Of a DNA stretch of 64,000 bases, positions 1 to 64,000 are shown piece after piece. Location of the stretch: positions 99,084 to 163,083 of the forward strand of contig JAJDUD010000024.1 of assembly GCA_022826825.1 (NCBI GenBank), read 5' to 3'. Position 1 is the first letter of the stretch. Every line of letters begins with the position of its first letter. This DNA is from Acidobacteriota bacterium (GTDB lineage Bacteria > Acidobacteriota > Vicinamibacteria > Marinacidobacterales > Marinacidobacteraceae). Both the position numbers and the translations under genes were made by a program. The notes beneath the pieces are model-generated. The model was given only the letters and a program-made list of their open reading frames with translations, searched no databases and was not told where the DNA came from.

Positions 1-995
1 ATGATTTTGCCGAAATGCGCTCCCCGTTCCATGCGGTCGAGCGCCGCGGGGAGTTCGGCCAGGGAAAAATGAGTGTCGAGGACGGGCCGGAGGTCCCTCT
101 CTTCGAGGAAGTCCACCACGTCCCGGAGCGCGCGCCGGCAGTCGGTCATGATCCCCGCGATCCGGATCCGGCGCATCACGACCGGCGCGAACTGGACCGG
201 GGCCTCGAGTCCCGTGAGGGCGCCGAGCATCGCCACGGTGCCGCCGGCGGCGGTGGCCCGAATCGACTGGTTGAGCGTGCCGGCGCCGCCGTTCTCGACG
301 ACCAGGTCGGACCCCTCGCCCCCGGTGGCCTCCCGCACCGCCTTGTCCCAGGCGGGGGTCTCCAGCCGATGGATCCCGACATCCGCGCCCAGGGCCCGCG
401 CCCGGTCCAGCTTCTCGTGCGAGGAGGAGGTGATGATCACGCGGGCTCCGAGCGCCTTCGCGATCTGGAGCGCGAAGATGGAGACGCCGCCGGTCCCGAG
501 GGTGAGCACGGTCTGGCCGGGCCGCACCGCGCCCTCCGTGACGAGCGCGCTCCAGGCGGTGACGGCGGCGATCGGCAGCGCGGCGGCTTCTTCGTGGCTC
601 CAGCCGGCGGGGGCGCGGCAGAGCGCCGCTTCGGGCAGGACGACCTGCTCCTGACCCATGCCCGGGCCGGGCCCGCCCAGCGTGGCCCTCGAGTACTCGC
701 GCCGGAAGCGGCCGTCCTCCCAGCCGACCACCGGATGCGTGATCACCCGGTCTCCCGGCGAAAACTCCGTGACCCCTTCGCCGACTTCGGCAACCACGCC
801 GGCCCCGTCGCTGATGGGAACCTGGGGCAGGGGCAGCCGCGGGTTGTAGAGGCCCTTCAGGATCAGCAGGTCCCGGTAGTTCAGGGACGCCGCCCCGAGG
901 GCGACGAGTATTCGGCCCGGTCCGGGGGTCTCCGGCGCGGACTCTTCGAAGCGGAGGTTTTCGCTCCCAAACTGATGGAATACCCAGCGCTTCAC
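1..995 (-). CDS. MDR-family NAD(P)-dependent oxidoreductase (alcohol dehydrogenase-like), 3' end cut by window edge
   Basis: The reverse strand is open from a GTG at 995 to the left edge, giving 331 residues with no stop in view. The N-terminal GroES-like part runs to about residue 125 and is followed by a Rossmann part with the nucleotide-binding motif LGTGGVSIFALQIAK. Late residues (FGKI) resemble the usual C-terminus of zinc-independent medium-chain dehydrogenases, so probably only a few codons are missing. The cysteine/histidine ligands of zinc alcohol dehydrogenases are not evident, which favours a quinone-oxidoreductase-like NAD(P)H enzyme of unknown substrate. No ATG lies in frame just upstream, so GTG is the best start. 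It is divergent from the HIT gene, with about 120 bases between them for both promoters. Confidence 0.85.
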   Translation of the reverse strand, partial: MKRWVFHQFGSENLRFEESAPETPGPGRILVALGAASLNYRDLLILKGLYNPRLPLPQVPISDGAGVVAEVGEGVTEFSPGDRVITHPVVGWEDGRFRREYSRATLGGPGPGMGQEQVVLPEAALCRAPAGWSHEEAAALPIAAVTAWSALVTEGAVRPGQTVLTLGTGGVSIFALQIAKALGARVIITSSSHEKLDRARALGADVGIHRLETPAWDKAVREATGGEGSDLVVENGGAGTLNQSIRATAAGGTVAMLGALTGLEAPVQFAPVVMRRIRIAGIMTDCRRALRDVVDFLEERDLRPVLDTHFSLAELPAALDRMERGAHFGKI

Positions 996-1115
996 GGCCG
1001 GCAGTGTACCGGCGCAAAAGGGGAATCCGGCGCATCATTTGGCGCGTGAGACGCGCATCCTTCCTCCCTTTCCGCCTTTTCCGCAGGCCGTTTCGGACTG
1101 CTAGTGTTCGCGGCC

Positions 1116-1571
1116 ATGGCCACCGGCACCCTCTTTGACCGCATCATCCACGGGGAGCTCCCGAGTCATCGGGTGTACGAAGACGAGCAGGTCTTCGCCT
1201 TCCTGGACATCGGCCCCCAGAGCGCCGGACACCTGCTGGTGGTCCCCAAGGAGAGCAAGGAGACCGTTGGTGAACTCTCGGACGATGCCGCCGCGGCCGT
1301 CGGGAGGGTGCTGCCCCGAATCTGCCGGGCGGTCGCGAAAGCGACGGGTACGCCCCACTACAACATCCTGCTGAACAACGGTCGGCCTGCCGGCCAGGCG
1401 ATTCCCCACGTACACTTCCATGTCATTCCTGCCTACGGCCGCCGGGGCGAGCCGGGGCAGGGGCTTCACACCGACTGGCGCCCGGGATCCCTCGGCGCCG
1501 GCGAAGGAGAACGGATCTCGGCAGGAATCCGCGAGGCCCTCGCGAACGAGGCAGGGCCTGGCGGTCCCTGA
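1116..1571 (+). CDS. HIT-family (histidine triad) nucleotide-binding protein
   Basis: This 151-residue protein has the histidine triad HVHFHVIP at residues 98-105, which supplies the catalytic nucleophile for hydrolysing nucleoside phosphoramidates or adenylylated substrates. The N-terminal FDRIIHGELPS is typical of HINT/HIT hydrolases. The longer GTG start at 1104 only adds MFAA, so I prefer ATG 1116. The length and single domain fit the HinT/Fhit-like family. It lies 57 bases upstream of ilvB on the same strand, but no metabolic link is known. The exact substrate cannot be read from sequence. Confidence 0.9.
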   Translation: MATGTLFDRIIHGELPSHRVYEDEQVFAFLDIGPQSAGHLLVVPKESKETVGELSDDAAAAVGRVLPRICRAVAKATGTPHYNILLNNGRPAGQAIPHVHFHVIPAYGRRGEPGQGLHTDWRPGSLGAGEGERISAGIREALANEAGPGGP

Positions 1572-1628
1572 TCCGCACTGGCGCCGCCGCCCGGACCTGA
1601 TGCCGGGAGACGGCCCGGAGAGAGCACG

Positions 1629-3389
1629 ATGACGAAACGCTGGCGGCGAACCGGAGCGCAACTCATCTGGGAGACCCTTCTCGGGGAAGGGGTGCACACC
1701 GTGTTCGGGTATCCGGGGGGCGCCATCCTGCCGGCGTACGACGCCATGCTCGACTACCCCATCCGGCACATCCTGGTGCGCCACGAGCAGGGCGCCACGC
1801 ACATGGCGGACGGTTACTCCCGCGCGAGCGGCGAGGTGGGGGTGGCCGTGGCGACCTCCGGGCCCGGCGCGACGAACATGGTGACCGGGATCGCCACCGC
1901 GATGCTCGACTCGTCGCCCATCGTGTGCGTGACCGGTCAGGTTGGCAGCGCCCTGATCGGAACCGACGCCTTCCAGGAGACCGACGTCACCGGGGTCACC
2001 CTGCCGATCACCAAGCACAACTACCTGGTGACGGAGGTGGACGAGATCGCGCCGGCGCTCCACGAGGCCTTCTACGTCGCCCGGTCGGGCCGTCCGGGAC
2101 CGGTGCTCGTGGACATCACCAAGGACGCCCAACAAGCCTTCACCAACCGGCGGCCGCGTCTCGGCAAGGTGGACCTTCCCGGCTACCGGCCCGAACCAAG
2201 GCCCCCGGAGACCGCGCTCAAGAGCGCGGCGGAACTCATCAACCGGGCGGAGCGCCCGGTCATCCTCGCGGGGCACGGGATCCTGATCTCGGGAGCGATG
2301 GGGCAGGTCCGGGAGCTCGCCGAGCGCGCCCGGATCCCCATCGCCATGACCCTGCTGGGAATCGGCGCCATTCCGGCGAACCACTCCCTCAACATGGGGA
2401 TGATGGGCATGCACGGGGAATCGTGGGTCAACCAGGCCATCCAGGAGGCCGACCTGCTGCTGGCGCTCGGCATGCGGTTCGACGATCGGGTGACCGGAAG
2501 CCTCAAGACCTACGCTCCGAACGCGGCCAAGATCCACATCGACATCGACCCGGCGGAGTTCCACAAGAACGTCCGGGTGGACGTGGCGCTCGCCGGGGAC
2601 CTCTCCGCCGTGCTGGCCCACCTGCTGCCGGTGATCGAGGCCCGGGACCGCTCGGAGTGGCTCGGGACCATCCGGGGTTTCAAGGGGGACACGGCGGTCC
2701 GCGACATCCAGAACCTTCCCGACATGGGAAAGCTCTACGCGGCGCACGTCATCCACGACATCTGGCGCATGACCGGCGGGAAAGCGATCGTGACCACCGA
2801 CGTCGGCCAGCACCAGATGTGGGAGGCGCAGTACTACCGCCACAACGAGCCCCGCTCCCTGATCACCTCCGGAGGGCTGGGGACGATGGGTTTCGCGCTC
2901 CCGGCGGCCGTGGGGGCCAAGGTCGCGCGCCCCGACGACGAGGTGTGGGTGATCGCGGGGGACGGCGGGTTCCAGATGACCATGTGCGAGCTCGCGACCA
3001 TCGCGCAGGAACGGCTGAAGCTGAACGTCGCGATCATCAACAACGGCTACCTGGGCATGGTGCGGCAGTGGCAGGAGTTCTTCTACGACCGCCGCTACGC
3101 CGGGACTCCCATCCTGAGCCCGGACTTCGCCGCCCTCGCCCGGTCGTTCGGCCTCGGCGGCGAAGTGGTGAAGACCCGGCAGGAGGTCGAGGGCGCGGTC
3201 GAGCGCGCCCGGGCCGACGAGCGCACGGTGGTGCTCGACTTCCAGGTCGAGAAGGAGGACACCGTGTACCCCATGGTCCCGACGGGCGCCCGCCTGCAGG
3301 ACATGATCCGGCGGCCCGGGCAGGAGGCTGAGGGCGACCCGGAGTCCGAGGGGGAGCCGGTGGGCGCCGGCCGGACGGTGGAGTGGTGA
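1629..3389 (+). CDS. ilvB: Acetolactate synthase, large (catalytic) subunit
   Basis: This 586-residue ThDP- and FAD-dependent enzyme condenses two pyruvates, or pyruvate with 2-oxobutyrate, in the first common step of valine, leucine and isoleucine synthesis. The N-terminal YPGGAILPAYDAM and RHEQGATHMADGY carry the conserved cofactor-activating glutamate. The central domain binds FAD. The C-terminal GDGGFQM...NNGYLGMVRQWQ is the ThDP/Mg motif. Length is normal for the family. A purine-rich GGAGAGAG lies just before the ATG. The small subunit follows after 4 bases and the reductoisomerase ilvC about 100 bases later, so this is an ilvBNC operon. Confidence 0.97.
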   Translation: MTKRWRRTGAQLIWETLLGEGVHTVFGYPGGAILPAYDAMLDYPIRHILVRHEQGATHMADGYSRASGEVGVAVATSGPGATNMVTGIATAMLDSSPIVCVTGQVGSALIGTDAFQETDVTGVTLPITKHNYLVTEVDEIAPALHEAFYVARSGRPGPVLVDITKDAQQAFTNRRPRLGKVDLPGYRPEPRPPETALKSAAELINRAERPVILAGHGILISGAMGQVRELAERARIPIAMTLLGIGAIPANHSLNMGMMGMHGESWVNQAIQEADLLLALGMRFDDRVTGSLKTYAPNAAKIHIDIDPAEFHKNVRVDVALAGDLSAVLAHLLPVIEARDRSEWLGTIRGFKGDTAVRDIQNLPDMGKLYAAHVIHDIWRMTGGKAIVTTDVGQHQMWEAQYYRHNEPRSLITSGGLGTMGFALPAAVGAKVARPDDEVWVIAGDGGFQMTMCELATIAQERLKLNVAIINNGYLGMVRQWQEFFYDRRYAGTPILSPDFAALARSFGLGGEVVKTRQEVEGAVERARADERTVVLDFQVEKEDTVYPMVPTGARLQDMIRRPGQEAEGDPESEGEPVGAGRTVEW

Positions 3390-3393
3390 GGAC

Positions 3394-3984
3394 GTGACTC
3401 CCGGCGCTGGTGAGCGGGTCCGGCCGCACGTGTTCGCGGTCTGGGTGGAAGATCTGCCCGGCGTCCTGAACCGCGTCACCTCGCTCTTCCGGCGCCGCGG
3501 GTTCAACATCGAGTCGCTCAGCGTCGGGCCGGCGCGGGCCGCCGGGGTGTCCCGGATGACCATCGTGGTGCGCGCCGACGACACGACCGCGCGCCGGATG
3601 CTGGTCCAGCTCTCCCGCCTCGTGAACGTGCTGCGCGCCGACGACATCATCGACGAGCCCGCGATCCACCACGAGCTGGCCATGTTCAAGATCTCCGCGG
3701 CGCCCGAGGAGCGTTCCCAGGTGATCCAGTTGGCGGGCGCGACGGGTGCGCGCCTCGTGGACATCGCGCCGGGATCGGTCGTGATCGAGGCCACGGCGTC
3801 GCCGCAGAAAATCGACGGACTCGCCGAGGTGCTCCGTCCCTACGGGATCCTCGAGCAGGTGCGGACCGGGCTCGTGGGGATGGCGCGCGGGGCCGCGAGC
3901 GTGATGACCGACCCGGACGCCCGCAAACCGCCCAAGCGCCGGCGGCCCGGCTCCGACACGGGCGGCGGGTCCCATTCCGTATAG
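3394..3984 (+). CDS. ilvN: Acetolactate synthase, small (regulatory) subunit
   Basis: This 196-residue regulatory partner of IlvB starts at a GTG 4 bases after the ilvB stop, so translation is probably coupled. An N-terminal ACT domain is clear (WVEDLPGVLNRVTSLF, RRRGFNIESLSVG), followed by a C-terminal AHAS small-subunit domain. The family binds valine and gives feedback inhibition to the holoenzyme. The last ~25 residues are a basic, proline-rich tail (DARKPPKRRRPG) not typical of the family and probably disordered. Members are called ilvN or ilvH; the choice of symbol is arbitrary here. Confidence 0.94.
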   Translation: MTPGAGERVRPHVFAVWVEDLPGVLNRVTSLFRRRGFNIESLSVGPARAAGVSRMTIVVRADDTTARRMLVQLSRLVNVLRADDIIDEPAIHHELAMFKISAAPEERSQVIQLAGATGARLVDIAPGSVVIEATASPQKIDGLAEVLRPYGILEQVRTGLVGMARGAASVMTDPDARKPPKRRRPGSDTGGGSHSV

Positions 3985-4087
3985 GAACCCCTGAGACCGA
4001 AAGGCTGAACCCCGCAACCCGCGGAACACCTGAAGCGACGTTTTTTCCGGCGAACGAGGACTTCGCCGTCACCGGAGGATTCCTTCC
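3985..4087 (+). other. Leader between ilvN and ilvC, with small hairpins
   Basis: This 103-base spacer contains a CCGC/GCGG hairpin (4012-4024), a run of six T (4041-4046), and a 7-bp stem CGGCGAA/TTCGCCG (4048-4068) just upstream of the GGAGG ribosome-binding site at 4074-4078. The T run precedes rather than follows the larger hairpin, so it is not a standard terminator. No known riboswitch class was recognised. It might modulate ilvC translation, but that is speculation. Confidence 0.3.
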
Positions 4088-5101
4088 ATGGCCAACATCT
4101 ACTACGACGACTCCGCGGATCTCGAGCTGATCCGGAGCCGGAAGGTCGCCGTCTTCGGCTACGGGTCGCAGGGCCACGCCCACGCGCTGAACCTCCGGGA
4201 CAGCGGGGTCGAGGTGCGGATCGCCCTTCATGCCGGGAGCCGCTCCCGAGCCCGCGCCGAAGCCGAGGGCCTCAAGGTGGTCGCCGGCCCCGAAGCCGCC
4301 GCCTGGGCGGACGTCATCACCATCCTGACGCCGGACACCACGCAGGCGGCGATCTACGGGGAGCAGATCGCACCCCACCTCGGTGCCGGCAAGACGCTGA
4401 TGTTCGCGCACGGCTTCAACATCCGCTTCGGCACCATCGAGCCCCCCGCGGACGTGGATGTCTCACTCATCGCGCCCAAGGCGCCGGGACATCGCGTCCG
4501 TGAGCTGTTCATCGAGGGGGGCGGGACACCGGCCCTGGTCGCCGTCGAACAGGACGCCTCGGGGCAGGCGCTGGCGCTGGCGCTGTCCTACGCCCGCGGC
4601 GTCGGGCTCACCCGGGCGGGCGTGATCGAGACCACCTTCGCCGAGGAGACCGAGACCGATCTCTTCGGGGAGCAGAGCGTCCTCTGCGGCGGGGTGAGCG
4701 AGTTGATCAAGGCGGGCTTCGAGACGCTCGTCGAGGCGGGCTACCAGCCGGAGATCGCCTACTTCGAGTGCCTCCACGAACTGAAGCTGATCGTGGACCT
4801 GATGTACCGCGGCGGCCTCAACTACATGCGGTACTCGGTGAGCGACACCGCCGAGCACGGCGATTACCACGGCGGCCGGCAGATCGTCACCGAGGAGACC
4901 CGCGCGGCGATGCAGAAGATCCTCGCCGACGTCCGGAGCGGGGCCTACGCGCGGGGCTGGATCGAGGAGGACCGGGCCGGGCGGCCCAACTTCATGGCGC
5001 GCCGCCGCGAGGAGCAAGACCACCAGATCGAAACCGTCGGCGCCGAGTTGAGGAAGATGATGCCGTTCCTCGACGCCGTCACGCTCAAGGAGTCCGTCTG
5101 A
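4088..5101 (+). CDS. ilvC: Ketol-acid reductoisomerase (NADP+), class I
   Basis: This 337-residue enzyme carries out isomerisation and NADPH-dependent reduction of acetohydroxy acids to dihydroxy acids, the second step of branched-chain amino acid synthesis. The N-terminal Rossmann motif [15 protein letters not shown] is canonical. The [11 protein letters not shown] segment and the C-terminal metal-site stretches [19 protein letters not shown] and [15 protein letters not shown] match class I enzymes, as does the length. An ATG with a GGAGG about 10 bases upstream fixes the start. It is the third gene of ilvBNC. Confidence 0.97.
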
Positions 5102-5155
5102 GTCCGGCGTCCCGCCAAGCCGTAACATTCGCGGCTTCGTTTCGGGGGGCGCCGC

Positions 5156-7780
5156 ATGCTTCGAGTCACCGTTTCTTTCCTGCTGGCCGTCGGCCTGCCG
5201 TTCGGCAGCGTTGCGAAGGCGCAGGTTCCGGCGCCGGCGGAAGTCCTGGGCTTCGAGCCGGGCGACGACTACCAGCTCGCGCTCTGGGGCGAGCTGATCC
5301 CGTACTACGAAGCGCTGGCAGCGGCGAGCGATCGGGTGGAACTCCGCGAGATCGGCGAGACCGTCCTGGGAGAGCCGCTCCTCGTCCTCTTCATCTCCTC
5401 GCCGGAGAACCTCGCCGCGCTGGACCGGCACCGCGAGAACGCGCGGGCGCTGGCTCACGCGGAGATCCCGGAGGACGAGGCGATCCGGATTTCCCGCGAG
5501 GGAAAGGCGGTGGTCTGGATCGACGCCGGCCTTCACGCCACCGAGGTCGCGCCGGCGCAGATGGCCCCGCTTCTCGCCCACCGGATCGCAACCGAGGAAT
5601 CCGAGGAGGTGCGGAAGATCCGGGACCAGGTAATCCTGATCCTCATGCCCTGCATGAACCCCGACGGGCTGGACATCGTGGCGTCCTGGTACCGCCGGAA
5701 CCTCAAGACCCCCTTCGAGACGACCCGCCCGCCCGAGCTGTACCACCACTACGTCGGGCACGACAACAACCGCGACTGGTTCATGAACAACATGCCGGAG
5801 ACGGCGGCGGTGAGCCGGATGCTCTACCACGAGTGGTTCCCGCAGATCGTCTACAACCACCACCAGAGCGGTCCGGCCTGGGCGCGGATCTTCCTGCCGC
5901 CGTTTGCCGACCCGGTGAATCCCAGGATCCATCCCGGGGTCACCACCTCGGTGAACCTGATCGGTTCGGCGATGGCGAACCGTTTCGCCATGAAGAAGAT
6001 GCCGGGCGTGGTGTCCGACATGATCTATTCGATGTGGTGGAACGGGGGCATGCGGACGGTGCCCTATTTCCACAACATGATCGGCCTCTTGACCGAGACG
6101 TCGCACGCTTCGGCGAGTCCGCGGATGTACGACCCGGAGGACCGTCCGGAGTTCGTCGGCAATCCCCGCCGCGGCCAGGCGGCGCCGACCAACGGAACCG
6201 ACGTCTTCTATCCCTATCCCTGGCCGGGCGGAGAGTCACCCTTCTCCGATCCGGTCCGCTACTCGCTGACCGCGTCCATGGCGGTTCTCGACGTGGCGGC
6301 CGACCTCCGGGAAAAGTGGCTCTTCGACATCTGGAGGATGGGCCGTGACGCGATCGAGGGGAGCGAGACGAGCTGGATCGTCCCGGCCGACCAGTGGGAC
6401 CCGGGCGAAGCGGCCGCGCTCCTGAACGTCCTCTACGAAGGGGGAATCGTGATCGAACGGGCGGAGGAGGCGTTCGAAGTCGAGGGGGAGACCTACGGAG
6501 AGGGCTCCTACATCATCCCTGGAGCGCAAGCCTTCCGCGCCTATGCCGAGGACCTGCTGGAGGCTCAGGACTATCCCGACCGCCGGCGCGCGCCGGACGG
6601 GCCGCCGGATCCGCCCTACGACCTCGCGGGCTGGACGTTGCCCATGCAGATGGGAGTACGGGTGGATCGGGTCGTGGAGGTTCCCGACGTCGCCTCCGAA
6701 TCGGTCGCTGGTCCGGTCCGGGCCCCGGCCGGTGAGGTCTCCGGCGGGGCTACCTTCGGCTACGCGATCTCGCACCGCCCGAACGCCGCGGTGATCGCCC
6801 AGAACCGGCTGCTCGCCGCGGGTGCCGAGGTGGCCTGGGCGGCGGAGAGCTTCAGCGACGGCGGGACGGAGTACCCCGCGGGGACCCTCGTCGTCCGCAG
6901 GTCGGATCCGGCCGATGCGGCCATGGAAGGGATCGCTTCGGAACTCGGGCTCGACGTCGGCGGGCTCTCCCGGGCGCCGGACGGGGAACTACTGCCGCTG
7001 GAGCCGGTGCGGGTCGGGCTCTACAAGTCGTACGTCGCGAGCATGGACGAGGGATGGACCCGCTGGTTGCTCGAAGACTACGAATACGACCTCACCAGCC
7101 TTTCCGACGACGACGTGCGGACGGGCGATCTGTCGCGGCTGGACGTGATCGTCCTCCCGCACCAGTCCATCCGGGAGATTCTCCAGGGACACGCCCCCGG
7201 CACCATGCCCGACGAGTTCACCGGCGGCGTCGGCCTTGAAGGGTCGCTGGCGCTCAGCCGCTTCGTCGAAGAGGGCGGCATGCTGGTGACGCTGGACGGC
7301 GCGAGCGACTTCGCAATCGCCCAGTTCGGCCTGCCGCTACGCAACGTGACCGCCGGATTGGCGGACCGCCGCTTCTTCATACCGGGCTCCCTGATCCGGG
7401 CCACCGTGGATACGGCGCATCCGCTGGCCTTCGGCATGCGGGACGAAGTGGCGACCCAGTTCGTCCGGAGCCGCGCGTTCGAGACCGTGGGGCTGCCGCG
7501 GACCCGGGAGGGCGGCCAGGAGACGACCATGGAGCCGCCGCCCGCCAACGTGGAGGTCATCGCGCGCTACGCCGAGGAGGAGATTCTCATGAGCGGCTGG
7601 GCGCTCGGTGAGGAAGACGCGATCGGCGGCAAGATCGCCATGGCCCGGGTGCCGATGGGCGCGGGCGAGGTCGTGCTCTTCGGTTTCCGTCCCCAGTTCC
7701 GGGGTCAGCCGCGCGGTACCTACAAGCTCTTCCTGAACGCCCTGAACGGCGCCGCCGTGGAGGATCTGGGAGCCAGGTAG
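5156..7780 (+). CDS. Exported M14-family (zinc carboxypeptidase-like) metallopeptidase
   Basis: This 874-residue protein has an N-terminal signal peptide (about residues 1-22, ending near AKA-Q). The peptidase domain covers roughly residues 40-380. LHATE at 127-130 provides the His-x-x-Glu zinc pair, with a later histidine probably in YNHHQSG; GHDNNRDWFMNN is typical of the large Acidobacteria/Bacteroidota M14 subgroup. The C-terminal ~450 residues form a large accessory region that I cannot assign to a named domain with certainty; a type 1 glutamine-amidotransferase-like fold is possible. The protein is probably periplasmic or secreted and acts on peptides. It follows ilvC by 54 bases but is unlikely to be functionally related. 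Confidence 0.82.
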   Translation: MLRVTVSFLLAVGLPFGSVAKAQVPAPAEVLGFEPGDDYQLALWGELIPYYEALAAASDRVELREIGETVLGEPLLVLFISSPENLAALDRHRENARALAHAEIPEDEAIRISREGKAVVWIDAGLHATEVAPAQMAPLLAHRIATEESEEVRKIRDQVILILMPCMNPDGLDIVASWYRRNLKTPFETTRPPELYHHYVGHDNNRDWFMNNMPETAAVSRMLYHEWFPQIVYNHHQSGPAWARIFLPPFADPVNPRIHPGVTTSVNLIGSAMANRFAMKKMPGVVSDMIYSMWWNGGMRTVPYFHNMIGLLTETSHASASPRMYDPEDRPEFVGNPRRGQAAPTNGTDVFYPYPWPGGESPFSDPVRYSLTASMAVLDVAADLREKWLFDIWRMGRDAIEGSETSWIVPADQWDPGEAAALLNVLYEGGIVIERAEEAFEVEGETYGEGSYIIPGAQAFRAYAEDLLEAQDYPDRRRAPDGPPDPPYDLAGWTLPMQMGVRVDRVVEVPDVASESVAGPVRAPAGEVSGGATFGYAISHRPNAAVIAQNRLLAAGAEVAWAAESFSDGGTEYPAGTLVVRRSDPADAAMEGIASELGLDVGGLSRAPDGELLPLEPVRVGLYKSYVASMDEGWTRWLLEDYEYDLTSLSDDDVRTGDLSRLDVIVLPHQSIREILQGHAPGTMPDEFTGGVGLEGSLALSRFVEEGGMLVTLDGASDFAIAQFGLPLRNVTAGLADRRFFIPGSLIRATVDTAHPLAFGMRDEVATQFVRSRAFETVGLPRTREGGQETTMEPPPANVEVIARYAEEEILMSGWALGEEDAIGGKIAMARVPMGAGEVVLFGFRPQFRGQPRGTYKLFLNALNGAAVEDLGAR

Positions 7781-7819
7781 GTCCGTTCGCCCCGTTTACG
7801 GCTAGACTTCGCGCCTCTC

Positions 7820-8086
7820 ATGGCCAGGACCTGCAAGCTGACCGGCAAGCGTCCCCTCACCGGGAACGCCATCAGCCACGCCCACAACAAGACGAAGCGG
7901 CGGCAGCTTCCCAACCTGCAGTGGAAGACCGTGTGGGTGCCCGAACTGGAGCGGTCCGTGAGGCTGCGGCTCAGCGCCCGCGCCCTGCGCACGATCGACA
8001 AGAAGGGTCTGGTGACCTACCTGAAGGACGAGGGGCTCCGCCTCCGCGACGTCCTCCCGGCCCGCGCCCACGCCCGCAACCTCTAG
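7820..8086 (+). CDS. rpmB: 50S ribosomal protein L28
   Basis: This 88-residue basic protein begins MARTCKLTGKRPLTGN, then SHAHNKTKRRQLPNLQ, the standard L28 signature, and ends with ALRTIDKKGLVTYL. A single N-terminal cysteine is visible and there is no CxxC pair, so this is probably a zinc-free form. It stands alone rather than with rpmG, as is common. Palindromic repeats follow directly. Confidence 0.95.
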   Translation: MARTCKLTGKRPLTGNAISHAHNKTKRRQLPNLQWKTVWVPELERSVRLRLSARALRTIDKKGLVTYLKDEGLRLRDVLPARAHARNL

Positions 8087-8094
8087 GACGCGCC

Positions 8095-8250
8095 GGCTTG
8101 GAACGCCGGCCTCCGGCCGGCACGCGGGCCGAAGGCCCGCAGGCGGTTCCACCCGAATCCGCATCGAGCGCGCCGGCAGGAAGCGCTAGGAGCGCAAGTA
8201 GCGCCGGTCGCCAGACCGGCGTCGCTGCGCGCAGCGCAGCGAAACTCCCG
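8095..8250. repeat. Dispersed palindromic repeats (one type A, one type B copy)
   Basis: Two hairpin-pair elements follow rpmB. The type A copy (8095-8145) starts GGCTTGGAACGCCGGCC and holds a GCCGGCC..GGCCGGC palindrome, then GCGGGCC..GGCCCGC. The type B copy (8201-8250) has CGCCGGTC..GACCGGCG, then a second GCTGCGC/GCGCAGC hairpin, and ends CGAAACTCCCG. Related copies occur near 16.56, 38.70, 50.90-51.09 and 54.52 kb. Confidence 0.75.
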
Positions 8251-8300
8251 CGGCTTCCCCGTGGCGCGGCCTGACTCCCGGCGGAGACGGTGCCCCGCCC

Positions 8301-8714
8301 TCACGGCACGGGCAGGAATCCCTGCTCCTCGAAGTCCCCGTCGTACGTGAAGGCATACCGGATCCGGCGGTCGCGCATCACCTCGAAGGAGAGCCAGTCC
8401 ACGAGAGAGACATGGCGCCGGCCGGCGGCGAACATGGCCGCCGTCGCGCGGCCGTGGAGTTTCTCGTTGATCCAGACGACCTCAGCGACCGGCAGCAACC
8501 CGTCGTGGAGTTCCCGGACCGCCTGCATGCCCAGTCGTCGGGCGATGAGCGCGGTGGATTCCACGACGACGGCGTGATGGGTAACGAGAACCGTTCGTAC
8601 CTGGCGAGCGCCGGAAAGCAGGCGGTCCCAGGTTTGTCTGGCGTCGTCGTGGAACCGCTGCTCGGCGTCGAGGAGCGCGTAGAAGGCCGATGTATCGACG
8701 AAGACGGGGGTCAT
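8301..8714 (-). CDS. PIN-domain ribonuclease toxin (VapC-like)
   Basis: This 137-residue protein shows the PIN-domain acidic residues: the first Asp in VFVDTSAFYALLD, a Glu in VVVESTAL, an Asp in SLVDWLSFEVM, and a final acidic cluster in FTYDGDFEEQGF. VapC toxins cleave tRNA or rRNA in a Mg-dependent way and are held inactive by the cognate antitoxin. The ATG overlaps the stop of the upstream antitoxin gene by 4 bases (ATGA), the classic arrangement for a translationally coupled toxin-antitoxin pair. The RNA target is not readable from sequence. Confidence 0.88.
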   Translation of the reverse strand: MTPVFVDTSAFYALLDAEQRFHDDARQTWDRLLSGARQVRTVLVTHHAVVVESTALIARRLGMQAVRELHDGLLPVAEVVWINEKLHGRATAAMFAAGRRHVSLVDWLSFEVMRDRRIRYAFTYDGDFEEQGFLPVP

Positions 8715-9190
8715 CGCTTCGGCAACCGCCACCTCGCCATCTCCTCTTCCAGGATCTCCCCGTATGCCTCGTCGTGTTTCTCGGCGAGGTCGCTGCGCCC
8801 GGAGCGGAACGCCCCGACGGGCCGCCTGGCGCGTTCGATGAGTTCGTCCAGCGCGCTGCCTCCGCGGTACGCGGTGAGCGCCTGGTGGAGCAGACCGTCC
8901 GGCGACACGCCGAGCTCTCCCGCAAGCCGGTGCAGCCGCTCGGTCGCGTCTTCGGTGAGATTTCGGGGGGTCAGATTTCCGGTTGCGTCCGAACCGTAGG
9001 GCCGGGCTCCCTCCTCGACAGCGGTAGCGCCCCGTTCCGCGGACGCCTCCGCTTGATGCGGAGCGACCGGCAACAGGCGCGCGACGGGACGGCCCCACTT
9101 GGTGATGACGACGGGAGTGCGGCTGGCGGCAACCTCGTCGAGGATCCGGAGGCAGGTGTCCTTGAATTTGCCGGCGGAAATGGAACGCAT
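8711..9190 (-). CDS. Phd/YefM-type antitoxin with an extended C-terminal region
   Basis: Counting from ATG 9190 (MRSISAGKFK) the protein has 159 residues. Residues 1-45 match the Phd/YefM DNA-binding domain (ILDEVAASRTPVVITKWGRPVARLLPV). Residues ~75-110 (LTEDATERLHRLAGELGVSPDGLLHQAL) look like a second helical or ribbon-helix-helix-like segment, and the acidic C-terminus would wrap the toxin. It is longer than usual Phd antitoxins (about 80-90 residues). Earlier in-frame ATGs at 9208 and 9214 would add AT-rich residues with no family match. The gene is presumably autoregulated together with the toxin. Confidence 0.8.
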   Translation of the reverse strand: MRSISAGKFKDTCLRILDEVAASRTPVVITKWGRPVARLLPVAPHQAEASAERGATAVEEGARPYGSDATGNLTPRNLTEDATERLHRLAGELGVSPDGLLHQALTAYRGGSALDELIERARRPVGAFRSGRSDLAEKHDEAYGEILEEEMARWRLPKR

Positions 9191-9304
9191 GCGGAAAAAT
9201 ATAGCCATAGCCACATTTCATCGCAAATCCCGCTGCCGTCCGGGGACGACCGGTCCACGTGCGCCCCTGGTTCCGTAGAATCGGCGCCCCCGAGAGGAAC
9301 GTCC

Positions 9305-11899
9305 ATGAACCTGCGTCTCAGCTTCGCCCTCCTCCTGCTCGCGGCGACCCCGCTCTTCGCCCAGCCCCAGCGCTGGCCGCCGCCACCCATCATCCAGGGA
9401 GTCGCCGAGGCCTATCCGCCCGCGCGTCACGGCGGAAACTACATGCACAACTACTACTTCCCGCCCGCGCCCAGCAGCACGCCCTGGGCGCCGGCCTGGT
9501 CCCCGGACGGGAAGAGCATCGCGGTGGCGATGTCCGGCTCGATCTGGCGCGTGGACCCCGAGACCGGGAGCGCCGACGAACTGACCTCGGGTCCCGGCTA
9601 TCACTCGCTGCCGGCCTGGTCTCCGGACGGACGCTTCATCGTCTTCACGGTGGACCGGAACGGCCAGAACATCGGTCTCGCGATCACGGAGGTGGCCACC
9701 GGAGAAACGCGCACGCTCCTGAGCGACGAGTTCCTCCATACCGACCCGGCGTTCTCGCCGGACGGGACCCGGCTGGCCTACGTGTCCACGAAGCCCTCGG
9801 GCTACTTCAACGTCTACGTCCGGGAGTTTGCGGCTGGCGAACTCGGATCCGAGGAGATCGCGCTCACCCGGGACGAGAACTACGGCAAGGAGCGGCTCTA
9901 CTTCGGTTCCTGGGACATGCACATCACGCCGGCCTGGATGCCGGATTCCCGGGAGCTGCTGATGGTCTCGAACCACGAGGTGCCGCTCGGCTCCGGGAAC
10001 GTGGTCCGCACCCCGATGGCCGTGGACGGGTTCGAGGAGGGAGTCACGGTGCTCGCGGAGCAGTCGCTCTACCGGACCCGTCCGGACGTCTCGATCGACG
10101 GGAAGCGGTTCATCTATTCCTCGACGGCCGGGGCCGCCGATCAGTTCTCGAACCTCTACGTGCAGCCGACCGACGGCGGCTCACCCTACAAGTTGACCTT
10201 CTTCCAGCACGACGCCTTCCACCCGCGCTGGTCGCCGGACGGCGAGTGGATCGCCTACATCGACAACGCGGGGGGGCTGCCGCAGCTCGCGCTCCTCGAG
10301 ACCTACGGCGGGAAGCGGCGGACCGTCGAGATCACCCGGCGGAACTGGAGCCGGCCGATGGGCGTGCTCTCGGTGCGCACCGTGGACGATGCGACCGGCG
10401 AGGAGGTGGCCTCGCGGATCCATCTCACCGCCGCCGACGGCCGCTTCTACGCTCCGCCGGACGCCTACGCCCGGATCGGCGGGGCCGGGGAGCACTCCTT
10501 CCACCAGGCGGGGAGCTTCCGGATGGAGCTCCCCGTCGGATCGCTCGAGATCGAGGCCGTCCGGGGATTCGAGTACGAGCCGGTCAGCACGAATGTGGAC
10601 ATTGCCGCGGGCGACGTGACCGAGCTGACGCTGCGGCTGCCCCGGATCACCGACATGGCCGCCAAGGGGTGGTGGAGCGGCTCCACCCACATCCACATGA
10701 ACTACGCCGGCAACCTCCACAACACCCTCGAGAACCTGATGTTCATGTCCGACGCCGAGGACCAGGACGTGGTCCTCGAGCAGATCGCCAACAAGGACAA
10801 CCGCATCCTCGACTACCAGCACTTCGTTCCCGGCGGCGGCGCGCACCCGCTCTCCACCGAAGACATGGTGCTGGTCGTGGGGCAGGAGTACCGGCCGCCG
10901 TTCTACGGCCACGTCTTCTACTTCGGCCTGGAGGAGCACCTGATCTCCCCCTACACGACCGGCTACGAGGGCACCGGGATCGAGAGCCTCTACCCGTCCA
11001 ACACCGACATGTTCCGGAAGGCGAAGGCCCAGGGTGCGACGGTCGGCTACGTGCACGCCTACTTCGGGGAGAACGATCCGCTGTTCGCCCCTGACGGGAG
11101 CCCGGGGAGTCTCGGGGGCGCGAAGGGCTACATGGTGGATGCGGCGCTCGGGATGACGGACGCGGTCGAGTGGTCCTCGGCGTCGCGCGCGGGTTTCTTC
11201 CCCTGGTACGCCACCCTGAACAACGGTCTGCGGGTCACCGCGGTGGGCGGGGAGGACTCGATCAGCAACATGCAGCGGTCCAAGCTGGTGGGATCGGTCC
11301 GCACCTACGTCCACACCGGGGAACGAGGCCTGGATCTCGACGCCTTCCTCGAAGGGATCCGGAAGGGGCGCGCGTTCGTGAGCTGCGGGCCGCTGCTCGA
11401 CTTTCGGGTGAACGGACGCATTCCCGGGGACGACGTCCAGCTTCCGGACGCGGGGGGCGAGGTGGAGTGGAGCGCCTGGGTCCGCTCCCCGACGCCGCTC
11501 GAACGCGCCTGGGTGGTCTCCGGAGGTGAGGATGTGGCGGACATCGCACTGTCCGAGGACCGGCGATCCGCGACGGCGACGGGCCGGCTCGCGATGGATC
11601 GGAGCGGTTGGCTGATCCTGCGGGCGGAGGGCTCACCGGACGAAGCGCGCCCGCTGGACTGCGGCTACGCCCAGGCGTTCACAAACCCGGTCTGGGTCAG
11701 GGCAGGGGACGAGCCGGTCCGGAGCGCCGCCGCCGCCGAGTACTCGATCCGCTGGATCGACCGGCTGCGCGAGATGGCCGAAGCCTGGGAGTACTGGCGT
11801 TCCGAGGCCGAACAGGCCCACGTCTACGCCCAGTTCGACGAGGCCCGGGCGGTCTACGAGGGCTTTCTCGCCGAGGCCCGCGCGATGGGGCGGGAGTGA
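9305..11899 (+). CDS. Exported PD40 beta-propeller plus CehA/McbA-type metallohydrolase
   Basis: This 864-residue protein has an N-terminal signal peptide (MNLRLSFALLLLAATPLFAQ). Residues ~55-340 hold repeated WSPDG PD40/TolB-like propeller blades (PAWSPDG, AFSPDGTR, RWSPDGEW). The second half starts at GWWSGSTHIHMNY, a PHP-like metal-binding histidine motif typical of CehA/McbA hydrolases, with further histidines in GYVHAYFGEND. The TolB-like half probably binds a partner or substrate, and the C-terminal half probably hydrolyses an ester or phosphoester of unknown identity. ATG 9305 is chosen because it begins the signal peptide. It is co-directional with the first selenorhodanese 44 bases downstream. 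Confidence 0.82.
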   Translation: MNLRLSFALLLLAATPLFAQPQRWPPPPIIQGVAEAYPPARHGGNYMHNYYFPPAPSSTPWAPAWSPDGKSIAVAMSGSIWRVDPETGSADELTSGPGYHSLPAWSPDGRFIVFTVDRNGQNIGLAITEVATGETRTLLSDEFLHTDPAFSPDGTRLAYVSTKPSGYFNVYVREFAAGELGSEEIALTRDENYGKERLYFGSWDMHITPAWMPDSRELLMVSNHEVPLGSGNVVRTPMAVDGFEEGVTVLAEQSLYRTRPDVSIDGKRFIYSSTAGAADQFSNLYVQPTDGGSPYKLTFFQHDAFHPRWSPDGEWIAYIDNAGGLPQLALLETYGGKRRTVEITRRNWSRPMGVLSVRTVDDATGEEVASRIHLTAADGRFYAPPDAYARIGGAGEHSFHQAGSFRMELPVGSLEIEAVRGFEYEPVSTNVDIAAGDVTELTLRLPRITDMAAKGWWSGSTHIHMNYAGNLHNTLENLMFMSDAEDQDVVLEQIANKDNRILDYQHFVPGGGAHPLSTEDMVLVVGQEYRPPFYGHVFYFGLEEHLISPYTTGYEGTGIESLYPSNTDMFRKAKAQGATVGYVHAYFGENDPLFAPDGSPGSLGGAKGYMVDAALGMTDAVEWSSASRAGFFPWYATLNNGLRVTAVGGEDSISNMQRSKLVGSVRTYVHTGERGLDLDAFLEGIRKGRAFVSCGPLLDFRVNGRIPGDDVQLPDAGGEVEWSAWVRSPTPLERAWVVSGGEDVADIALSEDRRSATATGRLAMDRSGWLILRAEGSPDEARPLDCGYAQAFTNPVWVRAGDEPVRSAAAAEYSIRWIDRLREMAEAWEYWRSEAEQAHVYAQFDEARAVYEGFLAEARAMGRE

Positions 11900-11943
11900 T
11901 CGATGAGGATCCGGTTCCCCGTCGCGACTGATAGGCTGCGCTC

Positions 11944-12285
11944 ATGAGCCTGATGGGGCGCGCGCTGGGGACGCGGGCGCCGTTCGTGGCCGCGGGCCAG
12001 ATCGACGAGGTGCTGAGCGACGAGCAGGTCCTGCTGCTCGATGTACGCACGGCCCTCGAACTGGCCGAATCCGGGACCATCCCGGGAGCGGTCCATGTCC
12101 ATCTGGGAGAGTTGGCGGATCGGCTGGACGAACTGCCCCGGGACCGTCCGATCCTCACCACCTGAATGGTGGGACCACGGGCCGCGCGGGCCGCGGCCAT
12201 CCTGGAGACCGCCGGTTTCGAGGTTGTGGGTTTTTCCGGCCTCAAGCAATATACGGGCGCGCGGGAGTACCGCCCGCTCGACTGA
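11944..12285 (+). CDS. Selenocysteine-containing rhodanese-domain protein (cytosolic), TGA at 12163-12165 read as Sec
   Basis: Read through TGA 12163-12165, the frame gives 113 residues and stops at TGA 12283-12285. Residues ~17-73 are a rhodanese half (LLLDVRTALELAESGTIPGA, then DRPILTT). The TGA is codon 74, exactly where the catalytic cysteine sits, and it is followed by M-V-G-P-R, matching the CxxGxR loop with Cys replaced by Sec. The frame continues with AARAAAILETAGFEVVGF, the expected helix and strand. A hairpin at 12180-12198 could serve as SECIS. No signal peptide is seen. Rhodaneses move sulfane sulfur (or selenium) through a persulfide on this residue; Sec would form a selenide/perselenide. 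A decayed gene with a stop is the alternative, but the second gene repeats the pattern. Confidence 0.85.
12180..12198 (+). promoter_or_regulatory. Putative bacterial SECIS hairpin of the first selenorhodanese
   Basis: A 7-bp stem GGCCGCG/CGCGGCC closes a 5-base loop CGGGC (12187-12191). The loop begins 22 bases after the last base of the TGA at 12163-12165. Bacterial SECIS elements sit inside the coding region about 16-37 bases after the UGA and carry a G in the first two loop positions; both conditions are met. It would bind SelB. Confidence 0.65.
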
Positions 12286-12314
12286 TTTCCCATGGTTCCC
12301 ATAGGAGGTCCACG

Positions 12315-12746
12315 ATGAAGAGGACTCTTTTCTTCGCCGGGCCCGCCCTCGCCGCGCTGGCGCTCGGTTGCGGCGGTGGCGGCGAACCGGCCGCCGAGGA
12401 AGCGGCTGCCCCTGAAGCGGCGGCGCCCGAGCCGGCTCCCCGCGTCGAGGCGGCGGACATTGACGGCGCGCTCGCGAACGGCGCCGTGCTGCTCGACGTC
12501 CGCACCGACGAGGAACTCGCCGAGCACGGCACGATCGAGGGCTTCGTCCACATCCCGATCGACGAACTGGAGGCGAGGATGGCTGAACTCCCGGCTGGAG
12601 TTCCCGTCCTCACCGCTTGACAGGGTGGCGGAAGAGCCGCGCGTGCCGCGGAGCTGCTACAAGCGAACGGATACGAAGTCGTCGGGTTCTGTGGTCTGAG
12701 GGACTACGAGGGCGAGCGGGTGTACCCGGGCGCCGCTGACGAGTAA
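12315..12746 (+). CDS. Selenocysteine-containing rhodanese-domain lipoprotein, TGA at 12618-12620 read as Sec
   Basis: With TGA 12618-12620 as Sec102 the protein has 143 residues and stops at TAA 12744-12746. The N-terminus (MKRTLFFAGPALAALALGC) is a lipoprotein signal, with Cys19 followed by GGGGE and an Ala/Glu/Pro linker, so it is probably membrane-anchored in the periplasm. The rhodanese part has VLLDVRTDEELAEHGTIEGF, then GVPVLTA-Sec-Q-G-G-G-R-AARAAELL, again CxxGxR with Sec for Cys. Cys126 (VVGFCGLRDY), absent from the first gene, could act as a resolving residue. A strong AGGAGGT (12303-12309) precedes the ATG. It lies 29 bases after the first selenorhodanese and converges with senA. 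Confidence 0.86.
12637..12651 (+). promoter_or_regulatory. Putative bacterial SECIS hairpin of the second selenorhodanese
   Basis: A 5-bp stem CCGCG/CGCGG closes a loop CGTGC (12642-12646). The stem is the same as the inner stem of the first gene's hairpin, and the loop again begins 22 bases after the TGA. Below the stem, A12635-G12636 faces A12652-G12653 and could form a tandem G-A mismatch, followed by G12634-C12654. The G and U within the loop resemble known SelB-binding loops. Confidence 0.62.
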
Positions 12747-12756
12747 GCCCGAAGCG

Positions 12757-14052
12757 CTACAAACCCGCGGTCCGGAACCCCGCCATGATGTCGCGGCGGT
12801 CCGGACTGAAGAAGTTGCGATAGCGGCCGGTCAGCATCCGGCTGCGCGTCGCCCAGGCGCCGCCGCGCAGGACCTTGGTCTGCTGGAACTGGCTCTCCGA
12901 GTATTCCCGGTACGCATCGGGGCGGAATTCGGGAAACGGCTCGAACGTGTCCGCTGTCCACTCCCAGACGTTGCCGAGCATCTGCCGGCAACCGAAGGCG
13001 CTGTCGCCGTCCGGCAGCGCCCCGACCTCGACGCAGCCGAGCGTCCACCCGTCCAGATTCGCGTGCCGGGATTCGGGCAGCGCCTCGCCCCAGGGATAGG
13101 TCCGTTTCCGGGACGCCAGGCGGTTTCCGTCGGGTTCGCCGAGCGCCGCCGTCTCCCATTCGGCCTCGGTGGGAAGCCGCCGTCCCGCCCAGGCGCACCA
13201 GGCGTTCGCCTCGAACCAGTTGACGTGGATGACCGGCTCGTTCAGCGGCAGCGGCGCGGTCTCGTCGAAGCATCGCAACCGGAACGCGTCCGCTCCGTCG
13301 GAGAGCCAGTAGACGGGCCGGGGTGCCCCGGCCCGTTCCCGCCAGGCCCAGCCCGCGTCGCTCCAGAACTCCCGCTTCCGGTAACCCCCGGCATTGACGA
13401 ATTCGGCGAACTCCGCGTTCGTGACCGGCGCCTTCGCGATCGAAAACGGCCGCACGTCCACCGGATGCGCCCACTTCTCGTTGTCGTAGCAAAACGGCGC
13501 GTCCCGCTCCGCTCCCAGGCGGAAGGTCCCGCCCGGAACCCGGGCGTCGCCGGGACAACCGCCGGACGGTTCCCGGGAAAGACTCCGGCCCAGCCGCGGC
13601 GCCGGGTAGCCGAGAGTCTGCCGGGAATAGACGTATGCCTCGGTGTGCATGTCCTCGTGGAACGTGGCGAACTGGTACATGAAGCTGTCCCGCTCGCTCG
13701 CCGTGCCCGGACCGAGCCGTTCCAGGCAGCGGTCCTTGACGGTTTCGGCGTAGCGGATCGTTTCCTCCATGCCGAGCAGCGGGAGGTCCCAGCGCGTGTC
13801 CTGGAGGACGGCCGCCGAGTCGTACAGTTCGTCGGCTTGCCGCAGGATCGGGGCGTGGCCGTAGAGGTCGCGCAGAATGAAGTTCTCGTAGAACCACGCA
13901 ACGTGCCCGATCTCCCACCGCAACGGATTGACGATGGGCATCTGGGGCCCCATCAACTGGTTGTCGTCGAGGCCGACGGTCAGTGCGATGCTGCGCCGGT
14001 GAGCGTCTTCCATGATGGCGGCGAGATGATCGGCCGGAACACGCTGGGTCAT
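12757..14052 (-). CDS. senA: SenA-like selenoneine synthase (EgtB/SUMF1-type non-heme iron enzyme)
   Basis: This 431-residue protein has a DinB-like iron-binding N-terminal half and a formylglycine-generating-enzyme-like C-terminal half. Candidate facial-triad histidines are H50 (EIGHVAWFYENF), H132 and H136 (FHEDMHTEAY), placed almost as in EgtB. The C-terminal motifs GRRLPTEAEWE, GNVWEWT and VLRGGAW..RNFF are those of EgtB/OvoA/SenA. SenA joins selenium from a selenosugar to hercynine, and EgtB does the same with a sulfur donor. I choose SenA because the adjacent divergent gene is SenB-like and selenoprotein genes sit 10 bases away; EgtB is the alternative. The ATG at 14052 is 20 bases from the senB start; Met14 (14013) is a possible later start. 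Confidence 0.75.
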   Translation of the reverse strand: MTQRVPADHLAAIMEDAHRRSIALTVGLDDNQLMGPQMPIVNPLRWEIGHVAWFYENFILRDLYGHAPILRQADELYDSAAVLQDTRWDLPLLGMEETIRYAETVKDRCLERLGPGTASERDSFMYQFATFHEDMHTEAYVYSRQTLGYPAPRLGRSLSREPSGGCPGDARVPGGTFRLGAERDAPFCYDNEKWAHPVDVRPFSIAKAPVTNAEFAEFVNAGGYRKREFWSDAGWAWRERAGAPRPVYWLSDGADAFRLRCFDETAPLPLNEPVIHVNWFEANAWCAWAGRRLPTEAEWETAALGEPDGNRLASRKRTYPWGEALPESRHANLDGWTLGCVEVGALPDGDSAFGCRQMLGNVWEWTADTFEPFPEFRPDAYREYSESQFQQTKVLRGGAWATRSRMLTGRYRNFFSPDRRDIMAGFRTAGL

Positions 14053-14072
14053 GTTGGTGGCGGGGTTCGCCC

Positions 14073-15026
14073 GTGCGAATCATTCTAGTAACCCCCGCGG
14101 GCGCGAGGTCCCGCTTCGGCAACCGGATCACCGCGCGGCGCTGGGCGGCGGTGCTGCGGTCGCTCGGCCACCGGGTGGCCATCCAGACCGCGTGGAACGG
14201 CGCGTCCGCGGAGGTGCTGATCGCCCTCCACGCGTGGCGGAGCGCCGCTTCGATCCGCGGCTTCCGGGCGCGTTTTCCGACCCGTCCGCTGATCGTGGCG
14301 CTGACCGGGACGGACATCTACGGGTTCCTGCTCAGCGAGCCGGAGACCACCCGGAGGTCGCTCGAATGCGCCGACGTGCTGGTCGGGTTGCACGACCTGG
14401 CCGGGGAAGCGGTGCCGCCGGAATTCCGCGCCCGGGTTCGGGTGGTGCACCAGTCGGTTCCAGCCAGGAGCGTGACGCGCTGTCCCGTGAAACGGTCCTT
14501 CGACGTGTGCGTCGTGGGGCACCTCCGCCGGGAGAAGGATCCGCTGCGGGCGGCCGCGGCGGCGCGGGAGATGCCGGCGGACTCGCGCCTGCGGATTCTC
14601 CACGCCGGTGGGGCGCGGGATCCCGAGTGGGCCGAAGCGGCGCGCCACGAAATGGCTCGCAACCCGCGTTACCGGTGGCTGGGCGAAGTGCCGCCGTGGC
14701 GCGTGCGGCGGCTCTACGAACGGACGCACGCCATGGTGATCCCGTCGCTGGCGGAGGGCGGCGCCAACGTCGTGTCGGAAGCGGTGGTCGCCGGGCTGCC
14801 GGTGATCGCGTCCCGGATCCCCGGAAACGTCGGCCTGCTCGGTTCGGACCACCCGGCCTACTTCCCGCCCGGAGATACGGGGGCGCTCCGGGCTCTCCTG
14901 CGGCGGGGGGAGAGCGATCCCGAATTCCTCGCGGAGCTCACCCGGCACGGCGCCCGGCGGGCGCCGCTCTTCGCTCCCGAGCGTGAGCGCGAGGGCTGGC
15001 GCCGGTTACTCGATGAGCTTCGGTGA
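14073..15026 (+). CDS. senB: SenB-like selenosugar synthase (GT-B glycosyltransferase family)
   Basis: This 317-residue protein starts at GTG 14073. Its N-terminus (RIILVTPAGARSRFGNRITA, then RRWAAVLRSLGHRV) matches the TIGR04348/SenB glycosyltransferase signature, including the GNRxTAxRWAxxLxxLGH motif. The C-terminal donor-sugar region has SLAEGGANVVSEAVVAG, then GLPVIASRIPGNVGLLG, again typical. SenB transfers a sugar from a UDP-sugar to selenophosphate to give the selenosugar used by SenA. The selenophosphate synthase (SenC/SelD) and hercynine-forming EgtD are not in the window. No good ribosome-binding site is visible. It is divergent from senA and convergent with the M24-like gene. Confidence 0.82.
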   Translation: MRIILVTPAGARSRFGNRITARRWAAVLRSLGHRVAIQTAWNGASAEVLIALHAWRSAASIRGFRARFPTRPLIVALTGTDIYGFLLSEPETTRRSLECADVLVGLHDLAGEAVPPEFRARVRVVHQSVPARSVTRCPVKRSFDVCVVGHLRREKDPLRAAAAAREMPADSRLRILHAGGARDPEWAEAARHEMARNPRYRWLGEVPPWRVRRLYERTHAMVIPSLAEGGANVVSEAVVAGLPVIASRIPGNVGLLGSDHPAYFPPGDTGALRALLRRGESDPEFLAELTRHGARRAPLFAPEREREGWRRLLDELR

Positions 15027-15037
15027 CCCGGTCGTGA

Positions 15038-16507
15038 TCAGTTGATGAGGTAGATCTTCTCGTTCGGCGGCTGGAGCCACTCGATGCCCTTGCTGGTCAC
15101 GACGTGCGGGTTCGAGATGTTGATCGCCAGGGGGAACCCGGGCCGTTCCGGGATGTTCATGTGCACCATGTACTCGTACGCGAAGAGGTGGTTCTCCTGG
15201 ATCACCAGGTGGTGCCGGTCGGCGCGGAAGTTGGTCACCGAGGGACCGACGGTGCCGGTGCCCACGGTGCCGTAGGCGTGGTGGTCGATGGCGAAACCCG
15301 GCTGGTCGCCGTCGCCGAGCCCCTCCTGGATGATCACGTAGTCGAGGTTCCTTTCGCCGTCGGGGGTCCGGCCGATCCCCTGGATTCCGGAGTTGACGAA
15401 CGGCGTGTAGATGTAGCCGGCCTCCTCCATGGCCGCGACCATGGCGTCGAGCGACTCCTTGGCCGTCATGCCCACCCGCATGTGGGGCCGCATGATCCAC
15501 TGGCCGGCGATCGCGAGGTCGAACAGCTTCTGGATGCTCTCCGGAGGGGCGGTCTCGCCCTCGCGCAGGATGTAGGCGTGGGTCTTGGTGTCGGTGCCGA
15601 AGCCCATGTAGTTGACCCCGACGTTGAAGGCGAAGAAATCGCCGCGCTGAAAGACGTAGTCCTCGTGCCAGATCCAGTAGCGGGCGTCCGGCGGATAGGG
15701 CGGGTCTTCGGATACCGCGGTGTAGTAGAGGCGGATGCCGCCCCGTCCCCCGGTGCTGAATCCGGCCAGGTGGCGGTCGTAGGCCCACTCCCGGGCCCAG
15801 GTGGTGATCTCCCGGATCGTGGTGCGCCCCGGCTCGATCCGGGCCAGGGCCTCCTGGGTGAGTTGGCGGGCGGCCTCGAGGTTGTTGATCTGCTCGGCCA
15901 CCTCGCGGACCGTTCGCCGCACCAGGAAGTCGTTGACGACGTTCTCCGCGGAGACGATCCGCTCGACGTAGGTGGGCCCGAGGATCTTCACCAGCTTCAA
16001 CCAGGAGGTGTGCGACAACCCGTCGGCCTCGGCGAGCCACTCGGAGGTGTTCACGGCGATGGTCTGCGGGTCGCGCTCGGCGACGAACTCGGTGAACTCG
16101 TCGTAGACCTCGTCGCCGTAGTTGAACGCCATCTGGTAGCCGCGGCCGTAGCTGGAGATGGTCCGGGCGAAATCGTCGGAACCCCGGACGTCGATGTCCT
16201 CGACCGCGCCGGCGCTCCCGAAGGCGGCCCGCTCGATCCGGTCGCCGAGGTCGGTGAAGACGAGGTAGCCGTAGGTGTTGCCGAACCAGTAGGCCATCGG
16301 GTCCGGGTCGCCGTGGCGGGTGACGTGGATCCACATGTCCACGCCGTTGTCGCGCATGGCGCCCGGCAGGATCAGATCGAGCTTGTCTTGCCGAAGGAGG
16401 CGCATGACCTCGCCCCCGCTGCGGGAGGAGTGGACGCCGGGCTGGGCGGTTGCGAAGGTGGCCGCGAGCAGCAGCGCGATCAGGATGGATGGGGTTCGAA
16501 CGGGCAT
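15038..16507 (-). CDS. Exported M24 (aminopeptidase P/creatinase-fold) protein with altered metal site
   Basis: This 489-residue protein has a signal peptide (MPVRTPSILIALLLAATFATAQ). The C-terminal two thirds resemble the pita-bread fold of Xaa-Pro aminopeptidases: TIREITTWAREWAYDRHLAGF, then FFAFNVGVNYMGFGTDTKTHAY. By alignment from memory the first metal Asp is Asn (FNVGVNY) and the last Glu appears replaced (INISNPHVV), whereas the second Asp (GTD), a His region (DHHAYG) and one Glu (FAYEYM) remain. Activity is therefore uncertain; it could be a distinct subfamily or a binding protein. Its gene end lies 11 bases from that of senB. The start is set by the signal peptide. Confidence 0.75.
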   Translation of the reverse strand: MPVRTPSILIALLLAATFATAQPGVHSSRSGGEVMRLLRQDKLDLILPGAMRDNGVDMWIHVTRHGDPDPMAYWFGNTYGYLVFTDLGDRIERAAFGSAGAVEDIDVRGSDDFARTISSYGRGYQMAFNYGDEVYDEFTEFVAERDPQTIAVNTSEWLAEADGLSHTSWLKLVKILGPTYVERIVSAENVVNDFLVRRTVREVAEQINNLEAARQLTQEALARIEPGRTTIREITTWAREWAYDRHLAGFSTGGRGGIRLYYTAVSEDPPYPPDARYWIWHEDYVFQRGDFFAFNVGVNYMGFGTDTKTHAYILREGETAPPESIQKLFDLAIAGQWIMRPHMRVGMTAKESLDAMVAAMEEAGYIYTPFVNSGIQGIGRTPDGERNLDYVIIQEGLGDGDQPGFAIDHHAYGTVGTGTVGPSVTNFRADRHHLVIQENHLFAYEYMVHMNIPERPGFPLAINISNPHVVTSKGIEWLQPPNEKIYLIN

Positions 16508-16561
16508 GGTCGCCTCCTACCCGGTCAGGGTATGGGAGGGACCGTCAAATCCGCCAATTGC

Positions 16562-16615
16562 AGGAGCGCCGGCGTTCACGCCGGCATCGTCCCCCGCAGG
16601 GGGGCGAAACTCCCG
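16562..16615. repeat. Dispersed palindromic repeat, type B
   Basis: It lies between the M24-like gene and the aminotransferase. It reads AGGAGCGCCGGCGT..ACGCCGGCATCG, then a CCCCCGCAGGGGG hairpin and CGAAACTCCCG. It matches copies at 8201-8250 and 54518-54569 (inverted) in layout and ends, with different but self-complementary stems. Confidence 0.75.
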
Positions 16616-16670
16616 TCGCCATTTCGCCGTGCGGCGATGTGCCCCCGCTCCCGAACCCCTTGACGGGGTG

Positions 16671-17846
16671 CTACGCCGCCATCTTCTGGGCGGCGTCGAG
16701 GACCGTCGCCATCTTCGCGGCGCCGCGCTGCATCTCGTCCATGGTGCCGATGGAGATGCGGCAGCGGGTCCATAGCGGCGGGAACGGCCGCCCGACCCGG
16801 ACGCCCTCCGCGGCGCAGGCCGCCTGGAACTGCTCGATCGGCATGCCGACGTCCACGAAGATGAAGTTCGTCTGGGCGTCGGTGGCGCTCAGCCCGCGGT
16901 CGGCGAAGAACTTGATGATGAAGTCCCGCCCCTCGGCGTTCCGCTTCTTCTCGTTCGGGAGGTAGTCGGGGTCCGCCTTGTCGCGCTCGAGCGCGGCGTT
17001 CGCGGCGACCAGCGCCGGAGTGCTGACCGAGTTGCCGAGGTGGAACTCATCGAGTTCCGCGATGGTGTCCTCGTGCGCGATCGCGTAGCCGACCCGAAGC
17101 CCCGCCATTCCGTAGGCCTTCGAGAAGGTGCGCGCCACGATGATGCGCGGGTTCTCGATCGCCGTCGGGATCATGGTCTCGTGGCCGGGCGTCGTCACGT
17201 AGTCGATGTAAGCCTCGTCCACCAGGATGCGGAGGTTCTTCTCGACGTCGAGCGCCCGCATCAGGAAGTCCTTGCTCTGGGCGGGATCCACGAGCGTCGC
17301 CACCGGGTTGTTCGGGTTGCAGTAGAAGAGCATCCCGCTGCCCTTGCAGGCGTGGAGCGTCTGGTCGAGATCCATCGTGAAGTCGGCGGTCAGCGGCACC
17401 GCCTTGGTCCGGTAACCCATGAGGTTGGCGTAGCCGAAGCACTCCTCGTAGGTCGGAAGCGATCCGACGAGGGCTTTCTCCTTGCTCGCATACTGGTGCG
17501 TGCAGTCCACCAGGATCTGGGTGGAACCGGCGCCGACAAGGACATTCTCCGGCTTCACGCCCCATTTCTCGGCGATCGCCTCGCGCACCGGGCCGCTGAA
17601 CCGGAACGGATAGCGTCCGGCGATCACCCCCTCGGGTCCGATGACCGAGTCGAGAGCGTCCATGACGAACTCGCCGGGACCGAGCGAGTTCTCGTTGTTG
17701 GCCAAATTGATCGCCTCTTCGGGGGCGATGCCCATCTGGGCGGCGAACGCGTACTGCTCGCGCAGCCGTGACCGGACGAAGGTCGCGGCGTAGAGGCCGG
17801 CGGCGCCGGCGGAGGCGTGACTCAGGAAACTGCGGCGGGAGAGCAT
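16671..17846 (-). CDS. Tat-exported class I/II PLP aminotransferase (HisC-like)
   Basis: This 391-residue protein starts with a twin-arginine signal (MLSRRSFLSHASAGAAGLYA). PLP-fold motifs follow: NNENSLGPGEF, a NPNNPVAT core, DEAYIDY, and the Schiff-base lysine in ARTFSKAYGMAGLRVGYA. It resembles histidinol-phosphate aminotransferase, but export by Tat argues against histidine synthesis and for an unknown periplasmic amino-transfer. The next gene upstream is a paralogue with the same layout and strand, 66 bases away, so they are probably one operon. Confidence 0.88.
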   Translation of the reverse strand: MLSRRSFLSHASAGAAGLYAATFVRSRLREQYAFAAQMGIAPEEAINLANNENSLGPGEFVMDALDSVIGPEGVIAGRYPFRFSGPVREAIAEKWGVKPENVLVGAGSTQILVDCTHQYASKEKALVGSLPTYEECFGYANLMGYRTKAVPLTADFTMDLDQTLHACKGSGMLFYCNPNNPVATLVDPAQSKDFLMRALDVEKNLRILVDEAYIDYVTTPGHETMIPTAIENPRIIVARTFSKAYGMAGLRVGYAIAHEDTIAELDEFHLGNSVSTPALVAANAALERDKADPDYLPNEKKRNAEGRDFIIKFFADRGLSATDAQTNFIFVDVGMPIEQFQAACAAEGVRVGRPFPPLWTRCRISIGTMDEMQRGAAKMATVLDAAQKMAA

Positions 17847-17912
17847 GGGGTGGCTACCTCCTCGTAGCGGGGGGTCCTTGGTGCGAGATGGGAGCTGCGA
17901 TCCCTCGGGATA

Positions 17913-19106
17913 TCACTGCTGCTGGTTGTCGGCGGTGGCGAGGCCGAGCACTTCGGCGAAGACCGCGGTCGCGCGCTGCATCTCCTCGAGGGTGCCGATC
18001 GAGATGCGGGCGTGGGTGTCCTCGTAGGGAGGGAAGTCCCGCCCCACCATGATGCCCCGCTCGGCGCAGGCCTCGCGGAACTCCTTCGCCGGCCGGCCGA
18101 TGTTCACGAAGATGAAGTTCGTGTTGCTGGGGACCGGATCGAGGCCGTGCCCCGAGAAGAAGTCATGGGTGAGCTTGCGGGCCGCTTCGTTCCGCTGGAT
18201 TTCCTTCTTGATGTAGTCCGGGTCCTCCAGCGATCCCATCGCCGCGGCGATGGAGAGGACGGAGGTTCCGAACGTGAGCTGCAGCGGCGCGAGCTTCGCG
18301 ATGGTGCCGGCCTGGCCGAAGCCGTAGCCGACCCTGAGGCCGGCCATCCCGAAAGCCTTCGAGAACGTCCGCGCCACGAACACGTCGCGGTGTTCCATCG
18401 CGAGTCCGGCGCCGGTGTCGAAGCCGGGATGCGAGGCGTAGTCGTAGTAGGCCTCGTCGAGCAGGATGGCGGTGTACGGCGATTCCTTCTTGACGAAGTT
18501 CACGAAGTCCGTCACGTCGGCGAGCGAATGGACGGTGCCGGTGGGGTTGTTCGGGTTGCACAGGAAGACGAGCCCGGCGCCGATCGCCGCTCCCGCCATC
18601 TTGTCGAGGTCGAGTCCCAGACCGCCGGTCAGGGGGAGGGCCTTGACCTGGGCGCCGAAGTAGCGGGCCGCCCGTACCGGGCTCTCGTAGGAGCACTCCG
18701 CGGTGACCAGCGGCCGGTCGGGGCCGGTGTAGGTACGGACGGCGGTCCGCAGAATCTCTCCGGACCCTGCCGACAGCACCACATTGTCGGCCTTGCCCCC
18801 GAACATTCCCCCGATCTTGTTGCGGAGGTCGGTCCCGCTGACCTGCGCGTTCATCGGGTAGCGCATGATGGAACCGTACGCTTCCCGGAGCGCCGCCACC
18901 GCGGAAGGTCCCGGTCCGAGCGGGTTCTCGTTGCTGCTGATCCGGATTTCGTCGTCCTCGGGGGGAGGGACGAAAACCGGCCCGCCCCGGAAACCGTTCT
19001 CGGCTTCCCAGGCCTCCCGGCCCCGGGCGCTGATCGCATGGAGGGAGGCGGCGCTGCCCGCCCCGGCGGGCGCCAGACTGAGGAAACTGCGACGCGTGGT
19101 CTTCAT
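17913..19106 (-). CDS. Tat-exported class I/II PLP aminotransferase (HisC-like), paralogue
   Basis: Counting from ATG 19106 the protein has 397 residues. The twin-arginine signal is MKTTRRSFLSLAPAGAGSAA. PLP motifs are ISSNENPLGPGPSAV, FLCNPNNPTGTVH, LLDEAYYDYA and the lysine in ARTFSKAFGMAGLRVGYG. The open frame continues upstream without family similarity, and the Tat signal fixes the start. It probably forms an operon with the paralogue downstream. The function of the pair is unknown; export with the cofactor already bound is the usual reason for Tat use. Confidence 0.88.
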   Translation of the reverse strand: MKTTRRSFLSLAPAGAGSAASLHAISARGREAWEAENGFRGGPVFVPPPEDDEIRISSNENPLGPGPSAVAALREAYGSIMRYPMNAQVSGTDLRNKIGGMFGGKADNVVLSAGSGEILRTAVRTYTGPDRPLVTAECSYESPVRAARYFGAQVKALPLTGGLGLDLDKMAGAAIGAGLVFLCNPNNPTGTVHSLADVTDFVNFVKKESPYTAILLDEAYYDYASHPGFDTGAGLAMEHRDVFVARTFSKAFGMAGLRVGYGFGQAGTIAKLAPLQLTFGTSVLSIAAAMGSLEDPDYIKKEIQRNEAARKLTHDFFSGHGLDPVPSNTNFIFVNIGRPAKEFREACAERGIMVGRDFPPYEDTHARISIGTLEEMQRATAVFAEVLGLATADNQQQ

Positions 19107-19261
19107 CGGGGTTCTCCCTGATCGTGTGGGTGCTCGGGTTTCGCGAGCGTCTGCGGAGTGACGGTCGGCGCGTTCGCCAGTACCTTTCCTGCCATCAAAT
19201 GTGTTCGCGGGGAGCGTATCCGCTGGATGAGATACGCCGCAACCCCTCGCGGTGTTCCGGA

Positions 19262-19777
19262 TCAGTGGATCATCAGGTCGGTGACGAGCGCGGTGTTCCC
19301 CCACTGCATCTTGAGGGTGCCGTTCATCCCGTCCGCCATCAGGCTGATCGTGAACATCTCCGCGGAGTCGTCCGTCGTTTCGACCTTCAGCGGCGCGCTG
19401 AAGAGGTCCTTCTCCGGATCGTGCGCGAGGCCGGGCTGTCCGGTCTCGCTGTTGACGAGCAGGTCCCAGCCGTCGTCGGTCTTCTTGGCGAACAGGCTGT
19501 AGGCGCCGGCAGCCGCCATGTTGGCGCCGATCATCAGGTCGCCCTCGCTGGTGATGGTGGTGGCGTTCTCCGAACCGAGCCGCCACACCATCCCGGGAGT
19601 GACCTGCGCGAGCATGTCCCGCCCGTTCAGGCTCGGCCGGCCGTACTCCACGGTCACCGCCTTGCCGTTGAAGGTCGCCTCGGCCTTGCCGCGCGGGTTG
19701 TGCGCGAACGCGATCGCGGCGACCGCCAGGGCGGCGGTGAGTACGGGAACCAGTCGGTGCTTGGGGAATTGGGTCAT
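19262..19777 (-). CDS. DUF2911-family exported protein
   Basis: This 171-residue protein has a signal peptide (about residues 1-25, ending AFA-H). The body carries the DUF2911 pattern VEYGRPSLNGRDM, WRLGSENATTITSEGDLMIG and AAGAYSLFAKK. Proteins of this family are common in Bacteroidota and Acidobacteriota and have no established biochemical role. It is separated by about 155 bases from the upstream end of the aminotransferase pair and divergent from the GWxTD gene. Confidence 0.85.
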   Translation of the reverse strand: MTQFPKHRLVPVLTAALAVAAIAFAHNPRGKAEATFNGKAVTVEYGRPSLNGRDMLAQVTPGMVWRLGSENATTITSEGDLMIGANMAAAGAYSLFAKKTDDGWDLLVNSETGQPGLAHDPEKDLFSAPLKVETTDDSAEMFTISLMADGMNGTLKMQWGNTALVTDLMIH

Positions 19778-19914
19778 GGGACGCGTCCTCCGGCGGCGAT
19801 TCTAGCGACGGTTCGCGGACGTTCCGTTGCGGCGTTCGCGGACGGCGCGGTAGGCTCACTCGTGAGGGGAGCCGGTTCGTGTTCGCGCGCACTCCGGAAC
19901 CCCCGCCGCTGCCC

Positions 19915-22065
19915 ATGAAATCCCGTTGCCGCCGCCTGCCGTTCACGTTGCCGGCCGCCGGGCTCGCCCTGCTTGCCTGCTCCCTCGCCGGAGCCGACGA
20001 GCGCGTGGACCGCCTGCCCGAGGAGCATCGCGTCTGGCTCGAAGAGGAGGTGGTCTACATCATCACCGAGGCCGAACGGGAGGTGTTCCTCGGGGTGGAG
20101 GGATTCGAGGAACGCGAACACTTCATCGAGGCGTTCTGGCAGCGGCGGGATCCCGTGCCGGCGACGAAGGAGAACGAGTTCAGGACCGAGCACTACGAGC
20201 GGCTCGATTACGCGAACCGGTTCCTGGGGCGGGATGCCCCCCGGCCGGGTTGGCAGACGGACCGGGGCCGGTTCTGGATCATCCTCGGCAAGCCGCGTAC
20301 GCGGGAGCAGTTCGACGGCCGGAACGAGATCGTGAGCGCGGATCTGTGGATCTACCAGGGGGACACCAGGCTCGGCCTGCCCCCCCGGTTCAACCTCCTC
20401 TTCTTCAAGAAGGAGGACATCGGCGAATACGAGCTCTATCACCCCATGTCGGACGGGCCGGACCGGCTCGTGCGCCGCGGCGAGCTGCTCCGCAACCGGC
20501 AGCACCACGCGGTGGACATCCTGGAGATCGTCTCCATGGATCTCGCCCGCGCCAGCCTGGTGGTGGACCTCACGGATCCGCAGGCCGACTTCCTCTCCGC
20601 GACCAACACGATCGCACCGCGGCTCGACACCGTTCGGCCCTCCATGAGCGTGGACAAGAACTTCATCGACATCGAGGAGTCCCCGTACAAGCTCGTGGAT
20701 CTGGAGGAGATCGAGGGGTATCTCCGCTACGGAGACCGGGTCACCGCGGAGTACTCGTTCCGGTACGTGAAGAGCGAGGCGGACTTCCGGGTGCTCCTGG
20801 GACCTCGGAACACCCCCTTCATTCACTACAGCGTGAAGCTTGCTCCGGAAGACTTCGCCCTCGAGTTCGACGACCGGGAGAACCTCTACCAGACGACGCT
20901 CGACATCGACCTCGAATTGCGGACGCTCGAGGGGCGACTGATCGCGATGCAGCGGAACGAACCCCAGATCCGCCTCACCGAGAGCCAGCACCTGGACGCG
21001 GGCCGCAGCCCGTTCGCCTATCGCGACAACCTCCCGGTGATCCCCGGGGAGTACGAGGTGAGCGTGGTCGTCCGGAACCGCGCCACCCAGCAGTACACGG
21101 TAGCGAGCGCCGAGGTCCGGGTGCCCGCGACCGGAGCGGGTTCCGTCGGGCTGGCGGACCTCGTGCTGGCCTACCGGGTGGATCTGGAGCCCGACCTCAC
21201 CACCGGGCTTCGCTTCGGAACCTTCCAGTTCGGTTCGTCGGTCATGGAACCCTCGATCGGGGGTGTGTTTTCGACCAGCGACACGCTGAGCGTCGCGGCA
21301 CAGCCGGTGAACGCGGCGAATGGGCACCAGGTACGGCTCTGGATCGTGCCGGACACGGCCGTGACCGGGGAGACGGCGGCCCCGGCCGCGCCGCTCGTGG
21401 AACGGACCGTCCCGGCGGGAACCGCCGCCGACCCACCCATCGTGGACATTCCGCTGGCGGGTGTCGGGTCGGGCAGGTACCGGCTGGTGGCCGACCTGCT
21501 GGACAGCGCCGGCAAGGTCGTGGCCTCCCGGGAGGCGCCTGTGCTGGTCTCACCGCGCGCCGCCGTGGACCGACCCGGCTTCATCGTCAGGCGCTCTTTT
21601 GCCAGCCACGTTCCCGGATTGCTCGCGTTCGCGCTCGGCGACCAGTTCATGGCCCACGGACGGATTCCGGAAGCCACCGTCGCGTTCCGCGAGGCGACCG
21701 CGAACCCGGATCTGCCGATGGCGCGCTGGAAGCTCGCCAGCGCGCTGCTCTTCACCGGGCAGGCGAACGAGGCGCTCGATCTGCTGCTCCCGATCGAGAC
21801 GGACTACCCGAACGAGATCGAGGTGGCCGAGGGAGTGGGCTTCGCCTACTACATTCGGGGTGAGTGTGACGAGGCGCTGCCGCGGCTCGAGCATGCCCTC
21901 AGCCTGCGGGCGGCGGACCCGTCGCTCCTGAACGCGCTGGGCGACTGCCACGAACAAGTCGGCGACGGCGAGCGGGCGCGGGAGATGTTCGAGCGTTCGC
22001 TGGAACTGAATCCCGGCCAGCAAGGCGTTCGGGACCGCCTCGCGGGGCTCGGCGATCCGCGCTGA
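19915..22065 (+). CDS. GWxTD-domain protein with C-terminal TPR repeats
   Basis: This 716-residue protein starts at ATG 19915, chosen because it begins the signal peptide MKSRCRRLPFTLPAAGLALL. Residues ~30-180 contain the GWxTD domain, with the defining GWQTDRGRFWIILGKP and upstream FIEAFWQRRDPVP. A beta-rich middle region follows, and the last ~150 residues are TPR-like (AFREATANPDLPMARWKLAS, LNALGDCHEQVGDGERAREMF). GWxTD proteins are frequent in Acidobacteriota, usually exported, and of unknown function. It precedes murB by 36 bases. Confidence 0.85.
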   Translation: MKSRCRRLPFTLPAAGLALLACSLAGADERVDRLPEEHRVWLEEEVVYIITEAEREVFLGVEGFEEREHFIEAFWQRRDPVPATKENEFRTEHYERLDYANRFLGRDAPRPGWQTDRGRFWIILGKPRTREQFDGRNEIVSADLWIYQGDTRLGLPPRFNLLFFKKEDIGEYELYHPMSDGPDRLVRRGELLRNRQHHAVDILEIVSMDLARASLVVDLTDPQADFLSATNTIAPRLDTVRPSMSVDKNFIDIEESPYKLVDLEEIEGYLRYGDRVTAEYSFRYVKSEADFRVLLGPRNTPFIHYSVKLAPEDFALEFDDRENLYQTTLDIDLELRTLEGRLIAMQRNEPQIRLTESQHLDAGRSPFAYRDNLPVIPGEYEVSVVVRNRATQQYTVASAEVRVPATGAGSVGLADLVLAYRVDLEPDLTTGLRFGTFQFGSSVMEPSIGGVFSTSDTLSVAAQPVNAANGHQVRLWIVPDTAVTGETAAPAAPLVERTVPAGTAADPPIVDIPLAGVGSGRYRLVADLLDSAGKVVASREAPVLVSPRAAVDRPGFIVRRSFASHVPGLLAFALGDQFMAHGRIPEATVAFREATANPDLPMARWKLASALLFTGQANEALDLLLPIETDYPNEIEVAEGVGFAYYIRGECDEALPRLEHALSLRAADPSLLNALGDCHEQVGDGERAREMFERSLELNPGQQGVRDRLAGLGDPR

Positions 22066-22101
22066 TCTCCCGGCCCCCACGGACGGGATGGCCATCCCCT
22101 G

Positions 22102-23034
22102 ATGGGCCCGGAACCTGATCCGCTGCCCGAGGAAAAACCCTTTCGCAAGGACGTTCTCCTCGCGCCGCTGACGACGCTCGGGCTGGGTGGACCGGCCGAC
22201 TGGTTCGTCGAGGCCCGGAGCGAAGCGGAACTCCGGGGGGCCCTCGCCGCGGCGCGGGAGAGTGGGTTGCCGGTCACCCTGCTCGGGGGCGGGTCCAACG
22301 TGCTGGTGTCCGATGGAGGAGTCCGCGGCCTGGTGGTCCGGGTGAGGGGAGGCAGCGCCCGGCAGGTGGACAGCGGGACCGTCCGGGCCTTCGCCGGCAT
22401 GACCGTGAACGGGCTGGTTCGCTGGTGCATCCAGCGAGGGCTTGCCGGTCTCGAGACCTGGGCGGGCACGCCGGGAACCGTCGGGGGCGCGATCCACGGG
22501 AACGCTCATTTCGGCGGCCGGGAGATGGGCGAGCTGGTGATGGGTCTTCGCGTCGCGGACGACGCGGGAAGAGTTGAGAACGTCCGCGCGGAAGCGGTGC
22601 AGTTCGGTCCCGGGGGCATCGCCCTCGCCGGGCGGGGACGCGTCCTGCTCTCGGCCGACTTCGGGGTGCAGCCGCAAGACCCGGCTGTCCTGCGCCGGCG
22701 GGCCCGGGCGTCCCTCGCGTTCAGGAAACGGACCCAGCCGCTCGCCTTGCCCAGCGCCGGCTGCGCCTTCAGGAACCCCGATCCCGAGGGAGCCTCCCTG
22801 CCGTCCGGCGTTCCCTGCGCCGCCGGCGCCCTGCTCGACCGGGCCGGGATGAAGGGCGTCGCGGTCGGCGGCGCCCGGGTGTCGGAGGTCCATGCGAACT
22901 TCCTGACCGCCGGGCCGGGCGCCACCGCGGCCGACGTGCATCGGCTGCTCGGAATCTGCCAGGCGGCCGTGAAGGCGGCCTTCGGGGTGAAGCTCGTGCC
23001 CGAACTGGTCCTGCTGGGAGACTTCCCGTCTTGA
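22102..23034 (+). CDS. murB: UDP-N-acetylenolpyruvoylglucosamine reductase
   Basis: This 310-residue FAD/NADPH enzyme reduces UDP-GlcNAc-enolpyruvate to UDP-MurNAc in peptidoglycan synthesis. FAD-binding motifs LLGGGSNVLVSDGGVRGLVV and AGTPGTVGGAIHGNAH are clear. The residue donating the second proton, usually Ser in GSxFKNP, is Cys here (PSAGCAFRNP), a substitution seen in part of the family. It overlaps murA by 4 bases, so the two consecutive pathway enzymes are coupled outside a dcw cluster. Confidence 0.95.
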   Translation: MGPEPDPLPEEKPFRKDVLLAPLTTLGLGGPADWFVEARSEAELRGALAAARESGLPVTLLGGGSNVLVSDGGVRGLVVRVRGGSARQVDSGTVRAFAGMTVNGLVRWCIQRGLAGLETWAGTPGTVGGAIHGNAHFGGREMGELVMGLRVADDAGRVENVRAEAVQFGPGGIALAGRGRVLLSADFGVQPQDPAVLRRRARASLAFRKRTQPLALPSAGCAFRNPDPEGASLPSGVPCAAGALLDRAGMKGVAVGGARVSEVHANFLTAGPGATAADVHRLLGICQAAVKAAFGVKLVPELVLLGDFPS

Positions 23035-24317
23035 TCCGGGAAGCGCCGCCGCCGACCACCCTGATCGTCGAAGGCGGCGCCCGGTTGGAGGGCAGGGTGA
23101 CGGTGGAGGGAAACAAGAACGCGGCGCTGCCGCTCCTTGCCGCCTGCCTCCTGACCGACGAGTGGTGCGAACTCCGAAACATGCCCGACATTCGGGACGC
23201 CGTCACCATGGCCGGGGTCCTCGAGGGCCTGGGGGCCGAAGTCGAAGGGGTCGGGACGGATCGGGTGCGGGTCCGCGCGGCGGACATCCGGAATGAGGAA
23301 CCCGACCCCACGGGCGTGGGGCGGCTCCGTGGCTCGGTGCTCCTCGCGGCGCCCATCCTGGCGCGCCGGGGCCGGGTGCAGATGGGAGAGCCGGGAGGAG
23401 ACTTCGCGGGACGCCGGGGCTTCGAGGTGCACCTTGCCGCGCTCCGCGCGCTGGGAGTGCGGGAGGTGGAAGGACCGGGTCGCCAGCTCGAGGCGCCCGA
23501 GGGACTGCGGGGAGCCTCGTTCTATCTTGAAGAGGCCTCCGTGACGGGGACGGAAACGGCCCTCCTGGCCGCGGCCGGTGCGGAAGGAGTCTCGGAGATT
23601 CGCCATGCGGCCTGCGAGCCGCACGTCGTCGAGCTCTGTGGGTTCCTGCAAGAGATGGGGGTGCACATCGAGGGAGCCGGCACCCCGACCCTCCGGGTCG
23701 CGGGGACGCGGCGGCGAAGAGGCGCGTCCTGGACCCTTTCGGGAGACTTCGTGGAGGCCGGGAGCTGGGCGGCGGTGGCCGCGCTGACCGGGGGAACGGT
23801 GGAGATTCAGGGGGCCCGGACGGTGGACCTGGAGCCGATCACCGCGGTCCTCGGCCGGCTCGGTGTCGTTCTTCGGCAAGGCGACGATCGCCTGCTGGTC
23901 GAGCCTTCGCGGCTGCACGCGGCGCGCCGCATCACCACCGCCCCGTGGCCGGGCTTCCCGAGCGACATGGTGAGCCTCACGACGGTGCTGGCGACGGCCG
24001 CCGAAGGCGCGACCCTCGTCCACGACTGGATGTACGAACTGCGCCTGTTCTCCCTCGAACAGTTGATCGGGATGGGAGCGGACATGTTTCTCTGCGATCC
24101 ACACCGCGTCATCGTCACGGGTCCCAGCCGGCTTCGGGGCAGGGACCTCGACGCCCGCGACATCCGCTCGGGAATGGCGCTCATCGCGGCGGCCCTCGCC
24201 GCTTCCGGCGAGAGCCGCATCACGCCGCTCGAGACGGTGCAGCGGGGCTATTCGGACCTGCCGGCGAAACTGCGTTCGCTGGGCGCCACGGTGGATGTCC
24301 GCAGCGCGTCAGCCTGA
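23031..24317 (+). CDS. murA: UDP-N-acetylglucosamine 1-carboxyvinyltransferase, Asp in place of catalytic Cys
   Basis: This 428-residue EPSP-synthase-fold enzyme transfers enolpyruvate from PEP to UDP-GlcNAc. It starts at TTG 23031, overlapping the murB stop (TTGA). The Lys-Asn pair is in VEGNKNAALPLLAA. The active-site loop normally reads PGGCxIGxRP; here it is EPGGDFAGRRGF, so Cys115 (E. coli numbering) is Asp, as in mycobacterial and chlamydial MurA, which resist fosfomycin. PWPGFPSDM carries the other catalytic Asp. Its end overlaps the convergent ligD by 9 bases. A paralogue role is possible, but the murB partner favours the housekeeping enzyme. Confidence 0.92.
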   Translation: MIREAPPPTTLIVEGGARLEGRVTVEGNKNAALPLLAACLLTDEWCELRNMPDIRDAVTMAGVLEGLGAEVEGVGTDRVRVRAADIRNEEPDPTGVGRLRGSVLLAAPILARRGRVQMGEPGGDFAGRRGFEVHLAALRALGVREVEGPGRQLEAPEGLRGASFYLEEASVTGTETALLAAAGAEGVSEIRHAACEPHVVELCGFLQEMGVHIEGAGTPTLRVAGTRRRRGASWTLSGDFVEAGSWAAVAALTGGTVEIQGARTVDLEPITAVLGRLGVVLRQGDDRLLVEPSRLHAARRITTAPWPGFPSDMVSLTTVLATAAEGATLVHDWMYELRLFSLEQLIGMGADMFLCDPHRVIVTGPSRLRGRDLDARDIRSGMALIAAALAASGESRITPLETVQRGYSDLPAKLRSLGATVDVRSASA

Positions 24318-26432
24318 CCCCGTCAGGTAGCGCTCCTGAAACTTCCGGATCGCCGGGAGGAGCGGCTGGCGGTCGTGGAGGGTGCCCGCGAACAGGTCGC
24401 CGAGCCGGTCGAGGCGCTCGGGCAGGCTGACGATCGTGAAGCGCCCGGGATGAAGGTCCCCATCGAGTTCGTCCCAGTCCAGCGGCGTCGAGACCGACGC
24501 CGCGGGTACGGGACGGACGGCGTAGGGAGGGACCACGGTCTGTCCGCGCCGGTTCTGCAGGAAGTCGAGGTAAACCCGCCCCCGCCGCCGGGAGGTGGTT
24601 CGTTCCACGGTCGCGATCTCCCGGTGTTCCCCGGCGACATGGGTGGAAACGGCCTCCGCGAACTGCCGGACCACGTCGTAGGGATACACCGGTTCCAGGG
24701 GAACGTAGATGTGGAGCCCGGTAGCGCCCGACGTCTTCAGGTAGGGACGGAGCCCGATCCCGCGGAGCACCTTGCCGAACGCGCGGGCGAGGCGCACCAC
24801 GTCGCTGAACGGCCCGCCGCCGGGGTCGAGGTCGAAGACCGCCCAGTCGGGGGTGTCCCGCCGGGTCCGCCGCGAAAGCCAGGGATGGATGTCGATGCTC
24901 CCCAGGTTGGCGGCGTAGAGGAGCGCCGCCGCGTCGTTGACGACGAGGTAGCGGATGGTCTCGCCCCGGTGTCCCGAAGGGATCTCCTCGCTGACGATCC
25001 AGTCCGGCGTGTGGTCCGGCAGGTCCTTCTGGTAGAAGGCCTTGCCCCCCACGCCGTCGGGGTAGCGGAGCAGGTGCGAGGGCCGCTCGTGCAGGTACGG
25101 CAGGAGGTGTTCGGCGACCCGGTCGTAGTAGCGGATCAGGTCTCCCTTGGTGTATCCGTGATCGGGCCAGAACACCTTGTCGAGGTTCGTGAAGTGGAGC
25201 GGCTGCGCGGACTCCCGCACCGCCCGCTGACGCGAGAGGCCCGCCAGCAGGTGCTCGGAGGGGTCCGGGGTCTCGGTACCGCGTGAGGGGATGCGCAGGC
25301 AGTCCGGACCGGGCGCCCGCTCGCCGGCGAGAGTCCCGGCGGCGGGATAGGCGGCGCCGCCGCGGCGGGCGATGGTTCCCGGCAGCCCCGCCGCTTCGCA
25401 GGCCGCGTGGAACTCCTCCCCCCGGACCGCCACGTGCTCCCCGAAGAGGAGGGTCCTGCCGGACGGCAACAGGGTGGAGAGCAGCTCCTTGCGTTCGAGC
25501 AGCGGGACGTTGCGCACGTCCCATTCCTCATAGCGGAGCAGGTCGTTCAGATAGAGCGAGACCGGAATCGACGGATCTCCGCCGAGCCGCACCGCGAGGC
25601 GCTCAGGTGAGGGCCTTTCGGCCTCGTCCGTGCTCACGAGGGTCCCGCTCAGGAGGAACTCCTCGGCGCGAACCGCCTCGGCCTCGGCCAGGAGCTCCGG
25701 CAGGTCGAGCCCGGCCCCGTCATCCGCCCGGGTCAGCCGAAGCTCCGCCCCGGAGCGTTCGAGGAAGACGGGAATGCCCCGGAGTTCCGGTTCGAAGATC
25801 CAGCCCTGGTCGGTGAAGGGCTCCCGCTCGCCCTCCGGCAGAACCGGAACCGGATCCGGTTCCCCGGTCCAGGGCGCGGCGCCCTTCAGGTCGAAGAAGG
25901 GTTGGCGCTCCGCGTCGGCGCGCGCGTAGCGGTCCCGCCCCTTGAACAGCAGCCATTCGTCCGGGCCCCGTTTCGTCTTCACCATGTGCCAGGCCCCGCG
26001 GAGCTTGCGGCCGGACAACCGGAGCACGAGCTTCCCGGCTTCCACGCCGGCAGCCCCCTGGTCCTCGCCCCCTTCCGTGACCTGGTAGGTGCCCCGGTCC
26101 CAGATGCCCATGGTGCCGCCGCCGTACTCACCCTCGGGAATCACCCCTTCGAAGTGCGTGTAGGCCAGCGGGTGGTCTTCGGTCCGGACGGCGAGCTTTT
26201 TCACCTCGGGGTCGTAGGAAAAGCCCCGCGGGACCGCCCACGAGCGGAGTACGCCGTGCATTTCCAGCCTCAGGTCGTAGTGGAGGCGGCGGGCCTCGTG
26301 GCGGTGGACCACGAAGCGCCGACCCCCGGGCGGCCCGGCGTCCGCGGCGCCTCCCGCCGGGGGTTCGGGTGTCCGGCCGAAGTCCCGCTTCTCCTCGTAC
26401 GCGGTGATCGTCCGGGATCGCTTGTCGGGCAT
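24309..26432 (-). CDS. ligD: LigD-type protein: 3'-phosphoesterase, degenerate ligase module and polymerase/primase domain
   Basis: This 707-residue protein has three modules. Residues ~38-175 are the 3'-phosphoesterase (RHEARRLHYDLRLE, EDHPLAYTHFEGVIPEGEYG). Residues ~205-382 align with an ATP-dependent ligase domain, but the catalytic motifs are lost: motif I reads FEPELRG instead of FEIKWDG (Lys is Glu216), motif III SGTLV instead of DGEIV, motif IV PGTIARR instead of EGIVAKR, and motif V CLRIP instead of WLKVK. Residues ~410-700 are the NHEJ polymerase (TNLDKVFWPD, DLDPG, TSGATGLHIYVPL). It probably processes ends while another ligase seals them. No ku gene is in the window. Confidence 0.88.
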   Translation of the reverse strand: MPDKRSRTITAYEEKRDFGRTPEPPAGGAADAGPPGGRRFVVHRHEARRLHYDLRLEMHGVLRSWAVPRGFSYDPEVKKLAVRTEDHPLAYTHFEGVIPEGEYGGGTMGIWDRGTYQVTEGGEDQGAAGVEAGKLVLRLSGRKLRGAWHMVKTKRGPDEWLLFKGRDRYARADAERQPFFDLKGAAPWTGEPDPVPVLPEGEREPFTDQGWIFEPELRGIPVFLERSGAELRLTRADDGAGLDLPELLAEAEAVRAEEFLLSGTLVSTDEAERPSPERLAVRLGGDPSIPVSLYLNDLLRYEEWDVRNVPLLERKELLSTLLPSGRTLLFGEHVAVRGEEFHAACEAAGLPGTIARRGGAAYPAAGTLAGERAPGPDCLRIPSRGTETPDPSEHLLAGLSRQRAVRESAQPLHFTNLDKVFWPDHGYTKGDLIRYYDRVAEHLLPYLHERPSHLLRYPDGVGGKAFYQKDLPDHTPDWIVSEEIPSGHRGETIRYLVVNDAAALLYAANLGSIDIHPWLSRRTRRDTPDWAVFDLDPGGGPFSDVVRLARAFGKVLRGIGLRPYLKTSGATGLHIYVPLEPVYPYDVVRQFAEAVSTHVAGEHREIATVERTTSRRRGRVYLDFLQNRRGQTVVPPYAVRPVPAASVSTPLDWDELDGDLHPGRFTIVSLPERLDRLGDLFAGTLHDRQPLLPAIRKFQERYLTGSG

Positions 26433-26546
26433 TGGGGGGCGCGTGGAGATCGCGTGGAGATCGCGTTCTGGCGGCTCTATTCTGGCGTCTCCGGGGTCAA
26501 TTCCGGAGGCTCGCTGCCGTCCCGGATTTCGCGGCGGTATCCATCC

Positions 26547-26574
26547 TTGACAGCCGAACGAGGCGCGCTAATCT
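26547..26574 (+). promoter_or_regulatory. Strong sigma70-type promoter
   Basis: TTGACA (26547-26552), a 16-base spacer, and TAATCT (26569-26574). A start 7 bases downstream falls on G26581, the first base of the structured RNA below. A perfect -35 box is rare in this 70% G+C sequence. Confidence 0.65.
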
Positions 26575-26580
26575 GCCGGT

Positions 26581-26740
26581 GCCCTGCCGGTTTCCCGCAA
26601 TCGGCGTTTCGGGTGCGCTCGTCCCGTGCGCGGCTCCAGGGTCCGGGTTTCCGGGCCCACCTCCATCCGTCTCCTTCCTTCCTCACGGAGCCAGAACGGG
26701 ACACCTTTCACGGCAGTTCCGGGAGTTGTGTCAGGGGGCC
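26581..26740 (+). ncRNA. ssrS: Structured small RNA, 6S-like candidate
   Basis: About 160 bases between ligD and the S9 peptidase fold into one long rod. The ends pair (GCCCTG 26581-26586 with CAGGG..C 26732-26739), then GTTTCCCG 26590-26597 with CGGGAGTT 26720-26727. A large internal bubble follows (23 bases against 17). Next come GTCCCGT 26621-26627 with ACGGGAC 26696-26702, GGCTCC 26632-26637 with GGAGCC 26687-26692, and an 8-bp hairpin GGGTCCGG/CCGGGCCC (26639-26658). A rod with a central bubble, 5' and 3' ends pairing, this length and a strong own promoter match 6S RNA, which mimics an open promoter and binds RNA polymerase. No protein frame is credible here. I could not compute a fold or covariance score. 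Confidence 0.55.
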
Positions 26741-26748
26741 AACTGTTC

Positions 26749-26792
26749 GGGAACGCCGGCCGGTTCTCGCGGTAGCGGCCTCCCGACCGGCA
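26749..26792. repeat. Divergent type A palindromic repeat
   Basis: It starts GGGAACGCCGGCCGG and ends CCCGACCGGCAC, the same ends as the type A copies, with a longer inner segment. It follows the structured RNA directly. The rest of the gap (26793-26981) shows no gene or signal I recognise. Confidence 0.45.
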
Positions 26793-26981
26793 CAGCGGCG
26801 CGCCGCGCCGGACGTGTCGCTGACGCGCGTGAAACGCACCCGGCAGACACCCGCGTTGCGCACCACGGGCGAAGTTGCCGTCTCCGGCGCGGGGGCGCCT
26901 CCCGCTCCGTCCCGGCGGCCCGGATACCATCCGGGACGCACCCCGCGTGTGACGGTGGTGCGGTGAGAGGCGAGGCGTACC

Positions 26982-29165
26982 ATGAAACGAATTCAGGAAG
27001 CAGCCGGGTCGGCACTCCCGGTTCGGGGACCGGCGCTGGCGCTGCTCTTCGCGGCGGCCGTCCTTCTCGCGGGATGCGAGGAGGCCGAGGAGACGCCCCG
27101 CATGACGCTGGAGGACGTCCTCGACATCCGGCATCCGACGGCGCCGGTATGGAGTCCCGACGGCGACGAGGTGTTCTTCGTCTGGGACCTGAACCAGCAG
27201 ATGGACCTCTATGCGGTGGCGCCGGGCTCCGGCGAACCCCCGCGGCAGTTGACGCGCTGGGGGGACTCGTACGAGGTGATCGGCGGGCTCTTCTGGGGCG
27301 GGGACGGCAACCTGCTGCATTTCACGCGCAACGGACGGCTCTACCAGATGGACCCGGATCTCGCGGGGACGCTGCGCGCCGTCTTCCATGACGAGCCCGG
27401 CGGCGAGTCCGGCTTCGCACCATCCCCCGACGGGCGCCGGATCGCTTTCCTGCGGGGCGGGGACCTGTTCGTGCGCGACCTGGCCGACGGCGCCGAGATC
27501 CAGTTGACCCGCACGGACGACCGCGCGGAGGGCGAACCCGCGTGGTCCCCGGACGGCCGCTTCATCGCCTACACGGTTTCGGACCGGGAAACGGTGGACG
27601 AGACCCACGAGATCTCCGGAGACTCGCTGCTCTATCGCCGGTTTCGCGGCACCGCGCCCGACCTCTGGGTGGCGCCGGTGGTCCGGAACGGCGTAGCGCG
27701 GCGCATCGCGGCCGGCGCCGGCGCCGTGTCGAGCCCCCGCTGGGTGGATACGGCGCGGCTGATCTACCAGGAAGTGGCGCCCGACGTCCGCACGCGCTCG
27801 GTGGTCCTCGCCGACCTTCGCGACGGTTCGCTCCGGCCGCTGCGCGTCACGGAAGACGAGAAGTGGTGGAGCCTCAACTACCTGGGAGGCGAACCGCGTC
27901 CTTCTCCCGACGGGGAGTGGGTGGCGCTCGTCGACGACTCCTCCGGCTGGGACCAACTGGTGGTGGTCTCGCTGGCCGACGGTGCCGCGCACGCCCTCAC
28001 GGGACCCGAGGAAGAGGCGCGGCGCTTTGCCTGGTCGCCCGACGGCGGCATGCTCGGCTGGGACGCGAATCCCGACCATCCGGGACAGCGCCAACTGTTC
28101 GTCGTGGCCACCGCCGAGTTGCCGGACGCCGTTCCCACGCGGATCACCTCGGCGCGGGGCACGAACACCCAGCCGTCCGTCGCGACCGGATTCCGGCTGA
28201 GTTCGGAACACGGCGGGTTCTCGCCCGACGGCTCGCGCATCGTGTTCCAGCACACCGGCCCCCGCGCCGTCCCCGACCTCTTCGCGGTGGAGACCGGTGG
28301 ATCGGGGGAGCCCGAGCGGCTCACGAACTCGCTGCCCGAGTCCCTCGACGCGGCGTTCTTCACCGAGGGCGAGTTCCTCCGGTATCCGGCGCGTGACGGG
28401 GGAGACGTGCCCGGCTACCTGTTCGTTGCCGAGGACCTCGATCGTTCCCTGAAGCATCCCGCGATCGTGTGGGTGCACGGGGACGGGATCGCCCAGAACT
28501 ACGACGGCTGGCACGTCCGCCGGGACTACGGGGTGTACCACTCCTTCCACCAGTTGCTCGCCTCCGAGGGCTACGTCGTGCTCATGCCCGACTACCGCGG
28601 GAGCATCGGCTACGGCCGGAACTTCCGGCAGGAGTCCTACCGCGACGTCGGGGGAGGCGACTACCAGGACGTCGCGGCCGCCGGGGACTACCTGCAGACG
28701 CTCGAGTTCGTGGACCCGGACCGCATCGGGGTCTGGGGGCTCAGCTACGGGGGTTTCATGACGATGCAGGCGCTTACGCTGGACCCCACGCTGTTTGCGG
28801 CGGGGGTGAACGTCGCCGGCGTTGGCGACTTCGGCGTCCGGTTCCGCGATCCCGGTGGCCCCTGGATGCTGGGCCGGATGGGACATCCCGCCGAAAACCC
28901 CGCCGTCTATGAGCTCGCGGCCCCTGCCGCCCGGGTCGATCGCGTCGAGAGCCCGCTGCTCATGCTGCACGGGACGTCGGACGTGAACGTGTCCTACTTC
29001 GAGTCCATCAACCTGGCCGACGGCCTCCTCCGGGAAGGCAAGGACTTCGAACTCGTCACCTATCCCGGGGAGTTCCACTACTTCCACCGGGAGCACGTCC
29101 TGCGCGACGCCTGGACCCGGGTCGGACGGTTCTTCGGCGAGCACCTCGCGGCCCCCTCCCGGTAG
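26982..29165 (+). CDS. S9-family (prolyl oligopeptidase/DPP-like) peptidase, lipoprotein
   Basis: This 727-residue protein has a lipoprotein signal ending in VLLAGC, so it is probably anchored in the periplasm or outer membrane. An N-terminal propeller with PVWSPDG, AWSPDGRF and FAWSPDGG blades limits access to the active site. The C-terminal alpha/beta hydrolase domain has the nucleophile Ser588 in WGLSYGGFMT, an Asp in HGTSDVNV and a His in GEFHYF. Members cleave short peptides. It is one of several exported peptidases here and stands alone on its strand. Confidence 0.9.
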   Translation: MKRIQEAAGSALPVRGPALALLFAAAVLLAGCEEAEETPRMTLEDVLDIRHPTAPVWSPDGDEVFFVWDLNQQMDLYAVAPGSGEPPRQLTRWGDSYEVIGGLFWGGDGNLLHFTRNGRLYQMDPDLAGTLRAVFHDEPGGESGFAPSPDGRRIAFLRGGDLFVRDLADGAEIQLTRTDDRAEGEPAWSPDGRFIAYTVSDRETVDETHEISGDSLLYRRFRGTAPDLWVAPVVRNGVARRIAAGAGAVSSPRWVDTARLIYQEVAPDVRTRSVVLADLRDGSLRPLRVTEDEKWWSLNYLGGEPRPSPDGEWVALVDDSSGWDQLVVVSLADGAAHALTGPEEEARRFAWSPDGGMLGWDANPDHPGQRQLFVVATAELPDAVPTRITSARGTNTQPSVATGFRLSSEHGGFSPDGSRIVFQHTGPRAVPDLFAVETGGSGEPERLTNSLPESLDAAFFTEGEFLRYPARDGGDVPGYLFVAEDLDRSLKHPAIVWVHGDGIAQNYDGWHVRRDYGVYHSFHQLLASEGYVVLMPDYRGSIGYGRNFRQESYRDVGGGDYQDVAAAGDYLQTLEFVDPDRIGVWGLSYGGFMTMQALTLDPTLFAAGVNVAGVGDFGVRFRDPGGPWMLGRMGHPAENPAVYELAAPAARVDRVESPLLMLHGTSDVNVSYFESINLADGLLREGKDFELVTYPGEFHYFHREHVLRDAWTRVGRFFGEHLAAPSR

Positions 29166-29191
29166 GGGGCCGTCCGGCGCCGCGCGGGACG

Positions 29192-30361
29192 TCAGGCGAG
29201 CGCGGAGCGGAAACGCCGGGCCAGTTCGTCCGGCGTGGTGCGGTTCCAGGTCTCGTTCACGCCGATCATGAAACCGCCGTCCGGCCGAAGGCCTCCCAGA
29301 TCCACTTCCTGCTCGCGGAGCCGCTGCCGGAACGCGTCGGGATCGGCGCTGTCCACCCGTAGCCGGAACAGGTTGGTGCCGCCCGCCATCCGCTCGACCG
29401 AAAAGGCGCCGTGCCGGTCCAGCTCGGTGATGAAGGACTCGGAGATTCCCACGGCGCTTGTGAATCGCTCGATGAAGCCGGGAAGGAAGTTGAGGGCGAC
29501 CGCGGCGAAGGGCCACGCGCCGGGGAGGCCGCTGCCGAACATCCGGCGCGTATGGAACATGCCGTCGAGCAGCGCGGCCGGGCCGGCCAGGATGGCTCCC
29601 GACGCCGCGTTGAAGTACTTGTAGAGGGACACGTACACCGTGTCGAACGGACGCGCCAGTGCGGCGACGTCCATCCCCGTATAGGCGCTTTGCAGGAACA
29701 TCCGCGCCCCGTCCAGGTGCAGCCGGATGCCCTCCTCCCGCGCGTAGGCGGCGATGCGCGTGAGTTCGCCCTGATCGAAGGTCTCGCCGGAGCGCCGCCG
29801 CACGGGGGTCTCGACCGAGATCACCGAGACCGGCCGCGCGACGCGCCCGCCGCGGGTTCGTTCCACGATCTCCTGCACCTGCTCGAGGCTGAAGGTCGAG
29901 CGGCCCGGCGCGAGCGGAATCAGCGGGATGGCGCTCAGCGTCTGCACGCAGTCGCCCGAGTCGTTGTACAGGTGAGCCTCGGCCTGGACGATCGCCCGGC
30001 CGCCGCCGGGGCCGGCCAGACTGCGCACCGCCAGGTGGTTGGCCAGCGTCCCGGTGGGCATGAAGACCGCGCGCTCCTTCCCGAGGAGCCGCGCGAACTG
30101 CTCCTCGAGCACCTGGACGGTCCCGCCGTTCGAATAGGAATCCCGCTCGATCCGGCCCTCTTCCGCCATCCGCGCGAGCAGGCGTCCCTGCTCGGCGGGC
30201 GTCAGCCCGAGCCCGTCTCCCGTCATCCGGACCCGGGTGGAGTCCGTGGCGGCCAACGGGGTGGCGCGGGAGCCGCCGGCCGTGGCACCGGGTGCGAGAA
30301 ACCCGGCGCCGAGTCCGACGGACCCGGCCTGCAGGAAACGTCGCCTGGGAAGTTTGTTCAT
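29192..30361 (-). CDS. Tat-exported threonine-aldolase/beta-eliminating-lyase-family PLP protein
   Basis: This 389-residue protein opens with a twin-arginine signal (MNKLPRRRFLQAGSVGLGAG). Aldolase-type motifs follow: SNGGTVQVLEEQFARLLGKE, VFMPTGTLANHLAV, LHLDGARMF, and the PLP lysine in VSLYKYFNAASGAIL. The family cleaves beta-hydroxy amino acids such as threonine or beta-eliminates Cys/Trp-like substrates; the substrate here is unknown. It is the third Tat-exported PLP enzyme in the window. Confidence 0.86.
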   Translation of the reverse strand: MNKLPRRRFLQAGSVGLGAGFLAPGATAGGSRATPLAATDSTRVRMTGDGLGLTPAEQGRLLARMAEEGRIERDSYSNGGTVQVLEEQFARLLGKERAVFMPTGTLANHLAVRSLAGPGGGRAIVQAEAHLYNDSGDCVQTLSAIPLIPLAPGRSTFSLEQVQEIVERTRGGRVARPVSVISVETPVRRRSGETFDQGELTRIAAYAREEGIRLHLDGARMFLQSAYTGMDVAALARPFDTVYVSLYKYFNAASGAILAGPAALLDGMFHTRRMFGSGLPGAWPFAAVALNFLPGFIERFTSAVGISESFITELDRHGAFSVERMAGGTNLFRLRVDSADPDAFRQRLREQEVDLGGLRPDGGFMIGVNETWNRTTPDELARRFRSALA

Positions 30362-30466
30362 GGCGTCCTCACGGGGGTGGTGTTCCGGAAATCACTGTAT
30401 CGGCCCCCCTCGGGGCCGGCAACTTCGACGGCGCCGCCCGTGGGCGGGGTTGCGGGGGGCGACCGG

Positions 30467-31888
30467 CTAGCGTCCGGGTTCCAGCAGCGCCCGGAAGGCC
30501 GGTGGGACGCTCATCCCGAGCGCTTCCGCCTCCGTCAGATGGATCCTGGCCTGAGCGGTGCGCCCGCGTTGCCGCTCCACGTCCGCGAGGAGGAAGTGGA
30601 TGCCGGCGAGCTGACCGGCGGCGGCTCCCGCCTCCCGGGCGGCGGCGAGCGCGCGGGACAGCGTCTCCGCCGCTTCCCCCAGCCGGCCGGCGGTGGCGAG
30701 GAGCTGACCCAGACCCTGGAGGGCGCCGGGGTGGCCGGGGTCATGCTCGAGCGCGTCACGCAGATAGCGTTCCGCCTGCCGGAAGTTGCCGCGCTGGAAG
30801 TGCAGGCTCGAGGCGCCGAGCAGGGTGGGGAGGTGGTTCGGGTCGGCGGCGATCGAGCGGCGGTAAAGGTCATCGGCTTCCCGGTCCCGTCCCCTCCGGG
30901 CGAGCAGGTTCGCGAGGTTCGCCATCGCCGCGCTCGAATCGGGGTCGCGTGAGAGGGCCGTGCGATAGGCCGTTTCGGCTTCCTCGGTGCGGCCCAGCCG
31001 CGCCAGCGCGTTGGCGTGGTTGTAGTGGAGGTCGGCGCTGCCGGGCCGTTCGTCCACCAGGCGCCGGTAGATCGCCTCCGCGCTGTCGTGGTCTCCGGAG
31101 GCCGCCGCCCGCCGGGCGCGGGCTTCCCTCCCGCGACTGTCGGCGCGGAGATCCTCGACGGCGATCAGCAGCGGGTCCGGGTCGGCAGTGGCGCCGAGCG
31201 AGGCCGACCGGGCGGCGGCCCGGGCCCGGGCGGTCGCTTCCGCGGCGCCCTCGGGGTCGCCGAGGCGTCTCGAGACCTGCGCGAGGAAGGACCAGCCGGC
31301 CGCGGACGACGGAAGCCGCTCCACGACGCGCTCGAATGCCGTGCGGGCGGCCGCCAGCTTTCCCCGCAGGAGTTGCCGGCGCCCGAGCGCGAGGGGAGCT
31401 TCGACGGATCCCGGCGCCGCCTCCTGGAGCGCTTCCCAGGCGGCCTCGGCCGCGCCGTCGTCGCCCATTGCGTCGAGGACGCGGGCCCGGAGCGCGAGCG
31501 CCGGGGAGAAACGCGGATTCCGGCGGAGCGCTTCGTCGGCCAGGCCCAGGGCGCGAGCCGGCTCGGCGGTTTCCAGCAGGCGGGCGTGGAGGTGCGGCCA
31601 GCGATGGTCCTCCCCGTCCAGACGGCCGGCCTCGGCATAGGCAAGGCCCGCGGGAGCCCCCAGCCGATGGGCATGGAGCACCATCCCGAAGCGCCCCCAG
31701 GCGGCCGCGTTTCCCCGGTCGGCGGCGAGGGCGTCCCGGGCGGCGCGAATGGCCTCCTGGACGGCGGGTTCCATGCCGCCGGATCCGACGTCCGGAATCT
31801 CCGGTCCTCCACAGGCGCCCGCCAGCACGGCGAGGGCCGCCAGGACGCCTCGTGCTCCCCCGGCCCGGAGAGCCGCCGCTTCAGTCAT
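30467..31888 (-). CDS. TPR-repeat lipoprotein
   Basis: This 473-residue protein has a lipoprotein-like signal (AALAVLAGAC) and then about ten TPR or half-TPR repeats, for example LHYNHANALARLGRTEEAETAYRTAL-type helices between residues 280 and 440. TPR arrays bind protein partners. It overlaps the stop of the upstream FG-GAP gene by 8 bases, so the two are translationally coupled. The same TPR plus CRTAC1 combination occurs at 46.5-50.8 kb. Confidence 0.82.
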   Translation of the reverse strand: MTEAAALRAGGARGVLAALAVLAGACGGPEIPDVGSGGMEPAVQEAIRAARDALAADRGNAAAWGRFGMVLHAHRLGAPAGLAYAEAGRLDGEDHRWPHLHARLLETAEPARALGLADEALRRNPRFSPALALRARVLDAMGDDGAAEAAWEALQEAAPGSVEAPLALGRRQLLRGKLAAARTAFERVVERLPSSAAGWSFLAQVSRRLGDPEGAAEATARARAAARSASLGATADPDPLLIAVEDLRADSRGREARARRAAASGDHDSAEAIYRRLVDERPGSADLHYNHANALARLGRTEEAETAYRTALSRDPDSSAAMANLANLLARRGRDREADDLYRRSIAADPNHLPTLLGASSLHFQRGNFRQAERYLRDALEHDPGHPGALQGLGQLLATAGRLGEAAETLSRALAAAREAGAAAGQLAGIHFLLADVERQRGRTAQARIHLTEAEALGMSVPPAFRALLEPGR

Positions 31889-33506
31889 GGATCGTTCCAG
31901 CGCCGCGGACCACGATCACGACCCGATTCGGTGCGGGCGCCGGAAACGCCTCCTCCGAGCCGTCGGACCAGCGGACCGTCAGACGTTCGATCGTGACGCC
32001 CGCGGGTATCCCGAAGTAGGCGCGCGGATCGCCCGAGCTGAGGTAGGAGACGCCGGGGTTGGCGCGGGCGACCCGGATCCCGGCCGAGGTGCGGATCCTG
32101 ACGGTGGCGCCGTGATCGGGGACGCCGGCAGGCTGTCGGGCGGCCACGAGCAACCAGTTCCCGTCGTGGCTCGAAACGTTCTCGAAGACCCGGGCCGGAC
32201 CTTCGGCGGCGGTGAGCACGAGATCGGGATCGCCGTCGCCGTCCAGATCGCCGGCAGCCAGTCCCCGGCCGACGACCGCCGCCTCGCTGAGGTCGGGGGA
32301 ACCGGCCCCGGCATCGGCGAAACGGGCGCTGCCGCCGCGCAGGATCAGGGCCCCTTCCGCGTACTGCTCGAAGAAGGGAAGCCGCGGTGATTGGCCCGGT
32401 GGACGCGCCACGCGCCCGTTGGCAATCACCGCATCGAGAAAACCGTCGAGATCGAAGTCGGCGAGAGCCACTCCGAACCCGGTCGTCGAGAGGCCGAGCG
32501 TTCCGAGCCCGCGGTCGATGGAGCCGTCCACAAAGCCGAACGGTTCCGCAAGATAGACGGTGTTCGTCTCGTCGGCGAAGTGGGTGAGCAGGATGTCGAG
32601 GACGCCGTCGCCGCTCAGGTCGCCGATTTCAATCCCCATTCCGGCCTCGGCACGGCCGAAGCCGCTGAGGGCGGCGCCGAGGAGCAGGGCCTCCTCGGTG
32701 AACGCCCCGTCGCCCTGATTCACCCAGAGGTGATTCGCCTCGGTGTCGTTCGCCACGTAGAAGTCCGGCCTCCCGTCGCCGGTGAAGTCGTGGCAGACGA
32801 CCCCGAGTCCCCGCGCCGGCAGGGCGGCGATACCCGTCTCTCTCCCCACCTCGACGAATCTTCCGTCCCCGGTGTTCCGGTAGAGGAGATCGGGCAACCC
32901 GGGCACGTCGGTCGGGTTGCAGTAGTCCTCTTCGCCGGTGGCCGCGAAGCAGCGGAAGTCCTCGTCGTAGTCCATGTAGCGGGTCACGAAGAGGTCCAGG
33001 CGCCCGTCGGCGTCGTAGTCGCAAAAGGCCGCGGACGCGCCCCAGCCGTCGTCCCAGAATTCCTCTTCGGACACCCGAAATCCGTCCGGGCCGGAATTGA
33101 GCAGAAGCGCGTCCGGTCCGTATCCGGTGCGGAAGAGGTCGAGGTCCCCGTCTCCGTCCGCATCCCCGGCGGCGACGCCCATGCCGTAGGCGCCAGTCGC
33201 CGGAATCCCGGCGCTCTCGACGAACCGGATGCCCGGTCCCCGGTTCTCGAAGAAGCGATCCGCGCCTTCGCCCTGGACCAGATAGAGGTCCAGGTCACCG
33301 TCGGCGTCGCGATCGAACAGCGCGACCCCCGACCCCATGATCTCGGGCATGAAGTAGGCGGGCCGGCCGTCCCCGCCTCTCCCGGTATGGTGTGTGAACG
33401 CCGCTCCGGCGGTGGACGTCACGTCGGCGAAACGTGGTTGCGCCGCGGCGGCGATGCCGCCCGACAGGGCGCCGGCGACGACCAGGCAGCCGGTGGCGAA
33501 ACTCAC
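31881..33506 (-). CDS. CRTAC1-like exported FG-GAP/VCBS-repeat protein with UnbV/ASPIC C-terminus
   Basis: Counting from GTG 33506 the protein has 541 residues and a signal peptide (about MSFATGCLVVAGALSGGIAAAA); an ATG at 33581 is possible but would put 25 extra residues before it. Calcium-binding FG-GAP loops recur: DRDADGDLDLYLV, DADGDGDLDLF, DYDADGRLDLFV, DLDGDGDPDLVL. The C-terminus (NWLLVAARQ, GVSYLSSGDPRAYFGI, VRWSDGSEE) is the ASPIC/UnbV domain. Such proteins form exported beta-propellers of unknown role. It is coupled to the TPR lipoprotein downstream. Confidence 0.87.
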   Translation of the reverse strand: MSFATGCLVVAGALSGGIAAAAQPRFADVTSTAGAAFTHHTGRGGDGRPAYFMPEIMGSGVALFDRDADGDLDLYLVQGEGADRFFENRGPGIRFVESAGIPATGAYGMGVAAGDADGDGDLDLFRTGYGPDALLLNSGPDGFRVSEEEFWDDGWGASAAFCDYDADGRLDLFVTRYMDYDEDFRCFAATGEEDYCNPTDVPGLPDLLYRNTGDGRFVEVGRETGIAALPARGLGVVCHDFTGDGRPDFYVANDTEANHLWVNQGDGAFTEEALLLGAALSGFGRAEAGMGIEIGDLSGDGVLDILLTHFADETNTVYLAEPFGFVDGSIDRGLGTLGLSTTGFGVALADFDLDGFLDAVIANGRVARPPGQSPRLPFFEQYAEGALILRGGSARFADAGAGSPDLSEAAVVGRGLAAGDLDGDGDPDLVLTAAEGPARVFENVSSHDGNWLLVAARQPAGVPDHGATVRIRTSAGIRVARANPGVSYLSSGDPRAYFGIPAGVTIERLTVRWSDGSEEAFPAPAPNRVVIVVRGAGTIHD

Positions 33507-33672
33507 GCGGCGTTCGCCCGGCGATCCATTCCGGCTGAAACACTCCGCTCCGCTCCGTCCGGCGTTGCGTTTCGGTCGCAATACACCCGGTATTCCTCCC
33601 TCACGCGCCTTGTCAGCCGGGTGCCTCGCCGGGCTCGACGCTCACGTGAGCTCCGACACCGGCTGCTGAGGA

Positions 33673-34959
33673 TCAGCGGCGGAGCACCGATCGCGGGCCG
33701 ATGTCCGCGAGACTCGGCGTCCCGGCGAGCTGCATCGCGACGCGCAGTTCCTCGCGCAGGATTCGCAGGACCATTTCCACCCCCGCTTCCCCGAAGGCGG
33801 CCAGCCCCCAGAGGTAGGCGCGGCCGATCAGGACGGCGTCGGCGCCGAGGGCCAGCGCCTTGAAGACGTCCACCCCGCGGCGGATGCCGCTGTCCATGAT
33901 CACCGGAATCCGTCCGTCGATGACCTTCACCACCTCGGGGAGGCTGTCAATGGTGGCGATCCCGCTTTCCTCGGCGCGCCCGCCGTGGTTCGAGACCACG
34001 ATTCCGTCCACGCCGTGCTCGAGGCAGAGTTCGGCGTCCTCGGCGGTGACGATGCCCTTCAGGAGGACCTTCATCGAGGTGATGTCCTTGAGCCGCTTCA
34101 CGACGTCCCAGGTGAGACCGGGGTTGTTGAGGCCGGCGAAACGGCTGCGCCCGGTGATGTTCTCCACCTCGATCCCGTCGAACATGCTCTTGCGCGACAC
34201 GTAGCCCGCGAGGCCGGGAACGTGGCAAATCTCGCATTCCCGCTCATCGAGGCGGGCGGTGAGCGGCGTGCTGATCCGGTTGCTCCCGGTGGGGAGGTCC
34301 ACCGTCAGCGCCACCGCCGGGCAACCGGCGGCCTCCGCCCGGGCGACGAGCCGTTTCGTCACCTCGAAGTTGGTGGTCGGGTAGAGCTGGTACCAGACCG
34401 GCTCCCCCCGCGCCTCGTTGACTTCCTCCACGGGGGACGTCGTGACCGTGGAAAGCAATTGCAGGTGGTCCATCGTCCGGGCGGCCCGGGCCACCGCAAC
34501 CTCGCCTTCGGGGTGAAACGCCTTCTGGCTGCCGCAGGGGGCGATGCAGATGGGGGACGTCCACCGCCTGCCGAAGATCTCGACCGACATGTCGGGGTCC
34601 GAGACGTCGACCAGCCGCCGCGCCCTGATTCCCACGTTCTCGAGGGCCTGCCGGTTCGCGGCCAGGGTGCCTTCTCCGTCCACTCCGGTGGCCATGTAGC
34701 CGTAATGGGCCGGCGGCAGGTTGCGCTCCGCCAGTACCCGGAAGTCGAAGATGTCCGCGGCTTCCTCCGGTGCGCTGATCGGCGTCCGGGGGAAGCGGTT
34801 GTAGCCGAAGAGCTCCGCGCTCTCCCGGTCAGGAACCGGGCTCTGGCCCTGGGCCGAGGCGCGTGGTTCCCAGCATCCGGCGCCGACCAGCAACGGGCTT
34901 CCCGCCAGGTAACGCAGGAACCGGCGGCGGTCTGGACTCAGGTCGTTCGGATGGCGCAT
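33673..34959 (-). CDS. FMN-dependent alpha-hydroxy acid oxidase/dehydrogenase (lactate oxidase family), Tat-type signal
   Basis: This 428-residue protein begins with a twin-arginine-like signal (SPDRRRFLRYLAGSPLLVGAG). The FMN-barrel motifs are PICIAPCGSQKAFHPEGE, WYQLYPTT, the FMN lysine in VLLKGIVTAEDAEL, the catalytic His-Arg in VVSNHGGR, and MDSGIRRGVDVFKALALGA. The family oxidises L-lactate, glycolate or mandelate, passing electrons to O2 or quinone. The divergent operon next door encodes an OFA-type carboxylate transporter, suggesting small hydroxy- or dicarboxylate metabolism; that is inference. Confidence 0.88.
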   Translation of the reverse strand: MRHPNDLSPDRRRFLRYLAGSPLLVGAGCWEPRASAQGQSPVPDRESAELFGYNRFPRTPISAPEEAADIFDFRVLAERNLPPAHYGYMATGVDGEGTLAANRQALENVGIRARRLVDVSDPDMSVEIFGRRWTSPICIAPCGSQKAFHPEGEVAVARAARTMDHLQLLSTVTTSPVEEVNEARGEPVWYQLYPTTNFEVTKRLVARAEAAGCPAVALTVDLPTGSNRISTPLTARLDERECEICHVPGLAGYVSRKSMFDGIEVENITGRSRFAGLNNPGLTWDVVKRLKDITSMKVLLKGIVTAEDAELCLEHGVDGIVVSNHGGRAEESGIATIDSLPEVVKVIDGRIPVIMDSGIRRGVDVFKALALGADAVLIGRAYLWGLAAFGEAGVEMVLRILREELRVAMQLAGTPSLADIGPRSVLRR

Positions 34960-35116
34960 CGGGGTGTTCCCTCCGGCGCCCTCATTGTGTCATTCGCACC
35001 TTGTCCGGCAAGCGCGGTCCCCGCGAGCCGTGTCCTGCCCGATCGGGTTTGGCGGTCCGCTGCCCGGACCGGGCGCGCTTCGCCCGGACTCTTCGGTCTT
35101 GGCGTGGGTGACACTG

Positions 35117-35122
35117 TATTAT
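35117..35122 (+). promoter_or_regulatory. Possible -10 element upstream of the binding-protein operon
   Basis: TATTAT stands out in the G+C-rich 241-base gap between the divergent oxidase and binding-protein genes. No convincing -35 box is found at the right distance, so the call is weak. Nothing else is recognised in this gap. Confidence 0.25.
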
Positions 35123-35200
35123 CGAGAATGGGCAGCCGCCCGCGCTGCCGCCAGGTCAAGCGAACGAAGCGCTCTCGCGAGGACGCGAAGGGGGGGACCG

Positions 35201-36580
35201 ATGGACACCGCCACGCATTCGAGGCCAGCCACGGAGCGGGGGGCAGGCGGGGGACAGCTCTGGAGCCGGAGAACCCTCGTGCACTCCAGTTGCGCGGCCG
35301 CCCTCCTGGCCCCGTGGGCCCGATGGGCCAACGCGGCCCTGTCAGCGGGATCGGGCGTCTCGCCGGGAGCGGGCAGCGCCGCGGCTCCGGGCCGCCAGGC
35401 CCCGTTCCGGGGTGCGGCAGGCGACGAGATCGTTCTCGGGACCTCGGCCGCATTCACCGGGCCCTCGCGGGGGCTGGGCAACGAGCTCTACCGGGGCGCG
35501 ATGGCCTACTTCCGCCAGATCAACGACTCGGGCGGAATCAACGGACGGCGGGTCACGCTGAAGCTGTACGACGACGGCTACCAGCCCGATCCGTGCGTCG
35601 AGAACACGCTGAAACTCATGCTCGAGGACCAGGTGTTCCTGCTGTTCGGCTACGTGGGCACACCCACCGTGACCCGCGTGCTCCCGATGCTGAAGAAGTT
35701 CCAGGAAGAGCGGATCTACATGTTCTTCCCGTTCACCGGGGCGCAGCCGCAGCGGGAGCCTCCCTACGGTGATTTCGCGTTCAACCTGCGCGCCTCCTAC
35801 CGCCAGGAGACGGCCGGCCTGGTCGAGAACTTTCTCGCCACCGGGCGGCGCCGCATCGCGGTCTTCTACCAGGCGGATGCCTACGGCCGCAGCGGCTGGG
35901 CCGGGGTCCGGGCCGCGCTCGAGAACCACGGGGAGACCATCGCCGGCGAGGCGACCTATCAGCGAGGCGCGCGCTTCACCGGCACGATGCGGGCCCAGGT
36001 CGAAATCCTCCAGCGGGCGGCGCCCGACGCCGTGATCTGCGTGGGGGCGTACGCGGCCTGCGCCGCGTTCGCCCGGGACGCCATTGACCTGGGGCTCCGG
36101 GTGCCGATCGCGAATCTCTCCTTCGTGGGGAGCGAGAACCTGGTGAACCTGCTCAGCGAGGGGCGCGACGACCCGGAGGCCTACACCCGGTGGCTCGTCA
36201 ACTCGCAGGTGGTGCCCAGCTACGAGGACGAGTCGGTGCCGGCGGTCCGGGAATACCGCGAGCTCATGGCGCGCCACGACCCGCAGATCCCGGAGGAGTT
36301 CCTCGATGAACCCTACAACCCGCTGCCCCAGAGCTTCGTCAGCCTGGAGGGTTTCGTGAACGCGAAGCTGATGTGCGAGATCTTCCGGCGCTTTGACGGA
36401 GAGCCGATCCGGGCCGGACTGGAGGACGCGGTGTTTTCGATCCGGGACTTCGACCTCGGCATCGGCGAGCAGGTCTCCTTCGGGCCGGAGCGGCGCCAGG
36501 GACTCCAGCGCGTCTACTACACCGTCGTGGAGGACGGCCGATTCGTTCCGTTGACCGACTGGAACGCCCTACCCGCCTGA
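35201..36580 (+). CDS. ABC-type periplasmic substrate-binding protein (branched-chain amino acid/amide type, Peripla_BP_6)
   Basis: Counting from ATG 35201 the protein has 459 residues. It has a twin-arginine-like signal (WSRRTLVHSSCAAALL, cleavage near ANA). The type I binding fold opens with IVLGTSAAFTGPSRGLGNEL and continues FRQINDSGGINGRRVTLKLYDDGYQP, typical of LivJ/AmiC-like proteins. A purine run before the ATG is a good ribosome-binding site; longer frames upstream lack the signal. No ABC permease or ATPase genes accompany it. A HAMP membrane protein follows after 1 base, so it may feed a sensor rather than an importer. Confidence 0.88.
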   Translation: MDTATHSRPATERGAGGGQLWSRRTLVHSSCAAALLAPWARWANAALSAGSGVSPGAGSAAAPGRQAPFRGAAGDEIVLGTSAAFTGPSRGLGNELYRGAMAYFRQINDSGGINGRRVTLKLYDDGYQPDPCVENTLKLMLEDQVFLLFGYVGTPTVTRVLPMLKKFQEERIYMFFPFTGAQPQREPPYGDFAFNLRASYRQETAGLVENFLATGRRRIAVFYQADAYGRSGWAGVRAALENHGETIAGEATYQRGARFTGTMRAQVEILQRAAPDAVICVGAYAACAAFARDAIDLGLRVPIANLSFVGSENLVNLLSEGRDDPEAYTRWLVNSQVVPSYEDESVPAVREYRELMARHDPQIPEEFLDEPYNPLPQSFVSLEGFVNAKLMCEIFRRFDGEPIRAGLEDAVFSIRDFDLGIGEQVSFGPERRQGLQRVYYTVVEDGRFVPLTDWNALPA

Positions 36581-36581
36581 C

Positions 36582-37346
36582 ATGAAAGTTCACAAGCTGT
36601 TCCAACGGATGCGGTTCGGCATCTTCGCCCTGTTCGGGCTCATCGTGCTTTCGACGTCCCTGCTCTGCATCCGGACGGTGGACACGGAACTCTCGGCCGA
36701 GTACGCCGCCAACTCGCAGAGCATCGCGAAGACCATCGCCGACGCGAGCGTGGACATCCTGCTCAACCGGAACCTGGCGACCCTGCAGTCGCTGATCGAC
36801 CAGTTCCTGGAAGTGCAGGGGATCCGCTACATCTACATCACTGACGAAACCGGCGAGTTCCTCGCCCACACCTTCGTGCCCGGGATTCCCGAAGCGATCC
36901 TGGAAAGCGATCCCTTCCGGACGGAACCCGTGGAACGCAGTCTGCCGGGGATGGGCGATTTCCTCGAGGTCAGCAGCCCCATCCTGGCCGGAGTGGCGGG
37001 AACGGTGCATCTGGGGATGGACCTGGACCTGGTCGCGCTGAAGATCCAGCGGGCCATCGGCCAGCAGGTGTACCTGATCTCCATCCTGCTGGTGTTCGGG
37101 GTCCTGGCGTCCATCTGGCTGGTCAACCTGGTCGCCCGGCCGCTCGCCGAACTCCTCGCCTACGCGGTGGAGACGGCGCGGCGTCCTCCGGAAGAGCGCG
37201 CGCATGCGGTTCGAAACGAGAAGTTGCTCGAGCGCGACGACGAGGTCGGGCAACTGGCGCGCCTGATCCTCTACATGTCGCGGACCCGTCCGCCTTCGGG
37301 CCCCGGGGTGCTCCCCGATCAGGGAGAGGCCCGCTCGGCGGCGTGA
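36582..37346 (+). CDS. Membrane sensor-like protein with periplasmic loop and HAMP domain, no output domain
   Basis: This 254-residue protein has a transmembrane helix at ~12-32 (FGIFALFGLIVLSTSLL), a periplasmic region of about 120 residues with a PAS/Cache-like strand pattern (IRYIYITDETGEFLAHTFVP), a second helix at ~165-187 (VYLISILLVFGVLASIWLV), and a HAMP-like segment (ARPLAELLAYAVE...DEVGQLARL). It ends about 30 residues later without a kinase, cyclase or methyl-accepting domain. It starts 1 base after the binding-protein gene. It probably passes a ligand signal to a separate partner. Confidence 0.75.
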   Translation: MKVHKLFQRMRFGIFALFGLIVLSTSLLCIRTVDTELSAEYAANSQSIAKTIADASVDILLNRNLATLQSLIDQFLEVQGIRYIYITDETGEFLAHTFVPGIPEAILESDPFRTEPVERSLPGMGDFLEVSSPILAGVAGTVHLGMDLDLVALKIQRAIGQQVYLISILLVFGVLASIWLVNLVARPLAELLAYAVETARRPPEERAHAVRNEKLLERDDEVGQLARLILYMSRTRPPSGPGVLPDQGEARSAA

Positions 37347-37378
37347 CCGCTGCCGAGCCGTCTCGCTGAGGAAACCCA

Positions 37379-38701
37379 GTGGTCCCGTTACCGCCGAGCC
37401 TCTCCCGCCTGCTGGCGGTCACCGTCTGTACGGTGCTCCAGCTCTGCTTCGGGACGGTGTACGCCTGGAGCTTCTTCCAGACCCTGTTGGTCCGGCAGTC
37501 GGGCTGGACGTTCACGGAGACCGCCTGGGCCTTCAGCGTCGCCATCTTTTCGCTGGGCGTCTCGGCGGCGTGGGCGGGGCAGGTGCTGCCGCGGGTGGGG
37601 CCACGGAAGCTGGCGCTCGCCGGAAGCACGTTGTTCTGCGGCGGTTATCTCATCGCGGGTCTTGCGCTCCAGATGGACAGCGTGCCGTTGTTCTGCCTCG
37701 GCTACGGCGTGATCGGGGGGATCGGGATCGGCATGGGCTACGTGACCCCGGTCGCCACCGTCGCAAAGTGGTTTCCCGACAAGAAGGGGCTCGCCACCGG
37801 CATCGTGGTCATGGGTTTCGGGGTGGGCGCCCTGCTGCTCAGCAAGGGGCTCGCCCCGCTGCTGGTGATTCAGGCCGCCGGGGATCTGCCGGCCGTGTTC
37901 TTCGGGCTGGGCGCGATCTTCGCCGTCATCCTGTTTCCCGCCAGTCTCCTGATGAGCAATCCGCCGCCGTCGGAGTCCGCAACGCCGGCTTCGGCGGGAG
38001 GGGCGGGGCCGGCGCCCGACGAACCGGAAACGGTGGGTGCCTATCTGAAGACCGGTCAGTTCGCGCTGCTCTGGACCGTCTTCTTCTTCAACATCGCGGC
38101 GGGCATCTCGATCGTCAGTTTCCAGTCCGAGTTGCTGCAGGAGGTCTGGGGTCTCGCGAATCCCTCGCTGGAACCGATCGTCCTGGCCGAGTACGGGGCC
38201 ACGCTGATCGCGGTGAGTTCGGTCTTCAACGGCGTCGGCCGCCTGTTCTGGGGACTGCTCTCGGACCGGATCGGCCGCGTGGCCGTCTTCCGCATCCTCC
38301 TGTCCACCCAGATGATCGTCTTCGGCATCCTGATGACCGAGACGAATCCGTGGGTGTTCTCGGTGCTCGTCTGCTACGTCCTGCTCTGTTTCGGCGGCGG
38401 CTTCGCCACCATGCCCCCCTTCATCCTGGACATGTTCGGCGCGCGCCGGATGTCGGCGATCTACGGCGCCGTCCTCACCGCGTGGGCGGCGGCCGGGATT
38501 GCCGGCCCGATGTACGTCGGCTATCTGAAGGACACCTATCCCGACCGGGCGGTCATGTACTGCTTCCTGATCGGCATCCTGATGCTCGGCGGGGGCTATC
38601 TCTTCTCCTACCTGCTGAACGACGAACGCATCCGCCTGAAGAAGCCGACCATGGAGAGCACCCTCCGCGACTTCGGCATCGCCGCCCCCCGGGCGCATTG
38701 A
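37379..38701 (+). CDS. MFS transporter, oxalate/formate antiporter (OFA) family
   Basis: This 440-residue protein with about 12 transmembrane helices starts at GTG 37379. OFA signatures are FGTVYAWSFFQTLL near the N-terminus, GIGIGMGYVTPVATVAKWFPDKKGLATG in the first half (interrupted here only by description), and GRLFWGLLSDRIGR in the second half. Members exchange small mono- or dicarboxylates such as oxalate/formate, or take up pyruvate-like acids. It is third in the operon after the binding protein and HAMP protein, which may sense or capture the same acid. Confidence 0.86.
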   Translation: MVPLPPSLSRLLAVTVCTVLQLCFGTVYAWSFFQTLLVRQSGWTFTETAWAFSVAIFSLGVSAAWAGQVLPRVGPRKLALAGSTLFCGGYLIAGLALQMDSVPLFCLGYGVIGGIGIGMGYVTPVATVAKWFPDKKGLATGIVVMGFGVGALLLSKGLAPLLVIQAAGDLPAVFFGLGAIFAVILFPASLLMSNPPPSESATPASAGGAGPAPDEPETVGAYLKTGQFALLWTVFFFNIAAGISIVSFQSELLQEVWGLANPSLEPIVLAEYGATLIAVSSVFNGVGRLFWGLLSDRIGRVAVFRILLSTQMIVFGILMTETNPWVFSVLVCYVLLCFGGGFATMPPFILDMFGARRMSAIYGAVLTAWAAAGIAGPMYVGYLKDTYPDRAVMYCFLIGILMLGGGYLFSYLLNDERIRLKKPTMESTLRDFGIAAPRAH

Positions 38702-38702
38702 C

Positions 38703-38750
38703 GAGGAGCGCCGGCCTCCGGCCGGCATCGCTCCGCGGCGGCGGAGCGCA
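38703..38750. repeat. Dispersed palindromic repeat, type B variant
   Basis: GAGGAGCGCCGGCC..GGCCGGCATCG, then a GCTCCGC..GCGGAGC hairpin. It sits between two convergent genes. The usual CGAAACTCCC end is missing. Confidence 0.65.
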
Positions 38751-38764
38751 ACGCGCAGCGCCGC

Positions 38765-39877
38765 TCAGATACGGATCCGCCGCGCCACCTGGCCGTTGTT
38801 CTCCCAGGGAGTCGCCTTGTAGCGCGACGCCTCCTCCTCCGTCGGCTGCACGCCGCCGGCGTCCCGCGCCCGGGAAACGAGCCGGTGCTCGCCCGGCGCC
38901 GGTGACGGCCAGCCGAGCCGGAAGTGGCGAAACCCGAAGCGGTGGGCTGCCGGCTGGAGTTCGGCGGCCCGGAAGGGACCTGCGTCCACGTTGACCTCCA
39001 CGCCGCCGATGTCGGAAGCCCCGTCGTTCCAGGCGAGCCCGTGGATCGAGAGGTCTCCGCCGGCCGCCCTCTCGATCCGGGTGACGATGGACTTGAGCCG
39101 CATCCGGCCGATGGCGCTCGCGGTGTGGAGGATTCCCGAGGGCGTCTCGGTTCCCCGCACGGTCACGTAGTCCTTGGCCTGGAACCAGCCGGCGAACCGG
39201 GAGGGCCAGACCTCGATCCGTTCCACCCACTTCACCTGGGAGACCCCGTAGAACCCGGGGACGATGAGCCGCAGCGGTCCGCCGTGCTCCCGGGGAAGCG
39301 GCTCCCCGTTCATGGTGTCCGCGAGCATCACCTCCGGGCCGAGCGCATCGGTGACCGGCAGGCTGCGGGCGAACCGGCCGGGGTAACGGTTTCCGCGCAG
39401 CCGCTCTTCCGCGTGGTCGGCGCCGAAGAAGACGATTTCCCGCGACTCCGGTCCGATCAGGCCCTCGAGGAGCGGGGCCAGCGGCACCCCGCCCCAGCGG
39501 GCGGCGCCCACCAGGCCGTGCATCCCGATGCCGCCGTTCCCGCAGCACTCGAAGGCGGTCACCGACTGCTTTCGCGGGAGGCCGGCCAGTTCGTCGAGGC
39601 CCAACGTGCGGACCGGTGGGGCGCCCCGGTGGCCGATCGCCAGCCGGAAGGCCGGCGCCTCGAGATCCGGGACCTCGCCGTGGTGGAGGACAAAGAACTC
39701 GCCGGTCGGAACGATGTCTCCGGTGATGCTGGCGAGGTCGGTGTAGCGGGCCCGGGTACCGGGCGGCAGGGGAGCGAGATCGCTCCAAGGCAGGACGCCG
39801 CCCTGGTTGCCGCTGACGCGAAACGGGTATGCGGCTGCCGAGGCCGCAAGCGCCCCAAGAACTCGGCGCCGGTTCAC
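38765..39877 (-). CDS. Sulfite-oxidase-family molybdopterin oxidoreductase, Tat-type signal
   Basis: This 370-residue protein begins MNRRRVLGALAASAAA, a Tat-type signal. The Mo-coordinating cysteine is in TAFECCGNGG; RLIVPGFYGVSQVKWVERIEV and the C-terminal dimerisation domain (FGFRHFRLGW) match the SUOX family. No heme domain is fused. The substrate may be sulfite or another oxo-acceptor such as methionine sulfoxide. Molybdate supply could come from modABC at 51-54 kb. Its gene end faces that of the transporter. Confidence 0.87.
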   Translation of the reverse strand: MNRRRVLGALAASAAAYPFRVSGNQGGVLPWSDLAPLPPGTRARYTDLASITGDIVPTGEFFVLHHGEVPDLEAPAFRLAIGHRGAPPVRTLGLDELAGLPRKQSVTAFECCGNGGIGMHGLVGAARWGGVPLAPLLEGLIGPESREIVFFGADHAEERLRGNRYPGRFARSLPVTDALGPEVMLADTMNGEPLPREHGGPLRLIVPGFYGVSQVKWVERIEVWPSRFAGWFQAKDYVTVRGTETPSGILHTASAIGRMRLKSIVTRIERAAGGDLSIHGLAWNDGASDIGGVEVNVDAGPFRAAELQPAAHRFGFRHFRLGWPSPAPGEHRLVSRARDAGGVQPTEEEASRYKATPWENNGQVARRIRI

Positions 39878-39949
39878 GGCGTCGGAACCGCCGGCGGCTG
39901 CCGGTCCCCGGGGGGACCGGCAGCCAGCGTTCTCAGCGGACGGCTCCGC

Positions 39950-42760
39950 TCAGAAGTGGACGCGGATCGCGAAGCGGGCGATCCGCGGTGAGAGGTAGTT
40001 CGATACTCGTCCGTAGTTGCCGCCACTAGACGTGTTGATGGCGGTCACCGTGTTCTGGTTCGTGATGTTGAAGAGGTTGATCTCCGGCGAGATGCGGTAG
40101 CGGCCGGCATGGAAATCACGGAAGAACGCGATGTCGAAGGTCGTGACGTTGTCGAGCCGTTCCGTCCCGACCGGCACCGCCAGGATGGAGGCGCCGCCCT
40201 GGGTCAGGCCGCCCACGAAGACGGTCCTCCCCACCGGGGCCCCGGTCTGGTAGCGCATCACGCCCGAGGCGCGGAACCCGTAGGGGCCGTGCCAGGTGCC
40301 GACGGCCTTCAACTGGTTGGTCCGGTCGTAGAACGACTTGCCCTGGGCATTTACCTGGGAGTTGGGGTTGGTGAAGATGTTCGGATTGGTGTTCTCCCAC
40401 TGGCCGCCGCGGGTCCAGGTGTCGGTGTCGTTCCAGGTGTAGGACACCAGCGCCTGCCAGTTGTCGGAGAAGCGCTTCTGGGCGATGACTTCCACGCCCT
40501 GGTAGTCCTGGTGGAACTTGTCCACGGTGGCAATCTGCCGCTGGCTCGGGGTCAGCTCCCGGAGGTTGTACACCGTGAGCATGCCGCCGTCGTCGCCCGT
40601 GCCGGCCATGCCGTCCGGCCCCGGATCCTGGACCTGCATCTGGTCGTAGGCGGAGTCGGGGCGGCCGACGTCGATCACATCCGACTTGTCCCGGCTGTTG
40701 CGCCGGCTGTAGGTGGCCGAGAGCCAGATGTCCCCTTCGAACTCGCGCTCGATACTCGCGGTGAGCTCGTCGGTGTACTCGTGCTTCAGGTCGGGGGAGA
40801 TCGTGTTCACCGCGGCCGTGGCGCCGAACGCGTCACGGAGGAGCTCTCCTTGCTCGCCGTCCTGAAACTGCCGGTCGCCGTTCAGATCGGTCCACCGGTG
40901 CTGGTTCGTGAGGCGGCCGTTCTGGTTCACGAAGTTGGCGAAGCCGGTCGAGAACTGGTGGTAGTAGCGGCCCCAGCTTGCCTTGAAGGCGCTCTGGCCG
41001 CCTTCCTCGAGGCCGACCACCACGCCGAGGCGGGGGGCGAAGCTTGACAGATCGAGGACTCCGGTCCGTTCTGGGAAGTCGCGCGCGCACCCCGCTGCCG
41101 CCCTGCACCAGCTCCCGTCTGGACTGTTCTGCTCCGGGAGCCAGCCGTGGTAGCGGTCCCAGCGCAACCCGAGCTTCAGGGTGAGGCGACCGGCGGTGAT
41201 GATGTCGTCGATGTAGGCCGAGGTCTGGTCGAGCGTCTGGCCGTCGTGATACGGCGTGTTCCGGAGCCAGACCTGGTCCGCGACCCCGTTGTTGAACCGC
41301 AGGAACACGTCCCCGATCGAAGTGGTCTGGTTCCGGATCGGGTTGTGGGAAAACTCGAACCCGACCTTGACCTCGTGGTCGGCGCTCGCGATGTCCTCCG
41401 CGAAGTAGGTGAGGTCGCTCTTGTAGGTGTAGCGCTTCCGTTTCCGTTCAACGTTGAAGTCGCGCGCGTTCAGGAACACGCCGAGACCGGTGTCCTGGCC
41501 AGCCTGCAGGCCGGCGGCCCGGGCTTCCTCGGAGTGATAGGTCGGGAAGAAGACGTTCAGGTGGGAGAAACGGGTCTCGAGCAGGGCGTTCTCGCTGAGC
41601 GTCGAGGTCCAGATCGCCTGCACGATCCGGAAGGTGTCGTCCTCGATCCAGGTGGCTTCCGGGGGACGATTCTCGGCGAGGCCGCGCCGCGGCTTCCAGT
41701 AGGTCATCTCGTGCCACTCGAGGCTCAGCTTGTTGCTCTGGTTCATGTCGGTGTCGCTCTTGAGCACGAACTGCTGCATGTCGGTGTCCTCGGTGACGGT
41801 CGTGACGCCGGAGACGTATCGATGCACCCGCTGGTCCCGGGCCGAGAAGTAGAAGGTGGAGCGGTCGCGGACCACCGGGCCCCCGATCTGGGTGTTGAAG
41901 TCGCTCAGGTAGTCGAACTCCGACCGGGTGCCGCCCGAGGACTCCAGTGCACTGCTGAAGTTGTCGAACTGGGTGGCGTCGTTCTGGTAGAAGGCGCCGA
42001 CCGCGCCGGTGAAATCGTTGCCGCCGGTCTTGGTCACCATGTTCAGGTAGACGCCGGGGGCGTTCACCGAGGCCGGATGGGATCCCGTCTCGACCTGGAT
42101 CTCCTCGAAGCTGTCGTAGTCGTAGTAGTAGCCGCTCGCTCCGAGCGCGGCGGGACAGCTCACGTTGACACCGTTCAGGTAGTAGCTGTTCTGGCCCCAG
42201 GAGGTGCCGCGCGAGGAGAAGACGGCCTGGAGGCCGGTCTCGCTGCCGCCCACGTCGAGGCGGTTGGTGGTGACGCCCGGCGCCTGGTGTTCGACCAGGG
42301 ACCAGACGTCGCGGGCGCTCGGCACTTCCTCGAGCAGGCTCTCGTCGAAGGTGGCGCCGATGACCGTGCTCTTCGTGTCGAGCAGCGGCGACTCGCCCAC
42401 CACGGTGACCGTCTCCTCGATGGTGGAGAGGTCCAGCGCGACATCGAGCGCGGTCGTGCGGGCGATGTCCACGCGGACTTCCTCGTAGATGCGGGTCTGG
42501 AATCCGCCGAGCTCGAAGCGCAGCGTGTAGATGCCCGGCGAGACCGCGAAGAAGCGGTAGCTGCCCGTGCCGGAGCTGACCGCGACGTCGGTGCCGCCTT
42601 CCCCGGTCAGGGTTACCGACACGCCGGGCAGGACCTGGCCGGTGCCGTCGACGATGTTTCCCTCGACGGTCCCGGACTGCGTCTGTCCGGCGGCTACGGC
42701 CGCCGTAAGCCCGGCGGCGAGAAAGGCGAAGAGGACACTTCGCGACAGGGACCTTCTCAT
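39950..42760 (-). CDS. Oar-like TonB-dependent receptor with carboxypeptidase-regulatory N-terminal domain
   Basis: This 936-residue outer membrane protein has a signal peptide (about 1-25) and a carboxypeptidase-regulatory-like beta-sandwich at ~28-110 (GTVEGNIVDGTGQVLPGVSV). A TonB-box-like EETVTVVGESPLLDT leads into the plug domain (RGTSWGQNSYYLNGVNVS), followed by a 22-strand barrel ending in a terminal Phe (IRVHF). The architecture is typical of the large receptor families of Acidobacteriota. The ligand is unknown. It has its own promoter candidate about 220 bases upstream and is separated from the sulfite-oxidase homologue by 72 bases. Confidence 0.9.
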   Translation of the reverse strand: MRRSLSRSVLFAFLAAGLTAAVAAGQTQSGTVEGNIVDGTGQVLPGVSVTLTGEGGTDVAVSSGTGSYRFFAVSPGIYTLRFELGGFQTRIYEEVRVDIARTTALDVALDLSTIEETVTVVGESPLLDTKSTVIGATFDESLLEEVPSARDVWSLVEHQAPGVTTNRLDVGGSETGLQAVFSSRGTSWGQNSYYLNGVNVSCPAALGASGYYYDYDSFEEIQVETGSHPASVNAPGVYLNMVTKTGGNDFTGAVGAFYQNDATQFDNFSSALESSGGTRSEFDYLSDFNTQIGGPVVRDRSTFYFSARDQRVHRYVSGVTTVTEDTDMQQFVLKSDTDMNQSNKLSLEWHEMTYWKPRRGLAENRPPEATWIEDDTFRIVQAIWTSTLSENALLETRFSHLNVFFPTYHSEEARAAGLQAGQDTGLGVFLNARDFNVERKRKRYTYKSDLTYFAEDIASADHEVKVGFEFSHNPIRNQTTSIGDVFLRFNNGVADQVWLRNTPYHDGQTLDQTSAYIDDIITAGRLTLKLGLRWDRYHGWLPEQNSPDGSWCRAAAGCARDFPERTGVLDLSSFAPRLGVVVGLEEGGQSAFKASWGRYYHQFSTGFANFVNQNGRLTNQHRWTDLNGDRQFQDGEQGELLRDAFGATAAVNTISPDLKHEYTDELTASIEREFEGDIWLSATYSRRNSRDKSDVIDVGRPDSAYDQMQVQDPGPDGMAGTGDDGGMLTVYNLRELTPSQRQIATVDKFHQDYQGVEVIAQKRFSDNWQALVSYTWNDTDTWTRGGQWENTNPNIFTNPNSQVNAQGKSFYDRTNQLKAVGTWHGPYGFRASGVMRYQTGAPVGRTVFVGGLTQGGASILAVPVGTERLDNVTTFDIAFFRDFHAGRYRISPEINLFNITNQNTVTAINTSSGGNYGRVSNYLSPRIARFAIRVHF

Positions 42761-42978
42761 GGAACCCTCCTGGTCAGTTAGGGGTTGGGGAACGGGAAAA
42801 CAGCGCGGAGAACGGACCGGATCAGGTCACGGGACCGTGGCTCCAAACGGTTGGATTCGGGGGATGGGACGCCGAAGCTCACACGGGAGGTTCCTGACTG
42901 GCGCAAACGCGCGGAACCCCCCGTTTCTGAACGTATTGCGGCTCCGTAGCCTCCATCGGCCTTCCACACCGAAGAGCC

Positions 42979-42987
42979 GTTATACCA
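42979..42987 (-). promoter_or_regulatory. Extended -10 promoter candidate for the TonB receptor
   Basis: On the minus strand the sequence reads TGGTATAAC, an extended -10. A weak CTGAAG lies 17 bases upstream of the hexamer. This is inside the 286-base gap 42761-43046, where no gene is seen; the leader of the receptor would be about 210 bases. Confidence 0.4.
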
Positions 42988-43046
42988 CATACCGCACCTG
43001 TCTTCAGGCAAGAGCGGTGCCGCGTCGTTCGCGCGGGTGGCCGGGC

Positions 43047-44234
43047 TCAGGGAGACCGGGTCCGGGCGCAGGAAAAAAGAGCCTGCTGCGCGTCCGTCCA
43101 GTCTCCGGAGCCGTCGGCGTGCTGGATCAGCATCCGGCCCTCCCGGTACATCCCCAGATTCAGGGTGAACTCCTTGGCGTTCGACTGGCGGCCGCTGTGG
43201 TCCCAGGCGGCGGGGATCTCCGGGTCGCCGAAACGGTAGACCCCCGTCCGGCCGTAGGCGATCTCGTTGGACCAGACGTCCATCCCCGGGATCCGGCCGG
43301 CGAGCCGGCCGTCTTCGAGCGGCAGGGTGGTTTCCATTTCCAGGATTCCCGGAATGACCGCACGGCGGAGGACCTCTCCCGGACCCCGGGACTCGTCGAT
43401 GGAAAGGGGGACGCGCCGGATGGCGCGGTACCGCTGCGGCGCGCCCGGGGCCAGGCTGCGGAAGATGCCGAGGATGGCCCGCCGCCGCGGCTCGCCCATC
43501 GCCTCGTCGAAATAGAGCGCGACCCAGGTCTCCGGGCCGAGGGTGACGAACCGCGAGCCGGCGAGGTCGAGGCCCCCATAGTGGCCGGCGGTGATTTCCG
43601 TGGCAGTCGTGGCGTGACAGGGGGGGTGCGAGGGAGGAGCGTTCGACCGGCAGGGGCAGGGGGTGTCGCAGGGACAGGCCGTGAAGGCGTGGCCGGCCAC
43701 CTCCCAGTCCGGGAAATCGCCGATGCGCGGCCCCGGGGCGGCCGCCCCGGGCGGCAGGCGCATGCCGTGCCCGCCGGCCGGGCGGAGCAGGAAGCGGATG
43801 GTGTCCGCGAACCGCACCGCGGTGGGTTCGCCGTCCACGAGCGTCGGCTCGTACTCCCAGTGCCGCGCCGCCTCCGCCGCCGCGGTCCCGAGGTCTTCGG
43901 GTCCCCGGAGCGCGCGGGCGGCGGCCACGCTGCCGTCCCGGGCCACGGTCAGCTCGAGGATGACGAGCGCCTCTTCGCCCCGCTGGCGCGCTGACTCCGG
44001 GTAGGCGGGGGGTTCGAACCGGGTCCTCTCCGGACGCTGGATGTCCCCGCCAACCGGCACGATCTCCGTTTCGGCCGGCAGCGCGGCCAACGCGGTGTCC
44101 GGCGCGGGCTCGGGGTCCTCCGCCCGGCGTTCCCCTTCCGGCCGCTCGCCGCAGCCACCCGCCAGCAGCAGCGCCACGAATACGCCGCGGGCGGCATAAT
44201 CCGGGCGACGGCGTCGCCGCGTTCGCTCAGGCAT
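43047..44234 (-). CDS. TonB C-terminal-like domain fused to a DUF1326-like cysteine-rich domain, lipoprotein
   Basis: This 395-residue protein has a signal ending in VALLLAGGC, so it is probably a lipoprotein. Residues ~65-155 match the energy-transducer TonB C-terminal fold (PPAYPESARQRGEEALVILEL, EAARHWEYEPTLVDGEPTAV). Residues ~180-390 resemble DUF1326, with the cysteine-rich start HAFTACPCDTPCPC and GHYGGLDLAGSRFV. TonB domains usually touch outer membrane receptors but normally sit on an inner-membrane anchor. The fusion is unusual and the role is unknown. It is divergent from the TPR gene by 23 bases. Confidence 0.75.
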   Translation of the reverse strand: MPERTRRRRRPDYAARGVFVALLLAGGCGERPEGERRAEDPEPAPDTALAALPAETEIVPVGGDIQRPERTRFEPPAYPESARQRGEEALVILELTVARDGSVAAARALRGPEDLGTAAAEAARHWEYEPTLVDGEPTAVRFADTIRFLLRPAGGHGMRLPPGAAAPGPRIGDFPDWEVAGHAFTACPCDTPCPCRSNAPPSHPPCHATTATEITAGHYGGLDLAGSRFVTLGPETWVALYFDEAMGEPRRRAILGIFRSLAPGAPQRYRAIRRVPLSIDESRGPGEVLRRAVIPGILEMETTLPLEDGRLAGRIPGMDVWSNEIAYGRTGVYRFGDPEIPAAWDHSGRQSNAKEFTLNLGMYREGRMLIQHADGSGDWTDAQQALFSCARTRSP

Positions 44235-44257
44235 CCGGCCGGCGCCGATTGTGTCTC

Positions 44258-45382
44258 ATGCGGATGACCGCCCTCCGAAGCCTGTGGCTCGCGCCCGCGG
44301 TTTGGGCGTTTCCGGCCCTGGTGGCGCTTGCTCAGGACGAACCGGAACCGGAGCCGGTCTTCGAAGAGGCGGCGGCCCTGATCGCCGCCGGTGAGCGGGA
44401 CGAGGCGTCCCGGCTCCTGAACGAGTTCCTCGTGGGCCGTCCCTGGGACGTCCCGGCGTTTCACCAGGTCGGGGCGATGTGGCTCCTCGCCGGGGAACCC
44501 GAACTCGCAGTGCCGCCGCTCGAGGGGGCGGTGGCGCGGGCGCCGCAGTTCGTGGACAGCCGGCTCGCGCTCGGGCAGGCGCTCGGACAGCTCGGGGAAG
44601 TGGAAGACGCTCTCCACCACCTCGAAGCCGCCGCCGAAATGGAGCCCTCCCGCTACGAGGCCCCCTATCTCGCCGCCGCCGTGCTCGACCAGGCGGGACA
44701 CCTCGCCGAAGCGGTGGACGCGGCCGCCCGCGCGGTCGAGCTGGCGCCGCGGGACCCGGGGATGCACCGGTTCCTGGGCCGCCTGCTGCTGCGCATCGAA
44801 CGCTGGCCGGAAGCCCAGGCTGGCCTCGAACGCGCGCTCGAGCTCGGCTACCGGGAGGATCCCGCGATCTTCGCCGACCTCGGCGCGGCGCTCGTCGGTC
44901 AGGAGCGTCTGGAGGAAGCCCGGGCCGCCTACGAGCGGCACCTGGAGTTCGCGCCGGACGACCCCGAGACGCTCCTGCAACTGGGCTATCTCGACTGGCG
45001 CGCCGAGGACTTCGAGGCGTCCGAGGCGCGCCTCGAACGGGCCATCGCGTTCGACCCCGGACTCCGCCGCGCCCATCACTTCCTCGGGCTGACCGCGCTT
45101 CGCCGGCAGGAACTGGACCGTGCGGAAGCCGCGTTCCGGCGCGCGCTGGAAGCGGGCGAGGATTTCCCGGAAGCGTGGCTCAACCTCGGGAAGATCGCGC
45201 TCCGCCGGGGGGATGCGGAGGAGGCGGCCCGGCTGCTCGAGACCGCGATCCGCCACGCCCCGGACTACGCCGACGCCTACTACCAGCTCTCCTTCGCGCG
45301 GCGCCGGCTCGGCGACGAGGAAGGGGCCGCGGCCGCCCTCGAGAAGTTCGAGGAACTCAACCAACAGCGAAACGACAGCTAA
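44258..45382 (+). CDS. Exported TPR-repeat protein
   Basis: Counting from ATG 44258 the protein has 374 residues with a signal peptide (MRMTALRSLWLAPAVWAF, cleavage near ALAQ). It consists almost entirely of TPR repeats (RLALGQALGQLGEVEDALHH, FLGLTALRRQELDRAEAAF, AWLNLGKIALRRGDAEEAA). A TTG at 44249 and ATG at 44264 are other possible starts. It is the first gene of a run of five co-directional genes to 50.8 kb. Confidence 0.82.
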   Translation: MRMTALRSLWLAPAVWAFPALVALAQDEPEPEPVFEEAAALIAAGERDEASRLLNEFLVGRPWDVPAFHQVGAMWLLAGEPELAVPPLEGAVARAPQFVDSRLALGQALGQLGEVEDALHHLEAAAEMEPSRYEAPYLAAAVLDQAGHLAEAVDAAARAVELAPRDPGMHRFLGRLLLRIERWPEAQAGLERALELGYREDPAIFADLGAALVGQERLEEARAAYERHLEFAPDDPETLLQLGYLDWRAEDFEASEARLERAIAFDPGLRRAHHFLGLTALRRQELDRAEAAFRRALEAGEDFPEAWLNLGKIALRRGDAEEAARLLETAIRHAPDYADAYYQLSFARRRLGDEEGAAAALEKFEELNQQRNDS

Positions 45383-45468
45383 CGCGAGGCGCCGTTTCGT
45401 CGGAGCGCCGTCCCCGGCGCGACAGGCGTACTATGGGGTTGCCTTCGAGTCCCGGGAGGAATTGCACG

Positions 45469-46470
45469 ATGCGCGCGAGACGAATCCTCATCACCACCCT
45501 TCTCATCCTCGCGGTGGGTGCGGCGCCGGCGCTGGCCCAGGCCACGCATCCGCCGGTGGCGACCTTCTCCATCGTCGCCTACGACCCGGATACCGGGGAG
45601 ATGGGCGTCGCGGTCCAGTCCCGGTACTTCTCGGTGGGCCATGTCGTGCCCTGGGGAGAGGCGGGAGTCGGGGTGGTCGCCACGCAGGCCAACGTGAACG
45701 CGGGGTACGGCCTGCAGGGGCTCGACCTCCTGCGGCAGGGACTGAGCGCCGAGGAGGTGAAGGACCGGCTGCTCGCCGAGGACACCTTCCCCGGCCTCGA
45801 GGGACGGCAGTTTGCGGTGGTGGACGCGAACGGCGGGATCGCGGCCCACACCGGACCGACGGCCACCTTCTGGGCCGGGCACCGGGTGGGTGAGCACTAC
45901 TCGGCGCAGGGGAACATCCTCACCGGGCCCGAGGTCGTGGAGGCGATGGGGGACGCCTTCGAGGCCGCCGAAGGCACGCTCGGGGAGAAGATGCAGGCGG
46001 CGATGGTCGCCGGGCAGGCGGCCGGCGGCGACGCCCGCGGCCGCCAGTCGTCGGCGATGCTGGTGGTGGGCAAGGGGATGGGCCGGAACATCAACAACGA
46101 CGTGGTGGCCAGGCTCCAGGTCGAGGACCACCCGCGGCCGATCGAGGAACTCGGACGGGTGCTGAACATCAACCTGGCGATCACCGCGATGTCCCGCAGC
46201 CGGGAGCGGAACGAGGCCGGCGACGGGCCCGGCGCGCTGGCGGCGGCGGAGCGGGCCACCGAACTCTGGCCCGATGCTTCGGACCCCTGGCTGAACCTCG
46301 GCCTGCTGAGCTACTCGCTCGGCGACCGGGACCGCGCCCTCGAGGTCCTCAGGAAGGCCGCCGGGATGAACGATCTCTTCCGCGGCCAGCTCGAGTCCAC
46401 CCTGAGCTGGACCCGGCATCCGGGGCTCGACGACGCGTTCCTGGCGGCGCTCTTTCCGGGGGGATCCTGA
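45469..46470 (+). CDS. DUF1028-family exported protein with a TPR-like tail
   Basis: This 333-residue protein has a GGGAGGA ribosome-binding site and a signal peptide (cleavage near ALAQ). The DUF1028 part, an Ntn-hydrolase-like fold, is clear: ATFSIVAYDPDTGEMGVAVQ, VGVVATQANVNAGYG, QFAVVDANGGIAAHTG, YSAQGNILTG. The conserved residue after signal removal is not a free Ser/Cys/Thr here, so self-processing is uncertain. Residues ~250-333 resemble one or two TPR units. The family may act in peptidoglycan or peptide metabolism; this is not established. Confidence 0.86.
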   Translation: MRARRILITTLLILAVGAAPALAQATHPPVATFSIVAYDPDTGEMGVAVQSRYFSVGHVVPWGEAGVGVVATQANVNAGYGLQGLDLLRQGLSAEEVKDRLLAEDTFPGLEGRQFAVVDANGGIAAHTGPTATFWAGHRVGEHYSAQGNILTGPEVVEAMGDAFEAAEGTLGEKMQAAMVAGQAAGGDARGRQSSAMLVVGKGMGRNINNDVVARLQVEDHPRPIEELGRVLNINLAITAMSRSRERNEAGDGPGALAAAERATELWPDASDPWLNLGLLSYSLGDRDRALEVLRKAAGMNDLFRGQLESTLSWTRHPGLDDAFLAALFPGGS

Positions 46471-46512
46471 GAGACTGGTCCGGGCGCCGCGACCTCTGAC
46501 CGGCCCGTCAGC

Positions 46513-47448
46513 GTGACCCGTTCGCTCACAGCCGTGCTGCTGCTCTCGGCGGCGCTGGGCTTCGGCGCCCAGGACCCGGAGGCTCTGCTGCGCACCGGCC
46601 AGCGCTGGCTCGACGCCGGGAACGCGCGGGCCGCGGTGCAGACGTTCCGCCGGCTCGCCGACGCGGTTCCGGACTCGCGGTCCCACTACTACCTCGGCGT
46701 CGCCCTGCTCCAGGACGGGCAGCCGGAGGAGGCGGCCTGGGCCCTCCGCCGCGCCGAGGCGCTCGCCGAGACGCCGAATCCCGCGCTGGCCCTCTCGCTG
46801 GGGACGGCGCTCCTGCGGACGGGGGCCTCCCCGGAAGCGATCGAAGTGCTCACGGAGGGTGCGAAGCGCTTCCCGCGCGCCGCTCCCATCCTGGTCCAGC
46901 TCGGCTACACGCACTACACGCGGCTGGAAGGCGAGCTGGCCCGCGCCGCCCTGCTCCGGGCCCGGGAGGTCGCGCCGGAGAATCGACTCGCCCCGTTCTA
47001 CCTCGGACTGACGGAGGCGGCGCTGGGCGAACTGGAGTCGGCCACGGCCGCGTTCCGCGCCGCCGTCCAGCTCGATCCCGGAAACCCCGAGGCGTGGGTG
47101 GCGCTCGGCCGGACCCTCTCCCAGTTGGGGCGTCCCGACGAGGCCCGGGGAGCCTACGACGCGGCGCTCGCGGCGGCGCCTGGATCGCCTGCGGCCCTCG
47201 TGGGACTCGGGAGGCTCGAACTGGAGGCGGGCCGCGCCGAAGGCGCCGTCGTCTCCTTCGAGGCCGCGCTGGCCGCGGACCCCGGCCACCGTCAGGCGCT
47301 CTACAACCTCGCCGCGGCGCTGTCGCTGCTCGGACGCACCGAGGAGGCCTCGGCGGTACGGCGGCGGTTCGCGGAGGCGGCTGCGGCAGGCGACGATCCC
47401 GGGCGCTCGCTGTCGCGGACCCGGTCGAAGGGGCGGCCGCGCCGGTGA
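46513..47448 (+). CDS. Exported TPR-repeat protein
   Basis: This 311-residue protein starts at GTG 46513 with a short signal peptide (TRSLTAVLLLSAALGFGA). About eight TPR units fill the rest (YYLGVALLQDGQPEEAAWAL, FYLGLTEAALGELESATAAF, ALGRTLSQLGRPDEARGAY). It overlaps the next FG-GAP gene by 4 bases (GTGA), the same coupling as the TPR/CRTAC1 pair at 30-33 kb but with the TPR gene first. Confidence 0.84.
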   Translation: MTRSLTAVLLLSAALGFGAQDPEALLRTGQRWLDAGNARAAVQTFRRLADAVPDSRSHYYLGVALLQDGQPEEAAWALRRAEALAETPNPALALSLGTALLRTGASPEAIEVLTEGAKRFPRAAPILVQLGYTHYTRLEGELARAALLRAREVAPENRLAPFYLGLTEAALGELESATAAFRAAVQLDPGNPEAWVALGRTLSQLGRPDEARGAYDAALAAAPGSPAALVGLGRLELEAGRAEGAVVSFEAALAADPGHRQALYNLAAALSLLGRTEEASAVRRRFAEAAAAGDDPGRSLSRTRSKGRPRR

Positions 47449-49136
47449 ACGCGATCCGCCTCGGGCTCGCCGCGCTGCTCGCCGCGGCGCCGGCGGCGGG
47501 CGAGAACTTCGTCTTCGTGGATCGGACCGACGCGGCCGGGATCCGCTTCCACCACGAGGACGGCGGCAGCGGCCGCCGCTACGTGATCGAGATCGTCGGC
47601 GCCGGAGTCGCGGTGCTCGACTATGACGGCGACGGCTGGCCCGACCTCTTCTTCGTGAACGGGCATCCGCTCCCGGGCGACCCGGGCGGCGCGACGGTCG
47701 GGAACCGTCTCTTCCGGAACCGGGGGGACGGCACCTTCCGGGACCGCACCGAGGAAGCCGGGCTCCTGGATCCGCCGGATGGCCTCCACTACGGCATGGG
47801 TGCGGTCGCGGGCGACCTCGACGGCGACGGCGACCCCGACCTGCTGGTCACCCACTTCGGGGAGGAGCGGCTCTTCTGGAACCGGGGAGACGGCACGTTC
47901 CGGGAGGCGGCGGGCGCCGGCGGCGCCACCGATCCCCGCTGGACCACGAGCGCGGCGCTCTTCGATCCGGACCGCGACGGGGACCTCGACGTCTATGCTG
48001 CGAACTACCTCGACTACGCGATCGAGCGGCACCGGGACTGCGTGAGCCCGGTCCGCGAACTCCTCGCCTACTGCCATCCGCAGGAGTACCCGGGCGCGGC
48101 CGACTCGTTCTTCGAGAATCTTGGCGACGGCACCTTCCGGGCGTCTCCGGTGCCCGGCTCGGAAGACGGGAAGGGCCTCGGCGTGGTGGTCACCGATCTG
48201 GAAGGGGACGGCGCGCCCGATGTCCACGTGGCGAACGACACCACCCCCAACTTCCTCTTCCGGACGGCCGCCGGGCCGGACGGCGTCCGGTTCTTCGAGG
48301 AAGGTCTCGCGTCCGGCGTCGCGTACAACGAGGAGGGCCTTCCGGAAGCGGGCATGGGGAACGATTTCGGGGACGTGGATCGCGACGGGCGGATGGACCT
48401 CGTGGTCACGAACTTCGATTTCGAGACGAACACGCTCTACCGGAACCTCGGCGGGGGCCTCTTCCTCGACGCGACGGCGTCTTTCGGACTGGGGAGCGAG
48501 AGCCTCACCGAACTCGCCTTCGGCTGCGACCTCGCCGACTTCGACAACGACGGCTGGCTCGACCTGGTGGTGGCGAACGGCCACATTCTGGACAACATCG
48601 CGAAGATCCAGTCGAACCTCACCTTCGCCCAGCCCGGCCAGGTGTTCCGGAACGACCACGGGCGTCTCGTGCGCCGCCCCGGGAGCGAGGGCGACTTCGC
48701 CCGGCCCCGGGTGGGCCGGGGTCTCGCCAGCTTCGACTACGACCTCGACGGGGACCTCGACCTCGCGCTCGCCAACAATCGCGGCCCGGCGGAGCTCCTC
48801 GAGAACCGGGGCGGCGCCGAGGCCGGCAACACGGTGGGGCTCCTGCTGATCGGCGCCGAAGGGAACCGGGAAGGGATCGGGGCCCGGGTCCGGCTCGAAG
48901 GAGGCGGGGTGGTCCAGCAGGAGGAGCGGCGGGCGGGGGCGAGCTACCTCTCCCAGCACGATCCGCTGCTGTGGTTCGGTCTCGGCGCGGCGGACCGCGC
49001 GGACGCGGTCCGTATCCGATGGCCGTCGGGGCAGGAGGAGTCCCTCGGATCCCTGCCGGCGGGAGCGGTCCACGTCCTCAAGGAGGGCGCCGGGCGCGTC
49101 GCGGGCGTCGCGATCGGGGACGGTGCGGCGCGATGA
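47445..49136 (+). CDS. CRTAC1-like exported FG-GAP/VCBS-repeat protein with UnbV/ASPIC C-terminus
   Basis: Counting from GTG 47445 the protein has 563 residues. It has a signal peptide (NAIRLGLAALLAAAPAAG). FG-GAP calcium loops include DYDGDGWPDLFFV, DLDGDGDPDLLV, DRDGRMDLVV and DLDGDLDLAL. The C-terminal GARVRLEGGGVVQ and LSQHDPLLWFGLG form the UnbV/ASPIC domain. Overlapping stop/start codons with both neighbours indicate one transcript. It is a paralogue of the next gene. Confidence 0.87.
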   Translation: MNAIRLGLAALLAAAPAAGENFVFVDRTDAAGIRFHHEDGGSGRRYVIEIVGAGVAVLDYDGDGWPDLFFVNGHPLPGDPGGATVGNRLFRNRGDGTFRDRTEEAGLLDPPDGLHYGMGAVAGDLDGDGDPDLLVTHFGEERLFWNRGDGTFREAAGAGGATDPRWTTSAALFDPDRDGDLDVYAANYLDYAIERHRDCVSPVRELLAYCHPQEYPGAADSFFENLGDGTFRASPVPGSEDGKGLGVVVTDLEGDGAPDVHVANDTTPNFLFRTAAGPDGVRFFEEGLASGVAYNEEGLPEAGMGNDFGDVDRDGRMDLVVTNFDFETNTLYRNLGGGLFLDATASFGLGSESLTELAFGCDLADFDNDGWLDLVVANGHILDNIAKIQSNLTFAQPGQVFRNDHGRLVRRPGSEGDFARPRVGRGLASFDYDLDGDLDLALANNRGPAELLENRGGAEAGNTVGLLLIGAEGNREGIGARVRLEGGGVVQQEERRAGASYLSQHDPLLWFGLGAADRADAVRIRWPSGQEESLGSLPAGAVHVLKEGAGRVAGVAIGDGAAR

Positions 49137-50821
49137 AGGGCCTCATCGCGATGGTCGCGGCGCTCCTTCCGCTCGCGGCGGCGGCCTCCGCGCAGCCGGA
49201 GATCCGGTTCACCGAAGTGGCCGAGGCATCGGGCATCCGCTTCATCAACATGTACGGCGGCGTCCGCAGCAAGGACTTCATCCTCGAGACCACGGGCACC
49301 GGCGCGGCGTTTTTCGACTACGACGGCGACGCGGACCTGGACCTCTTCCTCGTCAACGGCTCCCGCCTCGGGTACGACGCGAGCCAGAGCCTCTCGAACG
49401 CGCTGTTCCGGAACGAGGGCGGCGGACGCTTCCGGGAGGTGACGGGCCCCGCCGGGCTCGAGTCCTACGGCTGGGGGCAGGGGGCGTTCGTCGTGGACCA
49501 CGAAAACGACGGTGACCTCGATCTCCTCGTCACGCGCTACGGGAAGAACCTCTTCTACCGGAACCGGGGCGACGGGACGTTCGAGGAGGCCGGCGAGGCG
49601 GTGGGCCTGGACGATCCCCAGTGGGGGACCGGGGCCGCGTTCGGCGACCTGGACCGGGACGGCGTCGCCGATCTCGTGGTGGTGAACTACGTGGACTTCC
49701 GGGTGGAAGAAACGCCGGGGCCGGGAGAGGAGCCGTACTGCCTCTTCCGGGGGCTACCGGTGATGTGCGGCCCGAACGGACTGACGCCGGCGCCGGCGCT
49801 CCTCTACCGGGGCCTCCCCGACGGCCGCTTCGCGCGGGTGGAGGGGCAGGCGATCGGCGCCGAGCGCTACTTCGGACTCGGGGTCGTGTTCGGCGATCTC
49901 GACGATGACGGGGACCTCGACGTCTACGTGGCGAACGACCAGACCCCCAACAACTTCTACCGGAACGACACCGGGGACCGGGGGTTCGATTTCACCGACG
50001 TCGGCCTCGCCGCGGGAGTCGCCTACAACGAGGACGGCCGCGCCCAGGCGGGGATGGGGGTGGACCTCGGCGACTACGACAACGACGGGCAGCTCGACAT
50101 CGTGGTCACGAACTTCTCCCACGACTACAACACCATCTACCGGTCGGTGGGAGGCGGCTGGTTCCTGGACGAGTCGTTCGCCGCCGGCGTGGCGGAGCCG
50201 AGCTATCCCTATCTCGGCTGGGGAACCGGTTTCCGCGACCTCGACCGGGACGGCTGGCTGGACCTGGTGGTCCTGAACGGGCACGTCTATCCCGAGGTCG
50301 AGGGAGGGATCACCGAGAGCGACTACGCGCAGCGCGGCCTCGTCTTCCGCAATCGGACGGACGGCCGTTTCGACGAGGTTCCGCCGACCGCGCTCGGGGT
50401 TCCCCGGGTGTACCGCGGCGCGGCGTTCGCCGACTACGACGACGACGGCGACACCGACCTGCTCGCGACCGTCATGAACGGGTCCCCGGCGCTCTTTCGG
50501 AACGACACCGACACCCCCGCCGCCTGGGCGGGGTTCCGGCTGGTGGGGCGGGTGAGCCCCCGGGACGGCGCCGGGACCCGGCTCGTCCTCACCGGCGACG
50601 GGGTCTCCCGGGTACGGGAGGCACGGTCGGCGGGGAGCTACCTGGCTTCGAGCGATCCCCGCGTCTTCTTCGGCCTGGGGTCCGGGGCCGGCCCCTTCCG
50701 GGTGGGGGTGCGCTGGCTCTCGGGTTGCGAACAGGAGGTCGAGGCCGTTCCCGGCCGGTACCGCCTGGTGGTGGAACCGCCGGGATGCCGCGGCCCCGCC
50801 CGGCCTGGCTCATCGGACTGA
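49133..50821 (+). CDS. CRTAC1-like exported FG-GAP/VCBS-repeat protein, paralogue
   Basis: Counting from ATG 49133 (ATGA overlap) the protein has 562 residues. It has a signal peptide (MKGLIAMVAALLPLAAAASA). FG-GAP loops include DYDGDADLDLFLV, DHENDGDLDLLV, DLDDDGDLDVYV and DYDNDGQLDIVV; the UnbV/ASPIC end is SYLASSDPRVFFGLG. A cysteine pair in EEPYCLFRGLPVMCGP may form a disulfide. It is the last gene of the 44.2-50.8 kb run. Confidence 0.87.
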   Translation: MKGLIAMVAALLPLAAAASAQPEIRFTEVAEASGIRFINMYGGVRSKDFILETTGTGAAFFDYDGDADLDLFLVNGSRLGYDASQSLSNALFRNEGGGRFREVTGPAGLESYGWGQGAFVVDHENDGDLDLLVTRYGKNLFYRNRGDGTFEEAGEAVGLDDPQWGTGAAFGDLDRDGVADLVVVNYVDFRVEETPGPGEEPYCLFRGLPVMCGPNGLTPAPALLYRGLPDGRFARVEGQAIGAERYFGLGVVFGDLDDDGDLDVYVANDQTPNNFYRNDTGDRGFDFTDVGLAAGVAYNEDGRAQAGMGVDLGDYDNDGQLDIVVTNFSHDYNTIYRSVGGGWFLDESFAAGVAEPSYPYLGWGTGFRDLDRDGWLDLVVLNGHVYPEVEGGITESDYAQRGLVFRNRTDGRFDEVPPTALGVPRVYRGAAFADYDDDGDTDLLATVMNGSPALFRNDTDTPAAWAGFRLVGRVSPRDGAGTRLVLTGDGVSRVREARSAGSYLASSDPRVFFGLGSGAGPFRVGVRWLSGCEQEVEAVPGRYRLVVEPPGCRGPARPGSSD

Positions 50822-51173
50822 CGGCCCGGAACGCCGGCCAGTTACCTCAAAGGGCAGGCCCGCGGGTCGGCCAACACCCGCGATGGCGTGCCGGCTGGGA
50901 ACGCCGACCTCCGGTCGGCACCCGCGGCGCGCAGCGCCGCGGAACCGCACACCGTCGATCGTGCATGTGCGCGTGTACGGCGCCGTCTGCGCGACAGGGT
51001 TACGGGCGTCGCGCACACCACTTGTCCCATCAGCCCGACGCGCCTTGCGGCCCTCCGGGCCGCGTGCCGACCGGAGGTCGGCGTTCCAAGCCGTTCCGCG
51101 TTTTCATGCCCGGCGCGGGTGTGCAGGAGGACCCGGCCACGAGCGTTTGTTCCGGTGGGGACCTCCAGACCGA
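50822..51173. repeat. Gap holding two inverted type A palindromic repeats
   Basis: This 352-base gap has no credible gene. A 24-base element (50898-50921, starting GGAACGCCGACC) occurs again as a perfect inverted copy at 51064-51087. Each half is itself palindromic (GCCGACC..GGTCGGC). The second copy, read on the minus strand, aligns over about 50 bases with the 8095-8145 repeat. Between the copies lie about 140 bases of unassigned sequence. It separates two convergent genes. Confidence 0.7.
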
Positions 51174-52277
51174 CTAGGGGTCGTCGAAGGAGACGGTCTT
51201 CAGCAGCGCGAACACCTCGCGGCCGGGTTCGAGCCCGAGCTCGGCGGCGGCGTCCCGGGTGATCCGGGCGACGAGCCGCTGGTCCGCGATCGCGACGGCC
51301 ACCTCGGCAAACGGCGTCTCGGGCAGGCCGCGGACCTTGGTGATGCTGCCCCGCAGCACGTTCCGGATGCTGATCGCGGTCGGCGCCTCGGTGGCGAGCG
51401 CGACGTCCCGCGCCCGGACCCGAAGGCGGGCCTCCGTTCCGGCCAGACGCTCGGCGCCCGGGACCCGCAGACGCTGGCCGCTGAGATCGAGCTCCGACAG
51501 GCCGAGTGCCGGGAGCCGGGCCCGGACCGTTGCGGTCAGCACGCTCCCCGCCTCGAATCGGGAGAGCAGGTCGCCGGCCGGCAGGGCGTCGATTGCCGCG
51601 GCGGGCGGGGCGGCGCCGGTGACGGAGCCGCGGGAGATCGGTGCGATCCGGTGGGCGACCTCCACCACCTCCCCGAGGTCGTGGCTGACGTAGAGGATGA
51701 CCATGCCGGACGCCTCTCCCAGCGAGCGAAGCCAGGGCAGGATGGCGGCGCGGGCCGTGCGGTGGAGACTTGCCAGGGGCTCGTCCAGCAGGAGGACCGC
51801 GGGGCGTGCGAGGAGCGCCCGCGCCAGTGAAACGCGCTGGCGCTCACCGCCCGAAAGGCCGCGGGGCAGGCGCCCGAGTTGCGGGCCCAGCCCGAGACGT
51901 TCCGCCACCTCGGCGGAGGTGGTGACCGGACCCGCTTCCGGCCCGCCGGCGCGCCGCTCGGCGTAGCGGAGGTTGCCCTCGACGGTGAGGTGGTCGAACA
52001 GGACGGGTTCCTGGAACGCGAACCCGATTCGCCGGCGGTGCGCCGGCACGAAGACGCCGCGGCGGTCGTCCTGCCAGGTGGTGGGCCCGAGGGCGAGCCG
52101 CCCGGGAAGGCGGGCGAGGCCGGCGACCGCGCGGAGGACCGTCGTCTTCCCGCTGCCGGAAGGACCGAAGATCGCGGTCGTCTCCCCGGCCCGGGCCTCG
52201 AAGGCGGCCTCGATCCGCAGCTCTCCGACCGCTCCCCGGAGCCCCACCGCGAGCGCGCCGGGCGCGGAGCCGGTCAC
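51174..52277 (-). CDS. modC: Molybdate ABC transporter, ATP-binding subunit
   Basis: Counting from GTG 52277 the protein has 367 residues. Walker A is [10 protein letters not shown], the signature is [16 protein letters not shown], Walker B is [12 protein letters not shown], followed by the switch His in YVSHDLGEV. The C-terminal ~130 residues contain a TOBE/Mop-like molybdate-binding region ([41 protein letters not shown]). GTGA overlap with modB indicates coupling. Confidence 0.94.
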
Positions 52278-52954
52278 CGGTCCCGGCCTCCCATCTTCTT
52301 CTGGAGGCTGAGGGTCAGCGCCACCACCACGAACGAGAACGCCAGCAGGCTCCCGGAAAGCACGTGTGCGGTGCCCCACTCCATGAGTTCCACGTGGTCG
52401 TAGATGGCGATCGAGAGGACCCGGGTGGCGCCCGGGATGTTGCCGCCGATCATCAGGATGACCCCGAACTCCCCGACGGTGTGGGCGAAACCGAGCACCG
52501 CGCCGGCGATCAGGCCGGGCCGGGCGAGCGGCACGGCGACGGTCCAGAAGGCGTCCCAGGGCGAGGCCCGCAGCGTCGCGGCCGCCTCCAGGGGACGGTC
52601 GCCCACGGCCTCGAAGGCGCTGCGGATGGGCTGCACGGTGAAGGGCAGCGAGTAGATGATCGACCCGATCACGAGGCCCGGGAAGGAGAACGCGAGGGAC
52701 CGCTCGCCGAACAGCCGGGCGACGAAACCCCCCGGACCGTCGGGCCCCAGGGCGATCAGCAGATAGAAACCGAGCACGGTGGGCGGCAGGACGAGAGGCA
52801 GCGCGACCAGGGCCGCCACCGCTTCCTTGAACCGGAAGCGGGTCCGGGCGAGCCACCAGGCGATCGGCGTCCCGAGGAGCAGCAGGAACACCGTCGTTAC
52901 CCCCGCCAGCTCGAGGGTGAGCCGGATGGGCGGCCAGAGGGTCTCGGCGTTCAC
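52274..52954 (-). CDS. modB: Molybdate ABC transporter, permease subunit
   Basis: Counting from GTG 52954 the protein has 226 residues and about five to six transmembrane helices. It starts [21 protein letters not shown], the usual ModB N-terminus. The EAA loop is [29 protein letters not shown], and [19 protein letters not shown] matches ModB strongly. 4-base overlaps with modA and modC place it in the centre of modABC. Confidence 0.95.
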
Positions 52955-53724
52955 GGTCCGCTGGGCTCGGTGCGGTAGCCGTGCCGGCGAAGGATCTCCC
53001 GGGCGGTTTCCGATCCGAGGAAATCGAGGAAGCGGGCAGCGGCCGGGTTGTCGCGGCCGGCCTCGAGCAGCACCGCCTGTTGCCGGATGGGAGCGTGGAG
53101 GTCTTCGGGGACGAGCCAACGGGACCCGTCCGTGCTCCGGGCCACCTGGGAGAGCGCGAGGAAACCCAGCTCCGCGTTGCCGGTGCGGACGAACTGGTGC
53201 GCCTGGGACACGTTCGTGCCGATGACCTGGCGGTCCCGAACGGCGTCTTCGACCCCGAGCGCCGTCGCCGCCTCGAGCGCCGCCCGGCCGTAGGGGGCCA
53301 GCGCCGGATTCGCGAGCGCGACGCGCCGGAGGCCGGGGTCCCGGAGGGCGTCGGGCCCGGTCACCCGCTCCGGTTCCGTGCTGAAGAGCACGAGCCGGCC
53401 GACCGCGTAGGTCCGGCGGCTGCCGGGGACCGCGAGCCCCTCGCGCTCCGCCAGCTCGGGCCGCGCTTCGTCAGCGGCGAGGAACACGTCGAAGGGAGCG
53501 CCCTGGAGAATCTGGGCGTAGAGCTGGCCGGTGGAGCCGAAGCTGAGGAGCGCGCCGTGCCCGGTGGCGTCCTCGAACGCGGCGGCGATCTCGCGGGCCG
53601 CCGCGGTGAAGTTGGCGGCAACCGCGGCTCTGACGGTACCGCGGTCGGGCGGCACTCCGGCGAACGCGATTCCGGCGAGCAGAGGGGCGATCAGGATCCC
53701 GGACGGCAGTGCTGGTCGCCTCAT
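52951..53724 (-). CDS. modA: Molybdate ABC transporter, periplasmic binding protein
   Basis: Counting from ATG 53724 the protein has 257 residues, with an AGGTGG about 6 bases upstream and a signal peptide (cleavage near AFA-G). The mature part begins [21 protein letters not shown] and continues [36 protein letters not shown] ModA motifs. It binds molybdate or tungstate for ModBC. The only evident molybdoenzyme in the window is the sulfite-oxidase homologue at 38.8 kb. No ModE box or Moco riboswitch was recognised. Confidence 0.94.
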
Positions 53725-53794
53725 TGCATCCACCTGGTGAAAGGAGAGCTTGCGGGCATCGAAACGCACCGGGCCAGCCGCCCTCGGGTCCGCT

Positions 53795-54115
53795 CTATTG
53801 CCGGCCGTGGGCGGACACCAGGCTGACGAGCGCTCCGACGGATGCCGAGCCCATGGCGATCACCGCATCGGGACTTTCTTTCCCGACGGCGTGAAACCAG
53901 ATGACCGCCGCCAACGACGTCAGGCTGATCAGGCCCAGGAACCCGAGGACACGCCGGTAAAACTGCCTGTCGTCCCAATAGGCGGGTTGCGCTCTCGGCC
54001 GGGACTCCTGTTCGTCCCCGGTCGGCGCCCCCCAACTGTCGCCGGCGGAGGCATCCTCCGGCTGGACCGGCGCCGGCGGTGGGACAGCCGGTTCGCCGCC
54101 TGGGCGATCAGGCAC
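53795..54115 (-). CDS. Small membrane protein of unknown function
   Basis: Counting from GTG 54115 the protein has 106 residues. The first ~45 are proline- and acid-rich (PAVPPPAPVQPEDA). DDRQFYRRVLGFLGLISLTSLAAVIWFH then gives one clear transmembrane helix (given here in part), and a second hydrophobic segment SASVGALVSLVSA ends the protein. The start lies 8 bases inside the end of the upstream small gene, so the two are coupled. Not recognised; it may be an effector whose partner is the RHH-like protein. Confidence 0.5.
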   Translation of the reverse strand: MPDRPGGEPAVPPPAPVQPEDASAGDSWGAPTGDEQESRPRAQPAYWDDRQFYRRVLGFLGLISLTSLAAVIWFHAVGKESPDAVIAMGSASVGALVSLVSAHGRQ

Positions 54116-54332
54116 CGCCCACGCCTGGAATGAAGACCCGCTCCATGGAGTTGTCCTTCTTGCGGACCAGCACATGCTCGCCGAGTTCCAGCCGCTTCGT
54201 GATTTCCTCGGCGATGACCAGCGCGCTGCTGACCGCGCTGGCCTTGCTCCGGGAATGGAGGCGCTGTTGGAGGGTTTCCGTGTTCTCGATATCCCGTTCG
54301 GTCAGGTTCATGGTTACTTTGGTCAGTTTCAT
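54108..54332 (-). CDS. Small ribbon-helix-helix-like protein
   Basis: This 74-residue basic protein begins MKLTKVTMNLTERDIENTET and continues with SRSKASAVSSALVIAEEITKRL. A short strand followed by two helices is the pattern of CopG/Arc-type DNA-binding proteins. The upstream region (54333-54420) is less G+C-rich than the rest and has ATGTA..TACAT and TGGTCT..AGACCA inverted half-sites that could be operators. It may regulate itself and the small membrane protein. Confidence 0.55.
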   Translation of the reverse strand: MKLTKVTMNLTERDIENTETLQQRLHSRSKASAVSSALVIAEEITKRLELGEHVLVRKKDNSMERVFIPGVGGA

Positions 54333-54517
54333 GTTCGGTTCCTTGGTCTGGACATCAGCCGATCTAGACCAGCAAATGTAAGGACATCATACATCTGGTG
54401 ACTGTCTTTCCAGGAGGACGTTCCGACGAGTGGAACGAGGATCGCGAAGCGAGGTATCCCCCCAGTGGCGCGCCGCGCCATTCCCTTGGGGGGCGGCGCG
54501 ATGCGGCGAACGGGCGA

Positions 54518-54592
54518 GGGGAGTTTCGCCCGCTGCGCGGGCGATGCCGGTCTGAAGACCGGCGCTCCTTTTGAAGACCGGGGCTCCTCCGG
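54518..54592. repeat. Dispersed palindromic repeat, type B (inverted) plus partial duplicate
   Basis: 54518-54569 is a full type B element read on the minus strand: AGGAGCGCCGGTCT..AGACCGGCATCGC, then a CCCGCGCAGCGGG hairpin and CGAAACTCCCC. A partial copy, TTGAAGACCGGGGCTCCT, follows to ~54592. Upstream (54453-54500) is a further CCCCCCAGTGGCGCG..GGGGGG palindrome. The remaining part of the gap shows nothing else. Confidence 0.72.
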
Positions 54593-54596
54593 CGAC

Positions 54597-55793
54597 TCAG
54601 CGGGTTGCCGTCATCATGATCTCGACCTTGATACCGGCGCCCATCATCTGGGTCTCCACCGTGGCGCGGGGCGGGAAGGGGGCCCCCACGACCTCCCGAT
54701 AGACCTCGTTCATCGCGGCGTAGTCGCGCATGTCCTCGAGATAGACCATCGCGTCGTCCACGTCCCGGAAGCTCAGCCCGCCGGCCTCGAGCGCGGCGCC
54801 CAGCCGCCCGAGTACGGCGCGCGTCTGGTCGCCGGGGTCCTCGCTGCGGTCCGGACCCGGCGCCACCATGCCCGAGAGATAGAGCCGGTCGCCGGCCCAG
54901 ATGCCGGGCGACAGCGGGCTGCCCGAGCGGGGACCGTCCGGGGCGAGCACGCTCCGCTCCGCGCTGCTGGCCACGCACTGGACCTCGGCCGTGAAGAGCG
55001 GGTTGGCGAGCCGCGCCTCGACGGTGGCGCGGGTCGGCGGATCCTCGGGGAAGAACTCCCGGTAGGCCGCGTTCATTTCGCCGAAGGTGCGCGGGTCGTC
55101 GAGGAACACCCGGCAGTTGGCGACGTCCGGGTAGTCCATGCCCCCCGCCTCGAGGACGAGCCCGATGTTCCCCATGATGCGCTGCATCTGCTCGGTGACC
55201 CCGCCGCCGACGGGCTGGTAGGTGTCCGGGTCCCGGGCGGTGGCGCCGGCGACGAAGAGCGTGTCGCCCGCCTTGATCCCCCAGGAATAGGGGAGCTCCG
55301 GGCTCATCATCGCCTCGGGGTTGATCACCTCGCGCTCGACGCCCGCCTTCACCGCCACCATCGAGATTTCGACGAGCGCTCCGGGGATCGCGATGCCCGC
55401 TTCGACGGTGGCGCGGGTCGGCGGGTCCTCCGCGAAGTACCCGCGGTACACCTCGTTCATCGCCTGGAAGTGCCGGACGTCCGAGAGATAGACGTTGACC
55501 GCCGCGACCCGCGAGAAATCGAGTCCGGCGCTCTCCAGCGTGGCGCCGAGGTTGTCCATCGTCTGGCGGACCTGGGCCTCGATGCCTCCCGGCACGAGAT
55601 CGAGGGTGCCCGGGACGTTGCCGAGGGCGCCCGCCAGGTACACGAGGTCGCCGCTCTCCCGGTACTCGGAGAAGGGGAGGCCGAGGTCGCCGGTGGCGGC
55701 GGGCGCCTCGGGCGCCGGGTCGGCGCCGCCGCCGCAGCCGAGCGCGAACAGGAGCAGGAAGAGGGCGGGGGCGAATCGGGAGCGTCGGGTCAT
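54597..55793 (-). CDS. Lipoprotein with three tandem RidA (YjgF) domains
   Basis: Counting from ATG 55793 the protein has 398 residues. The signal (RFAPALFLLLFALGC) is of lipoprotein type. Three RidA domains follow at about 35-150, 155-275 and 285-398. Each keeps the substrate-carboxylate arginine in a PTRATVEAG, PTRATVEAR or PRATVETQ context and a VNVYLSD, CRVFLDD or MVYLEDM strand. RidA deaminates reactive enamines/imines made by PLP enzymes, normally in the cytosol. An exported triple form could guard the periplasm, where this organism exports several PLP enzymes. Confidence 0.85.
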   Translation of the reverse strand: MTRRSRFAPALFLLLFALGCGGGADPAPEAPAATGDLGLPFSEYRESGDLVYLAGALGNVPGTLDLVPGGIEAQVRQTMDNLGATLESAGLDFSRVAAVNVYLSDVRHFQAMNEVYRGYFAEDPPTRATVEAGIAIPGALVEISMVAVKAGVEREVINPEAMMSPELPYSWGIKAGDTLFVAGATARDPDTYQPVGGGVTEQMQRIMGNIGLVLEAGGMDYPDVANCRVFLDDPRTFGEMNAAYREFFPEDPPTRATVEARLANPLFTAEVQCVASSAERSVLAPDGPRSGSPLSPGIWAGDRLYLSGMVAPGPDRSEDPGDQTRAVLGRLGAALEAGGLSFRDVDDAMVYLEDMRDYAAMNEVYREVVGAPFPPRATVETQMMGAGIKVEIMMTATR

Positions 55794-55971
55794 GGCGGGA
55801 AGTCCTCGGGCGGCCTGCGGCGGAGCTGGCGGGAACACCGCGTCGCCCCACCGGCTGTTCCGTCTCGAAACGGCCCGCGATGATACATTCGGAACCCCCC
55901 TGCGGCCCTCGGCGAAGGCCCCTCGCCGCCTCCCGCAGCCGGAATTCTTCCCGACCGGTCGCCTCAGAACC

Positions 55972-57276
55972 TTGCACTCCGTTTTTCGTTCCGGGCCCGG
56001 TGGCCGCCTCGCCGCCGAGGGCGTGGACCTCGAGGCGGCGCTCGCCGAGGCGGGCGCCGGGACCCCGGCTTACGTGTACAGCCCCCGGGCCGTCGTCGAG
56101 CGTTTCGCCGAGCTTCAGGAGGCGCTTGCCGGTACCGAGCACCTCGTCGCGGTGGCGCTCAAGGCGAACGCCCTGCCGGCGCTGCTGACCCCGCTGCGGG
56201 AGCTGGGGGCGGGCGTGGAGGCGGTTTCGGCGGCCGAACTGCTCGTCGCCCACGGGCTCGGGTTCCCCGGCGACCGGATGGTGATGTCCGGGGTCGGCAA
56301 GACCCCGGTGGACCTCGAGACGGCGCTCGATCTCGGAGTGCGCTTCGTCTCGGTCGAGTCCCGGGGGGAACTGGAGCTTCTCGACCGCCTCGCGCTTCGC
56401 CGCGGCCGCCGGGCCCGCGCCCTCCTCCGCCTCAATCCCGAGGTCGATGCCGCGACGCACCCGAAGATCGCCACCGGTACCCGCACCGCCAAGTTCGGGA
56501 TGGCGGCGGCGGACCTCGTGGCGCTCGCCGCCCGCAGCCGCGACTGGCGGGGCGTGGAGGTCCTCGGGGTCCACGCGCACGTCGGGTCCCAGATCCGCGA
56601 ACTGGCCACGCTGGCGCGGAGCGCCGAGCGGCTGGGAAGGGTGTTCGGCCGGCTCCGCGGCGCGGGACTCCCGGTGCGGGTGGTGGACGTCGGGGGCGGG
56701 CTCGGCATCCCGCAGCGGGACGGAGAGGAAGAGATCCCGATGTCCGCCTACGCCGGCCGGCTCGTCCGGACGCTGCGGGAGGTCCTGGAGCGCGCGTGTC
56801 CGGATGCCGACCCCACACTGGTCTTCGAGCCGGGACGGGCGCTCTTCGGGCCCGCGGGCGCCCTCGTGGTCCGCGTCCTCCACACCAAGCGAACGGGGAC
56901 CAGGGAGTTCTGCGTGGTGGACGGGGGCATGAACGATTTCCTCCGGCCGGCGCTCTACGGCGCCTGGCACCGGGTGGCGGCAGTGGCCCCCCGCCCGGGA
57001 CCCGAGCGGGTCTTCGACGTGGTGGGCGGCGTGTGCGAGTCCGGCGACGCCTTCGCGCGCGACCGCGCGCTGCCGCCCCCCGAGCCGGGAGACCTGCTCG
57101 CCGTGCTCGACGCCGGCGCCTACGGGTACTCGATGGCGTCGAACGTCAACCTGCGGCCGCGGCCCGCGGAGGTCGTCATCCGGGACGGGACCGCGGTCCT
57201 GGCCCGCGCGGCGGAGACGCCCGCGAACCTCGCCGCCCGCGAACTCGGCGCCCAGCCGGCGGGCGTTCCGGCATGA
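55972..57276 (+). CDS. lysA: Diaminopimelate decarboxylase
   Basis: From TTG 55972 the protein has 434 residues. It converts meso-diaminopimelate to lysine. The PLP lysine is in VALKANALPALL; HAHVGSQI, VVDVGGGLGIP, EPGRALFGPAG, CESGDAFARDR and GAYGYSMASNVN are all family motifs. The sequence HSVFRSGPGGRLAAEGVDL immediately after TTG matches the usual LysA N-terminus, which decides this start; longer in-frame extension lacks similarity. It overlaps the next gene by 4 bases. Confidence 0.93.
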   Translation: MHSVFRSGPGGRLAAEGVDLEAALAEAGAGTPAYVYSPRAVVERFAELQEALAGTEHLVAVALKANALPALLTPLRELGAGVEAVSAAELLVAHGLGFPGDRMVMSGVGKTPVDLETALDLGVRFVSVESRGELELLDRLALRRGRRARALLRLNPEVDAATHPKIATGTRTAKFGMAAADLVALAARSRDWRGVEVLGVHAHVGSQIRELATLARSAERLGRVFGRLRGAGLPVRVVDVGGGLGIPQRDGEEEIPMSAYAGRLVRTLREVLERACPDADPTLVFEPGRALFGPAGALVVRVLHTKRTGTREFCVVDGGMNDFLRPALYGAWHRVAAVAPRPGPERVFDVVGGVCESGDAFARDRALPPPEPGDLLAVLDAGAYGYSMASNVNLRPRPAEVVIRDGTAVLARAAETPANLAARELGAQPAGVPA

Positions 57277-57797
57277 GCCGGAGTTCGCTCCCCCCGCCGC
57301 GCTACGCGCTGCTCGGGGTGCTGGCGCTCGTCACCATCCTGGCGGCGGTGCGGCTGGCCAACACGATTCCCGACCCCGCGGACTTCCTCCTGGCGCTCGG
57401 CCTGGTGGCGCTCTTCACGCCGCTGAAGGCGCTGATGATCCGCTGGCTGGAGGGCCGGCGGCCCTACCAGTCGGCGTTCGCGGCGTCCCTCTTCTCCGCC
57501 ATCGTCGGCATGGTGTTCCGGGAGCCGCTGAACCTCTGGGCGCTGCTCTTCCGCAGCACCATGCTGACCGCGGCGCTCGAGACGCTGCCGCTCTTCGCCA
57601 TGCGGACCTCGGACTCGCCGGTTCGGGTGTTCGTGCTCTCCGGCTACATGAGCGTGGTCGTCCACCTGCTGTCCGGGGGCTTCGTGCTGCTGTCGTGGCG
57701 GCCGCTCGTCGGCGGCCTCATGATGGTGGGCGGGGTGGCGGCGATGTGGTTCCCGTTGTTCTTCGGCCGCTTCCGGCGGACCGGGGTTCCGCGGTAA
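57273..57797 (+). CDS. Integral membrane protein of unknown function
   Basis: Counting from ATG 57273 (ATGA overlap with lysA) the protein has 174 residues. Four to five hydrophobic helices are visible (ALLGVLALVTILAAV, FLLALGLVALFTPL, SAFAASLFSAIVGMV, VLSGYMSVVVHLLSGGF, LMMVGGVAAMWFPLFF). No family recognised. Coupling to lysA suggests co-expression but not necessarily a shared role. Confidence 0.7.
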   Translation: MSRSSLPPPRYALLGVLALVTILAAVRLANTIPDPADFLLALGLVALFTPLKALMIRWLEGRRPYQSAFAASLFSAIVGMVFREPLNLWALLFRSTMLTAALETLPLFAMRTSDSPVRVFVLSGYMSVVVHLLSGGFVLLSWRPLVGGLMMVGGVAAMWFPLFFGRFRRTGVPR

Positions 57798-57837
57798 CGG
57801 ATCCCGGGCGGCGCGCCCGTCCGGGTTCCCGGCCCCG

Positions 57838-59148
57838 CTACCGGTCGCTTTCCCCGGCGCGCGCCGGTTCCGGGGCCTCGGGAGAGCGTGGTTCCCGGCG
57901 GGGACGCCGGTCCTCGGCGTCCTGGCGGATGCCGCCCACCGCCATCAGCAGGGATTCCACGTCCCCGTTCCCGAACTCCCCGTCGGTGGTGGCGGCGGCG
58001 ACCACGGTGGCCGCCCGCCAGACGTGGCGGAATCCGACCCGTCCCTCCCGGTTCAGCTCGGTCAGCGTTTCGAACGCGGCGTCGATCTCCGCCTCGCGGC
58101 TCGCCGCCTCCTCGGCCAGCGATTCGTGGGCGATCTGCCGGAGCTGCTGGATGGCGGCGGCGCGCTGGGGCCCCGGGTTCGTGAGGTAACCGAGGTAGAT
58201 GAAGAGGCCGACGGCGATGAAGAGGCCGGCGATCATCGCGAGTGCCAGGAAGACGAAACCGAGGCGGCGCGGGCCGGAGGGGACCTCCCGCAGGTCCTCG
58301 GCGATGCTGAGAGCGCCGGGGGGAGGCGAAGGGAGCCAGGTCTCCTGCGGGGTGTCGGGCGCTGGCGCCGCGGGTTTCTCCGCGGGCTCGGCTCCCAGGT
58401 CGCGCAGGTAGAGGAAGACGCCGATCGCCAGGATGCCCGCCGCCGGAACCAGGATTCCGCCCGGAATCCAGAGCGGGTCTCCCAGGGTCTCGATGTCGGT
58501 CAGGTTGAAGAGCAGGAGCGCCGCGACGTTGTGGAAGAGATGGATCGAGATCGGGACCAGGATGCTGCGGGTGGCCATCGCCGCCAGTCCGAGGACGAGT
58601 CCCGCCACGAAGTAGTTGGGCAGCAGCAGGCCGTGCATCACGGTGAAGAGCAGCGCCGACACCACCAGGGCGCCGCCCCGGCCGAGCGGCCGGAGCCCGG
58701 TGAGGATCACGCCCCGGAACAGCATTTCCTCCGCCAGCGCCGCCCCGAAGCCGATGCCGGCCAGCCGGATCAGCCAGGAGAACAGTCCCTCGGCGCGCAC
58801 CAGTTCGGCGACGGTCTGGACGAGCTGCTCGTCGATCGGGAGGAACGCGCGGCTCAGGTTGGCGAGCTGGTCGCTCACCACGAACAGGGAGAGGGCGATC
58901 GGAATCGAAAGCAGGAGCTGGCTGTTCTTCGCGGGCCGCAGCCGGAACGCGCGATAGGGGTTCAGGCGGAACAGGCGGATGGCCGCGAGCGCCACCAGCA
59001 GGGTGACGCCCGGGGTCGCGAGGATGGCCACGTCGAACGGCAACCCCGTCCGCGCGATGACGACCCCGATGAGGATGATCGCGACGAAGGTGGCCGCGAA
59101 CGTGGCAAGCGCCTGCGGGATCGTGGCGAGGCCGGGGGTCTTCTTCAC
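57838..59148 (-). CDS. CPBP-family intramembrane glutamic protease with C-terminal extension
   Basis: This 436-residue protein has about eight transmembrane helices in the first 250 residues. The CPBP (Abi/Rce1-like) motifs are ALAEEMLFRGVIL with the catalytic Glu pair, FTVMHGLLLP, and SIHLFHNVAALLLF with the later His-Asn. After a proline-rich linker another helix (FVFLALAMIAGLFIAVGLF) leads to a ~120-residue soluble domain of unknown type. Such proteases process prenylated or peptide substrates or protect against bacteriocins. Confidence 0.85.
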   Translation of the reverse strand: MKKTPGLATIPQALATFAATFVAIILIGVVIARTGLPFDVAILATPGVTLLVALAAIRLFRLNPYRAFRLRPAKNSQLLLSIPIALSLFVVSDQLANLSRAFLPIDEQLVQTVAELVRAEGLFSWLIRLAGIGFGAALAEEMLFRGVILTGLRPLGRGGALVVSALLFTVMHGLLLPNYFVAGLVLGLAAMATRSILVPISIHLFHNVAALLLFNLTDIETLGDPLWIPGGILVPAAGILAIGVFLYLRDLGAEPAEKPAAPAPDTPQETWLPSPPPGALSIAEDLREVPSGPRRLGFVFLALAMIAGLFIAVGLFIYLGYLTNPGPQRAAAIQQLRQIAHESLAEEAASREAEIDAAFETLTELNREGRVGFRHVWRAATVVAAATTDGEFGNGDVESLLMAVGGIRQDAEDRRPRREPRSPEAPEPARAGESDR

Positions 59149-59238
59149 GGGGGCTGGGTTCGGGTGTTACCTTGACGTTGATGGCCGAGCGCAGATTATC
59201 GCCGCTCACCGGGCGCCGGCTCCCGCGGGGAGCCCGCC

Positions 59239-62153
<2,915 letters not shown>

Positions 62154-62162
62154 CCTCTGAAC

Positions 62163-62357
62163 ATGGCTTCCTTCCTGCTCTGGCTCCTGCTCCTGATCGT
62201 CTGCTGGCCGCTGGCGCTGCTGGCGCTCGTGATCTACCCGATCGTCTGGTTGCTGCTGCTGCCTTTCCGGCTGCTCGGCGTCGCCGTGGACGGCGTGTTC
62301 TCGCTGTTCGGCGCGGTGCTCCGGCTGCCGGCGCGGGTGCTGGGCGGACCCAGGTAA
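62163..62357 (+). CDS. Small hydrophobic membrane protein
   Basis: This 64-residue protein has two hydrophobic helices rich in Leu (MASFLLWLLLLIVCWPLALL; IVWLLLLPFRLLG). It is spaced 9 bases from ligA and 11 from the amidase on the same strand, which supports its being a real gene. Family not recognised. Confidence 0.6.
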   Translation: MASFLLWLLLLIVCWPLALLALVIYPIVWLLLLPFRLLGVAVDGVFSLFGAVLRLPARVLGGPR

Positions 62358-62368
62358 GACCGACCGGC

Positions 62369-63931
62369 ATGTCGGACCGCCTCGCCGCCGCCGAAGAGCG
62401 GGCGGACCCGCTGCGGAAGGAACTCGAGGAGGTCGGCCGGGTATTCGCCCGGCTCCCCGAAACTCCGGAGCCGTTGACCGCGGGGGAACTGGCCGCCCGC
62501 GTGTTCGCGGGCAAGGGCCGCCGGCGGGCGGCCGCGATTCCGGCGCCGCCGGTGGACCCCGCACCCGGAACGATCGCCGCCGCCCGCGCCGACCTGGCCG
62601 CGGGGCGCCGCTCGCCGGTGGACCTGGTCGAGGAGGCGCTCGAACGGGCCCGGGCCGGGCGCCACCTCGGAGCCTTCCTGAGGCTCCGCGAGGAGGAGGC
62701 GCTCGCCGAGGCGCGGCGGCTGGCCGGGTCGCCGGAAGCCGCGGGGCAGGGGAGAGGCGGACGGCCCCTCCTCGGGATCCCGCTCAGCGTCAAGGACATC
62801 GTGGACGTCGCCGGCATGACCACCACGTCGGGCTCGAAGTTCCCGCACGAGGCGGCCCGGAGCGCTCCCGCCTGGGGGCGCCTCTCCGAGGCCGGGGCCA
62901 TTCTGCTCGGCAAGAACAACCTGCAGGAGTTCGCCTTCGGCGTCAGCGGCGACAACCCCACCTTCGGGAGGACCCGGAACCCGCACGATCCGGCGCGCAT
63001 CCCGGGCGGGTCCTCCTCGGGTTCCGCGGTGGCGGTGGCCACCGGCATGGGCTACGGCTCGGTGGGGACGGATACCGGGGGGTCCATCCGGATCCCGGCG
63101 TCGCTCAACGGGGTCTTCGGCCTGAAGCCGTCCTACGGCGCCGTCTCCCGGGCCGGGGTGACCCCGCTGTCGTGGAGCCTCGACCACGTCGGCCCCATCG
63201 CCCGGAGCGCCGGCGACACCGCTCTGCTCTTCGAGGTGCTCTCGGGGTGGTCTCCCGGCCCGGCGGGGCCGCGCGCCGCGGGTCCGAAACCCCTCGCGGG
63301 CGTACGCGTCGGGGTTCCGCTCGATTTCTTCTACTCGGACCTGATCCGCGAGGCCCGCCAGGCGGCGGACGGCATCGTCGCGGCGCTCGTCCGGCTGGGC
63401 GCCGAGCGCGTCGAGGTGAGGGTTCCGGAGGTGGAGCTCAGCGGGGTGTGCCGCAACGTGCTCGCCTTCGTGGAAGCGGCGGTCGTCCACCGGGAGCGGC
63501 TGGCGGCCCGGCCCGACGACATCAGCGAGGACGTGCGGCGGCTCCTGGATGTCGGAGGGGTGCTGTCGGCCGCCGACCTCCTCAGCGCGCTCCAGGGCCG
63601 GCGCCTCGTCGCGGACGCCTTCGCGCGACTCTTCGAGGCGGTGGACGTGCTGGTGGCGCCGTCCACTCCGGCCGGCGCTCCGGAGGCGGGAGAGCCGCTC
63701 GCGACCGCCGAGGACATCCGTCCCGGGCTCATCCGGCTGGTCGGACCCTTCAACTTCACCGGGCTCCCCGCGCTCCAGGTCCCGGCGGGATTCGATGCGC
63801 CGGGGATGCCGCTCGGCGCGCAGCTCGTGGGCGGTCCGGGAGAGGACTTCGCCGTCCTCCGGCTGGCGGCCTGGCTCGAGGCGAACGGCGCCATCCCGAT
63901 GCGGCAGCCGTCACCCGGCCCACCGGACTGA
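62369..63931 (+). CDS. Amidase-signature-family hydrolase (GatA/AmiE-like)
   Basis: This 520-residue protein has the Ser-cisSer-Lys triad: Lys in LLGIPLSVKDIVDV, cis-Ser in IPGGSSSGSAVAVA, and the nucleophile Ser in GTDTGGSIRIPAS. An N-terminal helical extension of about 65 residues precedes the domain. It could be GatA of the Asp/Glu-tRNA amidotransferase, but no gatB or gatC is adjacent and the start differs from GatA, so a general amidase is likelier. Confidence 0.87.
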   Translation: MSDRLAAAEERADPLRKELEEVGRVFARLPETPEPLTAGELAARVFAGKGRRRAAAIPAPPVDPAPGTIAAARADLAAGRRSPVDLVEEALERARAGRHLGAFLRLREEEALAEARRLAGSPEAAGQGRGGRPLLGIPLSVKDIVDVAGMTTTSGSKFPHEAARSAPAWGRLSEAGAILLGKNNLQEFAFGVSGDNPTFGRTRNPHDPARIPGGSSSGSAVAVATGMGYGSVGTDTGGSIRIPASLNGVFGLKPSYGAVSRAGVTPLSWSLDHVGPIARSAGDTALLFEVLSGWSPGPAGPRAAGPKPLAGVRVGVPLDFFYSDLIREARQAADGIVAALVRLGAERVEVRVPEVELSGVCRNVLAFVEAAVVHRERLAARPDDISEDVRRLLDVGGVLSAADLLSALQGRRLVADAFARLFEAVDVLVAPSTPAGAPEAGEPLATAEDIRPGLIRLVGPFNFTGLPALQVPAGFDAPGMPLGAQLVGGPGEDFAVLRLAAWLEANGAIPMRQPSPGPPD

Positions 63932-63935
63932 CTGC

Positions 63936-63941
63936 TAAATT
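63936..63941 (+). promoter_or_regulatory. -10-like element before fabI
   Basis: TAAATT ends 10 bases before the GTG of fabI, so a transcript starting 7 bases downstream would be almost leaderless. No ribosome-binding site is seen before the GTG, which fits. No clear -35 box. Confidence 0.35.
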
Positions 63942-63951
63942 TCGACGCGAC

Positions 63952-64000
63952 GTGCTGCTGGAAAACAAACGAGGACTGATCGTCGGGGTCGCGAACCACC
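63952..64000 (+). CDS. fabI: Enoyl-[acyl-carrier-protein] reductase, first 16 codons only
   Basis: From GTG 63952 the frame reads LLENKRGLIVGVANH to the window edge. This is the distinctive N-terminus of FabI, the NADH-dependent enoyl-ACP reductase of fatty acid synthesis. Only the beginning is present, so the call rests on these residues. Confidence 0.7.
   Translation, partial: MLLENKRGLIVGVANH

Follow-up and report, generated by a model that had tools for sequence, protein, structure and literature searches.

What do two adjacent rhodanese genes, each with a TGA in frame where its CxxGxR loop would have the catalytic cysteine, do beside senA and senB? The question is raised by a locus within a 64,000-nucleotide stretch of Acidobacteriota DNA (hereafter the window), in which positions 11944-15026 hold rhod1 (+), rhod2 (+), senA (-) and senB (+) in that order. 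A preliminary description had named these four genes, and we found all of them where it had placed them, with profile matches over the cut-offs:

11944..12285, + strand: rhod1, cytosolic-type single-domain rhodanese, 113 aa (PF00581, 46.7 bits with the TGA read through; cut-off 22.2)
12163..12165, + strand: in-frame TGA of rhod1, predicted selenocysteine (U-MVGPR; sequence and alignment A1)
12163..12210, + strand: SECIS-like hairpin of rhod1 (7-bp stem 12180-12186/12192-12198, 5-nt loop; 7/7 pairs form)
12315..12746, + strand: rhod2, rhodanese with a lipoprotein-like signal, 143 aa (PF00581, 43.0 bits with the TGA read through; cut-off 22.2)
12618..12620, + strand: in-frame TGA of rhod2, predicted selenocysteine (U-QGGGR; sequence and alignment A1)
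12618..12665, + strand: SECIS-like hairpin of rhod2 (inner 5 of 7 pairs form)
12757..14052, - strand: senA, selenoneine synthase family (NF041186, 482 bits; cut-off 420)
14073..15026, + strand: senB, Se-glycosyltransferase family (TIGR04348, 411 bits; cut-off 300)
15038..16507, - strand: M24-type peptidase-like gene (PF00557, 33.8 bits)

Judged by orientation, a shared transcript is possible only for rhod1 and rhod2, as rhod2 and senA are convergent and senA and senB divergent, with starts 20 bp apart. Promoter and terminator scans at the locus found nothing, and GC content revealed no island at the sen genes. The M24-type gene adjoins senB in 7 genomes of the genus and lies on separate contigs in genomes G403 and G404.

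Predicted selenocysteine at the catalytic codon

The TGA occupies the same codon in 63/66 rhodanese segments from 58 named loci, which were fetched without requiring a TGA, and in 33/33 rows of an earlier set for which a TGA flag in the search was the selection criterion; from these alignments, its presence at the catalytic codon is not chance. The Sec/Cys, Gly and Arg of the active loop are invariant in alignments A2 and A3, and the two proteins read UMVG (rhod1) and UQGG (rhod2), both of the UxxG type for which selenocysteine is predicted. A1 also includes two rhodaneses of another type that carry a TGA (G406 C425 and G407 C56); A2, A3 and the tree were built without them. Moreover, rhod1 is present in six further genomes of the genus at 87-96% identity with one TGA each, and over 7 genomes (21 pairs) its dN/dS is 0.075 after the TGA vs 0.082 before, the values for rhod2 being 0.063 and 0.113. 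Thus the preliminary placement of a TGA at the CxxGxR cysteine of both rhodaneses is borne out by conservation of the codon across loci and by purifying selection past it.

Both genes also have a hairpin downstream of the TGA (loop CGGGC in rhod1 and CGTGC in rhod2, each 21 nt from the TGA) that fits the bSECIS geometry given in the cited part of PMC13188914, namely a 3-9 nt apical loop, a 4-16 bp stem, a G in the first two loop positions and 16-37 nt from the UGA, the comparison being one of geometry. Covariation in the hairpin scores 0.261 vs 0.092 when shuffled (31 distinct rows; the shuffles ignore relatedness). When slid by +3 the score is still 0.120 and when slid by -3 there are 70% paired cells, so that part of the signal comes from repeated RA.RAA codons, and these codons are mostly missing from the Cys homologues that served as control, which is thus not codon-matched. 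For the 54 nt that start at the TGA, the energy of folding is not exceptional against mononucleotide shuffles (z -2.1 to 1.2, 33 rows), and it is covariation that supports the hairpin. The lowest-energy fold of the single rhod2 hairpin sequence is another structure, and six rows (G234, G218, G140, G266, G095 and G077) are a poor fit to the 7-pair model, with 3-5 pairs each.

Together with the tRNA-Sec, SelB and SelD present in the genome, these observations lead us to predict that UGA is read as selenocysteine in both rhodaneses. We give almost no credence to the TGAs being ordinary stops followed by decayed or separate reading frames: gene callers do stop there and we found nothing else in its favor, whereas dN/dS stays below 0.08 in the continuing frame after the TGA and exceeds 2 in the two other frames, the TGA is retained across families, and the hairpin covaries. 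In the protein database, 119 of the 120 rhod2 relatives listed (126 found) stop at the TGA codon, at ~100 aa and without their catalytic half, and ordinary annotation thus misses the family.

The sen genes and their linkage to the rhodaneses

From the sequence matches, senA and senB likely make selenoneine. The SenA protein scores 323 bits against the EgtB model, under its cut-off of 360, and its nearest solved chains are OvsA (295 bits), EgtB (282) and SenA (205), so that the exact substrate of this SenA-family protein can be named only tentatively from its NF041186 score. SenB aligns with the solved SenB chains 8jjn, 8fbx and 8k5u, and the N..T, K and EGGA residues align as well, corresponding to N20/T23, K158 and E231, whose roles are given in the cited section of PMC10891094 (numbering matched to our alignment). 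We saw no signal peptide by eye in the Sen proteins. Similar to the SenA-SenB-SenC pathway, as outlined in parts of PMC10702425 and PMC10891094, SenA and SenB exceed curated cut-offs here and SelD and EgtD are in the genome; the locus differs from it in that SelD, here a fusion with an oxidoreductase domain, is encoded outside the cluster (contig C16, the window being on C51), that senA and senB are transcribed divergently, and that two selenorhodaneses lie alongside.

The block of the rhodanese pair with senA and senB is conserved in 7/8 genomes of the genus, and in the eighth (G399) contig ends interrupt the locus on both sides. The two further genera of the family that we sampled, each by a single MAG (87 and 92% complete), also have the TGA-bearing pair, yet neither MAG showed SenB, SenA above its cut-off or EgtD. 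In G404, the pair occupies the corresponding chromosomal position with senA and senB absent. All members of the genus group together in the SenB tree with an SH-aLRT of 100, and sen genes from elsewhere in their order (f89) fall outside this clade; such a placement is consistent with transfer, but support at the deeper branches is weak. Loss of the sen genes from the other genera, rather than gain in this one, is the alternative.

The preliminary description had named a lack of co-occurrence in other genomes as the outcome that would refute it, and the test of co-location elsewhere came out negative: SenA/SenB lie in the available flank of 6/58 named selenorhodanese loci, all six of this genus, and a selenorhodanese in 0/37 other sen loci. 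When the ORFs lying up to 6 kb from the rhodanese in 53 loci were clustered, only synteny of near relatives emerged, with no recurrent sulfur or selenium gene, and a first clustering on 17 loci gave the same result. A gene link could however be missed on short contigs, as 20/52 loci besides L243 have at least 5 kb on both sides, with 631 kb of flank in all. At the level of genomes co-occurrence is raised: among 396 genomes of the phylum, SenB exceeds its cut-off in 8/14 with a listed selenorhodanese vs 22/382 others (Fisher p 9e-7), in 6/12 vs 20/242 when only SelB-positive genomes are counted (p 4e-4), and in 5/8 vs 14/80 by family (p 0.01), all three uncorrected for ancestry.

The functional part of the earlier proposal was that the selenorhodaneses might deliver selenium to SelD/SenB or recycle it from selenoneine. 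In a reading of this kind they would serve the sen pathway, by carrying perselenide to SelD/SenB or by reducing oxidized selenoneine after SenA. The linkage within the genus and the raised co-occurrence speak for it, and it is weakened by the pair occurring without sen in the two other sampled genera of the family, by the 52/58 loci and all 37 other sen loci in which the association is absent, by the convergence of rhod2 and senA, and by the lipoprotein-like signal of rhod2, which the Sen proteins lack by eye. We therefore regard a functional link as weakly supported and this reading as rather unlikely; a shared job of the pair and the sen genes is possible but unproven.

A proposed role for the rhodanese pair

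The explanation that we favor, at a little under even confidence, is a cytosolic and membrane-anchored pair of selenocysteine persulfide/redox rhodaneses, in which rhod2 releases its cargo by a Sec-Cys step, and beside which the sen genes likely arrived. We saw no signal peptide by eye in rhod1, the lipobox of rhod2 was likewise read by eye, and the two likely work as a pair. Each would take sulfane sulfur, or else selenium, onto its selenocysteine, presumably by the usual first step of rhodanese chemistry, which leaves a persulfide or perselenide at the catalytic residue. The rhod2 protein carries a second Cys, in FCGL, found in 44/48 family rows (A3) and absent from 19 aligned Cys homologues. 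A bond with this conserved cysteine of the neighboring strand could release the atom, and rhod2 would then act as a persulfide/polysulfide (or perselenide) reductase and not only as a transferase. In rhod1 the second position is Ser in 6/7 genomes of the genus, so a two-residue mechanism cannot hold there, and rhod1 may instead hand the atom to a partner. The senA/senB genes would have been inserted next to a pair that was already in place. We can only guess at the substrate, since no sulfur or selenium gene was seen to recur beside other members, and we found no biochemistry on the family in the literature searched.

The same Sec and Cys could serve a peroxidase or thiol-disulfide redox enzyme on a rhodanese scaffold, in which peroxide reacts with Sec and a selenenylsulfide forms with the second Cys, no sulfane sulfur being involved. 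The Sec + Cys pairing in the Sec family and the antioxidant role ascribed to nearly all selenoproteins of known function in the cited part of a review (PMC9312934) agree with this; retention of the active loop with its invariant Gly and Arg does not, nor does the handling of persulfides by several of the nearest solved relatives. We consider it improbable, though less so than service to the sen pathway. Less probable still is a selenium circuit whose parts were joined in one locus by the genus, with a Sec-perselenide on cytosolic rhod1 feeding the NAD(P)H-oxidoreductase/SelD fusion, selenophosphate passing to SenB and Sec-tRNA, and lipoprotein rhod2 reducing or recapturing oxidized selenoneine selenium in the envelope. 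The raised SenB co-occurrence nevertheless points to some link that a persulfide/redox role leaves unexplained.

The first sequence match among solved chains is a Francisella tandem rhodanese (6mxv), and the best matches by sequence and by structure include rhodanese domains of CoA-disulfide, CoA-persulfide and NADH persulfide reductases (3icr, 3nta and 8a56), which are fused to a flavin oxidoreductase and use Cys, whereas ours stand alone and use predicted Sec. The anaerobic ergothioneine synthase EanB (PMC10903977, in part) matches in fold and has a catalytic persulfide and the same precursor as SenA; its solved chains are 425-431 residues long vs single domains of 113 and 143 aa, and membership of EanB, which only the list of fold matches had suggested, was rejected, the similarity being one of fold only. 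Two other families also contain rhodanese selenoproteins, the CxU-type NF041203 and TsoB (NF045694). Membership of the former (rhodanese_LYCAU) was rejected, with rhod1 scoring 25.6 bits against a cut-off of 115 and differing in Sec motif, and no match listed for rhod2; NF045694 gave no match at an E threshold of 0.001.

UxxG selenorhodaneses have been predicted in print before. The 'rhodanese-like domain-containing protein' forms 2 and 4 (PF00581, UxxG; MBM9537886.1 and MCY3690685.1) in the cited part of PMC13188914 share the rhodanese domain and UxxG Sec and are likened to ours by motif and description, and a 'rhodanese-related sulfurtransferase' selenoprotein from the Sargasso Sea (PMC1088965, likewise in part) has a rhodanese domain with Sec, as here. 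In the portions cited they appear as rows of a list, with neither function nor context given, whereas the present locus has a tandem pair, a second Cys and linkage to senA/senB. What is new is the lipoprotein/cytosolic pairing, a second cysteine shared by most family members and the linkage to sen throughout the genus. Selenorhodaneses appear in the cited parts of reviews as predicted entries of lists, with no function assigned. The present locus offers a family that is nearly always Sec, whose Sec-Cys pair suggests a mechanism that can be tested, and a genus in which selenorhodanese genes are locked beside those for selenoneine.

Predicted recoding of the tandem rhodanese genes

The layout proposed in the preliminary description, two tandem rhodanese genes (rhod1 and rhod2) beside senA and senB of the selenoneine synthase and Se-glycosyltransferase families, was borne out in the window:

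11944-12285, + strand: rhod1, a complete rhodanese when its TGA is read as sense; the terminal stop is another TGA
12315-12746, + strand: rhod2, a complete rhodanese when its TGA is read as sense; the terminal stop is TAA
12757-14052, - strand: SenA, over the curated model cut-off
14073-15026, + strand: SenB, over the curated model cut-off

In both rhodaneses an internal TGA stands in for the catalytic cysteine of CxxGxR, and five lines of evidence back its prediction as a selenocysteine codon. An alignment of 33 genes, drawn from 24 loci, has the TGA at one shared codon; since these genes were picked because the search had flagged their TGA, the alignment speaks for the position of the codon and not for its frequency. 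In 58 named loci, retrieved by a peptide pattern blind to TGA, 63 of 66 rhodanese segments carry TGA at this position; of the other three, two read TGC and one lacks the motif. Moreover, a family profile run against 396 genomes of the phylum gave 15 top matches in 14 genomes, each with exactly one TGA, and no weaker match with a TGA among those listed; a single-sequence search adds one weaker TGA-bearing match, in genome G095. Across seven genomes of the genus, dN/dS downstream of the TGA is 0.075 for rhod1 and 0.063 for rhod2, and 2.4 to 4.9 in the two other frames of the same stretch. The window's own genome encodes a tRNA-Sec above the gathering score, SelB (best E 1e-89) and SelD. Rhodanese domains over the cut-off number four in this genome: two share a frame on contig C27, and the others are rhod1 and rhod2, the only ones to bear a TGA.

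A SECIS-like hairpin begins 14 nt past the TGA (7-bp stem, 5-nt loop, TGA-to-loop gap 21 nt), within the dimensions that PMC13188914 quotes for the bacterial SECIS model. Over 31 distinct rows its covariation score is 0.261 vs 0.092 (sd 0.019) for shuffles, with two-sided changes at four pairs, and a mean of 5.6 of the 7 pairs form in the 33 TGA genes vs 3.2 in the corresponding stretch of 29 Cys homologues. The folding stability of the hairpin does not by itself stand out.

Separately, 119 of the 120 listed database relatives of rhod2 (P0001-P0120) terminate where the Sec codon falls. The one remaining, P0103 (149 aa), carries Cys at that point and alone among those listed has a rhodanese Pfam domain. 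A second TGA-bearing rhodanese type, U-AVGGR, occurs in G406 and G407 of the same taxonomic order (L136:7680-7925, L137:8468-8776); its long C-terminal region resembles ferritin on inspection by eye.

Anatomy and kinship of rhod1 and rhod2

Read by eye, rhod2 starts with a lipoprotein-like signal (LALGC), and 112 of its 120 listed database relatives have a loose lipobox pattern; rhod1 has no such start. The two share ~54% identity over their matched part and are neighbours inside one set of 13 tree rows (support 99/95), yet their sister relation has support of only 83/31 and the rhod1 branch is long, so that they are only likely to stem from a tandem duplication in which the compartment changed. 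FCGL-like motifs contribute a second cysteine in 44 of 48 rows of rhodanese alignment A3, the four exceptions being two rhod1 rows with Ser and two further rows with Gly. It occurs in none of the 19 Cys homologues aligned at that position (13 more are gapped there). In rhod1 this position is Ser in six of seven genus genomes and Cys in G396. An AlphaFold model (pLDDT 83, pTM 0.70) has Sec closing strand 69-73 and the second Cys within strand 93-98; these strands would presumably be neighbours in the rhodanese fold, which makes a Se-S bond between the two residues plausible. Among the best solved relatives, whether judged by sequence or by structure, are rhodanese domains from CoA-disulfide and persulfide reductases.

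The sen enzymes and their supply

SenB can be aligned to the solved Variovorax enzyme and keeps the N..T pair, the GHLRxxK lysine, which we take to be K158, and EGGA; roles of these residues are given in PMC10891094. In single-sequence comparison with solved chains, SenA scores 295 bits against OvsA, 282 against EgtB and 205 against SenA itself; because the first two outrank the solved SenA, selenoneine is only its putative product. EgtB (456.8 bits) and EgtD (329 bits) adjoin on contig C29, and EgtD would supply hercynine. Of 14 genomes surveyed from the order, 11 have SenA over the cut-off and every one of these also has an EgtD match, that of G396 being a contig-end fragment under the cut-off; in G403 and G404, single representatives of two further genera in the family, neither SenA over the cut-off nor EgtD was found. 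SelD follows a pyridine-nucleotide-disulfide oxidoreductase domain (TIGR03169, 363.5 bits) in a single fused protein and retains CGGCAAK. This gene (L238:3367-5703, - strand) scores 408 on TIGR04369, 'oxidoreductase/SelD-related fusion', under the cut-off of 700.

Elsewhere, loci L153 and L154 (G253, G041) have SenA over the cut-off in genomes without SenB at E 1e-30, and would hold a SenA-like enzyme without a selenosugar synthase. Both genomes of another genus, G011 and G052, have a senB with an in-frame TGA at codon 4 (MRI-U-IVTPAPPG):

L157 8340-9263, - strand: TGA-bearing senB
L159 from 1975, + strand: TGA-bearing senB

Two other SenBs have Cys at this codon (MKICMVTPAPP, MKICLITPAPP). 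A hairpin with GG in its loop lies past the TGA, the loop ~20 nt on (energy z only -1.1 and -0.9), and this SenB is a candidate selenoprotein.

Linkage with sen and function of the pair

The order PD40-rhod1-rhod2-senA(-)-senB(+)-M24 recurs in seven of eight genus genomes, six of these seven with an M14 gene ahead of PD40; the rhodaneses lie on the opposite strand from senA and so cannot belong to one operon with it. The eighth, G399, is uninformative on linkage because its contigs C182 (88,068 bases) and C122 (27,835 bases) break off at the flanking genes. Both TGA rhodaneses are present in G403 (87% complete) and G404 (92% complete), where no SenB was found at E 1e-30 and SenA-model matches reach only ~275 bits. 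G404 has M14-rhod1-rhod2-AT1-AT2 at the same chromosomal place, without sen, M24 or PD40, relatives of the last two lying on other contigs. In G405-G408, of the same taxonomic order, SenA and SenB are on separate contigs (SenB of G406 slightly under the cut-off), and the TGA rhodaneses of G406 and G407 are on contigs apart from both. Sen genes lie within the available flank of six of the 58 named loci, all six from the window's genus, and 37 other sen loci contain no selenorhodanese. One of these loci has a Cys rhodanese, fused to a part that is ArsR-like by eye (L171:7261-7500, - strand, G219), ~0.9 kb from senA.

The named loci of the genus come from MAGs titled Acidobacteria bacterium, with isolate names that we take to belong to marine sponges, and one sister-genus locus is titled Vicinamibacteraceae bacterium. 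A ~50-base stretch at 8093-8147 of the window has dozens of matches in the relatives G397 and G399 and is a dispersed short repeat.

The suggestion that the selenorhodaneses are functionally joined to the selenoneine pathway would require that the pair and sen occur together, and as neighbours they do so in one genus only, which speaks against it. It draws some support from co-occurrence at the genome level: SenB is over the cut-off in 30 of 396 genomes and, among the matches listed, a selenorhodanese is in at least 14 and both are in eight; of these eight, the window's own genome alone has them on a single contig. The odds ratio is 22 over the 396 genomes, 11 in the 254 SelB-positive ones (26 with SenB, 12 with selenorhodanese, six with both) and 7.9 when counted by family, all uncorrected for ancestry and assembly gaps. 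The suggestion also gains some plausibility from EanB, a rhodanese-fold enzyme described in PMC10903977 as acting on the same precursor as SenA. Searches of the open-access literature gave no paper tying selenorhodaneses to sen genes in its title or abstract. On balance we regard such coupling as rather unlikely. Because the pair and sen adjoin in a single genus, we take the rhodanese pair to serve an older function of its own, one of sulfane-sulfur or redox chemistry; the linkage with sen we regard as having come later, perhaps under selection and perhaps not.
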